Shown here: in pieces, positions 1-64,000 of the stretch
Numbering within the stretch: the first letter of the stretch is position 1
How the letters are laid out: each line of letters opens with the position of its first letter
Assembly: GCA_903884105.1 (NCBI GenBank)
Contig: CAISDJ010000008.1
Coordinates: 1-64,000 of the forward strand
From: an uncultured Pseudomonadota bacterium
GTDB lineage: Bacteria > Pseudomonadota > Gammaproteobacteria > Steroidobacterales > Steroidobacteraceae
Reading direction: 5' to 3'
Length of the DNA stretch: 64,000 nt
Notes under the pieces: generated by a model
Databases searched by the model: none
Seen by the model: the letters and a program-made list of their open reading frames with translations, nothing else
What the model was told of the DNA's origin: nothing
Position numbers and translations under genes: made by a program

Positions 1-281
1 ACGCTCTGCATCGTGCCGCCATACGACCTGATGCATTGCGACAGGAAATCCTGGCTCATTAGCGGGTCCGCCGTGTGCTCCTGCTCCGCGATGACCTGCA
101 GCAGGATCGAACGGGTGATGTCTTCCTGCGACTTCTTGTCGATGACGACGAAATCGACCTTGTCCATCACCAAGCGCCGCACATCGACCAGCGTGATGTA
201 ACGGCTCTCGACGGTGTCGTACAACCGCCGATTCGGATACTTCTTGATGACCCTAGGTTCGCTGATCTTGGACTCGCTCAT
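1..281 (-). CDS. phaR: PHA synthesis regulator PhaR, N-terminal part (cut by window edge)
   Basis: The visible 93 or so residues carry the PHB/PHA-accumulation regulator DNA-binding domain: after the start come VIKKYPNRRLYDT, SRYITL and then DITRSILLQVI, all hallmarks of PhaR N-termini. In the known family PhaR represses phasin genes and its own gene and is released by polyhydroxyalkanoate granules. The ATG at 281 has a good ribosome-binding site (AAAGGAG) about 6 bases upstream. The C-terminal part lies beyond base 1, so length and completeness cannot be judged. A promoter with an internal palindrome lies immediately upstream. Confidence 0.93.
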   Translation of the reverse strand, partial: MSESKISEPRVIKKYPNRRLYDTVESRYITLVDVRRLVMDKVDFVVIDKKSQEDITRSILLQVIAEQEHTADPLMSQDFLSQCIRSYGGTMQS

Positions 282-338
282 GGGCGCTCCTTTATTTGTA
301 TGACCCCCCGGACCAGCGCTGAAGGCCGCTGTAGCCCG

Positions 339-367
339 ATACTAATGCATTAATGATGCAATGCCCA
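339..367 (-). promoter_or_regulatory. Putative phaR promoter
   Basis: On the minus strand TGGGCA (362-367) and TAGTAT (339-344) are separated by 17 bases, each matching 4 of 6 consensus positions of a sigma-70 promoter. It points into phaR, which starts at 281. The spacer holds a 15-bp palindrome. This is a pattern match only. Confidence 0.45.
346..360. promoter_or_regulatory. Palindrome inside the phaR promoter spacer, candidate PhaR operator
   Basis: TGCAT and ATGCA form a perfect inverted repeat around a 5-base centre (TAATG). It sits exactly between the putative -35 and -10 elements of phaR, where a bound repressor would block RNA polymerase. PhaR proteins are known to autorepress and to bind TGC-rich sites, so PhaR is the natural candidate; the assignment is inference. 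Confidence 0.45.
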
Positions 368-486
368 CTAGGGAGCTTCCGCTCATAAGAGGTTCATTTT
401 GAGGGGGTTGCGCGCCTTGCGTCCGAAAGGGCGTCAAAGCGGACCGAGCAGCCACGTTATGACCAATTGGCCCCAGCTTTGGGGGC

Positions 487-1446
487 TCAAGGTGGCGGCG
501 CCGGAAGGCTCTTCAGCCCCAGGAGACGGGACAGATCCCATTGTTCAAGCGCCCACGCCCAGACGTCTAGCGCCGGGGCTTTCGAGAGTGAAGCGGGAGG
601 CGACTGCTTGAGGAAGGCAAGCGCCTGCCAGAGCAAGAGACCGCCCCGAGCCGGGTCGATAGCCACAGACTGGGCGGATTTAGACAGCTTGGCGCCGGTG
701 GGGTCGACTGCCAGAGGCAGGTGGGCGTAGGTCGGGAACCGGAACCCGAGCGCCTGCTGCAACAGGATCTGTCGCGGCGTGTTATCAAGCAGATCGGCCC
801 CGCGAACCACCTGCGTCGTGCCGAAATCGGCATCGTCGACGACCACGGCCAGCTGGTAGGCGAAATAGCCGTCCCGACGACGAATCACGAAATCGCCGAC
901 CTCAAGGTGCACATCCTGAGTGACTTCGCCCTGCAGGCCATCGATGAGAGCAATACGCCCTGGCGAAGTTCGAAACCGGCTTGCCAGGGGTCGATTGGGA
1001 TGGAGCGGGCCCGACCTGCACGTCCCCGCATAGCGCACTTCATCGGCAAAGGACGCTGAGCCTCGCGCTGCCAACTCGATTTCGCTACGGCTGCAAGAAC
1101 ATGGGTAGACGAGCCCGCGGCGTGAGAGCCGATCCAGGGCGGCTGCGTAGTGCTCGGTGCGATCACTCTGGTAGATGATCGGGCCGTCCCACTGGAAGCC
1201 GAAGGAGGCCAGCGTTCGAATGATGAGGTCGGCTGCGCCGGGCACCTCTCGCGTACGATCGACATTCTCGATCCGCAGCGACCAGGTGCCCCGCCGTCTC
1301 CGGGCCTCCAGATAGCTGCCAAGAGCGGCAGTCAGGGATCCGAAATGCAGCGGACCAGTGGGAGAGGGGGCAAACCTCCCCCGATAGCGTTCCGCGTCAG
1401 CGGTAGCGATCGTCCCGATCCCCGTACTGCTTTTCGCGGCGTTCAC
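487..1446 (-). CDS. gluQ: Glutamyl-Q tRNA(Asp) synthetase
   Basis: A 319-residue class I aminoacyl-tRNA-synthetase paralogue that in known relatives attaches glutamate to the queuosine base of tRNA-Asp. FAPSPTGPLHFGSL (residues 25-38) contains the HIGH-like motif HFGS; KLSKS at 253-257 is the KMSKS-like loop. A zinc site is visible as C116, C118, Y139 and C143. There is no anticodon-binding domain, as expected for this short form. The only usable start in this frame before the catalytic core is ATG 1446, so the gene overlaps the end of dksA by 50 bases; no ATG, GTG or TTG lies between. The dksA-gluQ order is conserved in gammaproteobacteria and implies co-transcription. Confidence 0.93.
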   Translation of the reverse strand: MNAAKSSTGIGTIATADAERYRGRFAPSPTGPLHFGSLTAALGSYLEARRRRGTWSLRIENVDRTREVPGAADLIIRTLASFGFQWDGPIIYQSDRTEHYAAALDRLSRRGLVYPCSCSRSEIELAARGSASFADEVRYAGTCRSGPLHPNRPLASRFRTSPGRIALIDGLQGEVTQDVHLEVGDFVIRRRDGYFAYQLAVVVDDADFGTTQVVRGADLLDNTPRQILLQQALGFRFPTYAHLPLAVDPTGAKLSKSAQSVAIDPARGGLLLWQALAFLKQSPPASLSKAPALDVWAWALEQWDLSRLLGLKSLPAPPP

Positions 1447-2341
1447 GGCGCTCCTGGGCTTCGACGGAGAGCGTGGCCACCGGGCGGGCTTCCAGGCGTT
1501 TCACGCCGATTTCCTCACCCGTCTCATTGCAGTAGCCGTAGCTGCCATCGTCGATGCGCTTCAGGGCCTCATCGATCTTGCGGATCAGCTTGCGCTCGCG
1601 ATCACGTGTGCGCAGCTCGAGGCTGAACTCCGATTCCTGCGTAGCGCGGTCGTTCGGGTCAGGGAAATTCGCCGCCTCATCCTTCATGTGATGGACGGTG
1701 CGATCGACTTCCTCCATCAAATCCCGCTTCCAGTTGGAGAGGATCTGGCGGAAATGGTTGAGCTGCTCCTTGCCCATGTACTGCTCGCCGCGCTTGGCGA
1801 TGTAGGGCCGCACATTGCGGGGACCAGCAAGCAGGTTGGCACCGGGTTCCTGGTCAGGATCGTCCGGATCGAGCACGGGGGCAGTTGGCCTTGGGCGCGT
1901 GCTCCACTCGGCCACGGCTGTCACGTACGTGGGGGCCTTCGGAGATGCCTTGGTCGGTGCCATGGGCTGAGGCTTTTCAGCAGCAGCTGCCTTTGCAGGG
2001 GCCTTGGGGGTCACGGCCTTGGCTTCCTTCGCTTTGGGGGCGGGTGGCGCTACTTTGGCCTTGGGGGCAGGGGCCGCAGCCATTACCTTTGCTGGAGCCT
2101 TGGTCGCAGTTGTCTTCGGGGCACTCGTCTTGGAAGGGGCTGCCTTCGGGGCGGCAGCAGCTGCCTTGGGCGCAGCAAGAGACTTTTTCACCACAGGCTT
2201 TACGCTCGCACGCTTGTCGGCCACGCGCGCAGGAGAAGGCTTCGGCTTCGCCGCCTTCTTCGCAGGTGTGACCTTCCTGACCACGGTCTTGGCAGGCTTA
2301 CTGGCTTTCTTCGACTTCGCCGCAGGTTTTTTCGCGGGCAT
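1397..2341 (-). CDS. dksA: DksA-type RNA polymerase regulator with a long Lys/Ala/Pro-rich N-terminal tail and a degenerate zinc finger
   Basis: Of 314 residues, the last 130 or so align with DksA, the secondary-channel factor that works with ppGpp. The coiled-coil tip is intact (D228, D231, A233, matching E. coli D71, D74, A76). Three of the four zinc cysteines are replaced: C271 stays, but the other positions are T274, S292 and A295, the C/T/S/A pattern described for the zinc-independent DksA2 of Pseudomonas aeruginosa. Residues 1-140 are a low-complexity, strongly basic AKP-rich tail like those of histone-H1-like proteins, probably disordered. The start is ATG 2341; an upstream in-frame extension lacks any family resemblance. 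It is the first gene of a pair with gluQ. Confidence 0.9.
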   Translation of the reverse strand: MPAKKPAAKSKKASKPAKTVVRKVTPAKKAAKPKPSPARVADKRASVKPVVKKSLAAPKAAAAAPKAAPSKTSAPKTTATKAPAKVMAAAPAPKAKVAPPAPKAKEAKAVTPKAPAKAAAAEKPQPMAPTKASPKAPTYVTAVAEWSTRPRPTAPVLDPDDPDQEPGANLLAGPRNVRPYIAKRGEQYMGKEQLNHFRQILSNWKRDLMEEVDRTVHHMKDEAANFPDPNDRATQESEFSLELRTRDRERKLIRKIDEALKRIDDGSYGYCNETGEEIGVKRLEARPVATLSVEAQERRERREKQYGDRDDRYR

Positions 2342-2384
2342 CCTAGTCTCCGGTGCCGATCGACCCAGATTTAATGAACGCGCG

Positions 2385-2412
2385 ATTATACAGACGACTC
2401 GCGTGCCGTACA
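2385..2412 (-). promoter_or_regulatory. Putative dksA promoter
   Basis: A perfect TATAAT (complement of 2385-2390) lies 44 bases upstream of the dksA start, with a poor -35 (TGTACG, 2407-2412, spacing 16). The 245-base gap 2342-2586 separates the divergent dksA and smc genes; I see no clear smc promoter in it. Confidence 0.45.
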
Positions 2413-2586
2413 GCCCGTTGTTTACGCCCGCAAGAAGGTGGTTTTCTTGGGCCGATTTGTGCTTCGCGCCGGCCGGGCCTAGGTCCGGAATCAGCGCCCA
2501 AAATGACTCCTCAGGTGCCAATTCTTTCCCTTACACTACCGCGCTAATTCGGCCCCAAGGGCCCTCCTGCCAGCCGCGGAATCGAG

Positions 2587-5500
2587 ATGCGCCTCAATAA
2601 GATCAAACTGGCCGGATTCAAGTCATTCGTCGATCCGACCGCCGTCAACTTTCCAAGCAACCTCGTTGGCGTCGTCGGCCCGAACGGCTGCGGCAAGTCC
2701 AACATCATCGATGCCGTCCGCTGGGTCATGGGCGAGATCTCGGCCAAGCACCTGCGTGGCGACTCGATGGCCGACGTCGTCTTCAACGGCTCAAGCTCCC
2801 GCAAGCCGGTCGGCACGGCGTCGGTGGAACTCGTGTTCGACAACAGCGATGGCCAGTTGGCCGGCCAGTACGCGGGATTCGCGGAGGTCTCGCTGAAGCG
2901 CGTGGTGTCGCGTGACGGTACGTCGGCCTATTTCCTGAACGGCGCTCGCTGCCGTCGCAAGGACATCACCCAACTGTTCCTGGGAACCGGCCTCGGTTCC
3001 CGCAGCTACGCCATCATCGAGCAGGGCATGATTTCGCGCGTCATCGACGCCAAGCCCGAAGAGTTGCGGGGCTTCATCGAAGAAGCGGCCGGGATCTCGA
3101 AGTACAAGGAGCGCCGGCGAGAGACCGAGAACCGGATTGCGCACACGAAGGAAAATCTCGAGCGGCTCAACGACCTGCGTGAGGAGGTCGAAAAGCAGCT
3201 GCGGCACCTGCAGCGACAGGCGGCCACCGCGCGCCGCTATCAGACCCTGAAGCAGGAGGAGCGCAATCTCGGTGCAGAACTGCTCGCGCTGCGCCTCAAG
3301 GACATCGAGGCGGATGCCGCAACCAAGGGATTGCTGCTCAGCGAACGCGAGACCGGACTGCAGGGCGTGGTTGCGGAACTGCGGTCGGTGGAGTCCGCCA
3401 TCGAAACGGCACGTGAAGCGTTCACCGAGAGTTCGGACGAATTGAATGTCGTCCAGGGACGCTACTACCAGGCTGGTGCGGAGATCGCCCGCATCGAGCA
3501 GGCGATCCAGCACGCTCGTGAACTGCGGCAACGGCAGAGCCAGGATCTGGCGGATGCAGAGCGAGGCTTCACGGAGGTCAGCCTGCACCTTGAGCGCGAC
3601 CAGGCCCAGATCAATGACCTGCAGGGTGAGCTGGAACGGCTCGGACCGGAACTGGAGGTTGCGCGCGAGCGCGACATGGCATCGGCAGAAGCGCTCGCCC
3701 AATCCGATGAAGCGATGCAGACGTGGCAGGAAGGCTGGGAGGACTTCAATCGCGAAGCCCGCTCCGCCAGCGAACGCTCGCAAGTGGATCGAGCACGCAT
3801 CGAGCAGTTCGACCACCAGCTCATGCGTCTCGTGGCGCAGCAGCAGCGTCTGGCGAACGAACTGGATGTGCTCGCCGGCGCGAATGTGAATGAGAAGATC
3901 GCGACCTTCGCGGAGCAGGAAGCGGAGGCCGGGCGGGCAGGCGAGGAAGCGGCAACCATGCTTGCTGCTGCAGTAGGCCAACTCCAGCAGCTGCGCGAAC
4001 GCGAACGGGAATTCCAGGCGCTCGCCGACGCAAGTCGTCGTGAAGCGCAAGAAGCGCAGGGACGCCTCGTCTCGCTTGAAGCGTTGCAGCAGGCGGCACT
4101 GGGTCGTGTTCAGGGCAAGGTGACCGAATGGCTTGCCGCCCATTCGCTGCAAGGCCGTCCGCGCCTGGCGCAGCAGCTCAATGTCGATTCGGGGTGGGAG
4201 CGCGCTGTTGAAACGGTGCTCGGTTCGTACCTCGAAGCCGTGTGCGTCGATGGCATCGATTCCGTTGCAGGGATGCTCGGCAGCCTCAACGTTGGGGCCG
4301 TGACGTTCTTCTCGTCGTCGGATGCGGCTGGCGGCGGCATGGGGTCTGCCGACCTGCTCGCGAGGCGCGTGCGCGGGCCCGCTGGCATGGAGTCGCTGCT
4401 CGCGGGTATCAGTGCCGTCGATTCGCTTGCGGAGGCTTTGGCGCGCCGTTCCAGTCTGGCGATGAACGAATCCGTGATTACCCGGGATGGCATCTGGATC
4501 GGGCGGGATTGGCTCCGGGTCAGCCGCGACCAGGATGTGCATGCCGGTGTCATCGGCCGTGAGCAGGAAATGCGCGGCTTGCGTGACCAGGTGTCCACCG
4601 CGGAAACACGCCGGGCGAATGCAGACGAACAGCTCGCCGATGCCCGCGAGCGGCTCGAAGACCTTGCGCACCAGCGTGATGAGCTGCAGGCCGAAGTGAA
4701 CCGGCTGCACCGTCGATTCAGCGATTCCACGGCACAGCTGCAAGCGCTGCGTGCCCAGGCGGAGCAGGCTGCGCGCCGCGTCGACAAGGTCAAGGCCGAA
4801 AGCGATGACGTCAACAACGAAATCACGCGCGTCGAGGGCGAAGTGGGCAGTGCCCGCGAAAGACTGCAAAGCAGCATGGAGGAGATGGCCGAACTCGAAG
4901 GCCGCCGGGGCGCGCTCGAAAACCAGCGTGAGCATCTGCGGCAGAGCCTGTCGCTGGCACGTACACAGGCACAGGCAGATCGTGCTTCGGCGCAGGACAT
5001 TGCCATCCGTTCCGAGTCCCGCCGCTCTGCCCTGGCTTCCGTCAGTGCGGGCCTCGAGCGCATGCGCTCGCAGTCGACCCAGCTCCAATCGCGACGCGAG
5101 GAACTGACGCGGCAGGTTTCTGCCAGTGAGGCACCCCTTGCACAGCTGTCCGCGGATCTCGAGGACAAGCTGGACCGGCGTGTCGCGCTTGAGCGCGAAC
5201 TGACTGCTGCGCGCGAAGCGCTCGAAGCCGCCGAGGGCGGCCTGCACGAGATCAACCAGCGCCGACTGGCTGCGGAAGGGGCGGTCGACGATGCCCGCCA
5301 GCTGCTTGAAGCCATCCGCATGGCTGCGCAGGAACTCAAGGTCCGCCGTGAGTCGCTGCTGGAACAGTTCAAGGCGACGCAGTTCGAACTCGAAGCCGTC
5401 ACCGCGGCAATCGCACCCGACGCAACGATTGCTTCGCTCGAACAGGCGGTCGCTGAGGTGAGCGGCAAGATCGAGCGACTCGGGCAGGTGAACCTTGCCG

Positions 5501-6093
5501 CAATCGACGAGTTCAAGGAGCAGTCGGAGCGCAAGGAGTACCTCGACCGGCAATTTGCCGATCTCACCGATGCACTCGAGACGCTTGAGACCGCGATCCG
5601 CAAGATCGAGCGCGAAACCCGGTCGCGCTTCCAGGACACGTTCGATCGCGTCAATGCCGGCTTGAAGGACCGTTTCCCGCGACTCTTTGGCGGCGGTCAC
5701 GCCTATCTGGAACTCACGGGCGAGGATGTCCTGAATGCGGGTGTATCGATCATGGCGCGCCCGCCCGGCAAGCGGAACAGCACGATCAACCAGCTCTCGG
5801 GTGGTGAGAAGGCGTTGACGGCCGTCGCCCTCGTCTTTTCGATCTTTGAGCTGAATCCGGCGCCGTTCTGCCTGCTGGATGAAGTCGACGCACCGCTCGA
5901 TGACAATAACGTGGGCCGGTTCTGCGAGACCGTGAAGGAAATGTCCTCACGAGTGCAGTTCATCTTCATTACCCACAACAAGACGACGATGGAGATGGCC
6001 TCGCAGCTGCTGGGCGTGACGATGCATGAGCCAGGCGTGTCGCGCCTCGTCTCGGTCGACGTCGACGAGGCCGTGCGCATGGCGGCGATGTAG
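2587..6093 (+). CDS. smc: Chromosome segregation protein SMC
   Basis: A full-length SMC ATPase of 1168 residues that organises and segregates chromosomes, normally with ScpA and ScpB. The N-terminal half ATPase has Walker A GPNGCGKS (31-38). Two long heptad-rich arms (about 170-500 and 640-990) flank a hinge at about 500-640. The C-terminal half ATPase has the signature LSGGE (1070-1074) and Walker B LLDEVD (1096-1101). The sequence IKLAGFKSFVDPT at the start is typical, supporting ATG 2587, preceded by GGAA. Having SMC rather than MukB places the organism outside the enterobacterial branch. It is the first gene of smc-zipA-ligA, with 9 bases to zipA. Confidence 0.97.
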   Translation: MRLNKIKLAGFKSFVDPTAVNFPSNLVGVVGPNGCGKSNIIDAVRWVMGEISAKHLRGDSMADVVFNGSSSRKPVGTASVELVFDNSDGQLAGQYAGFAEVSLKRVVSRDGTSAYFLNGARCRRKDITQLFLGTGLGSRSYAIIEQGMISRVIDAKPEELRGFIEEAAGISKYKERRRETENRIAHTKENLERLNDLREEVEKQLRHLQRQAATARRYQTLKQEERNLGAELLALRLKDIEADAATKGLLLSERETGLQGVVAELRSVESAIETAREAFTESSDELNVVQGRYYQAGAEIARIEQAIQHARELRQRQSQDLADAERGFTEVSLHLERDQAQINDLQGELERLGPELEVARERDMASAEALAQSDEAMQTWQEGWEDFNREARSASERSQVDRARIEQFDHQLMRLVAQQQRLANELDVLAGANVNEKIATFAEQEAEAGRAGEEAATMLAAAVGQLQQLREREREFQALADASRREAQEAQGRLVSLEALQQAALGRVQGKVTEWLAAHSLQGRPRLAQQLNVDSGWERAVETVLGSYLEAVCVDGIDSVAGMLGSLNVGAVTFFSSSDAAGGGMGSADLLARRVRGPAGMESLLAGISAVDSLAEALARRSSLAMNESVITRDGIWIGRDWLRVSRDQDVHAGVIGREQEMRGLRDQVSTAETRRANADEQLADARERLEDLAHQRDELQAEVNRLHRRFSDSTAQLQALRAQAEQAARRVDKVKAESDDVNNEITRVEGEVGSARERLQSSMEEMAELEGRRGALENQREHLRQSLSLARTQAQADRASAQDIAIRSESRRSALASVSAGLERMRSQSTQLQSRREELTRQVSASEAPLAQLSADLEDKLDRRVALERELTAAREALEAAEGGLHEINQRRLAAEGAVDDARQLLEAIRMAAQELKVRRESLLEQFKATQFELEAVTAAIAPDATIASLEQAVAEVSGKIERLGQVNLAAIDEFKEQSERKEYLDRQFADLTDALETLETAIRKIERETRSRFQDTFDRVNAGLKDRFPRLFGGGHAYLELTGEDVLNAGVSIMARPPGKRNSTINQLSGGEKALTAVALVFSIFELNPAPFCLLDEVDAPLDDNNVGRFCETVKEMSSRVQFIFITHNKTTMEMASQLLGVTMHEPGVSRLVSVDVDEAVRMAAM

Positions 6094-6102
6094 GGCAGTC
6101 CC

Positions 6103-7002
6103 ATGAGTGAGTTGCGCTGGATTCTTCTTGGGTTTGGGGTGCTCCTGTTGGGTGGCATCGCTCTCTGGGGGCGCCGCAGCCGCGGCCAGGCGGCGAACTT
6201 TAGCGACCACAGCTCGCATACGCGCGTCGACCCGCCGATGGCGTATCAGAGCGGCACGGCAGAGATCCGTGAAGGGGAGCCCACTGCTGCCCCTACCGAC
6301 GCGGTGGCCAGCCGCTGGGACGAAGAGGACTGGATCAATACGGTCGCGGACCTTCCTGAGATCCGTATGGACGCGGACCAGCCCTTCTATGGCGCGATGG
6401 GCGGGGCGAACGCCGACGACGAAGATGCCATGCTGGCGCCAACCGACCTGGGCGTCGCGACCGAACCGAACCTGGATGATCCACTGGCTGTCCGGCACGC
6501 CACCCGGGATGCGCCCGTTCCAGTCAAGGTGGCGGCTGCAAGGGAGCAGAAGGCCCAACCCAAGCAGACGGACAAGCGCAAGATCATCACCCTCAGATTG
6601 TTTGCGATCCAGCCGGATCGCTATGCCGGCAGCCAGCTGCGATCGGCGCTGGAAGCCCTGGGGCTGAGGCACGGTCGATACGGCATTTTTCATCGGCTCG
6701 ATGGCAACGGCACCAGCATCATCAGCATAGCGAGCATGGTGGAGCCAGGTGCCTTCGACCTCGCGACGATGGCCGATGCGCCGTTCGCAGGCGTGACGTT
6801 GTTTGCGATGTTGCCCGGGCCGCTGTCCGGCAGCGAAATGTGCGATCAGATTTTCGACTGCGCGCGACAGCTGGAAGCGGTCCTTGGTGGCGCATTGCAC
6901 GACGAGCACGGCGCGCAGCTGACCGACCAGCGAATCGACGCCATTCGTGATGAAGTGCTGGACTTCGAGCACCTGCTCGGCGCTGGCGCGCAGCAACCCT
7001 GA
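6103..7002 (+). CDS. zipA: Cell division protein ZipA
   Basis: Bitopic division protein that tethers FtsZ to the inner membrane. One membrane helix at about residues 6-24 is followed by RRSRG on the cytoplasmic side. A low-complexity acidic and proline-containing linker runs to about 155. The C-terminal FtsZ-binding domain (about 160-290) begins with KIITLRLFA and includes the typical GLRHGRYGIFHR stretch. The 299 residues fit the family. The start ATG 6103 follows the smc stop by 9 bases; ligA follows after 21 bases. The smc-zipA-ligA order is known from pseudomonads and xanthomonads. Confidence 0.93.
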   Translation: MSELRWILLGFGVLLLGGIALWGRRSRGQAANFSDHSSHTRVDPPMAYQSGTAEIREGEPTAAPTDAVASRWDEEDWINTVADLPEIRMDADQPFYGAMGGANADDEDAMLAPTDLGVATEPNLDDPLAVRHATRDAPVPVKVAAAREQKAQPKQTDKRKIITLRLFAIQPDRYAGSQLRSALEALGLRHGRYGIFHRLDGNGTSIISIASMVEPGAFDLATMADAPFAGVTLFAMLPGPLSGSEMCDQIFDCARQLEAVLGGALHDEHGAQLTDQRIDAIRDEVLDFEHLLGAGAQQP

Positions 7003-9045
<2,043 letters not shown>

Positions 9046-9120
9046 ATGCCGGCTTCGTCGCAGACCGCCTGAATGAAACCAGGACGCGCCTCGCAGCCTG
9101 ATTCCCGTCATTCCGCGCGG

Positions 9121-11250
9121 TCAGTGGGCGAGGGGATCGGGCCGAACCTGGAAGTGCACCACCAGTGGCTTCGATCCCTTGCCCGTTTCATGATGGAACG
9201 GCGTGCGATCGCCGCTTGTCGTCCATAGGCCGCGCCCCTTCCATCCCGCCGCCGGATCGTCTATGCGACCGTCGAGTCCCTTGGCATAAAAGCCGAGAGG
9301 ATAGGGGACACGCAGAGTCACGAACTGCCCATTCACCAGCGCGTGAAGACCGTCGCTGAGATTTCCAGTTGCAATCGGAGTGTTCTCGCCCAGGCCAGAC
9401 GTATTGAACTGATCGACCCAGGTGTAATAGCTCGACTCCACGCTGAATCCAGGCAGATTGCTGAAGCTCGGGCCCGGCAGGGGATGGAATGTCCACCCTT
9501 CCGGGCAGTGGTCACCGGTGGCATCGGGGCCATTGAGCTTGCCCTTGCACTTGCGACGGTCGAATTCGCCGAGGTGTCCGCTTGCCAGCGAGACCCACAC
9601 CACGCCATTGCGATCGATGTCTGCGCCGCGAACACCGAAGCCGGGCAACGGGACGTTGTAGATTTCCGCCAGGGCGGTGGCGGGAGGATCGTCGCCAGGA
9701 GCGAGACGAATGATCGCCCCGGGGTACGTGAATGCCACCGAGCCCCAGACAGAGCCATCAACAGGGTTCGGCATCACCGCGTAGAAACCCGAGCTGATGC
9801 GCTTGTCCAGCTTCGGGTTCGGCGGTGCAGTGGGCTCTACATAGGCGTCGCGTTTGCCGTTGCCATTGGTGTCGAGGACGAGGGCGGTCCAGCCCATTGC
9901 CTGTTCGGCACTGCCCGTTTCATCAAACACCTTGGTGTTCAGCCAGCCGACCACTTCACCTCCGCCCGAGGTCCACAGGGTGTGGTCCGCGTCTTCTGCA
10001 AACTGCAGGTGATGCGTCCCGAAGCACGTGTCGACGAATATGTACTTGCCGGTCGTGGGCTCGTAGACAGCCAGCTGACGACCGGAAGTTTGCGTCGGAA
10101 ATAGCTTGGCCGAGGGATGCTGCGAGCCTTGCTTGCAGAATGCAGGATTCGCGTCGTTACGGATTCTCGCCGTGTACCAGACGCGGCCCCTGTGGTCGAT
10201 CATCGGGTTGTGCGAATTCGCCTTGCTGTCCCACAGCACCTCGCTGCCCCAATACGCAGAGGGTTGCTGGACGGGGCTACGGCTCTCACTCGGGGTGTCC
10301 GCGTCGCGAACGGGGGCGTTGAACACCGTCGCTGTGTTCTTGACCGGATCGAGAATCGGAAAGCGGTCCGTGCTCAGCTCGGGCGAACCGTACAAAGGCC
10401 CATAGGCATTTGCAGTGGGCGTGCGGCGATCCGTCGAGATCAGGTCGTGCAGATACGACTTGGCATCGGCCCAGTCCCACACTGTGGTCACGATGTTCCG
10501 CTCGACCCCTTGAGGCCGGGCAGGGGGCGCAGCCGGCAATTCACCCGCCGCAATTCGATCTGTCCAGTCCGCGAGGTACTTGATCGGTACGGTCCCGAGC
10601 TGGCCTGCCACCGCGCGAATCATCTGAGGTCCCGCCTGCCCGGACTGCAAGCGACGCAGCCAAGCGTCCTCCGAAGTGGCAAATTGACCCAACTCCTTGG
10701 GGATCGTCCGAGTCGCGAGGTCGCCGAGCTGATGGCAGCCGACGCAGGACTGATTCTTGATGGTACTGACATATTCATTGAGGCCGCCCGGAACGATGCC
10801 TTTCAGCTCATCCTCTTGAGGTAGCTTCAACATGGAATACCAGGAGATGGCTGGATACACCTTGGCCGCGGTGGCGGCGTCCGGTGCGAGGGTGACGGCG
10901 AGGTCAACCTGGGTTCCAAGCTTGGCTGCCGTCTTTTCCGAATCCGCCAACCCATAGCCTCGGACCCAGACCCTGTAGTTCGCTGCCGGCAAGTCTGGAA
11001 TGACATACTGCCCGGCGTCGTCAGTCACCACGCTACGCAGATAGAAGGTCGGGAAATCGTTGGTCTCTGCAATCACCCAAACGCCAGCCTCCGGACCCTT
11101 GCTACTCGTGACGACACCCGCGATATCGTCTGCGTCGATGGGTATGGTGGGTTTCTGGGCGCATCCTGTGACACCCGCTGCGGTGGCAAGTGTCAGGATC
11201 ACACCGTGCGCGATAGTGAGGTTCAAGAAGCCAGCATCAGGTGTTGTCAT
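9121..11250 (-). CDS. Putative lipoprotein with carboxypeptidase-regulatory-like and c-type haem motifs
   Basis: A 709-residue exported protein of unknown function. Residues 1-30 form a hydrophobic segment ending in a lipobox-like GVTGC (Cys30), although the n-region lacks lysine or arginine. Residues 44-122 look like a carboxypeptidase-regulatory (transthyretin-like) beta domain. CVGCH at 169-173 is a single covalent haem c motif. The large remainder is rich in W, G and D, with repeated units such as DHTLWTSGGGE and DRNGVVWVSL typical of virginiamycin-B-lyase/SMP-30-like beta propellers. A periplasmic haem-containing oxidoreductase or lyase is conceivable, but no substrate can be named. The frame is closed by stops just before ATG 11250. 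The gene is monocistronic and convergent to ligA. Confidence 0.7.
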   Translation of the reverse strand: MTTPDAGFLNLTIAHGVILTLATAAGVTGCAQKPTIPIDADDIAGVVTSSKGPEAGVWVIAETNDFPTFYLRSVVTDDAGQYVIPDLPAANYRVWVRGYGLADSEKTAAKLGTQVDLAVTLAPDAATAAKVYPAISWYSMLKLPQEDELKGIVPGGLNEYVSTIKNQSCVGCHQLGDLATRTIPKELGQFATSEDAWLRRLQSGQAGPQMIRAVAGQLGTVPIKYLADWTDRIAAGELPAAPPARPQGVERNIVTTVWDWADAKSYLHDLISTDRRTPTANAYGPLYGSPELSTDRFPILDPVKNTATVFNAPVRDADTPSESRSPVQQPSAYWGSEVLWDSKANSHNPMIDHRGRVWYTARIRNDANPAFCKQGSQHPSAKLFPTQTSGRQLAVYEPTTGKYIFVDTCFGTHHLQFAEDADHTLWTSGGGEVVGWLNTKVFDETGSAEQAMGWTALVLDTNGNGKRDAYVEPTAPPNPKLDKRISSGFYAVMPNPVDGSVWGSVAFTYPGAIIRLAPGDDPPATALAEIYNVPLPGFGVRGADIDRNGVVWVSLASGHLGEFDRRKCKGKLNGPDATGDHCPEGWTFHPLPGPSFSNLPGFSVESSYYTWVDQFNTSGLGENTPIATGNLSDGLHALVNGQFVTLRVPYPLGFYAKGLDGRIDDPAAGWKGRGLWTTSGDRTPFHHETGKGSKPLVVHFQVRPDPLAH

Positions 11251-11543
11251 TTATCATCCCCGGTATGGCGAGTCTCGAAGCTGGAGTCTGCTCCTGCTGA
11301 AGGGACTGTTCCAGACCGGATGCAGGCGGCAAAGCGCCGTCTATCCATAATTAACCATAATATACCTTATGCGAAGTACGAGATTCGGTCTGTTGGCCGA
11401 GTCCCGGACTTCGCGCTGCCGGTTTCTTGCCATTCCTTAAGCATGTCTCCCCGCCTGCACGTTGCTGATCCGGGCATTCGCGGCTACAAAGGTTCACCCA
11501 CTTCACTTGTGCCCTGCGGGCACCTAGCCAGGGGAAACGGTTG
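11251..11543. other. Divergent intergenic region with an A+T-rich block and a short direct repeat
   Basis: An A+T-rich block at 11341-11371 contains CCATAAT twice (11345-11351 and 11355-11361), spaced one helical turn apart, a layout typical of a regulator site. Read on the minus strand the block offers TATATT-like -10 sequences facing the lipoprotein gene. GTGCCC and GGGCAC (11509-11523) form a 6-bp hairpin shortly before the next gene. No coding capacity is evident. Confidence 0.35.
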
Positions 11544-11915
11544 ATGAACTCGGGCGCCGATGATGTTCCGCTGAATACCAGCCAAATGACGATCAACACC
11601 GCAGGGCTGCTGCTGCTCTTCGGCTTTGCTTGCTTCACGTTGGCAACCTGGCTGGTTCAGCACTTCCTGCCAGGCAAGGTCAGAGTCGGCGGCGCGATCC
11701 TCGGCGCTTGCTATCTCCTCGGCGTGGGCGCGCTACTGGCGCACATGGCAACTCAGGGACTGAAATACGGCAGACACCTGACGTATCGCAGCGCTATTTC
11801 CAGAGCGGCAGCGCCAATTGCGTTCTGGATACTGATGCTGGCAATGGGCGTCGGTGGAACCGCGTTGTTGAGTGCAGGCGTATTTGCCCTTGTAAGGACT
11901 TTACTGATGACTTAA
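11544..11915 (+). CDS. Small membrane protein of unknown function
   Basis: Encodes 123 residues with three hydrophobic helices: about 18-38 (INTAGLLLLFGFACF region), 50-68 (GGAILGACYLLGVGALL) and 93-118 (AFWILMLAMGVGG region). The loop between helices 2 and 3 is basic (KYGRHLTYRSAISRAA), suggesting a cytoplasmic loop. An in-frame TTG precedes the ATG; ATG 11544 is preferred because AGGGG lies 9 bases before it. I do not recognise the family. It stands alone between the haem lipoprotein and an A+T-rich gap. Confidence 0.55.
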   Translation: MNSGADDVPLNTSQMTINTAGLLLLFGFACFTLATWLVQHFLPGKVRVGGAILGACYLLGVGALLAHMATQGLKYGRHLTYRSAISRAAAPIAFWILMLAMGVGGTALLSAGVFALVRTLLMT

Positions 11916-12292
11916 GATTGATTCTCTATCTCATTGATTTATAAATAAGTCGAGTCCACTCCTGCAACGCAGATATTGTGAATTCAAAGCGCGCGGTCAC
12001 GGTGCTTGGAGCAGCTTTCCACGGTGTCGCGGGAGACGATCACCGGCGGATGCTCATCATGGATCCTGCAACTGCAGGGGCCGCGCGCATCTGACAAGCA
12101 ACCGGAGGGTCAATAAAATCACGGTTGCGTTCTGAACCTGCCGGAGTATATTCCAGTCCTATACGCTTGAGAGCGCGAAGAAAAACGCCTCCAGCGAAGT
12201 TAAAGTAACTTCTTAAGACTTGCTCGCCGCTGCCTTTCCAGCCGACTCACTGGAGTGCCGGATCCGCAACGGGTTGTGCTATGAGGTTGGTC
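11916..12292. other. Gene-free stretch with two inverted repeats
   Basis: No convincing reading frame lies here. Base composition is more A+T-rich than the surroundings, especially at 11920-11960 and 12130-12215. CCTGCA and TGCAGG (12065-12078, 2-base centre) form one palindrome; GAAGTT and AACTTC (12196-12212, 5-base centre) form another about 80 bases before the next gene. Either could be an operator for the gene at 12293. Confidence 0.35.
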
Positions 12293-12637
12293 ATGAGCAG
12301 CACGTGGGAAACATTCTTTTCGGCGACGGTGATCCTCGCCTCCGCCGGTCCGATCAAGCAGCGGCTGACTGAAGCCTATGCACGTCACCTTGCAAAAGTG
12401 GCAGAGGGCGATCTGCCGAAGGAAGTGCGCGACGAGTACGTGGCGCTGGAGCGCTCGCTGTCCGCGGTGCGTCCGATGCGGGGTGAAACCGCCGTGCAGG
12501 CCACGGTGAGAAAGATGTCCGACCATGAAGCAGGCCGGTATGCAGCGCAGATCGTCACGTTGTTCGGCATGATCACGCGGCTGCAATCGCAGCAGCGCAT
12601 GCCGATGCTGCGTGCGATTGCCTCGGGCGAAGACTAA
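12293..12637 (+). CDS. Conserved-looking hypothetical protein, 114 residues
   Basis: A soluble, helix-rich protein (MSSTWETFF at the start, GPIKQRLTEAYARHL, then EVRDEYVALERSL and QIVTLFGMITRLQ). It has no signal peptide or membrane segment and no catalytic motif I can name. The second of two in-frame ATGs (12293) is preferred because GAGG lies 6 bases upstream; starting at 12281 would add four residues. Codon use is high-GC and regular, so it is probably real. It is convergent with the TIR-like gene, 32 bases apart across a run of nine C, and may belong to the same accessory patch. Confidence 0.65.
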   Translation: MSSTWETFFSATVILASAGPIKQRLTEAYARHLAKVAEGDLPKEVRDEYVALERSLSAVRPMRGETAVQATVRKMSDHEAGRYAAQIVTLFGMITRLQSQQRMPMLRAIASGED

Positions 12638-12669
12638 GCCTCAAGGACGCTGCGTTTCGCCCCCCCCCC

Positions 12670-13128
12670 TCAATCCAGCTTGAATTCGATCGTATCCCAG
12701 CGCGTCGTATCTTCGTGACGCGCAGTGCGCCGGATGGCATCACAGAGCAGGCGCTCATCCCAGCCGACGATTTCATCTGCCAGCGCTTCGAGCTGCACTG
12801 GCAGCTTTTCCTTGACGCCGAAAGTCTCCAGGACAATGACCGGCTTGTTGAGCCCCTTGGCGCAGTTGAGCTCCCAGTTGATCCAGTCCCGCTGCTGAGT
12901 GAAGGCGGTGGACAGGATGATGACCGTTTCCGCGAGTCCCATCTGGCGCCGCAGCTCTTCCTTCATCGCGGCCTCATTCTGGAGGCGCTGCGTAGGGTCG
13001 CTGCAATTGAGGTAGAAGAAGTTGTGCGAACTTTCGAGATATTCAAACACGCGCAGGTAGTCGTCCGTCTCCTCGAAAACGTGACATACGAACAATCGCA
13101 CCGGATTCGTCTGCGAAATGCTGGCCAC
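12670..13128 (-). CDS. TIR-like domain protein (DUF1863/ThsB-like)
   Basis: A single-domain 152-residue TIR-like fold. Beta strand A is VRLFVCHVFEE, followed by a helix DDYLRVFEYLE and strand B NFFYLNC; strand D is ETVIILST. The helix DWINWE supplies W82 and E86 in a WxxxE arrangement, E86 matching the catalytic glutamate of NAD-cleaving TIR enzymes. The C-terminus ends TTRWDTIEF. Proteins of this group include the TIR subunit of Thoeris defence. The GTG at 13128 is chosen because AAGGGAG lies 8 bases upstream; a GTG at 13206 would add 26 unlike residues. It is divergent from an EEP-family gene 153 bases away. No SIR2 or SLOG effector is adjacent, so this is not a canonical Thoeris locus. Confidence 0.8.
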   Translation of the reverse strand: MASISQTNPVRLFVCHVFEETDDYLRVFEYLESSHNFFYLNCSDPTQRLQNEAAMKEELRRQMGLAETVIILSTAFTQQRDWINWELNCAKGLNKPVIVLETFGVKEKLPVQLEALADEIVGWDERLLCDAIRRTARHEDTTRWDTIEFKLD

Positions 13129-13280
13129 CCACCCGTCTCCCTTAAGCTCCTGACCGCAAAGCGCAGTCTTCCCTGCGAATAACTGCCAGTCTACGCAAGA
13201 ATCCACGGTTTCGCCCCTGCCCGTGTACCGCTAGAATGCGGCGCTGCGATCCCCGCCCGGCAACGTCATAATTCCCGTCC

Positions 13281-14033
13281 ATGCGTTTTGTCCTCTACAA
13301 CATCCGGTACGCCACCGGGACCGGGCCCGCTTTCCACTTCCCCGTTCCGGGTGCAGGTTACCTGCGGACGAATCGCCGGGTGCTCGAAGGCATCACGCAG
13401 TTCATCAAGGGCCTGGCACCCGACATCGTCGGATTGATCGAAGTCGATACGGGCTCGATCCGTTCGGGACTCGTGAACCAGGCGAAAGTCATTGCCGACT
13501 CGCTCGGCCATTTCTCAACGTACCAATGCAAGTACGGCACCGCCTCGATCAATCACCTGGTACCCATTGTGCGCAAGCAGGCCAATGCCTTCCTGGCTGC
13601 TCCGGGCGTGAAGGGCGAGCGGTTCCACTATTTTGACTCCGGCATCAAGCGTCTCATCATCGAGCTCGAACTTCAGGAAGTGTGCGTGTTCCTCGTCCAC
13701 CTGTCGCTCAAGTTCCGCCATCGCCACGACCAGCTGCGCAACCTCCACGAACTCATCAAGCAGGCCACCAAGCCTGTCATCGTCGCGGGTGACTTCAATA
13801 CGTTCTGGGGCGACAACGAGATCTATCTCTTCATGGAAGCGTCCGGTCTCAAGAGCGCCAACACCAATGGGCTGCCGTCCTACCCGAGCCGCACGCCCCG
13901 CAAGGAACTTGATTTCATCCTGTATTCGCGTGATATCGAGATCACGCGGTTCGAGATTCCGGATGTGCGATTTTCGGACCATTTGCCTCTGGTGTGTGAC
14001 TTCAACGTGACGGGAACGCGAACCGCGCGCTGA
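13281..14033 (+). CDS. Endonuclease/exonuclease/phosphatase (EEP) family protein
   Basis: A complete 250-residue EEP domain with no signal peptide, so probably cytoplasmic. The expected active-site set is visible: N7, E54 (LIEVDTG), H140 (VHLSLKFRHRH), D171 and N173 (GDFN), D211 (ELDFIL), and D233-H234 (SDH). Family members hydrolyse phosphodiester or phosphomonoester bonds in nucleic acids, lipids or inositol phosphates; the substrate here is unknown. No strong ribosome-binding site precedes ATG 13281, but the domain begins right at the start. The divergent arrangement with the TIR-like gene suggests shared control. It is separated by 53 bases from the fatty-acid oxidation gene downstream, which has its own strong ribosome-binding site. 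Confidence 0.85.
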   Translation: MRFVLYNIRYATGTGPAFHFPVPGAGYLRTNRRVLEGITQFIKGLAPDIVGLIEVDTGSIRSGLVNQAKVIADSLGHFSTYQCKYGTASINHLVPIVRKQANAFLAAPGVKGERFHYFDSGIKRLIIELELQEVCVFLVHLSLKFRHRHDQLRNLHELIKQATKPVIVAGDFNTFWGDNEIYLFMEASGLKSANTNGLPSYPSRTPRKELDFILYSRDIEITRFEIPDVRFSDHLPLVCDFNVTGTRTAR

Positions 14034-14086
14034 TCAGGGACCCAGAGATCGGTTGTCTGGAAAGGGCAACGAGTAAGGAGGGGGCG

Positions 14087-16132
14087 ATGACGACAGACCA
14101 AACAGCAGCCACCACCCGCCAGAGCTGGCAGCTCGACGTCGATGCCGACCGCGTCGCATGGCTGACATTCGACAAGCCGGATTCCTCCGCCAACAGCCTG
14201 TCACGGCAGAGCATGCTGGACCTGGATGCGCGCCTTGGAGAGATCGAGCGTTTGAAGCCACGCGCGGTCGTCGTGCAATCGGGTAAAAAAAGCGGTTTCA
14301 TCGCCGGCGCCGACATCAAGGAGTTCACGTCCCTCACCTCCACGCAGCTGGCGTTCGAGATGATCCGGACGGGGCAGAAGGTCCTCGATAGATTGGAAGT
14401 CCTACCCTGCCCCTCTGTCGCGGCCATTAACGGTTTTGCGCTGGGCGGGGGGCTCGAGCTTGCGCTCGCCTGTCACTACCGGGTGGCTGCAGACGATCCG
14501 AAGGTGTCGCTCGCGCTTCCCGAAGTTCAGCTCGGCATCCACCCGGGTTTCGGGGGCACCGTCCGTCTTGTGCAGTTGCTCGGTCCCGTCCTGGCGATGG
14601 ACATGATGCTGACGGGCAAATCCGTGCGTGCAGACCAAGCTGTCCGCCTCGGATTGGTGGACCGGATTGCACCGCCAGAGCAACTGGCAGCCACGGCCAA
14701 GACGCTAGCACTGGCTCCACCTTTGCGCCGTCGCGCCGGATTCAAGTCATGGTTGATGGGACTCGCGCCGGTACGTCCGTTCATTGCGGCGCAGATGGAA
14801 AAGCAGGTCGCCAAGCGCGCGCCTCGAGAACACTATCCAGCGCCCTATGCATTGATCGATTTGTGGCGTCGATTTGGCGGCAGTCCGCGTACCGGGTACG
14901 AATCCGAGGCCCGGTCCATCGCGGAGCTGTTCCAGACTTCCACCTCGCGCAACCTAGTGCGCGTGTTCCTGCTGCAGGACAGACTCAAGGCGCTGGGGAC
15001 GCGACCCGATCGCAAGGTGGAGCGCGTGCATGTCGTGGGAGCGGGTGTCATGGGCGGCGACATCGCGAGCTGGTGCGCGGTGCGCGGCATGAGCGTGACG
15101 CTACAGGACCGGGAACTCAAGTTCATCACACCGGCGCTTGATCGCGCCAAGACGTTTTTCGAGAAGCGGTATGCAGACCAGGCAGAACTGCGCGCGGTGT
15201 CCGACCGACTGGAACCGGATGTCGAAGGCAACGGCGCTGCCAAAGCGGATGTGGTCATCGAAGCGATCTTCGAGAACGCGGAAGCGAAGCGTGAGTTGTA
15301 CGCGAGACTTGAGCCGAAGATGCAGCCGAGCGCGCTCCTGGGGACCAATACTTCAAGCATCATGCTCGAGACGCTCGCCACCGGGCTCGCAGATGCCGGC
15401 AGGCTGGTAGGCCTCCATTTCTTCAATCCAGTCGCCCGTATGCCCCTGGTCGAAGTGATTCATGGCGAAGCCACGCGACCGGAAGTGCTGCAGGCGGCGA
15501 TCAATTTCACGCGGCAGATCGACAAGCTGCCGTTGCCCTGCAAGAGCGCCCCGGGTTTCGTTGTCAATCGCATCCTGATTCCCTACATGATGGAAGCCAT
15601 GATCCTGGCGGAAGAAGGCGTGCCGCTCACGCTGATCGATGAGGCTGCGACGGATTTCGGCATGCCGATGGGCCCGATCGAACTGACGGACGTTGTCGGG
15701 CTGGACGTTGCCATGCATGTCGGCAAGATCCTGGCGGACGCATTCGGCAAGCCGATGCCCACGATCGTCCAGTCGCTGGTCGAACAGAAGAAATTCGGCA
15801 AGAAGAGCGGCCAGGGATTCTATGTCTGGCAGGATGGCAAGCCAGTGAAGCCCCCTGTCGGCGGAGTCAGGCCACCCGCTGACCTACAGGACCGCCTGAT
15901 CCTGCCAATGCTCAATGAGTCAGTGGCGGTGCTGCGCGAAGGGATCGTTGCGGACGCGGATCTGCTGGACGCGGGCGTGATATTTGGAACGGGATTCGCG
16001 CCCTTCCGCGGCGGGCCGTTGCACTATGCACGGGCTCGAGGTGTGGCGGACGTTGTCGAACGGCTCAGGGCATTGGCGGCCGCCCATGGCAAGCACCACA
16101 CACCCGACTCCGGGTGGCAGACGCTGATCTGA
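14087..16132 (+). CDS. Fatty-acid oxidation multifunctional protein (enoyl-CoA hydratase / 3-hydroxyacyl-CoA dehydrogenase)
   Basis: Fused beta-oxidation enzyme of 681 residues. The N-terminal crotonase domain (about 10-200) has the oxyanion-hole segments GFIAGADIKEF and GFALGGGLELAL and both catalytic glutamates (GGGLE and ALPEVQLG). The NAD-binding domain starts near 312 with VHVVGAGVMGGDIA; the dehydrogenase histidine lies in GLHFFNPVARM. Two C-terminal 3HCDH domains follow. The architecture is that of FadJ/FadB alpha subunits. No thiolase gene follows, so the FadB/FadJ distinction cannot be made from context. AGGAGGGGG precedes ATG 14087 at good distance, suggesting strong translation. 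Confidence 0.93.
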   Translation: MTTDQTAATTRQSWQLDVDADRVAWLTFDKPDSSANSLSRQSMLDLDARLGEIERLKPRAVVVQSGKKSGFIAGADIKEFTSLTSTQLAFEMIRTGQKVLDRLEVLPCPSVAAINGFALGGGLELALACHYRVAADDPKVSLALPEVQLGIHPGFGGTVRLVQLLGPVLAMDMMLTGKSVRADQAVRLGLVDRIAPPEQLAATAKTLALAPPLRRRAGFKSWLMGLAPVRPFIAAQMEKQVAKRAPREHYPAPYALIDLWRRFGGSPRTGYESEARSIAELFQTSTSRNLVRVFLLQDRLKALGTRPDRKVERVHVVGAGVMGGDIASWCAVRGMSVTLQDRELKFITPALDRAKTFFEKRYADQAELRAVSDRLEPDVEGNGAAKADVVIEAIFENAEAKRELYARLEPKMQPSALLGTNTSSIMLETLATGLADAGRLVGLHFFNPVARMPLVEVIHGEATRPEVLQAAINFTRQIDKLPLPCKSAPGFVVNRILIPYMMEAMILAEEGVPLTLIDEAATDFGMPMGPIELTDVVGLDVAMHVGKILADAFGKPMPTIVQSLVEQKKFGKKSGQGFYVWQDGKPVKPPVGGVRPPADLQDRLILPMLNESVAVLREGIVADADLLDAGVIFGTGFAPFRGGPLHYARARGVADVVERLRALAAAHGKHHTPDSGWQTLI

Positions 16133-16237
16133 CGTGGACGGTTTTACAAGGCGTCGCACGGGGTTGGCCGGGACGCCCTATGCTACCATCCCGACCGACA
16201 AGGATGGCAGCAGCATTCTTGCGAACAAGGATAATCA

Positions 16238-17296
16238 ATGGAGAGCAAGCCCCTGGAGACCAGTCTACTGCGGATTTTTTCGCCGCTCGACGGTCTCAAG
16301 CAGGAGAACCTGGTGGCGCTCGCGCGCAAGGCTGCATTGCGCGATCTCGCAGGGGGGCGCCTGCTGTTCAAGGAAGGCGACAGCGACAAGCGTACGTACT
16401 TCCTCGTGAGCGGGACGCTGGAGCTGATGCAGGATAACGTCGTCATTGCGACGCTGCGCGGAGGCACGCCGGAGGCGCGCTATCCCATTACGCCAACCCT
16501 GCCCCGCCGCTACAGCGCGAGGGTGGCTTCCGAGGAAATCGAGTTCATCACGCTCGACAGCGACCTGCTCGATGTGATGCTGACCTGGGACCAGACCGGT
16601 ACCTATGAAGTCGGTGAGCTTCGCGATGGCAGCATGCCCTCCTCCGACGACTGGATGACGACATTGCTGCAGACCAAAGCCTTCCACAAGATTCCGCCAG
16701 CGAACATTCAGGCCATCTTCATGCGCATGCAGCGCGTGGACTTCAAGCCAGGCGAGCACATCATCAAGCAGGGCGACGAAGGGGACTTCTTCTACGTCAT
16801 CGTCAAGGGCAAGTGTACCGTCTTGCGCGAGACGCCTTTGAACAAGGACGGCATCAAGCTGGCCGAGCTTGGCATGGGCGATACGTTCGGCGAGGAAGCC
16901 CTGATTTCAGACGCGAAGCGCAATGCCAGCGTCGTGATGGCGAGCGAAGGCACGCTGATGCGCCTCGGCAAGGACGACTTCCGGACGCTCTTGAACGAGC
17001 CGATGCTTGAATGGATCGACTACGACCAGGGCTGTGCACTGGTTGAAAAAGGGGCGGTGTGGCTCGATGTGCGCCTGCCGAGCGAGTTCGAGAACTACCA
17101 TCTCCAGGGTGCGCTCAATATCCCGCTGTACTTCATGCGGCTGAAGCTCAAGAACCTCGATACGAACCTGCACTATATCGTTTGCTGCGATTCGGGCCGG
17201 CGTAGCTCGGCAGGTGCATACATCCTGAGTGAGCGGGGCTTCCAAGCATCCGTGCTGAAGGGCGGCCTCGCCGCGACGGACCTGACGCGCAAGTGA
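16238..17296 (+). CDS. Double cyclic-nucleotide-binding domain protein with C-terminal rhodanese domain
   Basis: A soluble 352-residue three-domain protein: CNB domain 1 at about 10-120 (GRLLFKEGDSDKRTYFLVSG), CNB domain 2 at about 145-250 (GEHIIKQGDEGDFFYVIVKG and FGEEALISDAKRNASV, the better phosphate-binding cassette), and rhodanese at about 258-350 with the active-site loop CCDSGRRSSA (C317). Domain 2 has the FGE...R pattern needed to bind a cyclic nucleotide; domain 1 is degenerate. It has no DNA-binding domain, so it is not a CRP-type regulator. AAGGA precedes ATG 16238. It likely couples cAMP or cGMP to a sulfur-transfer or redox output; the target is unknown. The gene is a single unit, convergent with pilZ. 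Confidence 0.88.
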   Translation: MESKPLETSLLRIFSPLDGLKQENLVALARKAALRDLAGGRLLFKEGDSDKRTYFLVSGTLELMQDNVVIATLRGGTPEARYPITPTLPRRYSARVASEEIEFITLDSDLLDVMLTWDQTGTYEVGELRDGSMPSSDDWMTTLLQTKAFHKIPPANIQAIFMRMQRVDFKPGEHIIKQGDEGDFFYVIVKGKCTVLRETPLNKDGIKLAELGMGDTFGEEALISDAKRNASVVMASEGTLMRLGKDDFRTLLNEPMLEWIDYDQGCALVEKGAVWLDVRLPSEFENYHLQGALNIPLYFMRLKLKNLDTNLHYIVCCDSGRRSSAGAYILSERGFQASVLKGGLAATDLTRK

Positions 17297-17318
17297 CGGC
17301 CGCTCGGCCCGTCTACCG

Positions 17319-17675
17319 CTACATCGTATGCGTTGGCTTGTCGCCCCCCAGGGCGCCAGCGAGGTAGCTCTCGATTTTTCGCTGCGTATTGCCGCGGTCC
17401 TGTTCGCTGAACTGCACGCCGATCCCTGCCGTCCTCTTGCCTTGCGCGCCCTTGGGCGTCATCCAGATCACGCGTCCCGCCACGGGCAACTTTTCCTCCT
17501 CACCCATCAGGTTGAGCAGCATGAACACCTCGTCGCCGAGGCGGTAGTTGCTGTTGGTGGGAATGAAGAGTCCGCCATTCTTCACGAACGGCATATAGGC
17601 GAGGTACAGCGCGCTCTTGTCCTTGATGGTGAGCGTGAGTAGTCCGGGCTTGCTGCTGGGCTGGCGCATTGCCAT
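17319..17675 (-). CDS. pilZ: PilZ-domain protein (type IV pilus assembly PilZ)
   Basis: 118 residues with the compact PilZ fold: NGGLFIPTNSNYRLGDEVFMLLNLM, then VAGRVIWMTP and GIGVQF. The RxxxR motif for c-di-GMP before the domain is absent, as in the type IV pilus PilZ orthologues that do not bind the nucleotide. Position directly after holB is the conserved place for pilZ in pseudomonads and xanthomonads. The start is ATG 17675, with a second ATG two codons later; the ribosome-binding site is weak. It is the last gene of the mltG-tmk-holB-pilZ run. Confidence 0.9.
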   Translation of the reverse strand: MAMRQPSSKPGLLTLTIKDKSALYLAYMPFVKNGGLFIPTNSNYRLGDEVFMLLNLMGEEEKLPVAGRVIWMTPKGAQGKRTAGIGVQFSEQDRGNTQRKIESYLAGALGGDKPTHTM

Positions 17676-17711
17676 GCATTGTCTCGTGCAGTCTTCTGCG
17701 TAAAAAGGCGG

Positions 17712-18734
17712 TTAACCCGGCTGCCTGCGCGTGAAGACGGTCAGCAGCTCGGCGAGCAGCATCTCGGCCGCGAGGTCGCGGTTGAGGGCTGTGCGCAGCA
17801 GTTGGGACTTGAGTTCACGGATACGGTCCGCCAGTCGATACAGGTAGCTTATGTTCAACACATTGGCGCTGGTTGGCAAGGGCACAGGCTGCCCCGGGAA
17901 CGTGACGAGGTCACCAGTTCCCGCAACTGCCTCCCGCGCGAGGCTCATCAGCCACAAGTCGAGCCACGTCAGGCGGTCCGGCATGGCTTCCTTCGCCCAG
18001 AACTGGGCAACGCGCGTCACATCCGCGCGACCGGCCAGCAGGTCGGTCAGGGACGAGCGCATTTCCTCATCCAGGCTGACGAAGGCATCGTGGACCTCAA
18101 GAGCCCTGAGCGGTGCACCACCGGTAAACTCGAGGACCTGCGGAGAGACCGTTTGCGACGTCACCTGGCTGAGCCACTTGAGGGCCATGGCAGCCGGAGG
18201 CCGGGGAATACCAAGTCGCTGGCAGCGGCTGCGCAAGGTTGCAGGCAGGCCCTGAAGGCTCGATGCAACCAGGATCAGCAGGCTGCGTGCCGGAGGTTCC
18301 TCCAGTGTCTTCAGCAGGCTGTTTGCGGCGGCGATCGTCATCAGTTGCGCTGGATCGATGATGGCAATCTTCCAGCCCTGCTGGTGACTCGTCATCGAGA
18401 GCCACTCGGACACAGCCCGAACCTGGTCGACAGAAAGCTGGTGCTTGCCCTCTTCTGGCGTTACGCGCATCAGGTCCGGATGTGATCCCGCCGCGGCTAG
18501 CCGGCAACCGTTGCACTGACCGCATGCGTCGAGCTGATCGCGCGAATTTCCGCAGAGCAATCCGCGCGCCACCCACTCCGCCAGCCGACGCTTGCCGAGG
18601 CCCGCCTGGCCGTGCAGCAGCAGGGCGTGAGGCAATCGATCCTTCAGCCAGGCCGACTCGATCTGCTTGACCAGCGGCTCATGCCACGGAAAAGCCAGTG
18701 GCAATGTTGCAGACGGCGCCTCAGGCTCAGCCAT
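17712..18734 (-). CDS. holB: DNA polymerase III delta prime subunit
   Basis: Clamp-loader subunit of 340 residues. It has the AAA+ P-loop GQAGLGK (42-48) and a zinc-binding module C61, C71, C74, C77. LLKTLEEPP follows Walker B, and the conserved SRCQ motif is present. The C-terminal helical part is divergent, as usual. It overlaps the end of tmk by 8 bases, indicating translational coupling, and is followed by pilZ after 36 bases. Confidence 0.95.
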   Translation of the reverse strand: MAEPEAPSATLPLAFPWHEPLVKQIESAWLKDRLPHALLLHGQAGLGKRRLAEWVARGLLCGNSRDQLDACGQCNGCRLAAAGSHPDLMRVTPEEGKHQLSVDQVRAVSEWLSMTSHQQGWKIAIIDPAQLMTIAAANSLLKTLEEPPARSLLILVASSLQGLPATLRSRCQRLGIPRPPAAMALKWLSQVTSQTVSPQVLEFTGGAPLRALEVHDAFVSLDEEMRSSLTDLLAGRADVTRVAQFWAKEAMPDRLTWLDLWLMSLAREAVAGTGDLVTFPGQPVPLPTSANVLNISYLYRLADRIRELKSQLLRTALNRDLAAEMLLAELLTVFTRRQPG

Positions 18735-19374
18735 GTACTTTCGCTCCGGCGATGTAGGCCTCTAAAGTCGTACGCAAACTCGCACTGACTTCTGCAATCG
18801 GCTGGGATGCGTCAATGACGCGAAAACGCAGCGGCTCCCGGGCGGCACGGTCAAGATAGCCTGCGCGGACCCGCTCGAAGAAGCTGATCCGTTCCAGCTC
18901 GAACCGGTCAGTCTGTTGGCCCTGATTGCGCAGCCGAGCACGTTCCAGGGCCACCTCGACCGGCGCATCGAGCAGCAACGTGAGGTCAGGGCGCAACGAT
19001 CGTTGCACGAGGTCCTCGAGGACCGAAATGTCGGTCAGCGGCATGCCCCTAGCCGCTCCCTGGTACGCGTAGGTCGCATCCGTGAAACGATCGGACACCA
19101 CCCAGACGCTTCGATCCAGGGCAGGTTTGATGATATTTTCAAGGTGCGTCGAGCGTGCAGCGAACATCAACAACAGTTCACACGTGGCTGGCATGGGTTC
19201 GTTGGTCGGCGTCAGCAGCAGTTCGCGAATCCTCTCGGCACGAGGTGTACCGCCGGGCTCACGGGTCATGATGCATTCAAGCCCGCTGCTGGCGAGGACT
19301 TGCTGGATGACCGCGAGCTGGGTCGTCTTGCCGACGCCCTCGCCTCCCTCGACGGTGATGAATCTGCCCTTCAC
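18727..19374 (-). CDS. tmk: Thymidylate kinase
   Basis: Phosphorylates dTMP to dTDP. The 215 residues have P-loop GGEGVGKT (10-17), the DR(F/Y/H) motif as DRFTDATYAYQG, and the lid region near RARLRNQGQQTDRFE. The start codon is GTG 19374 with AGGAA about 7 bases upstream; no better ATG is available before the P-loop. It follows mltG after 35 bases and overlaps holB. The TREPGG sequence is typical of the family. Confidence 0.97.
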   Translation of the reverse strand: MKGRFITVEGGEGVGKTTQLAVIQQVLASSGLECIMTREPGGTPRAERIRELLLTPTNEPMPATCELLLMFAARSTHLENIIKPALDRSVWVVSDRFTDATYAYQGAARGMPLTDISVLEDLVQRSLRPDLTLLLDAPVEVALERARLRNQGQQTDRFELERISFFERVRAGYLDRAAREPLRFRVIDASQPIAEVSASLRTTLEAYIAGAKVHG

Positions 19375-19409
19375 GAATCATTCCTGAATCAGCGTATCGT
19401 CGAATCGGT

Positions 19410-20438
19410 CTATTGCTGCCGGAGCCGCTGAAGATACCGCGCTACTGCGGCGTCGTGCTCGGCGAGTGTACGGGAAAAGAAGTGGCTGCCATCCCCCAAT
19501 CCGGTGGCGACGAAGAACAGCGCCCCAGTTTCCTCTGGATGGACCGCTGCCTGCAGCGCGCCCAGCCCCGGAAGCGCAATGGGCGTTGGTGGCAATCCGG
19601 CCCGCGTGTAGGTGTTGTAGGGCGTATCGCGCTGCAGATCGGCGCGTCGCAGGTTGCCGTCATAGCTGTCGTCCAGCCCATAGATCACAGTCGGATCAGT
19701 CTGCAGCCGCATCTGTCGTCGCAGGCGTTCGATGAACACGCCACTGATCTTGCCGCGTTCAGTTTCGCGCGCCGTTTCTTTTTCGATGATGGAGGCGAGA
19801 ATCAGCGCTTCATACGCGGATGCCAGCGGCAGATCCGGTACGCGTGAGGCCCATGCCACGTCCAGTTCGCGCTGCATTCGTTCATACGCCATGCGCATCA
19901 GCTCCAGATCGGAGGTCTGCTTCGGAAATCGATAGGTGTCAGGAAAGAACAGACCCTCGGGATGGCGGTCAGGCGCCCCCAGGCGTCGCATGATTTCGGA
20001 TGGCGCGGCCTTGCCGAGTTCCTGCTTGACGTCAGGATGTCGCGCGAGCGTCTGCCGCATTTCCTCGAACGTCGAGCCTTCGATGAAGGTGATCGAATGC
20101 AGCAAGACCCGGCCTGAAACGAACAGATCAATCAGGCCTTGCGGCGTGGTCTCGGGCAGGAGTTCGTATTCCCCGGCCTTCAGGTTCTTGCCCTGCCCTG
20201 TCAGGCGTGCCCAGACGATCAGGCGTTGCGGCGACTCGATGAGACCGCGGGCACCGAGATCCCGCGCCAGCGCGGAGAACGACGTGCCCTTCGGAATCTC
20301 GTAAGACTGGCTCTGCGTGAGTGCGGCAATGGGGCTGTGCAGCCAGGTCAACGTCGAGCGAGCCGCCAGGATGGCCCCGGCAACTGCCAACACGACGATC
20401 AGCGACAGGGATGTCCAGACGGTTTTTCGGGATGCCAT
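19410..20438 (-). CDS. mltG: Endolytic murein transglycosylase MltG
   Basis: Terminates glycan strand synthesis by cleaving nascent peptidoglycan. A single N-terminal membrane helix (about 9-29) anchors 342 residues in the inner membrane. A LysM-like part (IPKGTSFSALARDLG) comes first, followed by the YceG catalytic domain with the catalytic glutamate E219 in SIIEKET, which corresponds to E218 of E. coli MltG. The characteristic DPTVIYGL and YNTY...GLPPTPI motifs are present. It lies 9 bases after pabC and before tmk, the usual gammaproteobacterial order. Confidence 0.96.
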   Translation of the reverse strand: MASRKTVWTSLSLIVVLAVAGAILAARSTLTWLHSPIAALTQSQSYEIPKGTSFSALARDLGARGLIESPQRLIVWARLTGQGKNLKAGEYELLPETTPQGLIDLFVSGRVLLHSITFIEGSTFEEMRQTLARHPDVKQELGKAAPSEIMRRLGAPDRHPEGLFFPDTYRFPKQTSDLELMRMAYERMQRELDVAWASRVPDLPLASAYEALILASIIEKETARETERGKISGVFIERLRRQMRLQTDPTVIYGLDDSYDGNLRRADLQRDTPYNTYTRAGLPPTPIALPGLGALQAAVHPEETGALFFVATGLGDGSHFFSRTLAEHDAAVARYLQRLRQQ

Positions 20439-20447
20439 GGCGAAAGA

Positions 20448-21269
20448 TCACCAGAGTGTGAGCGCGGTGGCAAGCGTTGTCGTTACTGCCCCGACTGCCC
20501 AGCCACCGCTCTCAAGCGCAACAACCGGGCGGATCCCCCGGACGGCATTCGTGATGAACAGTTCGTGGGCGGATTCGATGTCAGTGCGCCAGAGCGGCTG
20601 TTCTTCGACCGGGATGCCTGCCGACCTTGCTGCGGTGAGTACCCGACCGCGCATCACGCCGCGAATGCCGCAATAGCGCAAGTCAGGCGTGCACAGGATG
20701 CCTTCGCGCACAATGAAAAGATTGCCAGACGTCGCTGCAACGACTTCACCTTCGGTATCCAGCATCAAGCCTTCCGCAATGCCGGGATCGCGCCATTCGG
20801 CTTGTGCCAACACCTGCTCCAGCCTGTTCAGGTGCTTGATGCCTGCGAGCCCGGGATTGCGCCCCAGTCGGGTTTCGCACCATCTCACGACGATGCCGGT
20901 TCCTGCTGGCGGGGCGGCGTCGGGCGGATAGACCGCCAGGATTCTGGTCGGCATGGCCTTGTCCGGGGGGCGGTAACCCCTGCCGCCCGGCCCTCGGGTC
21001 ACAGTGATCTTGAGGATGCCTTCCCCGCGGCCGGCGGTCAGAACCCCAAGGTCCTTCAACAGCTCCGCTCGCTCCGGGCAAGCGATGCCGAGGCGTTGGC
21101 AGCCAGCCTCAAGGCGCAGCAGGTGATCTTCCAGGAAACGGATCCGGCCTCCAGTGAGCAGCGCGGTTTCAAACAGGCCGTCCCCGTACTGCAAGCCGCG
21201 GTCGTCGACTGCGAGCGCGTGAGTGCGATCTGTCGGTTGCAGTCCGTTGATCAGCAGCGCCACGCTCAT
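20448..21269 (-). CDS. pabC: Aminodeoxychorismate lyase
   Basis: A fold-type IV PLP enzyme of 273 residues that releases pyruvate from aminodeoxychorismate to form p-aminobenzoate for folate. The PLP lysine is K145 in GIKHLNRLEQ; DRGLQYGDGLFET at the start and ATSGNLF are family markers. It overlaps pabB by 4 bases (ATGA), so the two enzymes of pABA synthesis are translationally coupled. It could be confused with D-amino-acid or branched-chain transaminases, but length and context favour PabC. Confidence 0.93.
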   Translation of the reverse strand: MSVALLINGLQPTDRTHALAVDDRGLQYGDGLFETALLTGGRIRFLEDHLLRLEAGCQRLGIACPERAELLKDLGVLTAGRGEGILKITVTRGPGGRGYRPPDKAMPTRILAVYPPDAAPPAGTGIVVRWCETRLGRNPGLAGIKHLNRLEQVLAQAEWRDPGIAEGLMLDTEGEVVAATSGNLFIVREGILCTPDLRYCGIRGVMRGRVLTAARSAGIPVEEQPLWRTDIESAHELFITNAVRGIRPVVALESGGWAVGAVTTTLATALTLW

Positions 21270-22672
21270 GGGGCTTCCCGCACGGGTTGCAATGCATTGA
21301 GCATGCCCTGTGCCTTGGCGCGCGTTTCGTCCAGCTCGCGCTCCGGGATCGAGTCGGCCACGATACCGGCACCCGCCCGGAAAACCAGCTGCCCACCGGC
21401 GATTGACACTGTCCGAATGAGGATATTGAGGTCCATGCTGCCGTCACGATTCAGGTAGCCCATGGAACCCGTATACACCGACCGCGGCTCGCGTTCGAGT
21501 TCATCGATGAGTTGCATGCAACGGACCTTGGGACAGCCTGTGATCGTGCCCCCGGGAAACACCGCGGCAATGGCTTGTCCCGGCGTCACCTCCCTGCGCA
21601 GCGTACCGCGGACGTTGGACACGATGTGGTGTACGTGGGCATAGGACTCAAGGGACATGAATTCGTCGACCTCGACGCTCCCCGCCTCGCAGATGCGTCC
21701 CAGGTCATTCCGCTCCAGGTCGATCAGCATCACATGCTCGGCCTGTTCCTTGGGGTGGTCGCGGAGCTCACGGGCAAGCCCAAGGTCAGCCACAGCACTC
21801 CCCGACCGCGGCCTGGTGCCGGCAATCGGGCGGGTCGAGATGCGGCGGCCGCGAATTTCAAGCAGGCGTTCGGGAGAAGAGCTGACGATCGCATGAGTAC
21901 CGAGGTCTGCCAGGCCCGCGAACGGGCCGGGATTGGCGAGTCGCAACCGCCGATAGACCTCCGAGGGGCGAACCCCGGCCCCGAGAGTTGCACGCCAGGC
22001 TCGCGACAGGTTCGCCTGGTACACGTCACCCACAGCGATGTGTTCAAGTGCGGTCCGGACCGAGTGCAGAAAGCGCTCTGGCGCCTCCTCTGCAACCGCC
22101 CCCCCCAGGATCTCTCCGCCGGAAGTCTTCGACTCCGAAGGCTGGGCAGAGACGTCATGCAGGTCCGCACGCATCGTATCGAGCAGCGCCTGGTGTCCGG
22201 CCTCTGCCACCAGCCACGCTGCACCGCTCGCATGGGACAGGATCAGCGCAGCAGGAATCCGAAGCGCGGTCGCAACAGGCTGGTCGGTCGGGGCCTGCAG
22301 CCCCAGCGAGGGTTCAATCTGGGCAGCCAGTTCGTAGCCCAGGTACAGGAACCAGCCACCGGTAAAGGGAAGAGAGGACGGAGTGGGCGGAAGCTTCACC
22401 GAATCCCACCATTCATCGAGGGCATCGAGGAAGGTGCGACTTTGCAGCGCAGCCCCAGCGCCACTCAGGGTGCCGTCGGCTTTCAGGTCCAGGCGGTCGA
22501 TAGGACAGGCCATGAGGATGCTGAATTGGCCCAGGACCCCGCCCGTGGCAGTGCTTTCGAGGAGGACAGGATAGCGCTCTGGATTGGCCGAGTGCAGCGC
22601 GAGAAGCCGCGCGGTATCGAACCTCGCTGGCTGGAGAACCGAAACGCCGGGAGTATCAGGAGCCGACCCCAC
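21266..22672 (-). CDS. pabB: Aminodeoxychorismate synthase component I
   Basis: Converts chorismate to aminodeoxychorismate together with a glutamine amidotransferase. The 468 residues have a divergent N-terminal domain and a C-terminal chorismate-binding domain with RPIAGTRPR, HVMLIDLERNDLGR and GGTITGCPKVRCMQ. The GTITGCPK variant and the absence of tryptophan-feedback elements favour PabB over TrpE. The start is GTG 22672, 10 bases after fabF. No pabA is nearby. Insertion of pabB between fabF and pabC is not universal; most relatives keep only pabC here. Confidence 0.92.
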   Translation of the reverse strand: MGSAPDTPGVSVLQPARFDTARLLALHSANPERYPVLLESTATGGVLGQFSILMACPIDRLDLKADGTLSGAGAALQSRTFLDALDEWWDSVKLPPTPSSLPFTGGWFLYLGYELAAQIEPSLGLQAPTDQPVATALRIPAALILSHASGAAWLVAEAGHQALLDTMRADLHDVSAQPSESKTSGGEILGGAVAEEAPERFLHSVRTALEHIAVGDVYQANLSRAWRATLGAGVRPSEVYRRLRLANPGPFAGLADLGTHAIVSSSPERLLEIRGRRISTRPIAGTRPRSGSAVADLGLARELRDHPKEQAEHVMLIDLERNDLGRICEAGSVEVDEFMSLESYAHVHHIVSNVRGTLRREVTPGQAIAAVFPGGTITGCPKVRCMQLIDELEREPRSVYTGSMGYLNRDGSMDLNILIRTVSIAGGQLVFRAGAGIVADSIPERELDETRAKAQGMLNALQPVREAP

Positions 22673-22682
22673 GGCGCCGCAG

Positions 22683-23927
22683 TCAGTCGAGCGCGCGGAA
22701 GATCAGGCTGCCGTTGGTGCCGCCGAAACCAAACGAGTTGGACAGCGCGGCTCTAAGCGGCAGCTGCCGGGCGACATGCGGAACGTAATCGAGGTCGCAG
22801 ACCGGATCCGGGTTGTCCAGATTGATCGTCGGCGGTGCCACCTGGTCGCGAATCGCAAGGATCGAGAAGATGGCCTCAATTGCGCCGGCAGCGCCCAGCA
22901 GGTGGCCTGTCATCGACTTGGTCGAACTGACGGCGATACGCATCGAATGATCGCCAAAGCAACGCTTGATCGCGACCGTCTCGGCGCGATCGCCGACTTC
23001 CGTCGACGTTGCGTGGGCGTTGATGTATTGCACGTCTTCGGGATTCATGCGCGCATCCTTCAACGCATTCGCCATCGCTAGCCGCGCACCTTCGCCATCT
23101 TCCGGTGGAGCCGTCATATGGTGGGCGTCGCCGCTCATGCCGAAGCCGGCAAACTCGGCGTAAATTGTCGCTCCGCGGGCCTTGGCGTGTTCGTACTCCT
23201 CGAGCACGAGCGCCGCCGCGCCATCCGACAACACGAAGCCGTCGCGGTCGCGATCCCAGGGCCGGCTGGCGCGCTGGGGCTCGTCGTTCCGGGTGGAGAG
23301 CGCCCGCGCCTGGCTGAAACTGCCAAGGCCAAGCGGTGTCGTCGCCATTTCGCCGCCACCGGCCAGCATGACATCCGCGTCACCGTACTGGATGAGGCGG
23401 GCCGCAATGCCGATGGCGTGAGTCGAGGTCGTGCAGGCGGTAACGGTGGCAATGTTCGGGCCGGTCAGCCCGAGGTGCATGGAAACGTGGCCCGAGATCA
23501 TGTTGATGATGCTGCCGGGAACCATGAACGGAGAAATCCGCTTGGGACTCTTCGTTTCGAAGTACTTCTGTGCGTTTTCCTCGATTGTTTCGAGGCCGCC
23601 GATGCCGGCTCCCATGGCAACGCCGATCCGCGCAGCATTGTCCGGGGTTACCGACAGTCCCGCGTCCCTGAATGCCTGCACGGCAGCGGCGAAGCCGTAT
23701 TGCATGAAGGCATCCATTTTCCGCATCTCTTTCGGCTGGAGGTACTCCTCGGGATTGAATCCCGCGACAGCACCGCCGATGCGGGTCTGGAAACTGCTCA
23801 CATCGAACCGCGTGATCGGTGCGATACCGCTGTGACCTGCCAGCACGTTCTGCCATGCACTGGCAATCGTGCTGCCGACTGGCGAAATAATGCCTAGTCC
23901 GGTAATGACGACGCGGCGCCTAGACAA
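22683..23927 (-). CDS. fabF: 3-oxoacyl-[acyl-carrier-protein] synthase II
   Basis: Condensing enzyme for fatty acid elongation, 414 residues. The thiolase fold has nucleophile C165 (TACTTS) and two histidines in [11 protein letters not shown] and [11 protein letters not shown], the Cys-His-His triad of KAS I/II. The [10 protein letters not shown] end is typical. It lies 105 bases after acpP and 10 bases before pabB. Confidence 0.96.
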
Positions 23928-24032
23928 CGGGTTACCTCAATCTGGTGGGAGGGTCGGGAGCGGTCATTCAAGAGGCGCCATCCGTGGCATCCCTTTGGCG
24001 TCAGCCTGTCCGCTTGCTGCAGAAGGCCAGGC

Positions 24033-24275
24033 TCAAGCCTGACTGCGGCGTTCCGTAACGTAGTCGATCGCCTGCTGGACGGTGGTGATCTTTTCGGCGT
24101 CTTCGTCAGGGATCTCGGTCTCGAACTCTTCCTCGAGCGCCATCACCAACTCAACGGTGTCCAGAGAATCCGCGCCCAGATCGTCGACGAAGGAAGCGTC
24201 GTTCGTGACTTCTTCTTCTTTGACGCCAAGCTGCTCAGCGACGATCGCTTTAACCTGCTGTTCGATACTGCTCAT
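24033..24275 (-). CDS. acpP: Acyl carrier protein
   Basis: An acidic four-helix carrier protein of 80 residues. S37 in [18 protein letters not shown] is the 4'-phosphopantetheine attachment site. The sequence is close to E. coli AcpP with a few extra C-terminal residues. It has its own well-formed promoter in the gap after fabG, matching the need for very high expression relative to the rest of the fab genes. Confidence 0.98.
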
Positions 24276-24358
24276 TGGTGTACGAGTCCTCTGTGAGACC
24301 TCAAGGCGTAAGCTTGAAGGCAGCCGGTCGGTCGGGCCGGATGCCGCATGGGGGGCGT

Positions 24359-24387
24359 ATTCTATGTTAAGACTCGGACTCGTCCAA
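24359..24387 (-). promoter_or_regulatory. Strong sigma-70-type promoter of acpP
   Basis: On the minus strand TTGGAC (24382-24387) and TAGAAT (24359-24364) are exactly 17 bases apart, with 5 of 6 and 5 of 6 consensus matches. It predicts a leader of roughly 75 bases before acpP. The 231-base gap between fabG and acpP is otherwise non-coding. Confidence 0.75.
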
Positions 24388-24419
24388 CCTCTTCAGACTT
24401 GGGGTGCAACAAGAGGTTG
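24385..24419. repeat. Perfect 9-bp inverted repeat over the acpP -35 region
   Basis: CAACCTCTT (24385-24393) and AAGAGGTTG (24411-24419) are exact reverse complements separated by 17 bases. The left arm overlaps the -35 hexamer of the acpP promoter. The arrangement suits a dimeric regulator controlling acpP, or an RNA hairpin at the end of the fabG transcript; it has no U-tract, so it is not a standard terminator. Confidence 0.6.
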
Positions 24420-24506
24420 ACGGAGCAGGAAAACCTTGACAGTCCGGGCAGGCTCTGCCACGGGCCCCGAGGGGAGCTCCCGCCATTCCAGAGGGGCCCC
24501 GCGCCC

Positions 24507-25289
24507 TCAGATCATGTACATGCCGCCGTTGACGTGCAGCGTCTCGCCGGTGATGTAGCCGGCGGCGGGCGATGCCAGGAAGGCTACGGCATGGGCAATG
24601 TCCTCGACCCCACCGAGTCGACCGAGCGGAATCTGCTTCGCAAGCTGTTCCTGCTGGTCTGCCGACAACTGGGCGGTCATGTCGGTTGCGATGAAGCCGG
24701 GTGCCACGACGTTGACCGTGACGCCGCGTGAGCCGATTTCGCGCGCAAGCGATTTAGAGAAGCCGATGATGCCTGCCTTGGCTGCAGCATAGTTCGTCTG
24801 ACCGGCGTTGCCCATGACGCCGACGACCGATGCCACCGTTATGATCCGGCCGCGCCGGGCTTTCATCATCCCGCGGATGGCGGCCTTGCTCATGCGGAAC
24901 ACCGACGACAGGTTCGTCTCGATGATGGCATCCCACTCGTCCTGCTTCATGCGCATGAGCAGGTTGTCGCGCGTGATGCCTGCGTTGTTGACGAGAATCG
25001 ACGGGCTACCTTCCTGACCCTCGACGTCCTTGTAGGCCGCCTCGACGGAAGCTGCATCCGCCACGTTCAAGACGAGCCCGCGCCCCTTCAGGCCGCTTTC
25101 TGCAAACCGCTGACTGATCGCTGCCGCACCTGCATCACTGGTGGCGGTGCCGATGACGGTCGCACCCCGGCGCGCAAGCTCGTGGGCAATGGCGCGCCCG
25201 ATTCCGCGGGATGCTCCGGTGACCAACGCAATGTCGTTGGCCAGTTCCGTGGTTGCTGCGGCGGCAGTCGAGGCAGTCTGTTCACTCAT
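24507..25289 (-). CDS. fabG: 3-oxoacyl-[acyl-carrier-protein] reductase
   Basis: NADPH-dependent ketoreductase of the fatty acid cycle, a short-chain dehydrogenase of 260 residues. The cofactor loop is TGASRGIG (24-31), NNAG is at 101-104, and the catalytic residues are S154, Y167 and K171 (NYAAAKAG). The C-terminal GETLHVNGGMYM is the FabG signature. The N-terminus has about 15 extra residues compared with E. coli FabG. It lies 29 bases after fabD. Confidence 0.96.
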   Translation of the reverse strand: MSEQTASTAAAATTELANDIALVTGASRGIGRAIAHELARRGATVIGTATSDAGAAAISQRFAESGLKGRGLVLNVADAASVEAAYKDVEGQEGSPSILVNNAGITRDNLLMRMKQDEWDAIIETNLSSVFRMSKAAIRGMMKARRGRIITVASVVGVMGNAGQTNYAAAKAGIIGFSKSLAREIGSRGVTVNVVAPGFIATDMTAQLSADQQEQLAKQIPLGRLGGVEDIAHAVAFLASPAAGYITGETLHVNGGMYMI

Positions 25290-25318
25290 GATTCTTGATA
25301 TCCCTTCGTCAGGTCAGT

Positions 25319-26263
25319 TCAAGCGCTGGCGACTTCGCCCAGGGCTTCCGCCACGGATGCCGCATCCTCGAGCGCCAACATGCGGACGGTCCTGTCACGT
25401 TCGATGCGTCGGTTGAGGCTGGTCAGGACCTTACCCGGGCCGCATTCAACGAAGGTGCGCACGCCGCTGCCGAGCATTGACCTGACCGTGTCGGCCCAGC
25501 GTACCGGCTTGACGAGCTGGTCAACCAACGCGGCGCGGATCCCGTCCGGATCGCCGTGCTTGCGCAGGTCGACCGAATAGATGTCGATACCCTGGGGTGC
25601 CTGAAGTGCGGTTTCCTTGAGGCGGGCGGCGAGCTGCTCGGCCGCGGGCCGCATGAGGGAACTGTGCGATGGCACGCTCACGTTGAGCTTGATGGCGCGC
25701 TTGGCGCCTTTTTCCTTCGCGATCTCGATGGCCCGATCAACAGCGGCTGCGTGCCCTGCGATTACAACCTGCCCCGGTGAATTGAAATTGGCAGCTTCGA
25801 CGATGTCGCCTTGGGCTGCTGCCAGACAAGCCGCTTCGACGTCGGCATCCTCGAGCCCGAGGATGGCCGCCATGGCCCCCTGACCTGCCGGCACTGCGGC
25901 TTGCATGGCTGCGCCACGGAAACGAACGAGGTCGATAGCCGTGCGGAAATCGAGGCAACCTGCCGCGACCAGTGCCGAGTACTCACCCAGGCTGTGTCCG
26001 GCCATTGCCGACGGCACTGCTCCTCCCTTGCCGCGCCATAAGCGCCAGGTTGCAACGCCTGCGGCCAGCATTGCCGGCTGTGTCTTCTCGGTGACGCCCA
26101 GCGCTTCTTCCGGACCCTGCTGACAGAGCCGCCACAGATCGTAGCCGAGGACGGACGAGGCCTCTGCAAAGGTCTCCGCCACGATCGCTTCCGACGCAGC
26201 CAGACCGGCGAGCATGCCAATCGACTGCGAACCCTGGCCCGGGAACACGAATGCCACCGTCAT
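25319..26263 (-). CDS. fabD: Malonyl-CoA:ACP transacylase
   Basis: Loads malonyl groups onto AcpP. The 314 residues have FPGQGSQ (7-13), nucleophile S91 in GHSLGEY, the substrate arginine in RFRGAAMQ, and the catalytic histidine in VPSHSSLM. It is the first gene of the fab run here. plsX, fabH and rpmF, which usually stand upstream, are not in the window; the neighbour is a rhomboid-family protease gene 44 bases away on the same strand. Confidence 0.96.
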   Translation of the reverse strand: MTVAFVFPGQGSQSIGMLAGLAASEAIVAETFAEASSVLGYDLWRLCQQGPEEALGVTEKTQPAMLAAGVATWRLWRGKGGAVPSAMAGHSLGEYSALVAAGCLDFRTAIDLVRFRGAAMQAAVPAGQGAMAAILGLEDADVEAACLAAAQGDIVEAANFNSPGQVVIAGHAAAVDRAIEIAKEKGAKRAIKLNVSVPSHSSLMRPAAEQLAARLKETALQAPQGIDIYSVDLRKHGDPDGIRAALVDQLVKPVRWADTVRSMLGSGVRTFVECGPGKVLTSLNRRIERDRTVRMLALEDAASVAEALGEVASA

Positions 26264-26307
26264 GAATGCCTGCCTCCAGTTGAATTGCTAGCCTTGAGGG
26301 GCGCGGA

Positions 26308-26946
26308 TTATACGGGTCCGGACGCGCCGGGCGGCAGTCCGGTTGCGACATGCCTGCGTCGGCTGGACACGAGCGCGCCAGCGAGCGTTCCGCCGACCGC
26401 CCCGTAGAGGTGCGCGTCGACGATCACGTTCAGGTCGCCTGACCAGCCGATCGCGCCGAACAGCTGTTCCCCGGCCAGTTTCACGACCAGGATTGCCGTC
26501 AGGACAATCGCCATCCAGCGGAGGTGGCTGCGCCACCAGGCAATGGCACCCGCGGCAAGGACACCATGCAGGACGCCTGACAGCCCGACATACCACTCGA
26601 CCTCGGGACTCCCCCACCACAGCCCGGCAGCGACGGCTAGCGCGCTTGCCAGCGCAATCTGAGACCACTCACGACGGGAATACTCGCCGGGAAAAAGCAG
26701 GGATAACAAGGCAAGGCCCGCGAGATTGACGAGCAGATGCTGGCCGCTCGCGTGCACCAGATTGCCGGAAACCAGCCGCCACAATTCTCCTGCCGCAATC
26801 GTCGACCGCTCGTAGCGCAACCCGCCGAAGACCGGGGTACCGCCAGCCCACAGCATTGCCAACCCCAGGGCAATGGCCACGAGAAATGCCCCACCCTGTC
26901 GCCACCAGCGGACAAACGGCGGCCGTGGCGTGCCGTCAGCTGTCAT
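26308..26946 (-). CDS. rrtA: Rhombosortase-type rhomboid family intramembrane serine protease
   Basis: A compact 212-residue, multi-helix rhomboid protein. Catalytic elements are GLSGVLHG (S123, H127) and the late histidine H179 in VDAHLYGAVGG; N62LVH65 with H70LLVN is the early conserved helix. The short form and GLSGVLHG/DAHLYGA pattern match rhombosortases, which cleave GlyGly-CTERM tails from surface proteins exported by type II secretion. Its divergent position, about 115 bases from gspG, fits that role. No GlyGly-CTERM substrate is encoded in the window. A general rhomboid protease is the alternative. ATG 26946 has GGTGAG just upstream. Confidence 0.82.
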   Translation of the reverse strand: MTADGTPRPPFVRWWRQGGAFLVAIALGLAMLWAGGTPVFGGLRYERSTIAAGELWRLVSGNLVHASGQHLLVNLAGLALLSLLFPGEYSRREWSQIALASALAVAAGLWWGSPEVEWYVGLSGVLHGVLAAGAIAWWRSHLRWMAIVLTAILVVKLAGEQLFGAIGWSGDLNVIVDAHLYGAVGGTLAGALVSSRRRHVATGLPPGASGPV

Positions 26947-26984
26947 TGCTCACCAAGCCTGTCACTATTTCGCATTGGGGGCTT

Positions 26985-26993
26985 TGTTATCAT
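26985..26993 (+). promoter_or_regulatory. Putative extended -10 promoter of the gsp operon
   Basis: TG, one base, then TATCAT (26988-26993) makes an extended -10 element 68 bases before gspG. No good -35 hexamer is present, as can be true for extended -10 promoters. This is a pattern match only. Confidence 0.35.
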
Positions 26994-27061
26994 TAACGGG
27001 CGCCGTACTGGCAAAGGCCAGAAGCGGCAACCAGCCCCCCCCGAACGCACTCCGAGGCAGC

Positions 27062-27538
27062 ATGACACTCCAACCTCACCGATTCGTGACTCCGGGATTG
27101 CAGACGCGAGCGCCTTTCAGGATTCGTGGCTTTACGCTCATCGAGATCATGGTGGTCGTGGTCATCCTCGGCATTCTCGCCGCATTGGTGGCTCCTAACG
27201 TGATTCGTCGCATCGACGATGCCCAGATCGCAAAGGCTCGACAGGATATCCGCGCGTACGAAACTGCGCTCAACCTGTTCCGTCTCGACAACTTCAAGTA
27301 TCCGACGACGGACCAGGGGCTACAGTCGCTGGTCCAGCAGCCCGGCGATACAACCATCCGCAACTGGAAGCCGGGCGGGTACATCGATGGACTGCGGAAG
27401 GATCCGTGGGGCAACGATTACCTGTACCTGAACCCGGGCAGCAAGGGCAAGGAATACGACCTCTATACGCTCGGTGCGGACGGCCAGGAAGGCGGCGAAG
27501 GCATCAATGCCGATGTCGGTAACTGGAACGCCGAGTAA
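27062..27538 (+). CDS. gspG: Type II secretion major pseudopilin GspG
   Basis: Major subunit of the type II secretion pseudopilus, 158 residues. The prepilin peptidase site is RIRG/FTLIEI: glycine 23 before the cut and glutamate 28 at mature position +5. The conserved GspG C-terminal region with DPWGNDYLY, GKEYDLYTLGADG and GNW (calcium-binding loop) is present. The start ATG 27062 follows AGG; upstream in-frame codons are unlike the family. It heads eight gsp genes with overlaps or short gaps. Confidence 0.96.
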   Translation: MTLQPHRFVTPGLQTRAPFRIRGFTLIEIMVVVVILGILAALVAPNVIRRIDDAQIAKARQDIRAYETALNLFRLDNFKYPTTDQGLQSLVQQPGDTTIRNWKPGGYIDGLRKDPWGNDYLYLNPGSKGKEYDLYTLGADGQEGGEGINADVGNWNAE

Positions 27539-27590
27539 ACCGCCTGTCCGGTTCAAAGCCAGTCACCCCGCACGCGGAAAGGCAAGGCAT

Positions 27591-28166
27591 GTGACTGGTA
27601 CCCCCCGCACCCTTTTCCCTGCGTTTCGCGATGTGCCACGCTCATCTGGCTTTACGCTGATCGAAATCCTTGTCGTCATCGTCATTCTCGGGGTAATCAT
27701 CGCCGTTGCGACGGTCTCCGTGGGCGTCCTCGGGCGCGACCGCGAAGTCGAGGATCAGGCGAGGCGCTTGTGGGCGGTGATGACCCAGGGGCGCGAAGAA
27801 GCCGAACTACAGGGCCGCGACCTGGGTTTATTCATCGATGACGCCTCCTACGAGTTCATGATGTTCGACCCCAAGCGCAGTGGCTGGGTGGTGGTAGAAG
27901 ACGACGACCTGCTGACCCGTCGCGTCCTGCCGCCAGGCGTGAGGATGCGTCTATGGCTCGAGTCCCGCGAAGTTGTGCTGAAGGCGACGCGCACCCCCAC
28001 AGCGGATGAGCTGAAAAAGCGTGCGCCTCAGGTCATCATGCTGGCCAGCGGTGAAGTCATGCCCTACCGGCTCGAAATTGCCCGTGAAGGAGCCGATGCG
28101 AGCTGGCAAGTACAATCCCAGCCCGACAATACGATCGTCGTCGAGGCTGCCGATGCCACGCGATAG
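27591..28166 (+). CDS. gspH: Type II secretion minor pseudopilin GspH
   Basis: 191 residues starting at GTG 27591, with GGAAAGG about 8 bases upstream. The prepilin site is PRSSG/FTLIEILVVIVILG, with E25 at +5. The rest has the typical GspH arrangement DREVEDQARRLWAVMTQGREEAELQGRDLGL. No ATG lies between the gspG stop and the prepilin motif. It overlaps gspI by 14 bases. Confidence 0.9.
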   Translation: MTGTPRTLFPAFRDVPRSSGFTLIEILVVIVILGVIIAVATVSVGVLGRDREVEDQARRLWAVMTQGREEAELQGRDLGLFIDDASYEFMMFDPKRSGWVVVEDDDLLTRRVLPPGVRMRLWLESREVVLKATRTPTADELKKRAPQVIMLASGEVMPYRLEIAREGADASWQVQSQPDNTIVVEAADATR

Positions 28167-28719
28167 GCCGCCCACTGCCCAACAAGGCTTCACGCTGATC
28201 GAAGTGCTCGCCGCACTCGTCATCGTGTCGCTCGGCATGCTCGGCGTCATCCAGGCTGTCAGCCAGACGGCCAGCAACAGCGTGTACCTGCGGGACAAGA
28301 CACTGGCCCACTGGATCGCAATGAATCGACTGACCGAAGTCCGGATGGCACAGGCAGCCCCGTCGGTCGCCAAGACTTCGGACGAACTGGACTATGCCGG
28401 CCGGCGCTGGCGCTGGACCCTGGACGTGCAGGAAACCGGCATCACGAGCATGCGTCGCCTTGACGTGCGGGTATCGCTCGCCGAATCCGGTGACGACGGT
28501 TCCGCCCTCGCGATGCTGACAGGCTTCTATGGCGATGCGCTTGCCAAACCCGGGACGGTCTTGGTCAATTGGGATCCAGTGCCGAACGGGTCAGCACAGG
28601 ATGGCACGGGATCAGCCGCTGGGACGCGGGATCCACCTGCCACCGCCGCAACGAGCCCTCAGCCAAATGGGGCCGTGCCACCTGCCCCGCCGCCCGTCGC
28701 TGCGGGAGGCACGCCATGA
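28153..28719 (+). CDS. gspI: Type II secretion minor pseudopilin GspI
   Basis: The prepilin site is TAQQG/FTLIEVLAALVIVSLGM with E17 at +5. The domain NRLTEVRMAQ is typical of GspI, which forms the pseudopilus tip with J and K. At 188 residues it is longer than usual because of a C-terminal tail of about 50 residues rich in A, P, T and G, probably disordered. It starts inside the end of gspH and overlaps gspJ by 4 bases. Confidence 0.9.
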   Translation: MPRDRPPTAQQGFTLIEVLAALVIVSLGMLGVIQAVSQTASNSVYLRDKTLAHWIAMNRLTEVRMAQAAPSVAKTSDELDYAGRRWRWTLDVQETGITSMRRLDVRVSLAESGDDGSALAMLTGFYGDALAKPGTVLVNWDPVPNGSAQDGTGSAAGTRDPPATAATSPQPNGAVPPAPPPVAAGGTP

Positions 28720-29351
28720 ACTCATCCGGAATGCCGCTGCGGATTCGCCGCCAGCGCGGCTTCACCTTGCTGGAAATCCTCATTGCCGTGGCGATCTTCA
28801 CGATCGTCGGCGCGATGGCGATGGGTGGATACAACGAGCTCTCGAGGCAAAGCGCGACTGTCGAAGTGAACATGGCAAGGGTGCGAGCCGTCCAGACCGC
28901 GGTCATGCGCATCTCGCAGGATTTTGCCGAGCTGGAACCCAGGCCCATCCGTGAGCCGGTCGGCGACGGCACGCAAAGCGCGCTCAAGTCCGATGGACGC
29001 TCGCTGGAGCTCGTGTCATTGACGCATTCTGGCTGGACCAATACGGCCGGCTTGCAGCGCTCCACAATGCAACGTGTGACCTATCGACTCGAAAGCGGCA
29101 AGTTGTACCGCGACCAGTGGGCTGTCCTCGATCGTACGTTGTCGACCGAACCGCAGACCGTGCAGCTGCTTGACAAGGTGACGTCGGCGAAGCTGCGCTA
29201 CATGGATCCAGGCCGTATCTGGCGCGACGCCTGGCCCGACTCCGGGGGTGCCGGGCCCCAGGGGCAGCGTTCCAGGCCCATCGCCGTCGAGGTGACGCTG
29301 GAGCTTGAGGACTGGGGCAGCATCGTGCGACTCATCGAGGTGGCGGGTTGA
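28716..29351 (+). CDS. gspJ: Type II secretion minor pseudopilin GspJ
   Basis: 211 residues. The prepilin site is RRQRG/FTLLEILIAVAIF with E20 at +5. RAVQTAVMRISQDFAELEPRP is a GspJ marker. GGGAGG lies 6 bases before ATG 28716. It overlaps gspI by ATGA and gspK by TTGA, so the tip-complex subunits are translationally coupled. Confidence 0.92.
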   Translation: MNSSGMPLRIRRQRGFTLLEILIAVAIFTIVGAMAMGGYNELSRQSATVEVNMARVRAVQTAVMRISQDFAELEPRPIREPVGDGTQSALKSDGRSLELVSLTHSGWTNTAGLQRSTMQRVTYRLESGKLYRDQWAVLDRTLSTEPQTVQLLDKVTSAKLRYMDPGRIWRDAWPDSGGAGPQGQRSRPIAVEVTLELEDWGSIVRLIEVAG

Positions 29352-30298
29352 TCGCTCGCGGCTCCTTCCGCCGGCGCGAGCGCGGTGTGGCGCTCATCAC
29401 CGCCGTGTTGATGGTCGCGCTCGCCACGATCCTCGCGGTGAACGTCGGCTTCAGAGGCTATCTGGAGCAACGCCGCAGCATGACGCTGTTCGCGCTCGAC
29501 CAGGGCTATGAGGTGGCGCTGGGCGCGGAGGCCTGGGCTGCCGATATCCTCCGCAACGATAAACGCGATTCCAAGACCGACTACACCGGTGAAATCTGGG
29601 CGACGCCGATTCCTCCCTTGCCGATCGACGGCGGCGAGCTCGAAGGACGACTGGAAGACCAGCAGGGTCGCTTCAACCTCAACAACCTGCTGCGTGAAGA
29701 TGGCAAGGCAAATCCGCCCGCTCTTGCCCAGTTCGAGCGCATCCTCACAGCGCTGAACCTCGAAACCCGCTGGGCGGGCATCATCGTCGACTGGATCGAT
29801 GCCGATGCCAACCCGACCTTCCCGGATGGCGCGGAAGACAGCGTGTATCTCGGCGAGTCCCCCCCCTATCGCACGGCCAACATGCCCATCACCCGCGTCA
29901 GTGAGTTGCTGTCGCTGCCGGACTTCGGACTCGAGCGGTACCAGACGCTCAGGCCGTATGTGACTGCCCTGCCTTCAGGCACGCCGCTCAACCTCTGTAC
30001 CGCGCCGGGCATCGTCATTGACGCCCTTTCCGAGGGCGTGCAGTCGTTCAGCACGGACCTCAAGCACCTCGCGGACATGCGGGCGGACAAGTGCTTCCCG
30101 AACCTGAATGACCTGCGCGCCGCCGTTGGCCAGGCGGCTTTCGACGGCATGAAAGATCGCCTGAGCGAACAGAGCTCCTATTTCGGCGCGACGGTCTGGG
30201 TCACTATTGGCACTACCCAGTTCACCCTGTACAGTCTTTTGCATCGCACGGATGCGGGGCTGGTACGTCCCATCCTGCGCAGTTTCGGGACCGATTAA
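29348..30298 (+). CDS. gspK: Type II secretion minor pseudopilin GspK
   Basis: 316 residues beginning with TTG 29348, preceded by GAGG. The prepilin site is RRRERG/VALITAVLM; mature position +5 is threonine instead of glutamate, which is normal for GspK, the tip subunit. A large alpha-helical domain follows, with GRFNLNNLL, DWIDAD and NLCTAPG, all characteristic of GspK. The gap to gspL is 9 bases. Confidence 0.93.
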   Translation: MIARGSFRRRERGVALITAVLMVALATILAVNVGFRGYLEQRRSMTLFALDQGYEVALGAEAWAADILRNDKRDSKTDYTGEIWATPIPPLPIDGGELEGRLEDQQGRFNLNNLLREDGKANPPALAQFERILTALNLETRWAGIIVDWIDADANPTFPDGAEDSVYLGESPPYRTANMPITRVSELLSLPDFGLERYQTLRPYVTALPSGTPLNLCTAPGIVIDALSEGVQSFSTDLKHLADMRADKCFPNLNDLRAAVGQAAFDGMKDRLSEQSSYFGATVWVTIGTTQFTLYSLLHRTDAGLVRPILRSFGTD

Positions 30299-30307
30299 GA
30301 GATCTCA

Positions 30308-31540
30308 ATGGCAGAAGCCCTCGTCATCCGGCTCCACGGCAACCAACCTGACACCTTGCAGGCTGAGTGGCTGCTCGTCGATACGGCAGGGTCGCGGCAC
30401 GGCAATGTCGAGTCCGGGCCACTCGCTGCGGCTGCTCGGACTGCGGCGGGGCGTCCAGTCATTGTGCTCGTCCCGGGCACAGATGTACTGCTGGCTGAAC
30501 CCGAATTGCCGGTGAAGTCGGGTGCGCGCCTCGCGCAAGTCGTGCCCTTCGCGCTTGAGGAGCAGATCGCAAGCGACGTGGAGGACATGCACTTCGCCGT
30601 CGGACGCCGTGACTCGCGACCGGGCACGCCCGTTGCCGCCGTCGCATTGGCCGCCATGAACACCTGGCTTGCCGCGCTCAAGGCAGCCGGCATAGCGCCT
30701 GCTGCGATGTATTCTGAATCGGCTGCAGTCCCGCTCACACCGAACGGGGTTACGCTCTTCGTTGAGGGCGTCCGCATCCATGTGCTCCGCGCCGGCGCGC
30801 CCCCAACAGTCGTTGAGGCCGAACCCCTTATCGAAGGATTGCAGGTCGCGCTGGCGTCCGGCAGCGAGACCCGCGAAAACGTGGCCCTGTTCATGAGCCA
30901 GGATGATTACGAGCGTGATCGCGACATGATCGAGGGCTTGCGGGAATTCACGGCCAGCCTGCAGGTGAAGCTGCTGGCCGAGGGCCCACTCGCGCTGCTG
31001 GCGGTAACCATCGTCAAGCAGGCCGCCACGAACCTGCTGCAGGGGCCCTATGCGGTAGCCGGTTCCATGAAGGTGTCGCTGGCTCCCTGGCGTTACGCTG
31101 CAATGCTGGCCGGGGCATTCGTCATCGTTCATCTCGGGGTCAAGGGAGTGCAGTTCTGGAAGCTTGGGGCCGCCGAAGTCCGCCTCGACAGTGAGATTGC
31201 GGCCGTATTCTCGCAGGCGATGCCTGGCGCCCGCCAGGTCAATGCACGCTCGCAGGTCGAGGGCAGGCTTGCGCAGCTACGCGGCAGCAGCGTGACGGGC
31301 GGGCTGATGACCAGCCTCGGCGCACTCGGCGAAGCCATTGCACAGGCACCTGAAACCAGCGTCGAGGCCCTCTCCTATCGAACCGACGTGCTTGATCTCA
31401 GGGTGCTCGCGCCCAGCGTTGATGCGCTCGACCGCATCCAGCATGTCGCGACAGAGCGTGGCATGAACGCAGTCATCCAGTCGGCAACGCCCCGCGACGC
31501 GAAGGTCGAAGGCCGCTTGCAGTTCAAGACGACGGGTTGA
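30308..31540 (+). CDS. gspL: Type II secretion protein GspL
   Basis: A bitopic inner-membrane protein of 410 residues that links the secretion ATPase GspE to the pseudopilus platform. The cytoplasmic actin-like domain (about 1-240) includes VVPFALEEQIASDVEDMHFA, which is conserved. One membrane helix lies at about 258-280, and a small periplasmic ferredoxin-like domain follows. The start ATG 30308 comes after a purine-rich leader. It overlaps the possible TTG start of gspM. Confidence 0.9.
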   Translation: MAEALVIRLHGNQPDTLQAEWLLVDTAGSRHGNVESGPLAAAARTAAGRPVIVLVPGTDVLLAEPELPVKSGARLAQVVPFALEEQIASDVEDMHFAVGRRDSRPGTPVAAVALAAMNTWLAALKAAGIAPAAMYSESAAVPLTPNGVTLFVEGVRIHVLRAGAPPTVVEAEPLIEGLQVALASGSETRENVALFMSQDDYERDRDMIEGLREFTASLQVKLLAEGPLALLAVTIVKQAATNLLQGPYAVAGSMKVSLAPWRYAAMLAGAFVIVHLGVKGVQFWKLGAAEVRLDSEIAAVFSQAMPGARQVNARSQVEGRLAQLRGSSVTGGLMTSLGALGEAIAQAPETSVEALSYRTDVLDLRVLAPSVDALDRIQHVATERGMNAVIQSATPRDAKVEGRLQFKTTG

Positions 31541-31545
31541 TCGCC

Positions 31546-32046
31546 ATGAACGCCCTACGAGCTCGATTCCAGGCCTTGAGTCCCCGCGAGCGGGCCATCG
31601 TGATCGGCGGTGGCGGCATCGCTGTCTTCGCGGTCATCTACTTTCTGCTGCTGTCGCCCTTCTATTCCTCGATTGAAGCGCGTGGCCGTCGTGTCGCCAC
31701 GAAGCAGGCCGATCTCGCGTGGCTGCAGGGTTCGGTTGCCGAGGTCCAGTCGCTCGCTGCTTCGCAACCGCAGGCAGCAGGCCCTGCCGGCGAATCGCTG
31801 GTGGTGCTCATCGATCGGACTGCGCGCGAAGCGGGTCTTGGCACCAGCCTGACAGGGCAGACACCGGCTGGGGATACCGGCATCCGCGTGCGTCTTGAAG
31901 CGGCACCATTCGATTCCGTCGTGCAATGGCTCGGCGTGCTGCAGCAGCAGTATGCGGTCTCAATCGAGGCCGCCACGATCGACCGCACGCCCGCCCAGGG
32001 CGCCGTCAATGCAACCCTGACCTTGCAGCGTGCGGGCGGCGGATGA
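31546..32046 (+). CDS. gspM: Type II secretion protein GspM
   Basis: A 166-residue partner of GspL. A short cytoplasmic tail (FQALSPRERAIV) precedes one helix (about 18-36, GGGGIAVFAVIYFLLL) and a small periplasmic ferredoxin-like domain. A TTG at 31537 overlapping the gspL stop is an alternative start; ATG 31546 is preferred. GspM sequences are poorly conserved; context and topology carry the call. It overlaps gspN by 4 bases. Confidence 0.88.
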   Translation: MNALRARFQALSPRERAIVIGGGGIAVFAVIYFLLLSPFYSSIEARGRRVATKQADLAWLQGSVAEVQSLAASQPQAAGPAGESLVVLIDRTAREAGLGTSLTGQTPAGDTGIRVRLEAAPFDSVVQWLGVLQQQYAVSIEAATIDRTPAQGAVNATLTLQRAGGG

Positions 32047-32789
32047 ATCGCCCTCGTCTGCTGATTGCGCTCGGCCTGGCCGCGTTCTTGCTGCTGTTGC
32101 TCGTCACGTTACCGGCGCAGGTTGTCATGGGGCATCTCGGCAGGCTCGGAATCCAGGCCACGGGGGTTTCGGGATCCATCTGGAACGGCCAGGCCGCGAT
32201 GGTGCGTGTCGGCACCCTCCCGCTTGGCCAGCTTAGCTGGGACCTGCACGCACTCAAGCTGCTCACCGGTCACGCCAGCGCCACGGTCGCCGTGAAACAA
32301 GCCGATGCATTTGCACAGGCAGACATCTCCGTTGCACTCAATGGGCGCATCACGCTGAGGGACGTTACGGCATCGTGGCCACTTGGAGCACTGGCCGCCG
32401 CCGGGTTGCCTGCGGGCTGGAAGGGCACGGCCAACGCACGCCTGACCGAACTCGTCGTCGAGCACGGGCTTCCCATTGCCATCGCGGGCACCGTCGATCT
32501 GGCGAACCTCGTGGGTCCTGCCAATCGGCCCGCGGATCTCGGCAGCTATCGCGCCACTTTTCCCTCCGCTGCAAAGGCTGGCTCCGAGATCGCGGCGGAT
32601 CTCACGGATGTCGATGGATCGATCTCCCTGAACGCCACGCTCCGCGTGCAGCCTGATCGCAGCTATCTGATCGAAGGGCAAATCGCGACGCGACCAGAGG
32701 CGCCGTCACAGGTCGTCTCGGCGCTTCAGTATCTGGGCGAAGCGGACGCTTCGGGGCGACGTCCTTTCTCGCTGTCCGGCACGTTCTGA
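32043..32789 (+). CDS. gspN: Type II secretion protein GspN
   Basis: 248 residues with one N-terminal membrane anchor (about 5-25) and a periplasmic beta-rich domain. GSIWNGQA and LSWDLHALKLLTG are typical of the GspN family, an accessory subunit lacking in many systems. The ATG at 32043 overlaps the gspM stop. It ends the operon: gspD, which follows in Xanthomonas xps clusters, is not found; the next gene is convergent addA. Confidence 0.9.
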   Translation: MNRPRLLIALGLAAFLLLLLVTLPAQVVMGHLGRLGIQATGVSGSIWNGQAAMVRVGTLPLGQLSWDLHALKLLTGHASATVAVKQADAFAQADISVALNGRITLRDVTASWPLGALAAAGLPAGWKGTANARLTELVVEHGLPIAIAGTVDLANLVGPANRPADLGSYRATFPSAAKAGSEIAADLTDVDGSISLNATLRVQPDRSYLIEGQIATRPEAPSQVVSALQYLGEADASGRRPFSLSGTF

Positions 32790-32810
32790 CTCAGTCATCC
32801 GCGCGGCTCG

Positions 32811-35800
32811 TCAGCCGCTCGCGACATCGACTTCCTGCCACGCCTTGAGAAGCGGGAAATAAAGCGCGGCCTTCACGGGTTCGCCCGGGTGGAACGCGCG
32901 CATCAGCTCGGCATACCGCCGAAGCTGTGGCTGATACCGAATTGCCTCGCTGCCCAGGAACTCCTCAAGACCGGCACCGCTGTGCAGGCTGGTCTTGAAG
33001 TCTACAATCCAGCGCGTGCCCTCACCGTCCACGAACGTGCGATCAATGACGCCATTGACGATGGACCGGCCGACGAATCCCGAGAGCGCGAGTTCCGAGG
33101 CCACCTCGCGATGCAGTTCCGTGCCTGCCAGCAACCAGCGACCCCGGTCGTCTTCGACGAGGTTCTGCATCGCCGTTGCGACGCGCTGTGCCGCTGCAGG
33201 ACGATGCCCTTCGGGCACTCCGAGTTCAGCGAGCTCGCGTTCAAAGCGTTCGACCGCCCGGCCATCCGGCCGCAAAGCGTTCTGTATTCCGCGCCCCGCA
33301 AGCCGCTCTATTTCACGATGCACGAGCGTGCCGACGTGCCGAGCTGTCTCGCCGACCCAATCGAACTCCGGCTGCAATCCGCTATCGAGGACGGCCACAG
33401 GCGTCTCGGCGGTAATCCCTTCCAATCCGTCGAGTACCGGCGACCAGGACAACGGGAGCCGACGTAGCGGCGTGCCGACAAACGCGTCCACGGCAGGTTC
33501 GCTCGACTGGCTTTGCGCAAGCCCCGGCAGGAACTGGTGGGTCACGAGCGGCCACAGCAGCTTGAGGAAGGAATCCGGATCAGGCGCTTTGAGCTCCAGC
33601 GTGCCTTTCTTGTCGACGACCTGAACTGACCCGACCAGATGCAGTTCCCTGATGGCTCGGGTCGCCCCTACATACAGCTGGCGACCGCGCTCAAAGGCAG
33701 CCCTCTCTTTCTCGATCTCGCCAAGCCAATTGTAAAGCGGGTCCTTCTCCGCTTCGCGGGCCGACAGCGGCCCGAGCAGCAAGGACGGTTCGTCATCAGC
33801 ACGGGGCAATTCAAGCCACCTGAGCAGGCGCTCGCCGTCACGGGCGCCCCGTCGCTCCAGCCCCGGCAGGATGACGGTGTCGAACTCGAGGCCCTTGGCT
33901 TTGTGCAAGGTCATCACTTCGATCGGCGGTGGCCCGACCCCCGCTGTCAACGGGACATCAGGCACGGCGTACAAGTCAGCGATCTCGTCTTCAAGGATCG
34001 CGATGTCCTCGAGATCGCCGGCCTGCTGCAGCCGATCGAGACGCATGAAGTACGCTTCGGCATCAGCGAGTTCCGCCGTTGTAGCCGTCGCCGCCGGGCC
34101 ATTCAACGAGAGCCACGCGCGTTCGACCCAGTCGCGCAGCGACCACCGTCCCCGCTCCTCCAGCGCCAGCGTCAGCACCGTTCGCAGTCGCGCGACCCGT
34201 TGCTGGCCGTCGAGCGAGAGTCCTGCAAGCACGACGGAATCATTCAGACGGCTCCAGATCGTTTCGACTTGCCAACGACTGCCCCCCGCATCGGCGGCGA
34301 TGCCGAACAGATCGACCAACGGCAGCCCGCACCAAGGCGCCCGGAGTACTGCGAGCCACGCCGTACGGTCGGCCAGATGCACCAGCGCGCGCGTCAACGC
34401 CAACAGGTCCTGGACCACCGGTCGGTCCCGCAAGGGATCGATATCGACGGCCTGGTAGCGGAAGCCGCGAGCCGCCAGTGCCGGCAGGATCAGTGCAAGG
34501 TGCCGCCGAGTGGGCACCAGGATGGCGATACCGCACTTCGAATCGCGCTGCCGTGCGTCAGTGACAACGCGTGCTATGAGTTGCGCCTCCTGCGCTTGGG
34601 TGAGCGACTTCGGCCCGACGAGCGGATGAAAATGTACACCGCCTTCCTGAGGTGCGGCAGGTCGTGCCTCGCTAGCGGTGAAGCGCACCCCACCCCGCTC
34701 CGGATCGTCCTCGCCCGGAAGCACGCGGCGAAAAGCGATGTTGACCCAGTTGATCACCGGCTGGGCGGAGCGGAAGTTGACGGTCAGCGTCAGGGGCTCG
34801 AGGTACAGGTCCCCCAACCCTTCACCCTGGAGCTTCAGGAACAGTCCGACGTCCGCCTCGCGGAAGCGGTAGATGGATTGCATCGGATCGCCGACGAGAA
34901 ACAGGGATCGCCCGTCTTCCGGCGTCCACCCGGCAGTCAGCAGACGCAGGAGGCGGATCTGGCTGCGCGAGGTGTCCTGGAACTCATCGACCAGCAGGTG
35001 CTTCAGCCGATAGTCGAGCTGCAACGCGAGATCGGTTGGCGCATCGACCGTGCCGAGCGCCTGACGACCGGCCAGCGCCGCCGCGACATGGTCGGTCTCG
35101 CCCCGCTCGCGAAAGACCAGTGCGAGTTCAGCGACCGCAATCTTCAGCACCTGCAGTAACGTCTCGAGGGTCTCCCACTGCGAACCGGAGTAGCGCACCG
35201 GCGGCAAGTCGCGCATCTCGTCCAGGGCACTGGCCAGCCCTCCCCCCAAGCGTCCATCGATGGTGCGCAGCTCGTCGAGCAAGGCATTCACCGCCTGGAA
35301 ATCCCGCTTCTCGTCGGCGGGAATGCCATCACTTTTCGTGATCTTCTTGCGCCACGTGCCATCCCCGGTCAGCAGCAGCTGGCGAAGTCCCTGCCAGTCA
35401 GGTAGGTCGTCCACGCTGCTTCCAGGGAACTGCTTCAGGCTGCTCGCCGAGAGGGCGTGTGCGGCATTGGCTGTCCGTAGCCGGTCCCGTGCCGACCGCG
35501 CAAGGCCGAGCAGCTCTGTAGACGTCCGGGCTGGCCAAAGCCCGACCAAACGCTCGAGTCGTTGGGTAACCGCACCCTCCAGCGCGGCTTCAAGTCGGCG
35601 CTTCAGCTCTGCACGGTCCGTGTCCAGCAGCTCGAGATCGAGCCAATGGTCGCGCCGCTTCAACAGATCCGTCAGCAACGTCGTCAGCGTCCCGATCTGG
35701 TTGTCGAGATGTCGCACCAGGCGTTCGACGGCATTGGCAACGGGCGAATCGGTGCCAAGGTGCTCGATCACGCGAAGCACGGCTTGCGCATACAGCGGCT

Positions 35801-36248
35801 TGCTGTCGTCCGCAATGCGCAGCGCAGCCCCTGTGCCTGACAGGATCGGGAGCTGTTTCGCCAGGGTGTGATTCAGCGCGTCGATGGTCTGGATCTTGAG
35901 ACGAGCCGGATGGGCTTCGAGTTGCCACCCATGGCGGGCATCCGCGGCTCGTGCGGCCTTCGCGAGGCGCCAGGTCGCCTCCTTGTACTCCTCGGGTGGG
36001 GGCGCGTCCTCGGCTCCAAGCGCCAGTGCCTTCAGGATGCGACCGCGCATTTCCGCTGCTGCCTTCCGAGTGAAGGTTATCGCCAGAATCTCTTCCGGGC
36101 GCTCCACAACCGCCAGCAGTCGCAGGTAGCGACGGGTCAGGAGCTCCGTTTTTCCCGATCCAGCGGGCGCCTGCACGATGAAGCTCGTCGACGGATCGAG
36201 TGCCCGTTCTCGTACCGCCGCATCGGCAGGCCGGCTGGCAGTCGTCAC
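32811..36248 (-). CDS. addA: UvrD-type helicase/nuclease, AddA-like
   Basis: A 1145-residue double-strand-break repair helicase. Walker A APAGSGKT lies at 27-34. Other SF1 helicase motifs include AITFTRKAAAEM, HLLVDEFQDTSRSQ, LVGDPMQSIYRFREAD, VMTLHKAKGLEFDTVILPG and YVGATRAIRELHLVG. The C-terminal nuclease domain contains WIVDFKTS, with the D-x-K catalytic pair. The adjacent gene supplies an AddB-like partner, with which it overlaps by 4 bases. This replaces RecBCD functionally in many proteobacteria. It is convergent with gspN. Confidence 0.92.
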   Translation of the reverse strand: MTTASRPADAAVRERALDPSTSFIVQAPAGSGKTELLTRRYLRLLAVVERPEEILAITFTRKAAAEMRGRILKALALGAEDAPPPEEYKEATWRLAKAARAADARHGWQLEAHPARLKIQTIDALNHTLAKQLPILSGTGAALRIADDSKPLYAQAVLRVIEHLGTDSPVANAVERLVRHLDNQIGTLTTLLTDLLKRRDHWLDLELLDTDRAELKRRLEAALEGAVTQRLERLVGLWPARTSTELLGLARSARDRLRTANAAHALSASSLKQFPGSSVDDLPDWQGLRQLLLTGDGTWRKKITKSDGIPADEKRDFQAVNALLDELRTIDGRLGGGLASALDEMRDLPPVRYSGSQWETLETLLQVLKIAVAELALVFRERGETDHVAAALAGRQALGTVDAPTDLALQLDYRLKHLLVDEFQDTSRSQIRLLRLLTAGWTPEDGRSLFLVGDPMQSIYRFREADVGLFLKLQGEGLGDLYLEPLTLTVNFRSAQPVINWVNIAFRRVLPGEDDPERGGVRFTASEARPAAPQEGGVHFHPLVGPKSLTQAQEAQLIARVVTDARQRDSKCGIAILVPTRRHLALILPALAARGFRYQAVDIDPLRDRPVVQDLLALTRALVHLADRTAWLAVLRAPWCGLPLVDLFGIAADAGGSRWQVETIWSRLNDSVVLAGLSLDGQQRVARLRTVLTLALEERGRWSLRDWVERAWLSLNGPAATATTAELADAEAYFMRLDRLQQAGDLEDIAILEDEIADLYAVPDVPLTAGVGPPPIEVMTLHKAKGLEFDTVILPGLERRGARDGERLLRWLELPRADDEPSLLLGPLSAREAEKDPLYNWLGEIEKERAAFERGRQLYVGATRAIRELHLVGSVQVVDKKGTLELKAPDPDSFLKLLWPLVTHQFLPGLAQSQSSEPAVDAFVGTPLRRLPLSWSPVLDGLEGITAETPVAVLDSGLQPEFDWVGETARHVGTLVHREIERLAGRGIQNALRPDGRAVERFERELAELGVPEGHRPAAAQRVATAMQNLVEDDRGRWLLAGTELHREVASELALSGFVGRSIVNGVIDRTFVDGEGTRWIVDFKTSLHSGAGLEEFLGSEAIRYQPQLRRYAELMRAFHPGEPVKAALYFPLLKAWQEVDVASG

Positions 36249-38872
36249 GAGGGCATCTCCTCGTCGAGCCCGTCGGCAAGGCCGGATTCATGGATCCGGC
36301 AAAGGCTCGAGAGGTGGCACCGATTGCATACCTGCGGCAGCGGGTCGACGCGGGCATCACCCCGGCCGTACGCTGCGATGAGTCCATCGACAGTCTTCTG
36401 CCAGTCATCGAGCAGGGGCTGCCACTCGCCTTTGAATTCCTTGACCCCGGGCAGGATGCCGTCGCGCTTCGCAACGCCTGCGAATCCTGACTCCTTGGCA
36501 TTCAGCAGCGCAAACACGACCGCCGAGAGCTGCGCGCGCCGCGCCACCGCATAGAGGGGCAGCTGCGGCTGTTCAGGCCGGGCACCCCACCATTTGGACG
36601 CCTGTGCGGAATGGCCGGTCTTGTAGTCGATGACGACTTCGCCGCCTTCGGGCTCAAGGAGATCGATGCGATCGATCTTGAGATCGAGCGTGAGGCCCGC
36701 CGCCGTGTAGGTTTCGGCGTACTCCGGGCGTTCGAGGACACGGAACGGCTGACGCTCGCGCTCGAGCGCCAGCAAGTGCCGCAGCTTGCGAGTGGCAATG
36801 TCGACTTCAATCCGGAGCAGGCGGGCGCGATGCGGACTCGCCCCCTGCAGCAACGGCACACTCAGCCGGTCGAGCGCGACGAAGACGCGCTCACGCAAAG
36901 CTTCTTCGGCAACGGCCATCAGCCCCCGCTGGCTACCGAATTCACCCCATAGCGTCTCGAGTGCCTTGTGGAGGAGCGTGCCGCGCTCGCGGGCATCGAT
37001 ACCCGGTGACACCTGGTCAAGCGGCCGGGCGCCGAGCCGAAGTTCCGCCTGGGCGCGAAAGGCACACCACGCTTGCAGCTCGACGACCCGTGCTCCGCCG
37101 CTTGCGCGGCCGACAGGAACTGCGGGCGCCGTGTCGTCGACGAATGCCTCCAGTACGGGCCGGTGTCGTTGCAGCCACCCACCGAGTGTTTGCTGCGGTT
37201 CGATCTCCCCGGCAAAGAGATCAAACCCGTTGAGCATCGGGCTCGGGGTCTGCTCGGCATCATCGAGGTGCTGTGCCCAGCTGCAGACGATCGACTCTGC
37301 AGCGCATCGCAGGTCCAGGAACTGTCGCTCAGCCCGTTGCCGAGTGGCCAGGACGCTCGCACCCGGCACACCCGCCTGCTGCTGCAGTCGAAGTGGCAGG
37401 AACGGATCCGGCTCGGGCGCGGGCGGCATCCGGGTAGCTTCGCATCCCATGATCCAGAGCGCCTCGAAGCGCATTCCGGCGACCGAATCCGGGTCCACCA
37501 CCGTAATGGGCGCAGGCAACGTCTGAGGCTCGTAGGCCGTGGACGATGCCCACTGCCGGAATTGGGCAAGGGCAGCCCGAAACGATACTTTCCCCAGGAG
37601 GTCATCGAGTCCGCCAAAGCCGCTCAATGCATCGTTGAGCTTGGCGAGCGTTTGTTGTTCATCGCTGGACAGGGTGCGATCACCGGGCCAGCCGGCCGCA
37701 ATCCACACTGCCAGAAAGCGTTCTGCCCACTCGCTGGCAGTGGCCACCTCCCCGTTGCGAGGCAAGGTTGCCCGCATCCCGGCAAGGAGCGACGAGAGCA
37801 CCGGGCAGCCGTTCGCACCGGCCAGCCGTTCCAACGCCGGAACATCCACTTGTTCCGTCCCGCTGGAACGCAGCCGGGCATCGGCCAGCGCCCTGGGTGA
37901 TGCCTCACTGGCAAAGCCCGAGACAAACGGACTACGCAACAGCCTCCCGGCAAGCGTGCTGGAGGCCTCCCCCTTCACGAGATCCAGAATATCGAGCGCC
38001 GTCCTCACGATCGGGAATTCAGTCAGCGTGCCGCTGGCTTCGATGGTGAACGGGACGAACCCGCTCGCCTCGCCCGAGCGACGGCCCGCAGGAACGAAGA
38101 CGTCTTCGAGCGCGCGGCGCAGCGCATGCCGACGCAGCGCGAGGGATGGCACCACGAGTCCGATCGACTTGCGCCCCGCGTCGAGCTGCGAGCGCGCCCA
38201 ACGGGTCGCGCTCAGGACTTCCTGTTCCGCATCCACGGCCGCGAACCGCACCGTCGAACCGGGCGATCCCGGTGGGAGTTGTTCTCGCACGATGCTGCCC
38301 TGTTCGACCAGCCGGTTGAGGAGCGTGCGCAGAGCAGGGGTCGGCTCCTCGCCGAGCGCGAGCTGGATTCGGAACGGCGGCAGCGACTCGCAGCGTGCCA
38401 GTTCATGAACGATCCGAGCCGGAGCCAACCAGCCCCGAGCGCTGCAATCTGCCTCAAATTGCCTGGCCCAGTCTGCGAAGACTTCTGCCTCTTCGCCGCC
38501 GTCCGCAGCAATTGCAGTCAGCGAGATTCCGTAGGCCTGGGCAAGGTCCCAAGAGCGCACCGCTGCCTTTGCAGCGCTTGCAGGGTTGAGCAACGAGACC
38601 GCCGCAGGGGACTCCGAAACGATGCGTTCCCACAGCACAAGCGTCTGCTGCGGTGACAGCAGCCGGCAAGACCCCGGTCGAACGTTGAACCACAGGCGGT
38701 CAGCCCACGCCCTCGGCGTCAGGATATCCGGCGTCAGCCAGGCACGCCGACCGGTGGAGACCACCTGTTCGCCGTAGGCCCGCCGCAGCGAATGGGCCGC
38801 GCGCCGATTTGGCGCGAGCACAGTGAATCCCTCGGTGAGGGCAGCCAGCAGCCCGGGATGCAGCGCGTCCAT
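36245..38872 (-). CDS. PD-(D/E)XK nuclease family protein, AddB-like DNA repair subunit
   Basis: 875 residues, upstream of and coupled to the AddA-like gene. The N-terminal part resembles an inactivated helicase (FTVLAPNRRAAHSLRRAY, without a classical P-loop). The C-terminal nuclease has GGEVVIDYKTG and QLPLYA. Four cysteines, C603 (AWCAFR) and C849, C852, C858, have the spacing of the AddB-type 4Fe-4S nuclease cluster. It matches the proteobacterial group annotated as probable DNA repair protein beside AddA. An addB symbol is likely correct functionally, but similarity to Bacillus AddB is distant. Confidence 0.85.
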   Translation of the reverse strand: MDALHPGLLAALTEGFTVLAPNRRAAHSLRRAYGEQVVSTGRRAWLTPDILTPRAWADRLWFNVRPGSCRLLSPQQTLVLWERIVSESPAAVSLLNPASAAKAAVRSWDLAQAYGISLTAIAADGGEEAEVFADWARQFEADCSARGWLAPARIVHELARCESLPPFRIQLALGEEPTPALRTLLNRLVEQGSIVREQLPPGSPGSTVRFAAVDAEQEVLSATRWARSQLDAGRKSIGLVVPSLALRRHALRRALEDVFVPAGRRSGEASGFVPFTIEASGTLTEFPIVRTALDILDLVKGEASSTLAGRLLRSPFVSGFASEASPRALADARLRSSGTEQVDVPALERLAGANGCPVLSSLLAGMRATLPRNGEVATASEWAERFLAVWIAAGWPGDRTLSSDEQQTLAKLNDALSGFGGLDDLLGKVSFRAALAQFRQWASSTAYEPQTLPAPITVVDPDSVAGMRFEALWIMGCEATRMPPAPEPDPFLPLRLQQQAGVPGASVLATRQRAERQFLDLRCAAESIVCSWAQHLDDAEQTPSPMLNGFDLFAGEIEPQQTLGGWLQRHRPVLEAFVDDTAPAVPVGRASGGARVVELQAWCAFRAQAELRLGARPLDQVSPGIDARERGTLLHKALETLWGEFGSQRGLMAVAEEALRERVFVALDRLSVPLLQGASPHRARLLRIEVDIATRKLRHLLALERERQPFRVLERPEYAETYTAAGLTLDLKIDRIDLLEPEGGEVVIDYKTGHSAQASKWWGARPEQPQLPLYAVARRAQLSAVVFALLNAKESGFAGVAKRDGILPGVKEFKGEWQPLLDDWQKTVDGLIAAYGRGDARVDPLPQVCNRCHLSSLCRIHESGLADGLDEEMPS

Positions 38873-38901
38873 GACGACGGTCCCGGGTCGGCCCGACGGG
38901 G

Positions 38902-40182
38902 TCAGCGTCGCTGCGGTTCGACGACTTTCAGGTCCGTCGCCTGTCTGGCCGCCGGCCGCTGGCCGGCAGCATAGCTGTCGAGCAGCTCCTCCATGCGTCG
39001 GAATACGTCTGCCAGCACTTCGTGTGTCGGCAGGTTCGTGATGCGGAAATGGTTGTTGTAAGGCGCATTGAAACTCCCGCCGGGCGCAATGAGCACGTGC
39101 CGATGCTCGAGCAGATCCATGGCGAACAACCTGTCGTCGAAGTCGGGCAGCGCGTCCTTCCTGACCTCGATGAACGAGTACAGCGCGCCCATGGGCTTCC
39201 GCAGCTTCAGGTACTTGCTTCGAGCCACCCCATCAAGGATGGCCTGGCGCGACTCGAACAGCCGGCCACCCGGGCGCACGAGTTCCTTGATGCTCTGGTA
39301 GCCGCCGAGAGCGGTCTGCACCGCCCACTGTCCGGGCACGTTGCTGCACAGGCGCAATGACGACAGCAGCTCCAGCGCACTCAGATAATCGCGCGCATGC
39401 TCGAGGTCCCCCGAGAACACGGCCCAGCCCACCCGGTAACCACAGGCGCGATACACCTTCGACAGGCCCGACAGCGTGGCGCACAGCGTCCCGTGCACGA
39501 GCGTGGCCATCGGGACGAACTCGGCATCCTCATAGGTCATCTGGTCATAGATCTCGTCGGCAAAGACGACGAGGTGATGCTTTTCCGCGAGCTTCGCGAT
39601 CCCTTCAAGCGTAGCGCGCGAGTACACCGCGCCTGTCGGATTGTTCGGGTTGATCACGACGATGGCGCGCGTGCGGCTCGTGATCCGCGATTCAATCTCC
39701 GCCACATCGGGCTGGAAATCGTTTTCCGGCCGGCAGGGATAGTGCACGGCCTTGCCTCGGTTCAGGTTTACGGCCGCTGTCCACAGGGGGTAGTCGGGGC
39801 TCGGGACCAGGACTTCGTCGTCTGCAGACAGCAGCGCGCGCAGCACCAGGTCGATGAGTTCGCTGACGCCGTTGCCGATGAACACTTCTTCGACGCTGAC
39901 GCCACGGATACCGCGATTCTGCTGTTGCATCACGACGGCTTCCCGCGCCGGGAAGATGCCCTGCTGGTGGCAGTACCCCTCCGCCGCCTGCATGTTCTCG
40001 ATCATCGCGAGGCGCATCGATTCGGGCGTCCGGAAACCGAACACGCCGGGATTGCCGATGTTCAGCGAGATGATCTCGTGCCCCATGCGCTCCATCTCAT
40101 GGGCTCGACGGGCGAGCTTGCCGCGGATCTCGTACTTGACGTTAGCGAGACCTGAACTGGGACGGATGGAGCGTTGCGGCAT
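38902..40182 (-). CDS. alaA: Alanine-synthesising aminotransferase AlaA
   Basis: A fold-type I PLP aminotransferase of 426 residues that makes alanine from pyruvate and glutamate. Very close to E. coli AlaA along its length: NIGNPGVFGF, IGNGVSELIDL, PSPDYPLWTAAVNL, INPNNPTGAVYS, FADEIYDQMTYEDAE, and the PLP lysine in SGLSKVYRACGYRVGW. A C-terminal extension of about 20 residues is extra. It lies among branched-chain amino acid genes, whose precursors also start from pyruvate. It is followed by addB-like on the same strand after 29 bases. Confidence 0.93.
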   Translation of the reverse strand: MPQRSIRPSSGLANVKYEIRGKLARRAHEMERMGHEIISLNIGNPGVFGFRTPESMRLAMIENMQAAEGYCHQQGIFPAREAVVMQQQNRGIRGVSVEEVFIGNGVSELIDLVLRALLSADDEVLVPSPDYPLWTAAVNLNRGKAVHYPCRPENDFQPDVAEIESRITSRTRAIVVINPNNPTGAVYSRATLEGIAKLAEKHHLVVFADEIYDQMTYEDAEFVPMATLVHGTLCATLSGLSKVYRACGYRVGWAVFSGDLEHARDYLSALELLSSLRLCSNVPGQWAVQTALGGYQSIKELVRPGGRLFESRQAILDGVARSKYLKLRKPMGALYSFIEVRKDALPDFDDRLFAMDLLEHRHVLIAPGGSFNAPYNNHFRITNLPTHEVLADVFRRMEELLDSYAAGQRPAARQATDLKVVEPQRR

Positions 40183-40221
40183 GATGGCGGCCTTGTGGCG
40201 TGGGTATTTCCCGGGCGTGAG

Positions 40222-40704
40222 TCAGAGCTGCGTCAGGACGTGCTCGGCGCTCGAGACCTTGAACTCGCCGGGACCTTCGAGGTTGAGGTGCGTCACGACG
40301 CCGTCCTTGACGACGACCGAGAAGCGCTTGCCACGCACGCCCATGCCGAAGCCCGTTGCATCGAGTTCGAGACCGAGTGCCTTGGCGTAGTCGGCGTTGC
40401 CGTCGGCGAGCATCACGACGGCGTCGCCGACGTTGTGCGCCTTGCCCCACGCTCCCATCACGAACACATCGTTGACGGCCATGCAGGCAACGGTATCCAC
40501 GCCGCGGGCCTTGATGTCGCCCGCGTGCTGTACGAAGCCTGGCAGGTGCTTCGCATCGCAGGTCGGAGTGAAGGCGCCCGGCACCGAGAACAGCACGACC
40601 GTCTTGCCCTTGAAGAGCTGCTCGGTGGTCATCGCCTGGGCGCCGTCCTTGGTCATGGATTTGAAGGCGCCGGCAGGCATCGTGTCGCCAATCTTGATCG
40701 TCAT
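40222..40704 (-). CDS. Peroxiredoxin (Prx5/hybrid type)
   Basis: A cytosolic thiol peroxidase of 160 residues. The peroxidatic cysteine is C49 in PGAFTPTCDAKHLPGF; a second cysteine (VACMAVND) is near 74. KRFSVVVKDGVVTHLNLE is typical of the AhpE/Prx5 group that is reduced by glutaredoxin or glutathione. There is no fused glutaredoxin domain. It lies between ilvD and alaA, with 39 bases to alaA. Confidence 0.95.
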   Translation of the reverse strand: MTIKIGDTMPAGAFKSMTKDGAQAMTTEQLFKGKTVVLFSVPGAFTPTCDAKHLPGFVQHAGDIKARGVDTVACMAVNDVFVMGAWGKAHNVGDAVVMLADGNADYAKALGLELDATGFGMGVRGKRFSVVVKDGVVTHLNLEGPGEFKVSSAEHVLTQL

Positions 40705-40730
40705 GGCTAGTGCTCCTTGAGAAGTCGGGA

Positions 40731-42446
40731 TCAGGTTGTGGAGTCGCGGTCAGTGACGGCACCCTTCGAGGCGCTGCTGACTGAGCGGGCATACTTGGCC
40801 AGCACGCCGCGGGTGGCATAGGGCTCGGGCGCCTTCCAGCTCTTGCGGCGACGCTCTAATTCCTTCGTATCGACGCCGAGGTCGATCGTACGCGCCACGG
40901 CATCGATCGTAATGCGATCGCCGTCGCGCACGAGGGCAATCGTCCCGCCCACCGCTGCTTCCGGTGCGATGTGACCAACGACGAACCCGCGGCTGCCGCC
41001 AGAGAACCGGCCATCGGTGATCAGGGCCACCTTGTCGGCGAGGCCCTTGCCGGCAATGGCACTCGTCGGACTCAGCATCTCGCGCATGCCGGGGCCGCCC
41101 TTCGGGCCCTCGTATCGGATGACAACGACGTCGCCCGCGACGACCACGCCATCGAGAATCGCCTGCAGCGACTTTTCCTCCGAGTCGAACACTCGTGCGG
41201 TGCCGCTGAACTGCAGTCCCTCCTTGCCCGTGATCTTGGCAACCGAGCCTTCCGTCGCGAGGTTGCCGTACATGACCACGAGGTGGCTTTCCGGCTTGAT
41301 CGGATTCTTCAGGCTGCGAATGATGTCCTGCGACTTAGGGTAAGGCTTCACGCGCTTCAGGTTCTCGGCCAGCGTCTTGCCCGTGACCGTCAGGCAGTCG
41401 CCGTGCAACAGCCCCGCATGCAGGAGCATCTTCATGAGCGGCTGGATGCCGCCGATGCGGATCAATTCGGACATCAGGTACTTGCCGCTCGGGCGAACAT
41501 CCGCGAGCACCGGCACCTTGAGCCCGATGCGCGTGAAGTCGTCGAGTTCGAGCTTGATACCGGCATCGTGCGCGATGGCCAGCAGATGCAGCACCGCGTT
41601 CGTCGAGCCGCCGAGCGCAATGACCACGGTGATCGCGTTCTCGAAGGCCTTGCGGCTCAGGATGTCGGATGGCTTGATATCCGCCTTGACCAGCTTGACC
41701 ACGGCCTTGCCCGCCTCCCGGCAATCCTTCAGCTTGTTGCGCGATACCGCTTCCTGTGCGGAGCTGTTCGGGAGGCTCATGCCGAGTGCCTCAATGGCCG
41801 AGGCCATCGAGTTGGCCGTATACATGCCGCCGCAGCTGCCCGGACCGGGAATGGCTGTCTTCTCGATCTGCTTGAGCTGCTTCGCGCTGATGCTGCCGTT
41901 GGCGAATGCGCCAACGGCTTCGAATACCGAAATCACGTCCGTGTGGTTCGCGCCCGGCTTGATGGTGCCGCCGTAGACGAACACCGCCGGCCGGTTGAGC
42001 CGCGCGAGCGCCATCATGCAGCCCGGGATGTTCTTGTCGCAGCCGCCGATGGCAACGACGCCGTCGAAGCCTTGCGCACCCGCGACCGTTTCGATCGAGT
42101 CGGCGATGACTTCACGCGACACGAGCGAGAACCGCATTCCCGGCGACCCCATCGAGATGCCGTCCGACACGGTGATGGTGCCGAACGTGGTGCTCTTGCC
42201 ACCCGAGGCATCGACACCCGCGGCAGCCGCAGCGGCCAGCTTGTCGATGTGCATGTTGCAAGGGGTCAGGTTGCTCCACGTGGACGCGACACCGATCGAG
42301 GGCTTCGTGAAGTCCTTGTCCGTGTAGCCGACTGCGCGGAGCATGGCTCTGCTTGCCGACTGCTTGAGTCCGTCGACCACGAGACCCGAGTACGGGCGTC
42401 CAGCGGTAGAGGCAGGTTTGGCGGAAGTCTTCTTGCGTGTAGCCAT
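40731..42446 (-). CDS. ilvD: Dihydroxy-acid dehydratase
   Basis: Third common enzyme of valine and isoleucine synthesis. Iron-sulfur cysteines are C63 (SNLTPCNMH), C136 (GGCDKNIPG) and C205 ([14 protein letters not shown]), the pattern of the 2Fe-2S clade. ATG 42446 gives 571 residues and the typical [17 protein letters not shown] start, but its ribosome-binding site is poor. An in-frame ATG 25 codons upstream (42521) would add an unlike, low-quality extension through the upstream hairpin. Note the terminator-like structure ending about 16 bases before the start. ilvD is separated from ilvC-leuA and faces the other way. Confidence 0.96.
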
Positions 42447-42461
42447 GAGGAAGTGCGCAGC

Positions 42462-42532
42462 AAAAAAGGGGTTGGCGTTTGGCCAAAATCGGGTTCGGTC
42501 CGGGATTGTACTATCCCGCATCCCCCAACCCC
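42462..42532 (-). terminator. Terminator-like stem and T6 just before ilvD
   Basis: On the minus strand AGGGGTTGG pairs with CCAACCCCT (arms 42525-42533 and 42467-42475), followed immediately by six T (42462-42467). The 49-base loop contains an inner hairpin GGGAT/ATCCC and the palindrome TTTGGCCAAA. It could end the aminopeptidase-eamA transcript or act as an attenuator of ilvD, whose ATG lies 16 bases further. Confidence 0.6.
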
Positions 42533-42552
42533 TATCTCCTATCCTCTTTTTC

Positions 42553-43425
42553 TCAGCTTCCGGTGTCCACCATCCGCCGGTCGCGCACTGCGACGATCAG
42601 GATGCCGACCAGCGTGATCGCCCCCCCCAGCACCATGCGGTGACTCAGCCGGTCCTGCAGCAGCGTCACGCCGAAGAAGATGCTGAAGAGGGGCGACAGC
42701 AGCGTAAGCGGAGCAACGCTGGTCACTGGATAACGCTGGATCAAGTGGAACATGGCGGTGTGCGCGAACAGGCTGTTGATCAGCGAGGTGAACAACAGCG
42801 CTCCCCAGCCTTTCAAGCTGGCGCTCTCGAGCGCAGTCCACTGCCCGTCCTCGAACAGAAATGACAGCGCCAGCAGGAGGGGCCAGGCAGTCATGGCGAG
42901 CCATGCCTGCAGTTGCAGGGGGCCGATGCCGTTCAGCCGCTTGATACAGGTCAGTCCCAGCGACCCGGCGAGGCACGACGCGATGATCAACCCGAGACCG
43001 TGCGAGTAGGCGAGGACGCCGGGGTCGAAGGCAATGACCGCGACACCGCCGAACGCAAGCGCGATCCCGAGAATTCGCCGCCAGCGAAGCGTTTCCTTGA
43101 GCAGCCACACGGACAGCAGCGTAGTCATCGGGATGCCGAGCTGGGATGCGATGGCGACCGTCGACACATCGTGGGCCAGCGCGAGCCCGGCAAACAGCAG
43201 CGAGAACTGCAGCGCGCCGCTCAGGCCGGCGGCAAACAGCAGCGTCCGCATTTGGCCGGGAAAGAGCTTGAGGAATGGCAGCGTCACCACGGCCAGCAGC
43301 CCGAAGCGCAGACTCGTGAACAGGATCGGCGGAATCTCGGTCACGCCCACCTTCGCGGCGATCAGGTTGAACCCCCAGATCCCGCTGATGCCGACGAGCA
43401 GCGTCAGGTCGCGCCGGGCCAGCAC
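42553..43425 (-). CDS. EamA/DMT-family transporter
   Basis: An inner-membrane permease of 290 residues with ten predicted helices in two EamA repeats ([15 protein letters not shown] in the first, [24 protein letters not shown] in the second). Family members export amino acids or metabolites; the substrate is unknown. Position between an aminopeptidase and ilvD hints at amino acid efflux, but this is inference. It begins 4 bases after the aminopeptidase stop, so the two form one operon. Confidence 0.88.
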
Positions 43426-43429
43426 GGAT

Positions 43430-44824
43430 TTACGCGGGATACCTGGCTTTCAGGTAGGCATACAGCGCGCGCACACCCTGAGCCTCGCCCCCCGCGGGCC
43501 GACCCGGGCGTTCGCGCGAATTCCACCCGTACAGGTCGATATGCACCCAGTGACGCGCGTCGGAGACAAACCGCTTCAGGAACAGTGCGCCGATGATCGC
43601 TCCCGAGAACCCGGTACTTGAAACATTGTTCAGGTCGGCAATCTTGCTCGCCAGTTCATCATCGTAACCGGGCCATAGAGGCAGCTGCCAGAGCGGATCG
43701 TTCACCGTGGTCCCGTGATGGACCAGGCTTGCAGCCACCTCGTCATTGCTGGCAAACAAGGCCGGCAGCTCCGGACCCAGGGCGATCCGTGCGGCTCCCG
43801 TCAACGTCGCGAGGTCGATCAGGAGATCCGGCTTGCCGGCGTCGGCCAGAGCGAGTCCATCGGCCAGTACCAGCCGCCCTTCCGCATCCGTATTTCCCAC
43901 CTCTACCTGCAATCCCTTGCGGGTTGCCAGCACGTCGCCAGGACGGAAGGCGTTGCCGCTCACGGCGTTCTCGACGGCGGGAATGACCACATGCAAGCGC
44001 ACAGGTAGCCCGGCATCCATCACCAGTTGCGCGAGGGCCAGCACACAGGCGGCACCGCCCATGTCCTTCTTCATCATCAGCATCGACGCCGGCGGTTTGA
44101 GATCGAGACCGCCCGAGTCGAAACAGACGCCCTTGCCGACCAGCGCCACGAGCGGATGAGCGGGATTCCCCCAATGGAACTCGATGAGCCTCGGCGCCGC
44201 CGTGCTGGCCCGCCCGACCGCATGGACGGCCGGGAAGCCCATCAACAGGTCCTCTCCGGAATGCTGCCGGACAACGGCACCGTACCGCTCAGCGACGGCG
44301 GCGGCCGCTGCCGCGAGTTCCGCAGGGAGCAGATGGCTTGCGGGAGTATTGATCAGGTCTCTCGCCAGCGTGCAGGCCGCATGAATACGGCTGACCTCGT
44401 CGGCATCCACGCCGGTCGGCACCTCGAGACACACGGATTTCGCGCCCTGTCCGGCGGGATCGCGCTTGAAACGATCGAAGCGGTACTGCCCGTAGGCCCA
44501 CCCAAGTGCGAACTGCTCGGCCGCACCCGGATCGAGGAGCGTGGCGAGGTGGTAGTCGCCCTGGGGCAAGCGCTCGGGACTACCGGCCGAGTGCCACAAG
44601 GTGAGGCCTTCACCGGCTTGTCGTTTGCCAGCGCCGCAAGCCACCGCACTGACAGCACCCTGCGCATCAGGGATGAGCAGTACCCTGCTTTTCTCGGCTT
44701 TGAACCCACTGGCCAGCAGCCAGGCGCGTGCAGGCCCCGGCTGCACTTTAAGCCAGGATTCGAGCTGATCCTCGTGCACAATGTGAAGGGGGACTGAGCC
44801 CGGTTTGGGGACGGTATTGAACAT
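43430..44824 (-). CDS. Leucyl aminopeptidase family (M17) protein
   Basis: A cytosolic two-metal aminopeptidase of 464 residues starting at ATG 44824. Metal and catalytic motifs are GKGVCFDSGGLDLKP, KKDMGGAA and the family signature NTDAEGRLVLADGL. The N-terminal domain differs from E. coli PepA and resembles the PepB/YpdF-like proteobacterial form. An upstream in-frame extension to 44989 lacks homology-like character. It is the first gene of an operon with the EamA transporter. Confidence 0.92.
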   Translation of the reverse strand: MFNTVPKPGSVPLHIVHEDQLESWLKVQPGPARAWLLASGFKAEKSRVLLIPDAQGAVSAVACGAGKRQAGEGLTLWHSAGSPERLPQGDYHLATLLDPGAAEQFALGWAYGQYRFDRFKRDPAGQGAKSVCLEVPTGVDADEVSRIHAACTLARDLINTPASHLLPAELAAAAAAVAERYGAVVRQHSGEDLLMGFPAVHAVGRASTAAPRLIEFHWGNPAHPLVALVGKGVCFDSGGLDLKPPASMLMMKKDMGGAACVLALAQLVMDAGLPVRLHVVIPAVENAVSGNAFRPGDVLATRKGLQVEVGNTDAEGRLVLADGLALADAGKPDLLIDLATLTGAARIALGPELPALFASNDEVAASLVHHGTTVNDPLWQLPLWPGYDDELASKIADLNNVSSTGFSGAIIGALFLKRFVSDARHWVHIDLYGWNSRERPGRPAGGEAQGVRALYAYLKARYPA

Positions 44825-45179
44825 CGGGTCAGCCTGTATCGGGTGAAAACGGAACGGATGGCCTGAACGGGGTCTGCCAGCAGGACCGCGACTACCTCGC
44901 GCTGTGGTCGTCCGAAGGATAGCAGCCACCGACCGTCCGAGCGTGGTACGAGCACCAGAACGTAGCGACGCAGAACGCAACGATGCCAACCGGCAAGTCT
45001 CCTATGTTAAGATGCGAGCTCCGATTTTTCCGCTACGCACATGCCGTGATCGCGCTGCCGCTATCATGCGCAGGCCCTGGCCTGTCCCTCGAGGTCCCGA
45101 GCATGCGAGCAGAGGCTGGGCAACGCCTTGCGGGTTGCCTTGGGACAGACCCGGGATTCGCGAGGATTCCGCGGGATGA
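44825..45179. other. Intergenic region between the divergent aminopeptidase and ilvC operons
   Basis: No convincing gene. Short open frames exist on both strands but lack good starts. It must hold promoters for both directions; no hexamer pair with good spacing was found. The block CCGCGGG at 45169-45175 can pair with part of the hairpin downstream of the possible leader peptide. Confidence 0.3.
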
Positions 45180-45209
45180 ATGGCAGTGGCAGTGGTTACT
45201 GTGACTTGA
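45180..45209 (+). CDS. Possible valine-rich leader peptide of the ilvC operon
   Basis: ATG 45180 opens a nine-codon frame, MAVAVVTVT, then TGA. Four of nine codons are valine (GTG, GTG, GTT, GTG), and threonine, a precursor of isoleucine, appears twice. It lies 149 bases before ilvC and ends 11 bases before a stable hairpin, the layout of an attenuation leader. The weak point is the ribosome-binding site: GGGA lies only 3 bases upstream, and an overlapping ATG at 45176 in another frame competes. Confidence 0.4.
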
Positions 45210-45219
45210 TGTCCATACA

Positions 45220-45246
45220 CCCCGCGTCGGCGTTACCGAAGCGGGG
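45220..45246 (+). promoter_or_regulatory. Stable hairpin in the ilvC leader, possible attenuator element
   Basis: CCCCGC (45220-45225) pairs with GCGGGG (45241-45246), and inside it TCGG (45227-45230) pairs with CCGA (45236-45239) across one mismatch, giving a ten-pair stem with a five-base loop. Its 5' arm can alternatively pair with CGCGGG at 45170-45175. A second small hairpin, GGGGC/GCCCC, lies at 45306-45318. Neither is followed by a U-tract, so a simple intrinsic terminator is not supported. Confidence 0.5.
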
Positions 45247-45357
45247 TTCGCATTTGGGTCGGGCACGAAGTCGGTTCGATTGACGGTTTTGAGAGCTTGG
45301 GTAACGGGGCATCGCCCCACGAGCATCGGCAGATACAAACGTTTCAGGAGTTCGCTC

Positions 45358-46344
45358 ATGCAGATTTTTTCCCAGAAGGACGTCAACAAGAAGGCGCTCA
45401 AGGGCGCCCGCATCGTGATCCTCGGCTACGGCAGCCAGGGTCGTGCGCACGCACTCAACCTCAAGGAGAGCGGTTACGACGTCGTCGTGGGCGTACGCAA
45501 GAACGGCGCCAGCTGGGCCAAGGCCAAGAAGGACGGCCTGCAGGTCGCCGAACCCGCCACCGCCGTGAAGGACGCGAAGCTCGTCGCGATGCTCGTCCCC
45601 GACATCGCGCAGAAGGAACTCTACGGACAGGTCATTGCCAACATCCCCAAGGGTGCCACGCTGCTGTTCGCGCACGGCTTCAACGTGCACTTCAAGCAGA
45701 TCAAGCCCCGCAAGGACCTCGATGTCGTGCTGATCGCGCCGAAGGGCCCCGGTGACCTCGTCCGCCGCCAGTACCAGCAGGGCCGTGGCGTGCCCGCGCT
45801 CATCGCCGTCCACCAGGATGCCACGAAGGGTGCCCGCGACAACGCCCTCGCCTATGCCGACGGCATCGGTAGCACCCGTGGCGGCGTGCTCACGACGACG
45901 TTTGCCGAGGAGACGGAAACGGATCTGTTCGGCGAGCAGGTCGTCCTCTGTGGCGGCACCACGCACCTGGTCATGAAGGGCTTCGAGACGTTGGTGGAAG
46001 CCGGCTACCAGCCCGAAGTGGCCTACTACGAAGTCCTGCACGAACTGAAGCTGATCGTCGACCTGCTGCACGAAGGCGGCCTGGCCAAGATGCACCAATT
46101 CATCAGCGACACCGCCAAGTACGGCGACCTGACGCGCGGCCCGCGCATCGTCAACAAGACCACGAAGAAGGAAATGAAGAAGGTCCTGAAGGAAATCCAG
46201 GACGGCAAGTTTGCGCGCCAGTGGATGAAGGAAGCCAAGAGCGGCATGAAGAAGTACAAGAAGCTGATGAACCAGGACCTGAAGCACCCGATCGAGAAGG
46301 TCGGCGTGAAGCTCCGCGCGCGGATGCCCTGGCTCAACGGCTGA
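45358..46344 (+). CDS. ilvC: Ketol-acid reductoisomerase
   Basis: Class I (short) NADPH-dependent enzyme of valine, leucine and isoleucine synthesis, 328 residues. The Rossmann motif is [13 protein letters not shown] (23-35), then [13 protein letters not shown] and the metal-binding glutamates in [10 protein letters not shown] and [13 protein letters not shown] lies 7 bases before ATG 45358; in-frame upstream sequence is leader. It is the first gene of ilvC-leuA-ilvE-leuC-leuD-leuB. The acetolactate synthase genes usually found before or after ilvC are absent here. Confidence 0.97.
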
Positions 46345-46358
46345 GGGCTGCCTGCTTC

Positions 46359-47942
46359 ATGACACAACCGGGGTCCGACCGCGTATTGATCTTCGACACC
46401 ACGCTGCGTGACGGCGAGCAGTCGCCTGGGTGCAGCATGACGCAACCCGAGAAGCTGCGAGTGGCGCGAGCCCTCGCGGAACTCGGTGTCGATATCATCG
46501 AGGCCGGTTTCCCGGTCGCCTCTCGGGGCGACTGGGAGTCCGTCAATGCCATCGCCCGTGAGATCCACGGGCCGACCATTGCCGGACTCGCCCGCTGCAA
46601 CAAGGACGATATCGAGACGGCTTGGCGCGCGTTACAGGATGCCAGTCGCCCTCGCCTGCACGTGTTCCTTGCGACCAGCGCGATCCATCGCCAGTACAAG
46701 CTCAACATGGCCAAGGAAGAAATCATCCGCACCGCCGTTGAAGGCGTTCGTCGGGCGCGCGCGTTGTGCGACGACGTGGAGTTTTCCCCGGAAGACGCCT
46801 CGCGCACCGAGCTTGAGTTCCTGGCCGAGGTGGTCGAGGCCGTCGTCGACGCCGGCGCAACCACGGTCAATGTCCCCGATACGGTGGGTTACACCGTCCC
46901 GGAAGAATTCCATGATGTCTTTGCCTACCTGAAGCGCCATGTACGCGGCATCGACAAGATAACCCTGTCCGTGCATTGTCACGACGACTTGGGCATGGCG
47001 GTGGCGAACAGCCTCGCTGCCGTCCGGGCAGGCGCCCGTCAGGTCGAATGCACGATCAACGGCATCGGCGAACGGGCCGGCAACTGCTCACTGGAAGAAG
47101 TCGTCATGGCCCTGAAGACGCGCGAGAGCTTCTTCGGGCTGACCACTGGTATCCAGACCAATCGCCTCTATCCGACCAGCCGCATCGTTTCGCAGATCAC
47201 CGGCATGCCAGTGCCACGCAACAAGGCCATCGTCGGTGAAAATGCCTTTGCCCATGAATCGGGCATCCACCAGCACGGCATGCTCCGGCATCACTCCACG
47301 TACGAGATCATGCGTCCGCAAGACGTCGGCCTGTCGCGTACGAGCCTGGTACTCGGCAAGCATAGCGGCCGCCATGCCCTGCGTGAACGAGTCAAGGAAC
47401 TCGGCTTCGAGATCGATGAGGCGGAGTTCGCCCGTGTATTCGAGGAATTCAAGGCGCTGGCCGACAAGAAGAAGGAATTGTTCGATGGCGATATCGAGGC
47501 ACTGGTCATGCGCGCCGAATCCGGTGCGCCCGGTCCCTGGCTGCTGGAGGCCGTCGAAGTCACCACCCGCAGCAATGCCGCTGCGCTCGCCAAGGTGCGC
47601 CTGAAGCACGTGGACGGGAGAGTGCTTGAACAGCAGACGAGCGGTGACGGCCCCGTCGATGCTGCCATCAAGGCGATCGAGCAGATCACCGCCGTCGCCG
47701 TGAAGGTCAGCAAGTTCGAGTTGCACAGCCTCTCCGGCGGTGAAGATGCCCAGGGCGAGGCCGTGATCACCGTCGAGCACAATGGCCGCGGCTATCGCGG
47801 CACCAGCGCCAGCACCGACATCGTCGAGGCGGCGGCTCATGCATTCCTTGAGGTCGTCAATCGCATCGAGTCGACGCGCCTCACTGCCGAGCGCAACGGC
47901 GGCGAGCGTCGCGCCGACCCGCCAGCAGTCGCCGCGGTATAG
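46359..47942 (+). CDS. leuA: 2-isopropylmalate synthase
   Basis: Commits 2-ketoisovalerate to leucine. The 527 residues comprise a TIM barrel starting DRVLIFDTTLRDGEQSPG with metal ligands in VHCHDDLGMA and the GIGERAGN motif. A C-terminal LeuA regulatory domain (about 395-510) provides leucine feedback. ATG 46359 follows the ilvC stop by 14 bases; the ribosome-binding site GAGGG is somewhat distant. The protein ends in an extra AERNGGERRADPPAVAAV-like tail. Confidence 0.96.
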   Translation: MTQPGSDRVLIFDTTLRDGEQSPGCSMTQPEKLRVARALAELGVDIIEAGFPVASRGDWESVNAIAREIHGPTIAGLARCNKDDIETAWRALQDASRPRLHVFLATSAIHRQYKLNMAKEEIIRTAVEGVRRARALCDDVEFSPEDASRTELEFLAEVVEAVVDAGATTVNVPDTVGYTVPEEFHDVFAYLKRHVRGIDKITLSVHCHDDLGMAVANSLAAVRAGARQVECTINGIGERAGNCSLEEVVMALKTRESFFGLTTGIQTNRLYPTSRIVSQITGMPVPRNKAIVGENAFAHESGIHQHGMLRHHSTYEIMRPQDVGLSRTSLVLGKHSGRHALRERVKELGFEIDEAEFARVFEEFKALADKKKELFDGDIEALVMRAESGAPGPWLLEAVEVTTRSNAAALAKVRLKHVDGRVLEQQTSGDGPVDAAIKAIEQITAVAVKVSKFELHSLSGGEDAQGEAVITVEHNGRGYRGTSASTDIVEAAAHAFLEVVNRIESTRLTAERNGGERRADPPAVAAV

Positions 47943-48019
47943 TTGCCCGGGTTCAAGAGGGCTTGCCGCGCGTTCGCGGAGCCAGTCGAGTCGAAAGTCG
48001 GAAGAGGTTGTACAGTCCC

Positions 48020-48979
48020 ATGCCCATAGCAGAAGCAAAATTCATCTGGCAGAACGGCAAGCTCGTTGCCTGGGAAAAGGCAACCGTCCATGTATTGGCC
48101 CATGCGCTACATTACGGCTCTACGGTATTCGAAGGCGTCCGTGCCTATGCGACGTCCAATGGCCCGGCGATTTTCCGCCTGCAGGATCACACGCGCAGGC
48201 TGTTCGACTCCGCACGCATCTACCGGATGGACATCCCCTACACCCCGGCGGAGATCAACGCCGCCTGCAAGCTGATCGTCACTGCGAATGAGCTTAACAA
48301 GGGCGCATACCTCAGGCCTTTTGCCTACCGCGGCTATGGTGAAATCGGCGTGGCGCCGAAGAATCCTCCACCCATCGATACGGTGGTCGCAGGTTTTGAG
48401 TGGGGCGCATACCTCGGTGCCGACGGCCTCGAAAACGGGATCGATGTCTGTGTGTCCTCGTGGCAGCGGCTGGCGCCGAATACCATTCCTGCATTGGGCA
48501 AGGCCGCGGGCAACTACCTGTCCAGCCAGCTCATCAGCATGGAAGCCAAACGCCTCGGGTTTGCCGAAGGCATCGGTCTCGGCACCGACGGCAGCGTCAG
48601 CGAAGGCGCTGGCGAGAACCTCTTCCTGGTGCGGGATGGCGTCATCCACACGCCGGCAGTAGCCAACTCGATCCTGCAGGGCATCACCCGCGATACGGTC
48701 ATGACCCTCGCTCGCGAGCACGGCTTCACGGTCCGCGAGCAGACGATGCCCCGCGAAATGCTGTACATGGCAGACGAAATCTTCCTGACCGGCACCGCTG
48801 CGGAAATCACGCCAGTGCGTTCAGTGGACCGGATCCAGGTGGGAGCTGGACGCCGTGGCCCGATAACGGAAACCTTGCAGACGGCTTTCTTCGGGCTGTT
48901 CAACGGCAAGACCCCCGACAAGTGGGGCTGGCTGTCCCTGTGCAACGACGCGGCTCCTGGCGTTGCAGCAGCTGACTGA
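48020..48979 (+). CDS. ilvE: Branched-chain amino acid aminotransferase
   Basis: A fold-type IV PLP enzyme of 319 residues for the last step of valine, leucine and isoleucine synthesis. The PLP lysine is K161 in IPALGKAAGNYLSSQL; HYGSTVFEGVRAY, EGAGENLF and FLTGTAAEITPV are diagnostic. The start ATG 48020 is 77 bases after leuA. Its insertion between leuA and leuC is uncommon but consistent with the pathway. Confidence 0.95.
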   Translation: MPIAEAKFIWQNGKLVAWEKATVHVLAHALHYGSTVFEGVRAYATSNGPAIFRLQDHTRRLFDSARIYRMDIPYTPAEINAACKLIVTANELNKGAYLRPFAYRGYGEIGVAPKNPPPIDTVVAGFEWGAYLGADGLENGIDVCVSSWQRLAPNTIPALGKAAGNYLSSQLISMEAKRLGFAEGIGLGTDGSVSEGAGENLFLVRDGVIHTPAVANSILQGITRDTVMTLAREHGFTVREQTMPREMLYMADEIFLTGTAAEITPVRSVDRIQVGAGRRGPITETLQTAFFGLFNGKTPDKWGWLSLCNDAAPGVAAAD

Positions 48980-48994
48980 TCCACGGCACGACTC

Positions 48995-50395
48995 ATGTCC
49001 CAGAAAACCCTGTTCGAAAAGGTATGGGAGCGGCACGAAGTCGTTCCCGAAACGGCCGACACCCCCGCAGTTCTCTACATTGATCTCCACCTGATCCATG
49101 AAGTGACCACGCCGCAGGCCTTCACGCTCCTGCGCGAGCAGAACCTGAAGGTTCGCCGACCGGATCGCATCCTGGCCACGATGGATCACTCGACGCCCAC
49201 CACCACGGAAGAGATCTTCGGCCGCATCCCGATCCGCATGGAGTCGGCCGCGCAGCAGATCCACAAGCTCGAGGACAACTGCCGCGAGTTCGGCATCGAA
49301 CTGCTCGGCATGACGCACAAGGATCGCGGCATCGTGCATATCATCGGTCCTGAACTGGGCGCGACGCAGCCAGGCAAGACAATTGTCTGCGGAGACAGCC
49401 ACACCGCCACACACGGTGCATTCGGTGCGCTGGCATTCGGCATCGGCACGACCGAAGTGGGCCACGTCCTTGCCACGCAGAGCCTGCTGCAGCGTCGCCC
49501 GAAAACGCTGGCCATCAACGTCAAGGGTCGCTTGCCTGCGGGCGTGGCTGCCAAGGACCTGATCCTCGCCATCATCGGCAAGATCGGGGTCGGCGGTGGC
49601 ACGGGCCACGTGATCGAGTATCGCGGCGAAGCCATCAGTGCACTGTCGATGGACGAGCGGATGACCATCTGCAACATGTCCATCGAGGCGGGTGCGCGAG
49701 CGGGCATGATTGCCCCCGATGAAACCACGTTCGAGTACCTCAATGGCCGTCCCAAGGCACCGCAAGGCGCCGCCTGGGACAAGGCGGTTGCCGCGTGGCG
49801 CGAGCTCAAGTCCGACGCGGGTGCCCGCTTCGACCGCGAAGTCGACATCGACGCCTCGGCACTCGAACCGATGATCACCTACGGCACGCATCCCGGCATG
49901 GTGTTGCCGATTTCCGGCTCCGTGCCCACGAAGCCGGACGATCCGGCCTTTGCGAAGGCGCTGAACTACATGGGCATGACGCCGGGTGAGCGATTGCTCG
50001 ACAAGCCCATCAACATCGTGTTCATCGGCAGCTGCACCAACGCAAGGTTGTCGGATATCCAGTTGGCCGCACGCGTCATCAAAGGCCACAAGGTCGCCGC
50101 GGGCGTGCGGATGCTCGTGGTTCCCGGTTCACAGCAGATCAAGCATGCCGCGGAAGCGCTTGGCCTCGACAAGATCTTTCTCGACGCGGGCGCGGAATGG
50201 CGTGAGTCGGGCTGCTCCATGTGCATCGGCATGAACGGTGACCTCGCCGGAAAAGGCGAGTATGTGGTCAGCACCAGCAACCGCAACTTCGAAGGTCGCC
50301 AGGGTCAGGGGGCGCGCACATTGCTCGCTAGCCCGGCCACGGCGGCGGCGGCGGCGATTCGTGGACGGATTACCGATCCCCGGCAGTTCCTGTAA
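48995..50395 (+). CDS. leuC: 3-isopropylmalate dehydratase large subunit
   Basis: Aconitase-family subunit of 466 residues carrying the 4Fe-4S cluster through C347 (GSCTN), C407 and C410 ([10 protein letters not shown]). MDHSTPTT and [20 protein letters not shown] are typical. It pairs with LeuD to isomerise 2-isopropylmalate. It begins 15 bases after ilvE. Confidence 0.97.
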
Positions 50396-50416
50396 TTCAC
50401 TCGACCCCTAGCGACC

Positions 50417-51028
50417 ATGCCTTACCCGCAAAACACCAGCCAGTCCTATGAGATGCAGCCGATCAAGTCCGTGAAGTCACGGACCGTTGTCCTGCCCTCC
50501 ACCGACATCGACACGGACCAGATCATTCCCGCGCGCTTCCTGCGCACGACCACCAAGGAAGGCCTTGGCAAGCAGCTGTTCTCAGACTGGCGCTACGATG
50601 CGAACGGTACTCCGAAAACTGACTTCGTTCTGAATCTCCCTGAATCCCAGGGCGCTGCGATCCTGGTCGCAGGCAACAATTTCGGCTGCGGTTCTTCACG
50701 GGAGCATGCCCCGTGGGCGTTGATGGACTTCGGCATTCGTGCCGTCATCAGCACCGAGATTGCGGACATCTTTAGCAGCAACGCGCTCAAGAACGGCCTG
50801 CTGCCGCTGGTCATCGACAAGGCGACACACGCGTGGCTGATGGAACACCCCGGCGCGGACGTCGAGATCGACCTTGAAACAACCACGCTGAAACTGCCGG
50901 ATGGCAAATCCGTCAAGTTCCCGATTGAGGCTTTCGCACGTTACTGCCTGCTGAATGGCATCGACGAGCTGGGCTACCTGCTGAACCAGGACGACGCGAT
51001 CAGCCGTCACGAACGAGCCTACCCATGA
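50417..51028 (+). CDS. leuD: 3-isopropylmalate dehydratase small subunit
   Basis: Swivel-domain subunit that completes the LeuC active site, 203 residues. [14 protein letters not shown] and [16 protein letters not shown] are family signatures. ATG 50417 is used; an alternative ATG at 50453 (MQPIKSV) would give 191 residues and matches many LeuD N-termini better, and neither has a good ribosome-binding site. It overlaps leuB by ATGA. Confidence 0.96.
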
Positions 51029-52086
51029 AGGCACGCATTGTTGTCTTGCCGGGCGACGGCATTGGTCCCGAAGTCACTGCGCAGGCAGTCAAGGTCCTCG
51101 CTGCAGTGGCCAGGCGCTTTGGCCACGAGTTCACGTTCGACCAGCAGCTCATCGGTGGCGCCGCGATCGATGCCACCGGGTCGGCGTTGCCTCCAGAGAC
51201 CCTGGCGGCTTGCCAGGCTGCGAGTGCGGTCCTGCTCGGCGCGGTCGGTGGACCCAAGTGGTCCGATCCGGCGGCGAAGATCCGGCCCGAGCAGGGACTG
51301 CTGGCGATTCGCAAGGGCCTTGGCTTGTTCGCGAACCTTCGCCCGGTCACGCTGCACCCGGCTCTGCTGGACGCCTCGACCATCAAGGCCGAAGTACTCA
51401 AGGGCACCGACATCATGGTGGTCCGCGAACTGACCGGCGGCATCTACTTCGGCGAAAAGACCCGCACCGCCACGACCGCAAGCGACCTGTGTACCTACTC
51501 GGTCGAGGAAGTCGAGCGCGTGGTGCGCGTGGCCGGCAAGCTGGCAATGGGTCGACGCAAGTCGCTCGTGTCTGTCGACAAGGCGAACGTGCTTGAGACT
51601 TCCCGCCTGTGGCGCCAGGTCGCGGAGCGCGTCCTGAAGTCCGAGTTCCCCGAGGTCACCTTCGAACACATGCTGGTGGACTCCGCCGCGATGCATCTCA
51701 TCCGCAAGCCAACGAGTTTCGATGTGATCGTCACCGAGAACATGTTCGGCGACATCCTGACCGATGAAGCTTCCATGCTTGCAGGGTCAATGGGCTTGCT
51801 GCCTTCCGCATCGCTGGGTTCTGGAACACTTGGACTGTACGAGCCTATTCATGGCTCTGCGCCCGATATTGCAGGCCGCGGAATTGCGAATCCGTTTGGC
51901 GCCATCCTGAGTGCCGCGATGTTGCTCAGGCACTCGTTAGGCCTGCTGCCGGAAGCCGCGGCGATCGAGGCGGCAGTCTCCTCGGCTGTCACCGCCGGGG
52001 TCAGAACGGCAGACATTGCTGCCGGGGGACCCCAAGTATCCACTTCCGAGGCCGGAGAGGCTGTCTTGAGGATTCTTTTAGGTTAG
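51025..52086 (+). CDS. leuB: 3-isopropylmalate dehydrogenase
   Basis: NAD-dependent oxidative decarboxylase of leucine synthesis, 353 residues. [11 protein letters not shown] at the start, [10 protein letters not shown], the metal-binding [15 protein letters not shown] and [13 protein letters not shown] are diagnostic. Its start overlaps the leuD stop. It is the last gene of the operon; a strong terminator follows only about 310 bases downstream. Confidence 0.97.
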
Positions 52087-52205
52087 TGACTTAACTTATT
52101 GATTTATAGCCAGTCGCCCGTTCTTATGACGGCCGTCTGCCTTAGTCTGCTCGGTCAAATTGGGCGTTTTGCCCAAAAATTGCCCCCCAACTGCCGCCGG
52201 AGATT
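52087..52205 (+). other. leuB 3' flank with a short hairpin
   Basis: Non-coding. TTGGGC (52160-52165) and GCCCAA (52171-52176) form a 6-bp hairpin with a 5-base loop; it is followed by A rather than T on the plus strand, so it does not look like a leuB terminator. Read on the minus strand only three T follow the stem. GGAG at 52199-52202 belongs to the element described next. Confidence 0.4.
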
Positions 52206-52209
52206 GGTT

Positions 52210-52248
52210 ATGATCCAGTCAGGCGCGGCGGTTCTCCCGCTCCTTTAG
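52210..52248 (+). CDS. Possible 12-residue small ORF
   Basis: ATG 52210 is preceded by GGAG at 7 bases and encodes MIQSGAAVLPLL, then TAG. Three leucine codons (CTC, CTC, CTT) come at the end, followed by a stem with T6. This resembles a leucine attenuation leader, but no gene lies downstream on this strand. It could be a remnant or part of a dual-function small RNA. Confidence 0.3.
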   Translation: MIQSGAAVLPLL

Positions 52249-52396
52249 CTTCTGCAGCCTCTGGCTATAACCCTTTTTTGCGCGGCCTTTCGAGGTCGAC
52301 GTGTCTTTGGTGGAAACGGAACTCGCGTCGGGTTAGTCCCCATGCTGCAACGGTTCATCCCGTTGCGGCGAGACCTTGATCTTCGTTGCCACATCT

Positions 52397-52426
52397 AGGC
52401 CGGCCCTAACAGGCCGGCCTTTTTTT
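52397..52426 (+). terminator. Strong intrinsic terminator
   Basis: AGGCCGGCC (52397-52405) and GGCCGGCCT (52412-52420) form a perfect nine-pair stem with loop CTAACA, followed by a T tract to 52426. On the opposite strand the stem is followed by AGATG, so it serves plus-strand transcripts, not metB. Confidence 0.92.
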
Positions 52427-52440
52427 GCTCTCCTGATCCC

Positions 52441-53619
52441 TCAGCGAGGTGATCGCCTGACGCGGTCGAGCGCGGCACGCAGATCCGCGAGCAGGTCTCG
52501 CACATCTTCAATTCCGACCGACAACCGGATCAGCCCGTCAGTGATCCCTGCCCGCGCCCTGGTTTCTGCATCGAGCGCTGCGTGCGTCATGGTGGTCGGG
52601 TGCGCTGCCAGGCTCTCAACCCCACCCAGCGATTCCGCCAGCGAGAAACACTTGAGTCCATCGAAGAACGCACGCACCTGATTGAGCCCGCCGGCCAGTT
52701 CAAAACTGACCATGGCACCGAAGCCGGACTGCTGCTTTCGTGCCAACGCATGCTGCGGATGGGTGTCGAGCCCCGGAAAGTGCACCGCCTGCACCGCGGA
52801 ATCTTGCGACAGCAAATCCGCTACGGCGGCAGCATTGGCCGCATGTGCCTGCATTCTCACATGCAGAGTCCGCAACCCCCGCAGGGTCAGGAAGCTGTCG
52901 AACGGTGCTCCGATCAATCCGGTTGCGTTACCCCACCACTCGAGCTGCTGTTGCAGCGCTGGCGTTGCCGCGATGACGACCCCGCCGACCACGTCGCTGT
53001 GGCCGTTCAGGTACTTCGTTGTTGAATGCACGACGAGGTCCGAGCCCAACGCAATGGGCTGCTGCCATACGGGGGATAGGAAGGTATTGTCAGTTGCGAC
53101 GAGCGCTCCCTGCTCATGCGCAGCCGCGGCAATCGAACGGACATCCGCCACCCGCAGCAGCGGATTGCTCGGTGTTTCGATCCATACCAGGGCGGGCTTC
53201 CGCTTCATCGCGGAGGCGACGGCCACCGCGTCTGTCTGATCAATGAATTCGATACGCAGCACGCCGCGGTGCGCGAGTGCGCTGAACAGCCGATAGGTCC
53301 CGCCATAGCAATCGTGAGGAGCGACCACGAGGTCAGTCGGACCGACCAGTTGACTGACCAGGGTCACGGCAGCCATGCCGGATGCCGTGACTACGGCCCC
53401 TGCCCCGCCTTCGAGGTCGGCCAATGCCGTTGCAAGCGCGTCGCGCGTGGGATTGCCCGAACGGCTGTAGTCGTAGCGACCCTTCTCGCCAAAGGCAGTG
53501 AAGGCGAAGTTCGTGGTCAGATAAAGAGGCGGGACCACCGCATGGTGCTGCGTGTCGCTCTCAAGCCCCGCGCGTACGACGCGCGTCGCCACCTGGCAGG
53601 GATTCGGATCGTCGCTCAT
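52441..53619 (-). CDS. metB: Cystathionine gamma-synthase / trans-sulfuration PLP enzyme
   Basis: A Cys/Met-metabolism PLP enzyme of 392 residues. The PLP lysine is in HSTTKYLNGHSDVVGG; YDYSRSGNPTRDALATALADLEGG and ETPSNPLL are family motifs. It is coupled to metX by a 4-base overlap and shares the SAM riboswitch, supporting a role in methionine synthesis from activated homoserine. A direct-sulfhydrylation enzyme (MetZ) cannot be excluded by sequence reading alone. Confidence 0.9.
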   Translation of the reverse strand: MSDDPNPCQVATRVVRAGLESDTQHHAVVPPLYLTTNFAFTAFGEKGRYDYSRSGNPTRDALATALADLEGGAGAVVTASGMAAVTLVSQLVGPTDLVVAPHDCYGGTYRLFSALAHRGVLRIEFIDQTDAVAVASAMKRKPALVWIETPSNPLLRVADVRSIAAAAHEQGALVATDNTFLSPVWQQPIALGSDLVVHSTTKYLNGHSDVVGGVVIAATPALQQQLEWWGNATGLIGAPFDSFLTLRGLRTLHVRMQAHAANAAAVADLLSQDSAVQAVHFPGLDTHPQHALARKQQSGFGAMVSFELAGGLNQVRAFFDGLKCFSLAESLGGVESLAAHPTTMTHAALDAETRARAGITDGLIRLSVGIEDVRDLLADLRAALDRVRRSPR

Positions 53620-54662
53620 GGCTCGGGGCCTCCGGACAGGGCCTCCGCAAGGACCGGTCGCATTGCTTCAACTTCCTTGAGGAACGCATCGTGACCATAG
53701 ACTGACGACAGTTCCGTCAATCTGCAGCGCGCAGCCACGCGATCGCGCAGGCTGCGCATGTCCGCGATCGGCACCAACTGATCTTCAAGCACGCCGATCA
53801 ATGTAGTCGGAACCCGGATCTTCGCCGGCTCGACAAAGTGCAGATCGATGGACTCCGAGAGGCAGACGAACGCTTCCGGGATGTATCTCTGCGCATAGGC
53901 GTCGCCCCGCGCGAACAGATAGGACTCGACCGGAAACCTGAAGCCGCTGTCGGTTTTCGTGGGAGGGCCACCAAAACGGGCCGCGAATTCGGCCGGGCTG
54001 CGATAGGTCGCCATCGCCAGTGCCCTCGCCAGCTTGAGGCCTTCGGCCCCCTCACCTCGTGAAGCCGCATGCCGCACGATGGCCCGCTGAACGCTGCGCC
54101 ATGCGGTTGCCATCGGGTGCGTATGGTCGGCCGCGCTGATCGACACGATATGACCCACTTCGTCGGGATACCGTTCGGCAAAAGCGAGCGCCACCATGCC
54201 GCCATAAGAGGCGCCGACGATGGCGTGCAGCCGCTTGGCGCCGAGATGTGCAATCAGGCGGTGGAGTATTTCTGCCTGGTCGAACGCGCTGATGCTAGGG
54301 AAGCGGCTGTCACCCGCCATGGGGCCGGTGGAGTCGCCGCTGGCTCCTAGAAAATCGAAGCCGAGAATGGCGAACCGGTTGGAATCGACCGGACAACCTG
54401 GCCCGACGACGCCATTCCACCACCCCTGCTGTCCCGCATTGGCCTCCGAGAACACCACGCGACTCGCAGAAATGCCCCCAAGAGCGGCAACGATGGGCGT
54501 GTCCCCGCTGCGCGCGCCGGTGAGGCGCCATGCCACTTTGACGTCACCCAGGGTGCCGCCGAACTGCAGCGGCAGGTCACCGGCAATCGTGAGGATGCCT
54601 TCCCGCGCCTCCTGGGCAACGGACCGGTCTTCCGCCTGTGAGGCAGTCACTCGTGTAGTCAT
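53616..54662 (-). CDS. metX: Homoserine O-acyltransferase MetX
   Basis: An alpha/beta-hydrolase-fold acyltransferase of 348 residues that activates homoserine. The nucleophile is S152 in VGASYGGMVALAFAERYP; the acid is in GVLEDQLVPI and the histidine in VYGHDAFLKE. Many proteobacterial proteins of this MetX group use succinyl-CoA rather than acetyl-CoA; the acyl donor cannot be settled here. ATG 54662 is chosen over an upstream in-frame start at 54755 because the latter falls within the structured leader. The ribosome-binding site (GGAG) is rather far. Confidence 0.92.
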   Translation of the reverse strand: MTTRVTASQAEDRSVAQEAREGILTIAGDLPLQFGGTLGDVKVAWRLTGARSGDTPIVAALGGISASRVVFSEANAGQQGWWNGVVGPGCPVDSNRFAILGFDFLGASGDSTGPMAGDSRFPSISAFDQAEILHRLIAHLGAKRLHAIVGASYGGMVALAFAERYPDEVGHIVSISAADHTHPMATAWRSVQRAIVRHAASRGEGAEGLKLARALAMATYRSPAEFAARFGGPPTKTDSGFRFPVESYLFARGDAYAQRYIPEAFVCLSESIDLHFVEPAKIRVPTTLIGVLEDQLVPIADMRSLRDRVAARCRLTELSSVYGHDAFLKEVEAMRPVLAEALSGGPEP

Positions 54663-54852
54663 CTGGACAGACGCTCTCCAAAGCCTCCCGCGGACAAGGA
54701 CCCATACCCTTGGCAACAGGCGGAACTCCCTGATGGCAGGGAGCGGTTTCCACACATCGGAAACCCCTACGGAGAGCCGTAGCGGCAGGTCGCTGTAGCC
54801 TGACCTCGAAGCCCTGGCGCCGGTTAGGGAGCTCGCGCCTCAAGGTTCTACA
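54663..54852 (-). promoter_or_regulatory. Expression platform of the metX leader
   Basis: Between the riboswitch and metX three perfect hairpins follow in series: CTACGG/CCGTAG (54767-54782), GGTTTCC/GGAAACC (54745-54765) and CTCCCTG/CAGGGAG (54726-54743). In addition GGTGCTGTAG (54848-54857) can pair with CTACAGC and ACC (54788-54798, one bulge); that sequence overlaps the 3' arm of riboswitch stem P1, so the two pairings exclude each other. No U-tract follows a hairpin, so control at translation or by Rho is more likely than intrinsic termination. Confidence 0.6.
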
Positions 54853-54998
54853 GCACCTCATCTGTCGGCCCCGCCGCTGCCTTCTGGTCTGGCAGCGGGA
54901 CGGGATACCGCAGGAGTTGGCACCTTTTCGCGGGGGTTAGCTCGCGACGGTTGCCCCGGCTTCAAAGGGCCTGACCCTCAGCCGGTCTCGATGAGTGC
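54853..54998 (-). promoter_or_regulatory. SAM-I-type (S-box) riboswitch upstream of metX
   Basis: On the minus strand the conserved core is visible in order: GAGGGTCAGGCCC, TGAAGCC, GGCAACC, AAGGTGCCAACTCCTGC and AGATGAG. Stem P1 is closed by GCACTCATC (54990-54998) with GATGAGGTGC (54853-54862), one bulge. The GAG...CTGAGGG part forms the kink-turn of P2. This fold binds S-adenosylmethionine and lowers expression of methionine genes; the downstream genes are metX-metB, exactly as expected. Confidence 0.93.
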
Positions 54999-55004
54999 TA
55001 AAAG

Positions 55005-55032
55005 TTTATGGGGATTCATGGGCGAGCGTCAA
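55005..55032 (-). promoter_or_regulatory. Promoter of the metX-metB transcript
   Basis: TTGACG (55027-55032) and CATAAA (55005-55010) are 16 bases apart on the minus strand. Transcription would start about 7 bases on, right at the first bases of the SAM riboswitch, which strongly supports the assignment. Confidence 0.7.
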
Positions 55033-55094
55033 GGAAGGACCCATCTTGCCTGGGGAAATGCGCAGTCCAATCGCGCGATTGTGACGGATCGGGT

Positions 55095-55121
55095 TTGACT
55101 TGCCCGCCTCGTTTGTATTAA
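55095..55121 (+). promoter_or_regulatory. Promoter of the TrpR-like gene and his operon
   Basis: TTGACT (55095-55100) and TATTAA (55116-55121) are separated by 15 bases, slightly short. The -10 lies inside a large palindrome. The TrpR-like gene starts at 55151 and the his genes follow without a gap, so this is probably the operon promoter. Confidence 0.6.
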
Positions 55122-55140
55122 CGTGCTATCACGCTAGTAC
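55115..55140. promoter_or_regulatory. TrpR-type palindromic operator
   Basis: Arms GTATTAACGTG (55115-55125) and CACGCTAGTAC (55130-55140) match at 9 of 11 positions as reverse complements around CTAT. The right half contains CTAGTAC, the half-site of the E. coli trp operator bound by TrpR. It overlaps the -10 element and lies 10 bases before the TrpR-family gene, indicating autoregulation and control of the his genes. Confidence 0.7.
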
Positions 55141-55150
55141 ACGGACTCCC

Positions 55151-55468
55151 ATGAAAGATCACCGCGCCGTGACGCCGCGCCAGGAAGCCCTGGCAGAGCG
55201 ATCCCTCGCCGAAGCCCTACTGAAACTCCAGTCGGTGGACGAGTGCCGCGCGTTCCTGAAGGACTTGTGCAGTCCGGCCGAACTGCAGGCGCTATCCGAC
55301 CGCTGGGCTGTCGTGGGCCTGTTGCAGGAAGGACTGCCCTATCGCGAGATCCAGCGGCGAACTGGTGTCAGCGTCACGACCGTCGGGCGGGTTGCCCGGT
55401 ATCTCACACAAGGCAATGGCGGTTATGCGCTGGTTGTCAAACGACTCGAGGATCCCCGCCATGGATAA
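55151..55468 (+). CDS. TrpR/YerC-family repressor, probable histidine regulator
   Basis: 105 residues forming an all-helical TrpR-like DNA-binding domain: LLKLQSVDECRAFLKDLCSPAELQALSDRWAVVGLL, then the helix-turn-helix YREIQRRTGVSVTTVGRVARYLTQG. The TVGRVARYL recognition helix and GNGGY end are typical of the YerC/YecD group. Encoded directly before hisG, overlapping it by 8 bases, and preceded by a TrpR-like operator, it is probably the histidine-responsive repressor of the operon (called HisR in comparative studies). ATG 55151 is chosen because the upstream frame runs through the operator and promoter. Confidence 0.88.
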   Translation: MKDHRAVTPRQEALAERSLAEALLKLQSVDECRAFLKDLCSPAELQALSDRWAVVGLLQEGLPYREIQRRTGVSVTTVGRVARYLTQGNGGYALVVKRLEDPRHG

Positions 55469-56375
55469 GCCCCCTTCCGACAACCCTGCGCGCCTGAAAC
55501 TTGCGATCCAGAAGTCTGGACGCCTCACCGACCACTCGCTCGACCTGATGTCGAAGTGCGGCCTCAAATATAGTCGCGGCAAGGACCAGCTCATCTGCTA
55601 CGGCGAGAACATGCCGCTCGACGTCCTGCTCGTGCGCGATGACGACATTCCGGATCTGGTCCAGCAGGATGTTTGCGAGCTGGGCATCGTCGGGCTCAAC
55701 GTCATCGAGGAGAAGCGCCTCGCGTTCGAGGCCAAGGGGATCAAGCCGCTGTTCGAACAGCTGATGCTGCTCGACTACGGCAAATGCCGCCTGTCCATCG
55801 CCGTCCCCGACGGCTTTGAGTACAAGGGCGCGCAATCGCTGGCAGGCAAGCGCATCGCGACCACCTACCCCAACATCCTGGCGCGCTATCTCGTGGACAA
55901 TGGCATCCAGGCCGAGATCGTCACGCTGTCAGGTGCCGTGGAAATCGCTCCCCGTTTGGGCCGCGCGGATGTGATCTGCGACCTCGTGTCGACAGGGTCG
56001 ACCTTGCTGGCCAATCACCTGAAGGAAGTGGAAACCATCCTGCTGAGCCAGGCGGCCGTCATTCGGACCCCTGTGCCCGTCTCCGAGGCGAAGCAGGACT
56101 GGATACACCGGCTCGCGGTGCGCATCGAAGGCGTCCAGCAAGTCAAGGAAAGCAAATACATCATGCTGCACGCACCCCGCGCGCGGCTCGACGAGATTCG
56201 CAAGCTCCTGCCCGGCAGCGAATCGCCAACCATCATTCCGCTCGACGGCCCGGGCGACAAGGTGGTCGTGCACGCGGTCTGCCGCGAAAACGTGTTCTGG
56301 GAGACGCTCGAGAGCCTGAAGAAGGTGGGCGCAAGCTCGCTGCTCGTGCTTCCCGTCGAGAAGATGCTGCCTTGA
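55461..56375 (+). CDS. hisG: ATP phosphoribosyltransferase
   Basis: First enzyme of histidine synthesis, long form of 304 residues with a C-terminal ACT-like regulatory domain for histidine feedback (about 225-300). LKLAIQKSGRL, the DVCELGIVGLNVIEE region, and the PRPP loop in DLVSTGSTLLANHL are characteristic. No hisZ is needed for the long form. Start ATG 55461 overlaps the regulator stop. Confidence 0.97.
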   Translation: MDKPPSDNPARLKLAIQKSGRLTDHSLDLMSKCGLKYSRGKDQLICYGENMPLDVLLVRDDDIPDLVQQDVCELGIVGLNVIEEKRLAFEAKGIKPLFEQLMLLDYGKCRLSIAVPDGFEYKGAQSLAGKRIATTYPNILARYLVDNGIQAEIVTLSGAVEIAPRLGRADVICDLVSTGSTLLANHLKEVETILLSQAAVIRTPVPVSEAKQDWIHRLAVRIEGVQQVKESKYIMLHAPRARLDEIRKLLPGSESPTIIPLDGPGDKVVVHAVCRENVFWETLESLKKVGASSLLVLPVEKMLP

Positions 56376-56397
56376 GGGGCTTCGTGCCCAAGGATAG

Positions 56398-57720
56398 ATG
56401 TCAGTGAACGTTCCAGTTCTGGTCTGGTCGCGCTTGTCGCAGGCGGAGCGCCGCGAAGCGCTGCAGCGCCCGACGCAACGTGGTGGCGATGAACTACTGG
56501 GCCGTGTCCGCAAAATCATCGATGCAGTACGCCAGGGTGGCGACGCCGCCCTCAAGCGCTATACACGCGATTTCGACGGCGCCGATCTGGAACAACTCGC
56601 AGTATCTCCGACCGAATTCTCTGCAGCAGAGAAGCGCCTTTCCAGTGAACAACGTGCGGCGCTTGATCGCGCCATCGGCAACGTGTCCCGCTTCCACGAA
56701 GCGCAGGTTACCCAACCACTGGTAGTGGAAACATCCCCCGGCGTGGTGTGCGAACGGCATACCCGCCCGATCGATGCAGTGGGCCTGTACGTCCCGGCCG
56801 GCACGGCGCCTCTGCCCTCCGCAGCCATCATGCTGGCAATCCCCGCCCGCATTGCCGGATGCCCGGTGCGAGTGATGTGCACCCCCCCGCAGCGGGATGG
56901 CTTTGCGGATCCAGCAGTGCTGACAGTCGCCCGCCAATGCGGTGTCGAACAGGTATTCAAGGTCGGCGGCGCGCAGGCCATTGCGGCGATGGCGTACGGG
57001 ACTGAGTCCATACCTAAGGTCGACAAGATCTTCGGACCCGGCAGCGCCTGGGTGACAGCCGCCAAGCTGCTCGTCGGCAACGATCCCGCCGGCGCGGCGC
57101 TCGATCTGCCGGCAGGCCCATCGGAAGTTCTGGTGCTGGCGGACGACACCGCCAACCCGGAGTTCGTTGCGGCCGACCTGCTTGCCCAAGCGGAACATAG
57201 CGGTGACGCGCAGGTGGTGTTGGTCACTACCTCCAAGGCACTTGTCGAGAATGTGAACATCGCCCTTCAGCAGCAGAGGGCCCGGCTGTCCCGCAGCGGG
57301 ACACTCGATCAAGCAATCGAGCACACTCGTCTCATCCTGGTCGATACGCTGGAGCAGGCCTTCGAGGTCAGCAACACCTACGCGCCTGAACATCTCATCG
57401 TGCAGACGCGGGAGCCGCGCCGCTGGCTGCCGCTGGTCCGCAATGCCGGCTCGGTGTTCCTCGGACCCTGGACGCCCGAAACAATGGGCGACTATTGCAG
57501 CGGCACCAACCATGTGTTGCCTACGTACGGATTTGCCCGCGCGTACAGCGGCCTGTCGCTCAATGATTTCCTGAAGCGCATTACGGTGCAGGAGCTCACT
57601 GCTGCGGGCCTCAAGGACCTCGGCCCCACTGCATTGACGATCGCGGGCCTCGAGGGGCTTGATGCGCATGCCAACGCCGTTTCCGTACGGCTCGATTACC
57701 TCGCGCGGCAGCCAGGATAG
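56398..57720 (+). CDS. hisD: Histidinol dehydrogenase
   Basis: Zinc and NAD enzyme catalysing the final two oxidations to histidine, 440 residues. Markers are VGLYVPAGTAPLPSAAIMLAIPA, VFKVGGAQAIAAMAYGT, IFGPGSAWV, DLPAGPSEVLVLAD and SGTNHVLPTYGFARAYSGLS. ATG 56398 with AAGGA just upstream. It lies 22 bases after hisG and 3 bases before hisC. Confidence 0.98.
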   Translation: MSVNVPVLVWSRLSQAERREALQRPTQRGGDELLGRVRKIIDAVRQGGDAALKRYTRDFDGADLEQLAVSPTEFSAAEKRLSSEQRAALDRAIGNVSRFHEAQVTQPLVVETSPGVVCERHTRPIDAVGLYVPAGTAPLPSAAIMLAIPARIAGCPVRVMCTPPQRDGFADPAVLTVARQCGVEQVFKVGGAQAIAAMAYGTESIPKVDKIFGPGSAWVTAAKLLVGNDPAGAALDLPAGPSEVLVLADDTANPEFVAADLLAQAEHSGDAQVVLVTTSKALVENVNIALQQQRARLSRSGTLDQAIEHTRLILVDTLEQAFEVSNTYAPEHLIVQTREPRRWLPLVRNAGSVFLGPWTPETMGDYCSGTNHVLPTYGFARAYSGLSLNDFLKRITVQELTAAGLKDLGPTALTIAGLEGLDAHANAVSVRLDYLARQPG

Positions 57721-57723
57721 ATC

Positions 57724-58797
57724 ATGAACAGTGTTCTGAAGCTGGCGAGACCCGATATCCTGACGTTGCAACCGTACAGCCATGCTGCCTGGCTGCCTGA
57801 GCTTGAGCGCCTGCATGCCAACGAAATGCCGTGGCGCGCTGGGGGCGACGACTCTGAAGCCGGACTCAACCGCTATCCTGAGCCGCAGCCGCCGGAGCTC
57901 ATTGAGCGGCTTGCCCAGATGTACGGCGTTGATGCCGATCAGGTGCTTGCCGGTCGGGGCAGCGATGAGGCCATCGACGTGCTGGTTCGTGCGTTCTGTC
58001 GCGCAGGACAGGACAGCGTGATCATCTGCCCGCCCACCTTCGGCATGTACAAGGTGGCGGCCAAGATTCAGGGTGCAGGCGTTGTTGAAGTTCCACTGCT
58101 GAAGGCCAAGGGCTTCGCGCTTGATGAGGCCGGCATCCTTGCCGCATGGCACCCGGCCATCAAGATCGTGTTCCTGTGCTCCCCCAACAATCCGACCGGC
58201 AACCTGCTCGATGCGGCCGCGATCGAGCGCCTGTGTGTGACACTTCGCGACAAGGCGCTGATCGTTGTCGACGAAGCCTACATCGAGTTCGCGAGCGCGC
58301 CGGGATTTGCGCCGCTCCTGGAGAAGCATTCGAACCTCGCGGTCCTGAGAACGCTTTCCAAGGCGTATGCACTGGCCGGTGCGCGCTGCGGCGTGCTGCT
58401 GGCTCATCCCGAGATCATCAGCCTGCTGCAGCGGATCATCCCTCCCTATGCCCTGCCCTCGCTGACTGTCGAAGCCGTACTCAGGCTGACCGGCCCCACA
58501 GCCCGCACCGAGGCTGCGGATCACATCCGTGTTCTGCTGGCGGAACGTCAAGGCCTGGTCGCTGGCCTGGAACGCTCGACACTCATTCGCCGAGTGTGGC
58601 CTAGCGACGCAAATTACCTGCTCGTCGAATGCACTGACGCCGACCAGGTGATCGCCGCCGTCAAGTCGGTAAAGCTGATCGTGCGGGATCAACGCGCGCA
58701 GCCGACGTTACCCGGGTGCCTTCGGATTTCGGTCGGGACGCCGGAACAGAATCAACGCTTGCTTGCCGCCATTGCCGCAGCCGGAGCCCGACAATGA
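57724..58797 (+). CDS. hisC: Histidinol-phosphate aminotransferase
   Basis: Fold-type I PLP enzyme of 357 residues. [37 protein letters not shown] and the PLP lysine K213 in [15 protein letters not shown] are diagnostic of HisC. It overlaps hisB by ATGA. Pathway position and motifs agree. Confidence 0.97.
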
Positions 58798-59894
58798 GTT
58801 CTTCCGCCGTACCCAAACGCGTCCTCTTCATCGACCGCGACGGTACGCTGATCGAAGAGCCGCCCGACGAGCAGATCGACAGCCTGCAGAAGCTGGCACT
58901 GGTACCCGGGGTGATTCCTGCATTGCTGCGACTGCAGGCCGCCGGCTACACACTGGTCGTCGTCAGCAATCAGGACGGTCTCGGCACGGCGAGCTTCCCG
59001 ACACAGTCATTCGAGGAGCCCCAGGCCTTTCTCCGGAACCTCTTCGCGTCACAGGGCATTCGATTCGACGCGGAGTTCTTCTGCCCGCACTTCCCCAACG
59101 ACGGCTGCGAGTGCCGCAAGCCGAAGACGGGATTGCTGGAGGGCTATCTGCAGGACAACCCGATTGATCGTGAGCGCAGCTTTGTCATCGGCGATCGCGA
59201 GACCGACCTTGCGCTTGCGGCCAACCTGGGGATCGGGGGTATCCGAGTCGCGGGCAAAGGTCACTCTCCAGCCGATGGGGGGGAGACCTGGCCCGAGATT
59301 GCAGCTCGGCTTGCGACTGCTGTGCGGACTGCCCATGTCGTACGCAAGACCAAGGAAACGGACATCACGGTCGACATCAACCTGGACCGCGAAAGCCCTT
59401 CTCACATCTCGACGGGGCTGGGCTTCTTCGATCACATGCTTGAGCAGATCGCCCGGCACGGCGGGTTTGCGCTCAACCTCGTCTGCAAGGGCGATCTCCA
59501 GATCGATGAACACCACACGGTCGAGGACTGCGCGTTGGCCTTGGGGCAGGCGCTAAGGCAGGCGCTAGGCGACAAGCGCGGCATTGCGCGGTTCGGGTTC
59601 CTGCTGCCCATGGACGAAACGCTCGCCCAGGTCGCCATTGACCTGTCAGGTCGTGCGTACTTCGTCTTCGAAGGCAAGTTCAACCGTGAGCTCGTCGGTC
59701 AGCTGCCGACTGAGCTGGTACCACACTTCTTCCGCTCATTGAGCGACACACTTGGAGCTGCGATCCACATCAAGGTGGAAGGCGATAACTCCCACCACAT
59801 GGTTGAAGCCTGCTTCAAGGGACTTGGGCGCGCACTGCGCCAGGCCGTCCGCATCGAAGGCACGGAGCTGCCGAGCAGCAAGGGAGTGCTTTGA
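58794..59894 (+). CDS. hisB: Bifunctional histidinol-phosphatase / imidazoleglycerol-phosphate dehydratase
   Basis: A two-domain enzyme of 366 residues catalysing steps 6 and 8 of histidine synthesis. The N-terminal HAD phosphatase has D14 and D16 ([12 protein letters not shown]) and the zinc loop [15 protein letters not shown]. The C-terminal dehydratase (about 180-366) has [35 protein letters not shown] and [13 protein letters not shown], with the manganese histidines. The fused form is found in enteric bacteria and xanthomonads, supporting the taxonomic placement. It overlaps hisC, and its stop overlaps the hisH start by one base. Confidence 0.98.
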
Positions 59895-60487
59895 TGAGCC
59901 GGCTTGCGATCATCGACAGCGGCGGCGCGAACATCGCGTCACTGCAGTTCGCAATCGAGCGGCTGGGGGTCGAGGCGACGCTGACCACCGATCCGTCGAA
60001 ACTGGCAGCCGCATCGCATGTCATTCTGCCTGGCGTTGGTGCTGCGGCTGACTGCATGGCCCGCCTTGAGGCACTCAACCTCACGGACACGATCCGCTCG
60101 TTGCGACAGCCGCTTCTCGGGATCTGTGTCGGCATGCAATTGCTGTTCGAAGGATCCGAGGAAGGCGATGTCGCTTGTCTCGGGATTCTGCCGGGCCGCG
60201 TGCGGCGATTCCCGAACCTGGCAGGCATGCCCGTGCCCCACATGGGCTGGAACCAGCTCAACATCACTCGGCCAACGCCGCTGCTGACAGGGCTTACTGC
60301 AGACGACTATGTGTACTACGTTCACAGCTATGCGGCGCCGGTCAGTACGGATACAGTAGCGACGACTGACTACAGCAACAGATTCTCTGCTGCCGTGCAG
60401 CGCGACAACGTCTTCGGCGTCCAGTTTCATCCCGAGCGAAGTGCGCGGCCGGGCGCCCTGATTCTCGCCAACTTTTTGAAGGTTTGA
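59894..60487 (+). CDS. hisH: Imidazole glycerol phosphate synthase, glutaminase subunit
   Basis: Class I amidotransferase of 197 residues delivering ammonia to HisF. The nucleophile is C78 in LLGICVGMQLLFEGS, with the His-Glu pair in VQFHPERS. The start region reads IDSGGANIASLQFA in place of the more usual YGxGNLxS; such GGANI variants are known in xanthomonad-like HisH. ATG 59894 overlaps the hisB stop; a TTG one codon earlier is an alternative. Confidence 0.96.
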   Translation: MSRLAIIDSGGANIASLQFAIERLGVEATLTTDPSKLAAASHVILPGVGAAADCMARLEALNLTDTIRSLRQPLLGICVGMQLLFEGSEEGDVACLGILPGRVRRFPNLAGMPVPHMGWNQLNITRPTPLLTGLTADDYVYYVHSYAAPVSTDTVATTDYSNRFSAAVQRDNVFGVQFHPERSARPGALILANFLKV

Positions 60488-60524
60488 TGTCAGGGAATCC
60501 CCCCTCCCCGAAGGAGCCTCACCC

Positions 60525-61277
60525 ATGGAACTGATTCCTGCGATCGATTTAAAAGACGGTAAGTGCGTGCGCCTGTTTCAGGGCGACTTCGCCGCGCAGA
60601 CGGTGTACGCGGAGAACCCCGAGATCATTCTCGATCAGTATGTATCCCTGGGCGCAACCCGGATCCATGTCGTCGATCTCGACGGCGCCAGGGATGGCGC
60701 CCTCGCGAACCGGACAGCCATTCTGAAACTCGCAAAGCGCAAGGGTGTGAAGCTGCAGGTCGGCGGCGGATTGCGAACCATTGAGCGCGTACGTCATTTG
60801 CTGGACGCCGGCATCGAGCGCGCTGTCATCGGCAGCATGGCTGCGACAACGCCAGGCGTCGTCACGCGCTGGTTTGAGGCGCTGGGTCCGGATCGGCTGG
60901 TATTGGCCTTTGACGTCCGCATGGACGCAGCGAACACTCCGCGACTGACCACCCATGGCTGGACCGAACAGTCGCAGACAACGCTATGGGACGCAGTCGA
61001 AACTTTCCTGCCCTCCGGACTCACGCACGTGCTGTGTACCGACATCTCGCGTGATGGTGCACTCACGGGCCCCAATACCGACCTCTACAAGGAAGCGGTC
61101 AAGCGCTTCCCCCAGATAAAGTGGCAGGCTTCCGGCGGCGTCGCCAATGCTGCCGACCTGCATGCCCTGCGCGATTGCGGTGCCGCTGCCGCCATCAGCG
61201 GCAAGGCCCTGCTGGAAAACCGCATCAGCCTCGAGGAGCTCAAGCCATTCTTGCCAAACGCATCATCCCCTGCCTAG
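60525..61277 (+). CDS. hisA: ProFAR isomerase HisA
   Basis: A (beta/alpha)8 barrel of 250 residues. Catalytic aspartates are D8 ([13 protein letters not shown]) and the one in LAFDVRMD near 129; the phosphate sites QVGGGLRT and ASGGV are intact. AAGGAG lies 8 bases before ATG 60525. The 37-base gap after hisH is the largest within the his enzymes. The 3' end overlaps hisF by 31 bases. Confidence 0.97.
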
Positions 61278-62014
61278 ACGTAAGGGACGGACAGGTCGTC
61301 AAGGGCATCCGCTTCCGCGACCATCGTGTCGTGGGAGACATCCTCGAGCTTGCGGCACGCTATCGTGAAGAGGGCGCGGATGAACTCGTATTCTATGACA
61401 TCACTGCGAGCCCCGATGGACGCTCCGTGGATCGCAGCTGGGTGCGACGCGTTGCGCGCCTGCTCGACATTCCGTTCTGCGTTGCCGGAGGCATCCGCAG
61501 CGTCGCCGATGCGGAGGCTGTACTGGCCGAAGGTGCCGAGAAAATCTCGGTCAATTCGCCTGCCCTCGCGGACCCGGATCTCATCGATCGCCTGAGCGGG
61601 CGCTTCGGCGCGCAGTGCGTAGTCGTCGGTATCGACAGCCAGACGGCCGACGGTGAGTTCCTTGTCTACCAGTTCACCGGTGATCCGACCCGCACGCGCA
61701 ACACCGCACGCCGGACGATCGACTGGGTGCAGGAAGTACAGCAGCGCGGCGCAGGGGAAATCGTGCTGAACTGCATGGCGAGCGATGGCGTCCGGCATGG
61801 CTACGACCTGCCGCAGCTCAAGGCAGTTCGTGCCGTCTGCAGCGTTCCGCTGATCGCTTCAGGGGGTGCAGGCGCTCCCGAGCATTTCGCCGACGTATTC
61901 AACCAGGCCGCCGTGGACGGCGCGCTGGCCGCCAGCGTCTTCCATTCCGGAAACATTGCCATTCCGGATCTCAAGCGCTACCTGCGCGACGCCCATATCG
62001 AGGTCAGACCATGA
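61247..62014 (+). CDS. hisF: Imidazole glycerol phosphate synthase, cyclase subunit (apparent ATT start)
   Basis: A (beta/alpha)8 barrel partner of HisH, 255 residues. With translation from ATT 61247 the protein begins (M)[14 protein letters not shown] exactly like other HisF proteins, and catalytic residues fall at D11 and D130, the family's standard numbering. GAGGAG (61233-61238) lies 8 bases before the ATT, an ideal distance. No ATG, GTG or TTG exists nearby; the next options upstream are TTG 61175 and GTG 61121, which would add 24 or 42 Arg/Cys-rich residues read from inside hisA. It overlaps hisA by 31 bases and hisIE by 4. Confidence 0.93.
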
Positions 62015-62640
62015 CGAGAGAGCAGTTCGGCCAACTTGAATGGAGCAAGGGCGATGGCCTATTGCCCGTCGTCGTTCAGCACGTACGCACGGGACAGGTG
62101 CTGATGATGGCGTTCATGAACGAGGCTGCGCTCAACGCCACTCAGTCACTGGGACAAGTGACGTTCTACAGCCGGAGCAAGCAGCGCTTGTGGACCAAGG
62201 GCGAAACCTCGGGAAACTTCCTGAAGTTCATCGACGCCGCGGCAGATTGCGACAACGATGCGATCCTGATCCTGGCAGAACCCGTCGGGCCCACTTGCCA
62301 TACCGGAACCAACAGCTGCTTCGGCGACGACACAACCACGCTTGCGCAGCGACTGGCGTTCCTCGGCGAACTCGAGAACGTGATCGCAAGTCGGATCGTC
62401 GAGAAGCCGGAAGGAAGTTATACGGCCCGCATTTGGGCGCAGGGCCCGACGCGTATGGCGCAAAAGGTAGGGGAAGAAGGCGTCGAAGTTGCCCTGGCCG
62501 CCGTGACTCAGGACGACGACCGGCTCATTGGCGAGTCCGCAGACCTGCTTTATCACCTGACCCTGCTGCTCAAGAGCCGCGACTTGTCGCTCGCGCAGGT
62601 GATTACAGAGCTCGAGCAGCGCCACGCAGTCAGGCGCTGA
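62011..62640 (+). CDS. hisI: Bifunctional phosphoribosyl-AMP cyclohydrolase / phosphoribosyl-ATP pyrophosphatase
   Basis: HisIE fusion of 209 residues. The cyclohydrolase domain (1 to about 110) includes [30 protein letters not shown] and zinc cysteines in DCDNDAILI and [12 protein letters not shown]. The pyrophosphohydrolase domain (about 115-209) includes [21 protein letters not shown] and ESADLLYHL. It overlaps hisF by ATGA and closes the complete histidine operon. Confidence 0.97.
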
Positions 62641-62655
62641 TCTCAGCTGCTCCGC

Positions 62656-62907
62656 CTACTGCTCAGGCGGTGGCGGTGCCGGGCGCGGACCGAGGAAGCG
62701 CTGGTATTCGCGCCGCGAAATCGTGCCGTCGCCGTCGGTATCGTATGTGAGGAAGGAGCCGTACAAGCGCGATTCCTCGCGAGCCTCCTCCTTGTCGATG
62801 CGTCCGTTACCATCCGTATCGAGAGACTCGAACGAAACCGAAAACCCCTGCGCGAATGCGGAGATCGGGGCGCACGCTAGCAATACCGCTCCCAACGACG
62901 TCTTCAT
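62656..62907 (-). CDS. Small exported EF-hand protein
   Basis: 83 residues: a cleavable signal peptide (about 1-20, KTSLGAVLLACAPISAFA then QG) followed by two EF-hand loops, DTDGNGRIDKEE and DTDGDGTISRRE, and a proline-rich end. It should bind calcium in the periplasm; partner unknown. ATG 62907 has GGAGG about 6 bases upstream and begins a normal signal peptide, so it is preferred over ATG 62934. Convergent with hisI. Confidence 0.82.
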   Translation of the reverse strand: MKTSLGAVLLACAPISAFAQGFSVSFESLDTDGNGRIDKEEAREESRLYGSFLTYDTDGDGTISRREYQRFLGPRPAPPPPEQ

Positions 62908-62945
62908 CTCAAGCCTCCATTCGAACCGGATCACTGCCGCCCATA

Positions 62946-64000
62946 TCAGGGCGGCCCAGCATGCTCTCCTAACTGCTCGCGGAATGTCTCGCGATAGAGC
63001 CGACGCAGGCCCGCACGGAGCTCTTCGACATTGCCTGAGGGCAACCCTGCCGACTTGCCGGCCCAGTGCAGCGTGAGCCGGGCGCCAGTCGCTACCACAC
63101 CAACTCCGGACGCGGGGTTGAGCGTAGCAAATCCGGGCAGCAGCAGCTTGTCATCCATAACGCGCAAGGCGCTCGCATAGACCGACGGCATCGGCCCTCC
63201 GCCACCAGCCGACGCTTCAATGTCGTTCTTGAACGCCAGGATTCGACGGCGTGCGAGTGCGTCCGCTTCCATGCCTGTCAGCGCATCAAGGGCCGGCTTC
63301 TTTGCGCCATCGGGGCCATACAGCGCAATGAACGGATGCGTCACCAGCCGCTCGAGCAGATCGACTTCGGCCTTCCACGCGGAGAACGCAAAGGCGATGT
63401 TGTCGGCAATCGCAACAGGATCGCCAACGAAACTGAGCTTGCGGTCGCTGCCAAACACTTCAAGTACTCTTGCGGGTGACGCCGCGGCAGCCACGTTCGT
63501 GTCAGTCTGTTCGGCCCAATGTGAGTTTTCCCGGAATTCTTCGGGCCAACCGACAAAACTGTACTTCCGCTCGGGATCGTACGTCTCGAGAATGGCGGGA
63601 GAGATCAGGTCCGCCCTTGAATGCGCATACCAGGCCAGCCCCATGACGATATCAGCCAGGGTCGGAAGCGGCGCCGCGGCCGGCTCACCCCTCACCCGCT
63701 CCTTCGCGGGCCACAGCGTGAATTCACCGGATGCAATACGCCCGTCACCGTACTGGAGGCTTTGGACGCTGCTGACCGGATAACGCTCGGGCAACCCGAA
63801 CGCGTCACGCACCTTGCCAACCCATTGCCGATCACGCTGCTTCGCCGTTGCGAGGGTACGAAGCGTCGCTCGCAGCTTTGCTTTGGTCTGGTAGTCGCGA
63901 AAGTCGTACACGTTGACGAGCGAATCGAGCGCGAAATTGGCCTCTTGGCCGCAGCAGAACCCGTCGGTCAACGCGTTCTCCGTGGCCATCACGATGCGTT
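62946..64000 (-). CDS. Protein of unknown function (start lies beyond the window)
   Basis: The last 351 or so residues of a longer protein; the frame stays open to the window edge without a convincing start. It is soluble in appearance, with no obvious signal in the visible part. A repeated-looking element ERKYSFVGWPEEF and DRKLSFVGDPVAI occurs twice about 55 residues apart. No catalytic motif is recognised. The GTG at 63992 and ATG at 63989 lack ribosome-binding sites, so the true start is probably outside. It precedes the EF-hand gene on the same strand, 38 bases apart, and the two may be co-transcribed. Confidence 0.7.
   Translation of the reverse strand, partial: RIVMATENALTDGFCCGQEANFALDSLVNVYDFRDYQTKAKLRATLRTLATAKQRDRQWVGKVRDAFGLPERYPVSSVQSLQYGDGRIASGEFTLWPAKERVRGEPAAAPLPTLADIVMGLAWYAHSRADLISPAILETYDPERKYSFVGWPEEFRENSHWAEQTDTNVAAAASPARVLEVFGSDRKLSFVGDPVAIADNIAFAFSAWKAEVDLLERLVTHPFIALYGPDGAKKPALDALTGMEADALARRRILAFKNDIEASAGGGGPMPSVYASALRVMDDKLLLPGFATLNPASGVGVVATGARLTLHWAGKSAGLPSGNVEELRAGLRRLYRETFREQLGEHAGPP

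Follow-up and report, generated by a model that had tools for sequence, protein, structure and literature searches.

The data presented here indicate that hisF of this bacterium is, as judged from its own sequence and those of its relatives, translated from an ATT codon that is read as fMet, and that this ATT likely represents a near-cognate start codon held in place by the overlapping gene hisA. The explanation that we favor, and consider quite probable, is a dual-coding conflict: an aromatic HisA residue excludes ATG from the position where hisF begins, and a strong Shine-Dalgarno sequence (SD) lets ATT work. The gene lies in a window of 64,000 nucleotides, which is the whole stretch of DNA that was analyzed, and the source genome is a draft of 3.73 Mb in 144 contigs that is 99.29% complete. 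The features of the locus are collected in Table 1.

Table 1 Features of the hisA/hisF junction and its surroundings, in window coordinates
Feature	Position	Strand	Details
hisA	60525..61277	+	ATG start, 250 aa, TAG stop 61275-61277
hisF, cyclase subunit of imidazole glycerol phosphate synthase	61247..62014	+	255 aa from ATT; stop TGA 62012-62014
hisF start codon ATT	61247..61249	+	Read from sequence, conservation and a full-length NCBIfam TIGR00735 match
Shine-Dalgarno GAGGAG	61233..61238	+	Within hisA; 8 nt between SD and ATT
hisA/hisF overlap, 31 nt	61247..61277	+	Read from sequence
TTG, nearest in-frame canonical codon upstream of ATT	61175..61177	+	24 codons up; rejected as hisF start
GTG, next in-frame canonical codon upstream	61121..61123	+	42 codons up; hisF start of the mechanical ORF finder
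hisIE-like gene (name presumed from its sequence)	62011..62640	+	ATG overlaps the hisF stop as ATGA

A sequence-only reading of the window had proposed that translation from the ATT at 61247 gives the exact N-terminus of HisF together with its D11/D130 numbering, and the profile comparison bears this out. Specifically, residues 2-254 of the protein read from ATT align with positions 2-254 of the 254 positions of the TIGR00735 hisF profile without any offset, and the score of 333.3 bits against a cut-off of 294.55 makes this an equivalog HisF match over the full length. Counting ATT as residue 1 places Asp at 11 and at 130 (the latter counted on the alignment), the positions of the catalytic residues Asp11 and Asp130. 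The same reading had described GAGGAG as well placed before ATT and the surroundings as free of canonical starts; the spacing in Table 1 agrees with the former, and in agreement with the latter no in-frame ATG, GTG or TTG lies nearer upstream than the TTG listed there.

The start codon was subsequently read across relatives by locating HisF codon 4 (Lys or Arg) in each locus and taking the codon three places before it. A search of 150 genomes of the GTDB family gave a match in 134 and 127 loci, one per genome, of which 126 were readable; seven genomes with a match held fragments or weak matches alone and their locus was left unread, and one locus (L178) was unreadable because it is cut by a contig end. 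These 126 family genes start with ATT in 96 cases, ATG in 16 and ATA in 14. The rest of the order contributes 34 unique loci (ATT 29, ATA 1, GTG 2, ATG 2), and the named genome records, represented by the best 80 of 587 relatives, are dominated by ATG (57), followed by ATT (16), GTG (4), ATA (2) and ACG (1). Merging these sets gave 280 loci, from which seven (L178 and the low-scoring outgroups L235-L239 and L243) and 14 exact duplicates were removed; among the remaining 259 unique loci, which are the best-scoring search matches and sample the wider class thinly, ATT occurs 142 times, ATG 91, ATA 15, GTG 6, ACG twice, and AAT, TCC and TCG once each. The two ACG and the single AAT, TCC and TCG readings come from five outgroup loci and were rejected as starts, as by eye they are codons inside a longer N-terminus with an ATG 1-9 codons upstream. 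ATT also stands at this position in four single-contig genomes (G028, G011, G593 and G541) and in the same-genus genome G001 (locus L007), whose HisF shares 96% protein identity with that of the window and in which the first canonical codon met upstream of ATT is a GTG at a distance of 42 codons. Such conservation of ATT and ATA within the family means that neither chance nor a base error accounts for the codon.

Two further observations concern the distribution of hisF itself. No hisF match was found in 16 of the 150 family genomes, among them five (G014, G033, G023, G056 and G085) that are 94-100% complete and are possible histidine auxotrophs. A second protein resembling HisF, with 30-40% identity and perhaps of the HisF2/WbuZ type, is present in several relatives (for example G053:C2 and G122:C1). 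A distant search of a plasmid collection yielded 21 records, all with less than 80% coverage of the query and hence no close relative.

The overlap with hisA probably provides the framework for understanding this conservation. The neighboring hisA was readable in 251 of the 259 loci, and all 156 ATT or ATA genes with hisA read alongside overlap it by at least 19 nt, so that the hisF start codon also encodes HisA residues. In the window, the last two bases of ATT and the following C form the hisA Phe codon TTC, and its A occupies the wobble position of the preceding hisA codon, CCA for Pro. Of the 141 ATT genes, 107 overlap hisA by 19 nt, as do 13 of the 15 ATA genes; in the others the overlap is 31 to 55 nt, and the classes among ATT genes are 19, 31, 37, 52 and 55 nt. 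The hisA stop (window 61262-61277) is set by codon Ile6 of hisF: where this is ATA, a TAA arises in the other frame and the overlap is 19 nt, and where it is ATC, the stop comes later. The 31-nt overlap of the window is thus due to its Ile6 being ATC. The stop of hisA falls inside the start region of hisF, which is the layout of a translationally coupled pair, and coupling of hisF to hisA translation is plausible.

Where the overlap is at least 19 nt, the start codon and the HisA residue correspond completely, as ATT goes with Phe in 141/141 genes, ATA with Tyr in 15/15 and ATG or GTG with Cys in 31/31; the genetic code forces this correspondence, which for that reason carries no direction of cause. 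The choice of synonymous hisA codons is likewise distinctive, in counts that come from related rows and are not independent: among all 187 rows that overlap by 19 nt or more, taken irrespective of start codon, the third hisA position under the hisF start carries A 185 times and G twice, whereas third positions in the neighboring hisA stretch of the ATT/ATA genes are A in 8.9% of cases; the hisA codon at the start is Pro CCA in 111 of 156 ATT/ATA genes, against 16 CCA among 335 Pro codons elsewhere in the stretch; and the hisA Glu codons under the SD are GAG in 100/100 and 145/152 cases, against 231/406 elsewhere and 2/12 just outside the SD (at -17).

A dual-coding conflict would produce this arrangement in the following way. 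In this clade an aromatic HisA residue near the C-terminus sits exactly where hisF must start, and in this phase ATG or GTG would force Cys into HisA; as codon 2 of hisF begins with C or T, Trp is also unreachable for HisA with either of them. ATT gives Phe and ATA gives Tyr, so that both near-cognate starts satisfy HisA and HisF alike. Initiation at ATT would be made workable by GAGGAG at a distance of 8 nt, a weakly folded stretch and a normal-looking initiator tRNA, and ribosomes translating hisA probably assist, by unfolding the region or by reinitiation. HisA function, rather than low HisF output, probably keeps the codon in place.

The initiation context can be compared across the same genes. 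GAGGAG itself occurs in 93 of the 156 ATT/ATA genes, whose median pairing energy with the anti-SD is -8.3 kcal/mol. The corresponding medians are -4.0 kcal/mol for 21 canonical genes of the ATT clade with a short overlap or none, -10.3 kcal/mol for 31 canonical genes that are overlapped and -7.1 kcal/mol for 41 other canonical genes; as the overlapped canonical genes have the stronger SDs, the strength of the SD need not be a compensation for ATT. Of 200 shuffles of the start region in the window, 199 fold better than the native sequence. Averaged over the 156 genes, this region folds most weakly among six segments compared (-19.1 against -28.2 to -37.8 kcal/mol), with a smaller dip in 93 genes with canonical starts (-19.2 against -23.1 to -28.9 kcal/mol). 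The start segment also has the lowest GC content (0.60 against 0.62-0.74), which may explain part of the dip. A relaxed initiator tRNA, an idea that comes from PMC11497404, was set aside as the basis of ATT use, as the source genome shows no sign of it: its initiator tRNA has 92% identity to a query of the E. coli type, with the TCGGG/CCCGA anticodon stem retained.

Published measurements give a sense of what such a start can deliver. In E. coli an ATT start reaches about 0.3% of ATG (PMC10666635, citing Hecht 2017), and AUU or AUA sites of S. aureus with a strong SD are given about 10% of AUG output in poor medium (PMC13009471). In phage fr, an overlap of -38 nt supports coupling, which is put down to scanning (PMC12548453), and this makes help from ribosomes finishing hisA plausible.

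Phylogenetic comparison indicates what happens when the overlap is lost. In a FastTree tree of 249 rows with readable hisA, the ATT clade comprises 177 rows and has a support of 93, whereas one deep node of the tree has a support of 16. Within this clade, 21 rows have an overlap below 19 nt, and all of them start with a canonical codon (ATG in 20, GTG in one); ATT or ATA is found in none of these 21 rows and in none of the 33 loci with an overlap below 7 nt. The homologous HisA residue in the 21 rows is Trp in 14, Phe in three, Tyr in three and Cys in one, which makes it aromatic in all rows but one. Within the clade, hisF with a short overlap or none has a canonical start and HisA nearly always retains its aromatic residue; that residue is the likely reason for ATT. 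Outside the clade, none of 40 assignable rows with an overlap below 19 nt has Phe, Trp or Tyr at this position and 28 have Cys, which is forced where the overlap is 7 nt; as the aromatic residue is not universal there, it could also be a consequence of ATT and not its cause.

Parsimony on this tree gives one gain of ATT/ATA with a long overlap for the clade and a second in L095 and L111, two gammaproteobacterial MAGs in which ATT again accompanies HisA Phe and is apparently independent in origin. It further gives seven changes to a canonical start with a short overlap or none and one change to an overlapped GTG. A direction of cause can be read from the separated lineages alone, and these are few. 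Nine independent pairs, on the supported (starred) branches, differ in overlap; the start type differs in the same direction in three or four of them, in the opposite direction in none and not at all in the rest, and the sign test (p 0.125 to 0.25) is consistent with the trend and not significant. In one locus (L203) the overlap has changed to 7 nt and HisA has Cys. A same-genus locus, L179, has ATG and HisA Cys in a 19-nt overlap at a junction nearly identical to that of its ATT-bearing same-genus relatives L161, L162 and L180; it lies on a short contig and is missing from the changes listed for the tree. Two loci from family f176 of the order (L273 and L280), which branch at the base of the ATT clade or within it, are overlapped and start with GTG, with HisA Cys-Trp as in the enteric arrangement. 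Together with L179, they imply that canonical overlapped starts are viable, which counts against the proposed conflict.

The main rival explanation, which we regard as unlikely, holds that ATT was selected as a weak start that keeps HisF low or lets it follow free IF3, as for infC and sigR, with HisA Phe as a by-product. Near-cognate starts elsewhere are indeed regulatory, as illustrated by the GTC start of sigR, which is repressed by IF3 (PMC5472188). In addition, the canonical starts of the clade outside long overlaps have weaker SDs (-4.0 against -8.3 kcal/mol), as if initiation were being kept moderate, and among rows with an overlap below 19 nt the aromatic HisA residue is confined to the clade. 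Against a selected weak start stands the absence of ATT and ATA wherever the overlap is short or lost. Moreover, HisF works 1:1 with HisH (review PMC10138114), so that lowering HisF alone would have no obvious use.

The infC gene of the same lineage bears on this rival from both sides. It was read in the source genome (G000:C131:6768-6971, L215) and in 30 family loci (L289-L318), from a search in which 57 of 60 family genomes had a match, and it starts with ATC, ATA or ATT in all 31 genomes read (18, 9 and 4 cases, counted by eye; ATC in the source genome). In 27 of the 31, the infC frame has a stop two codons ahead of the start. The start itself follows an SD of the GGAGG type. Ribosomes of this lineage, as these starts suggest, very probably initiate on ATH codons. 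IF3 autoregulation of infC is to be expected. ATC, the commonest infC start, is absent from hisF (0 of 157 ATT/ATA genes against 18 of 31; Fisher p 3.6e-17, relatedness ignored), which fits the HisA constraint because ATC would give Ser. The two genes are thus alike in combining a near-cognate ATH start with a strong SD in a form conserved across the lineage, and differ in that infC encodes a translation factor, mostly uses ATC and varies among ATH codons, whereas hisF is metabolic and overlapped.

A more far-reaching proposal, to which we give marginally less credence than to a selected weak start, is that hisF and infC form a small class of IF3-read genes across the order: HisF output would follow the IF3-to-ribosome ratio and the translation of hisA, so that the state of the initiation machinery would bear on how much histidine and AICAR (purine) is made, and the HisA aromatic residue would lock the codon against reversion. 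Sensitivity of hisF to IF3 is possible.

An upstream canonical start is far less credible. On this account, which we consider very improbable, hisF would begin at the in-frame TTG or GTG of Table 1 with an extension of 24 or 42 residues, as the mechanical ORF does at the GTG, and 86 of the 157 ATT/ATA relatives do have some in-frame canonical codon before a stop, the nearest being 17 to 128 codons up (in one further gene the frame runs open to the contig end). In the remaining 70, however, an upstream stop closes the hisF frame with no ATG, GTG or TTG in between, at a distance of five codons in 22 of them and of two codons in two. A canonical start upstream is impossible in these genes, for which the account is already refuted, and the first canonical codon downstream comes no earlier than codon 12, beyond Asp11, in 69 of them and is codon 10 in the other. 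The sequence-only reading had named an upstream TTG/GTG extension as what could overturn ATT, and this objection fails. In the window, moreover, the alignment to the profile sets in at residue 2 of the protein read from ATT, the SD is positioned for ATT, and in the same-genus L007 TTG is not the nearest codon. Both window candidates were accordingly rejected as the hisF start.

We give still less weight to a HisA-HisF fusion made by a -1 frameshift that the SD-like GAGGAG would stimulate within the overlap: hisF does lie in the -1 frame of hisA with an SD-like element ahead of the overlap, but a scan that began some 36 nt ahead of the start and ended at the hisA stop showed no slippery heptamer (X XXY YYZ in the hisA frame) in any of 156 genes, and relatives with separated genes have an ATG of their own. 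A sequencing or assembly error that conceals a true ATG, the other objection raised by the sequence-only reading, found no support and is effectively ruled out by the comparison of the codon in sister species: 96 of 126 family genes share it, as do the four single-contig genomes.

Comparison with known systems places hisF among a few near-cognate starts. A counterpart in gene arrangement is hisA/hisF of E. coli (L110), which has the same junction and phase and the 19-nt overlap of most ATT relatives, but starts hisF with ATG and hence has Cys in HisA. The pcnB gene of E. coli reportedly starts at AUU as well, and the title of Binns and Masters (2002) is said to state that this start limits pcnB translation; it resembles hisF as an AUU-started gene other than infC, and we know of no account in which a neighbor's coding dictates the pcnB codon. 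The Staphylococcus genes cvfC1 (AUU) and ccpN (AUA) share with hisF a conserved near-cognate start and a strong SD, whereas they belong to another phylum and cvfC1 is the first gene of its operon, where the account in PMC13009471 names no overlap. For Streptomyces sigR, whose start is GTC in 32 of 34 species and GTT in two, repression by IF3 was established by experiment and the weak start serves the sigma/anti-sigma ratio; the infC product likewise represses its own synthesis (PMC5472188). The start of hisF resembles that of sigR as a conserved non-canonical codon (in sigR across the genus), and differs in that IF3 repression or a role in a ratio is hypothetical for hisF.

Among the open-licence matches listed, judged by title and abstract, nothing was found on hisF with ATT or another noncanonical start, on hisA/hisF overlap coupling or on Steroidobacter start codons, and nothing on the hisF case under overlaps with non-canonical starts or AUU starts, which does not imply absence from print.

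Taken together, these findings have consequences for annotation as well as for the biology of this lineage. Gene finders restricted to ATG, GTG and TTG will mis-start hisF. In a large clade, ATT or ATA has persisted at the start of a core metabolic gene, with seven inferred changes to canonical starts at shorter or no overlap and one same-genus ATG within the overlap (L179), and this raises the question of how a near-cognate start feeds a 1:1 enzyme complex. The case appears to be one in which the protein that a neighbor encodes fixes the start codon of a gene.
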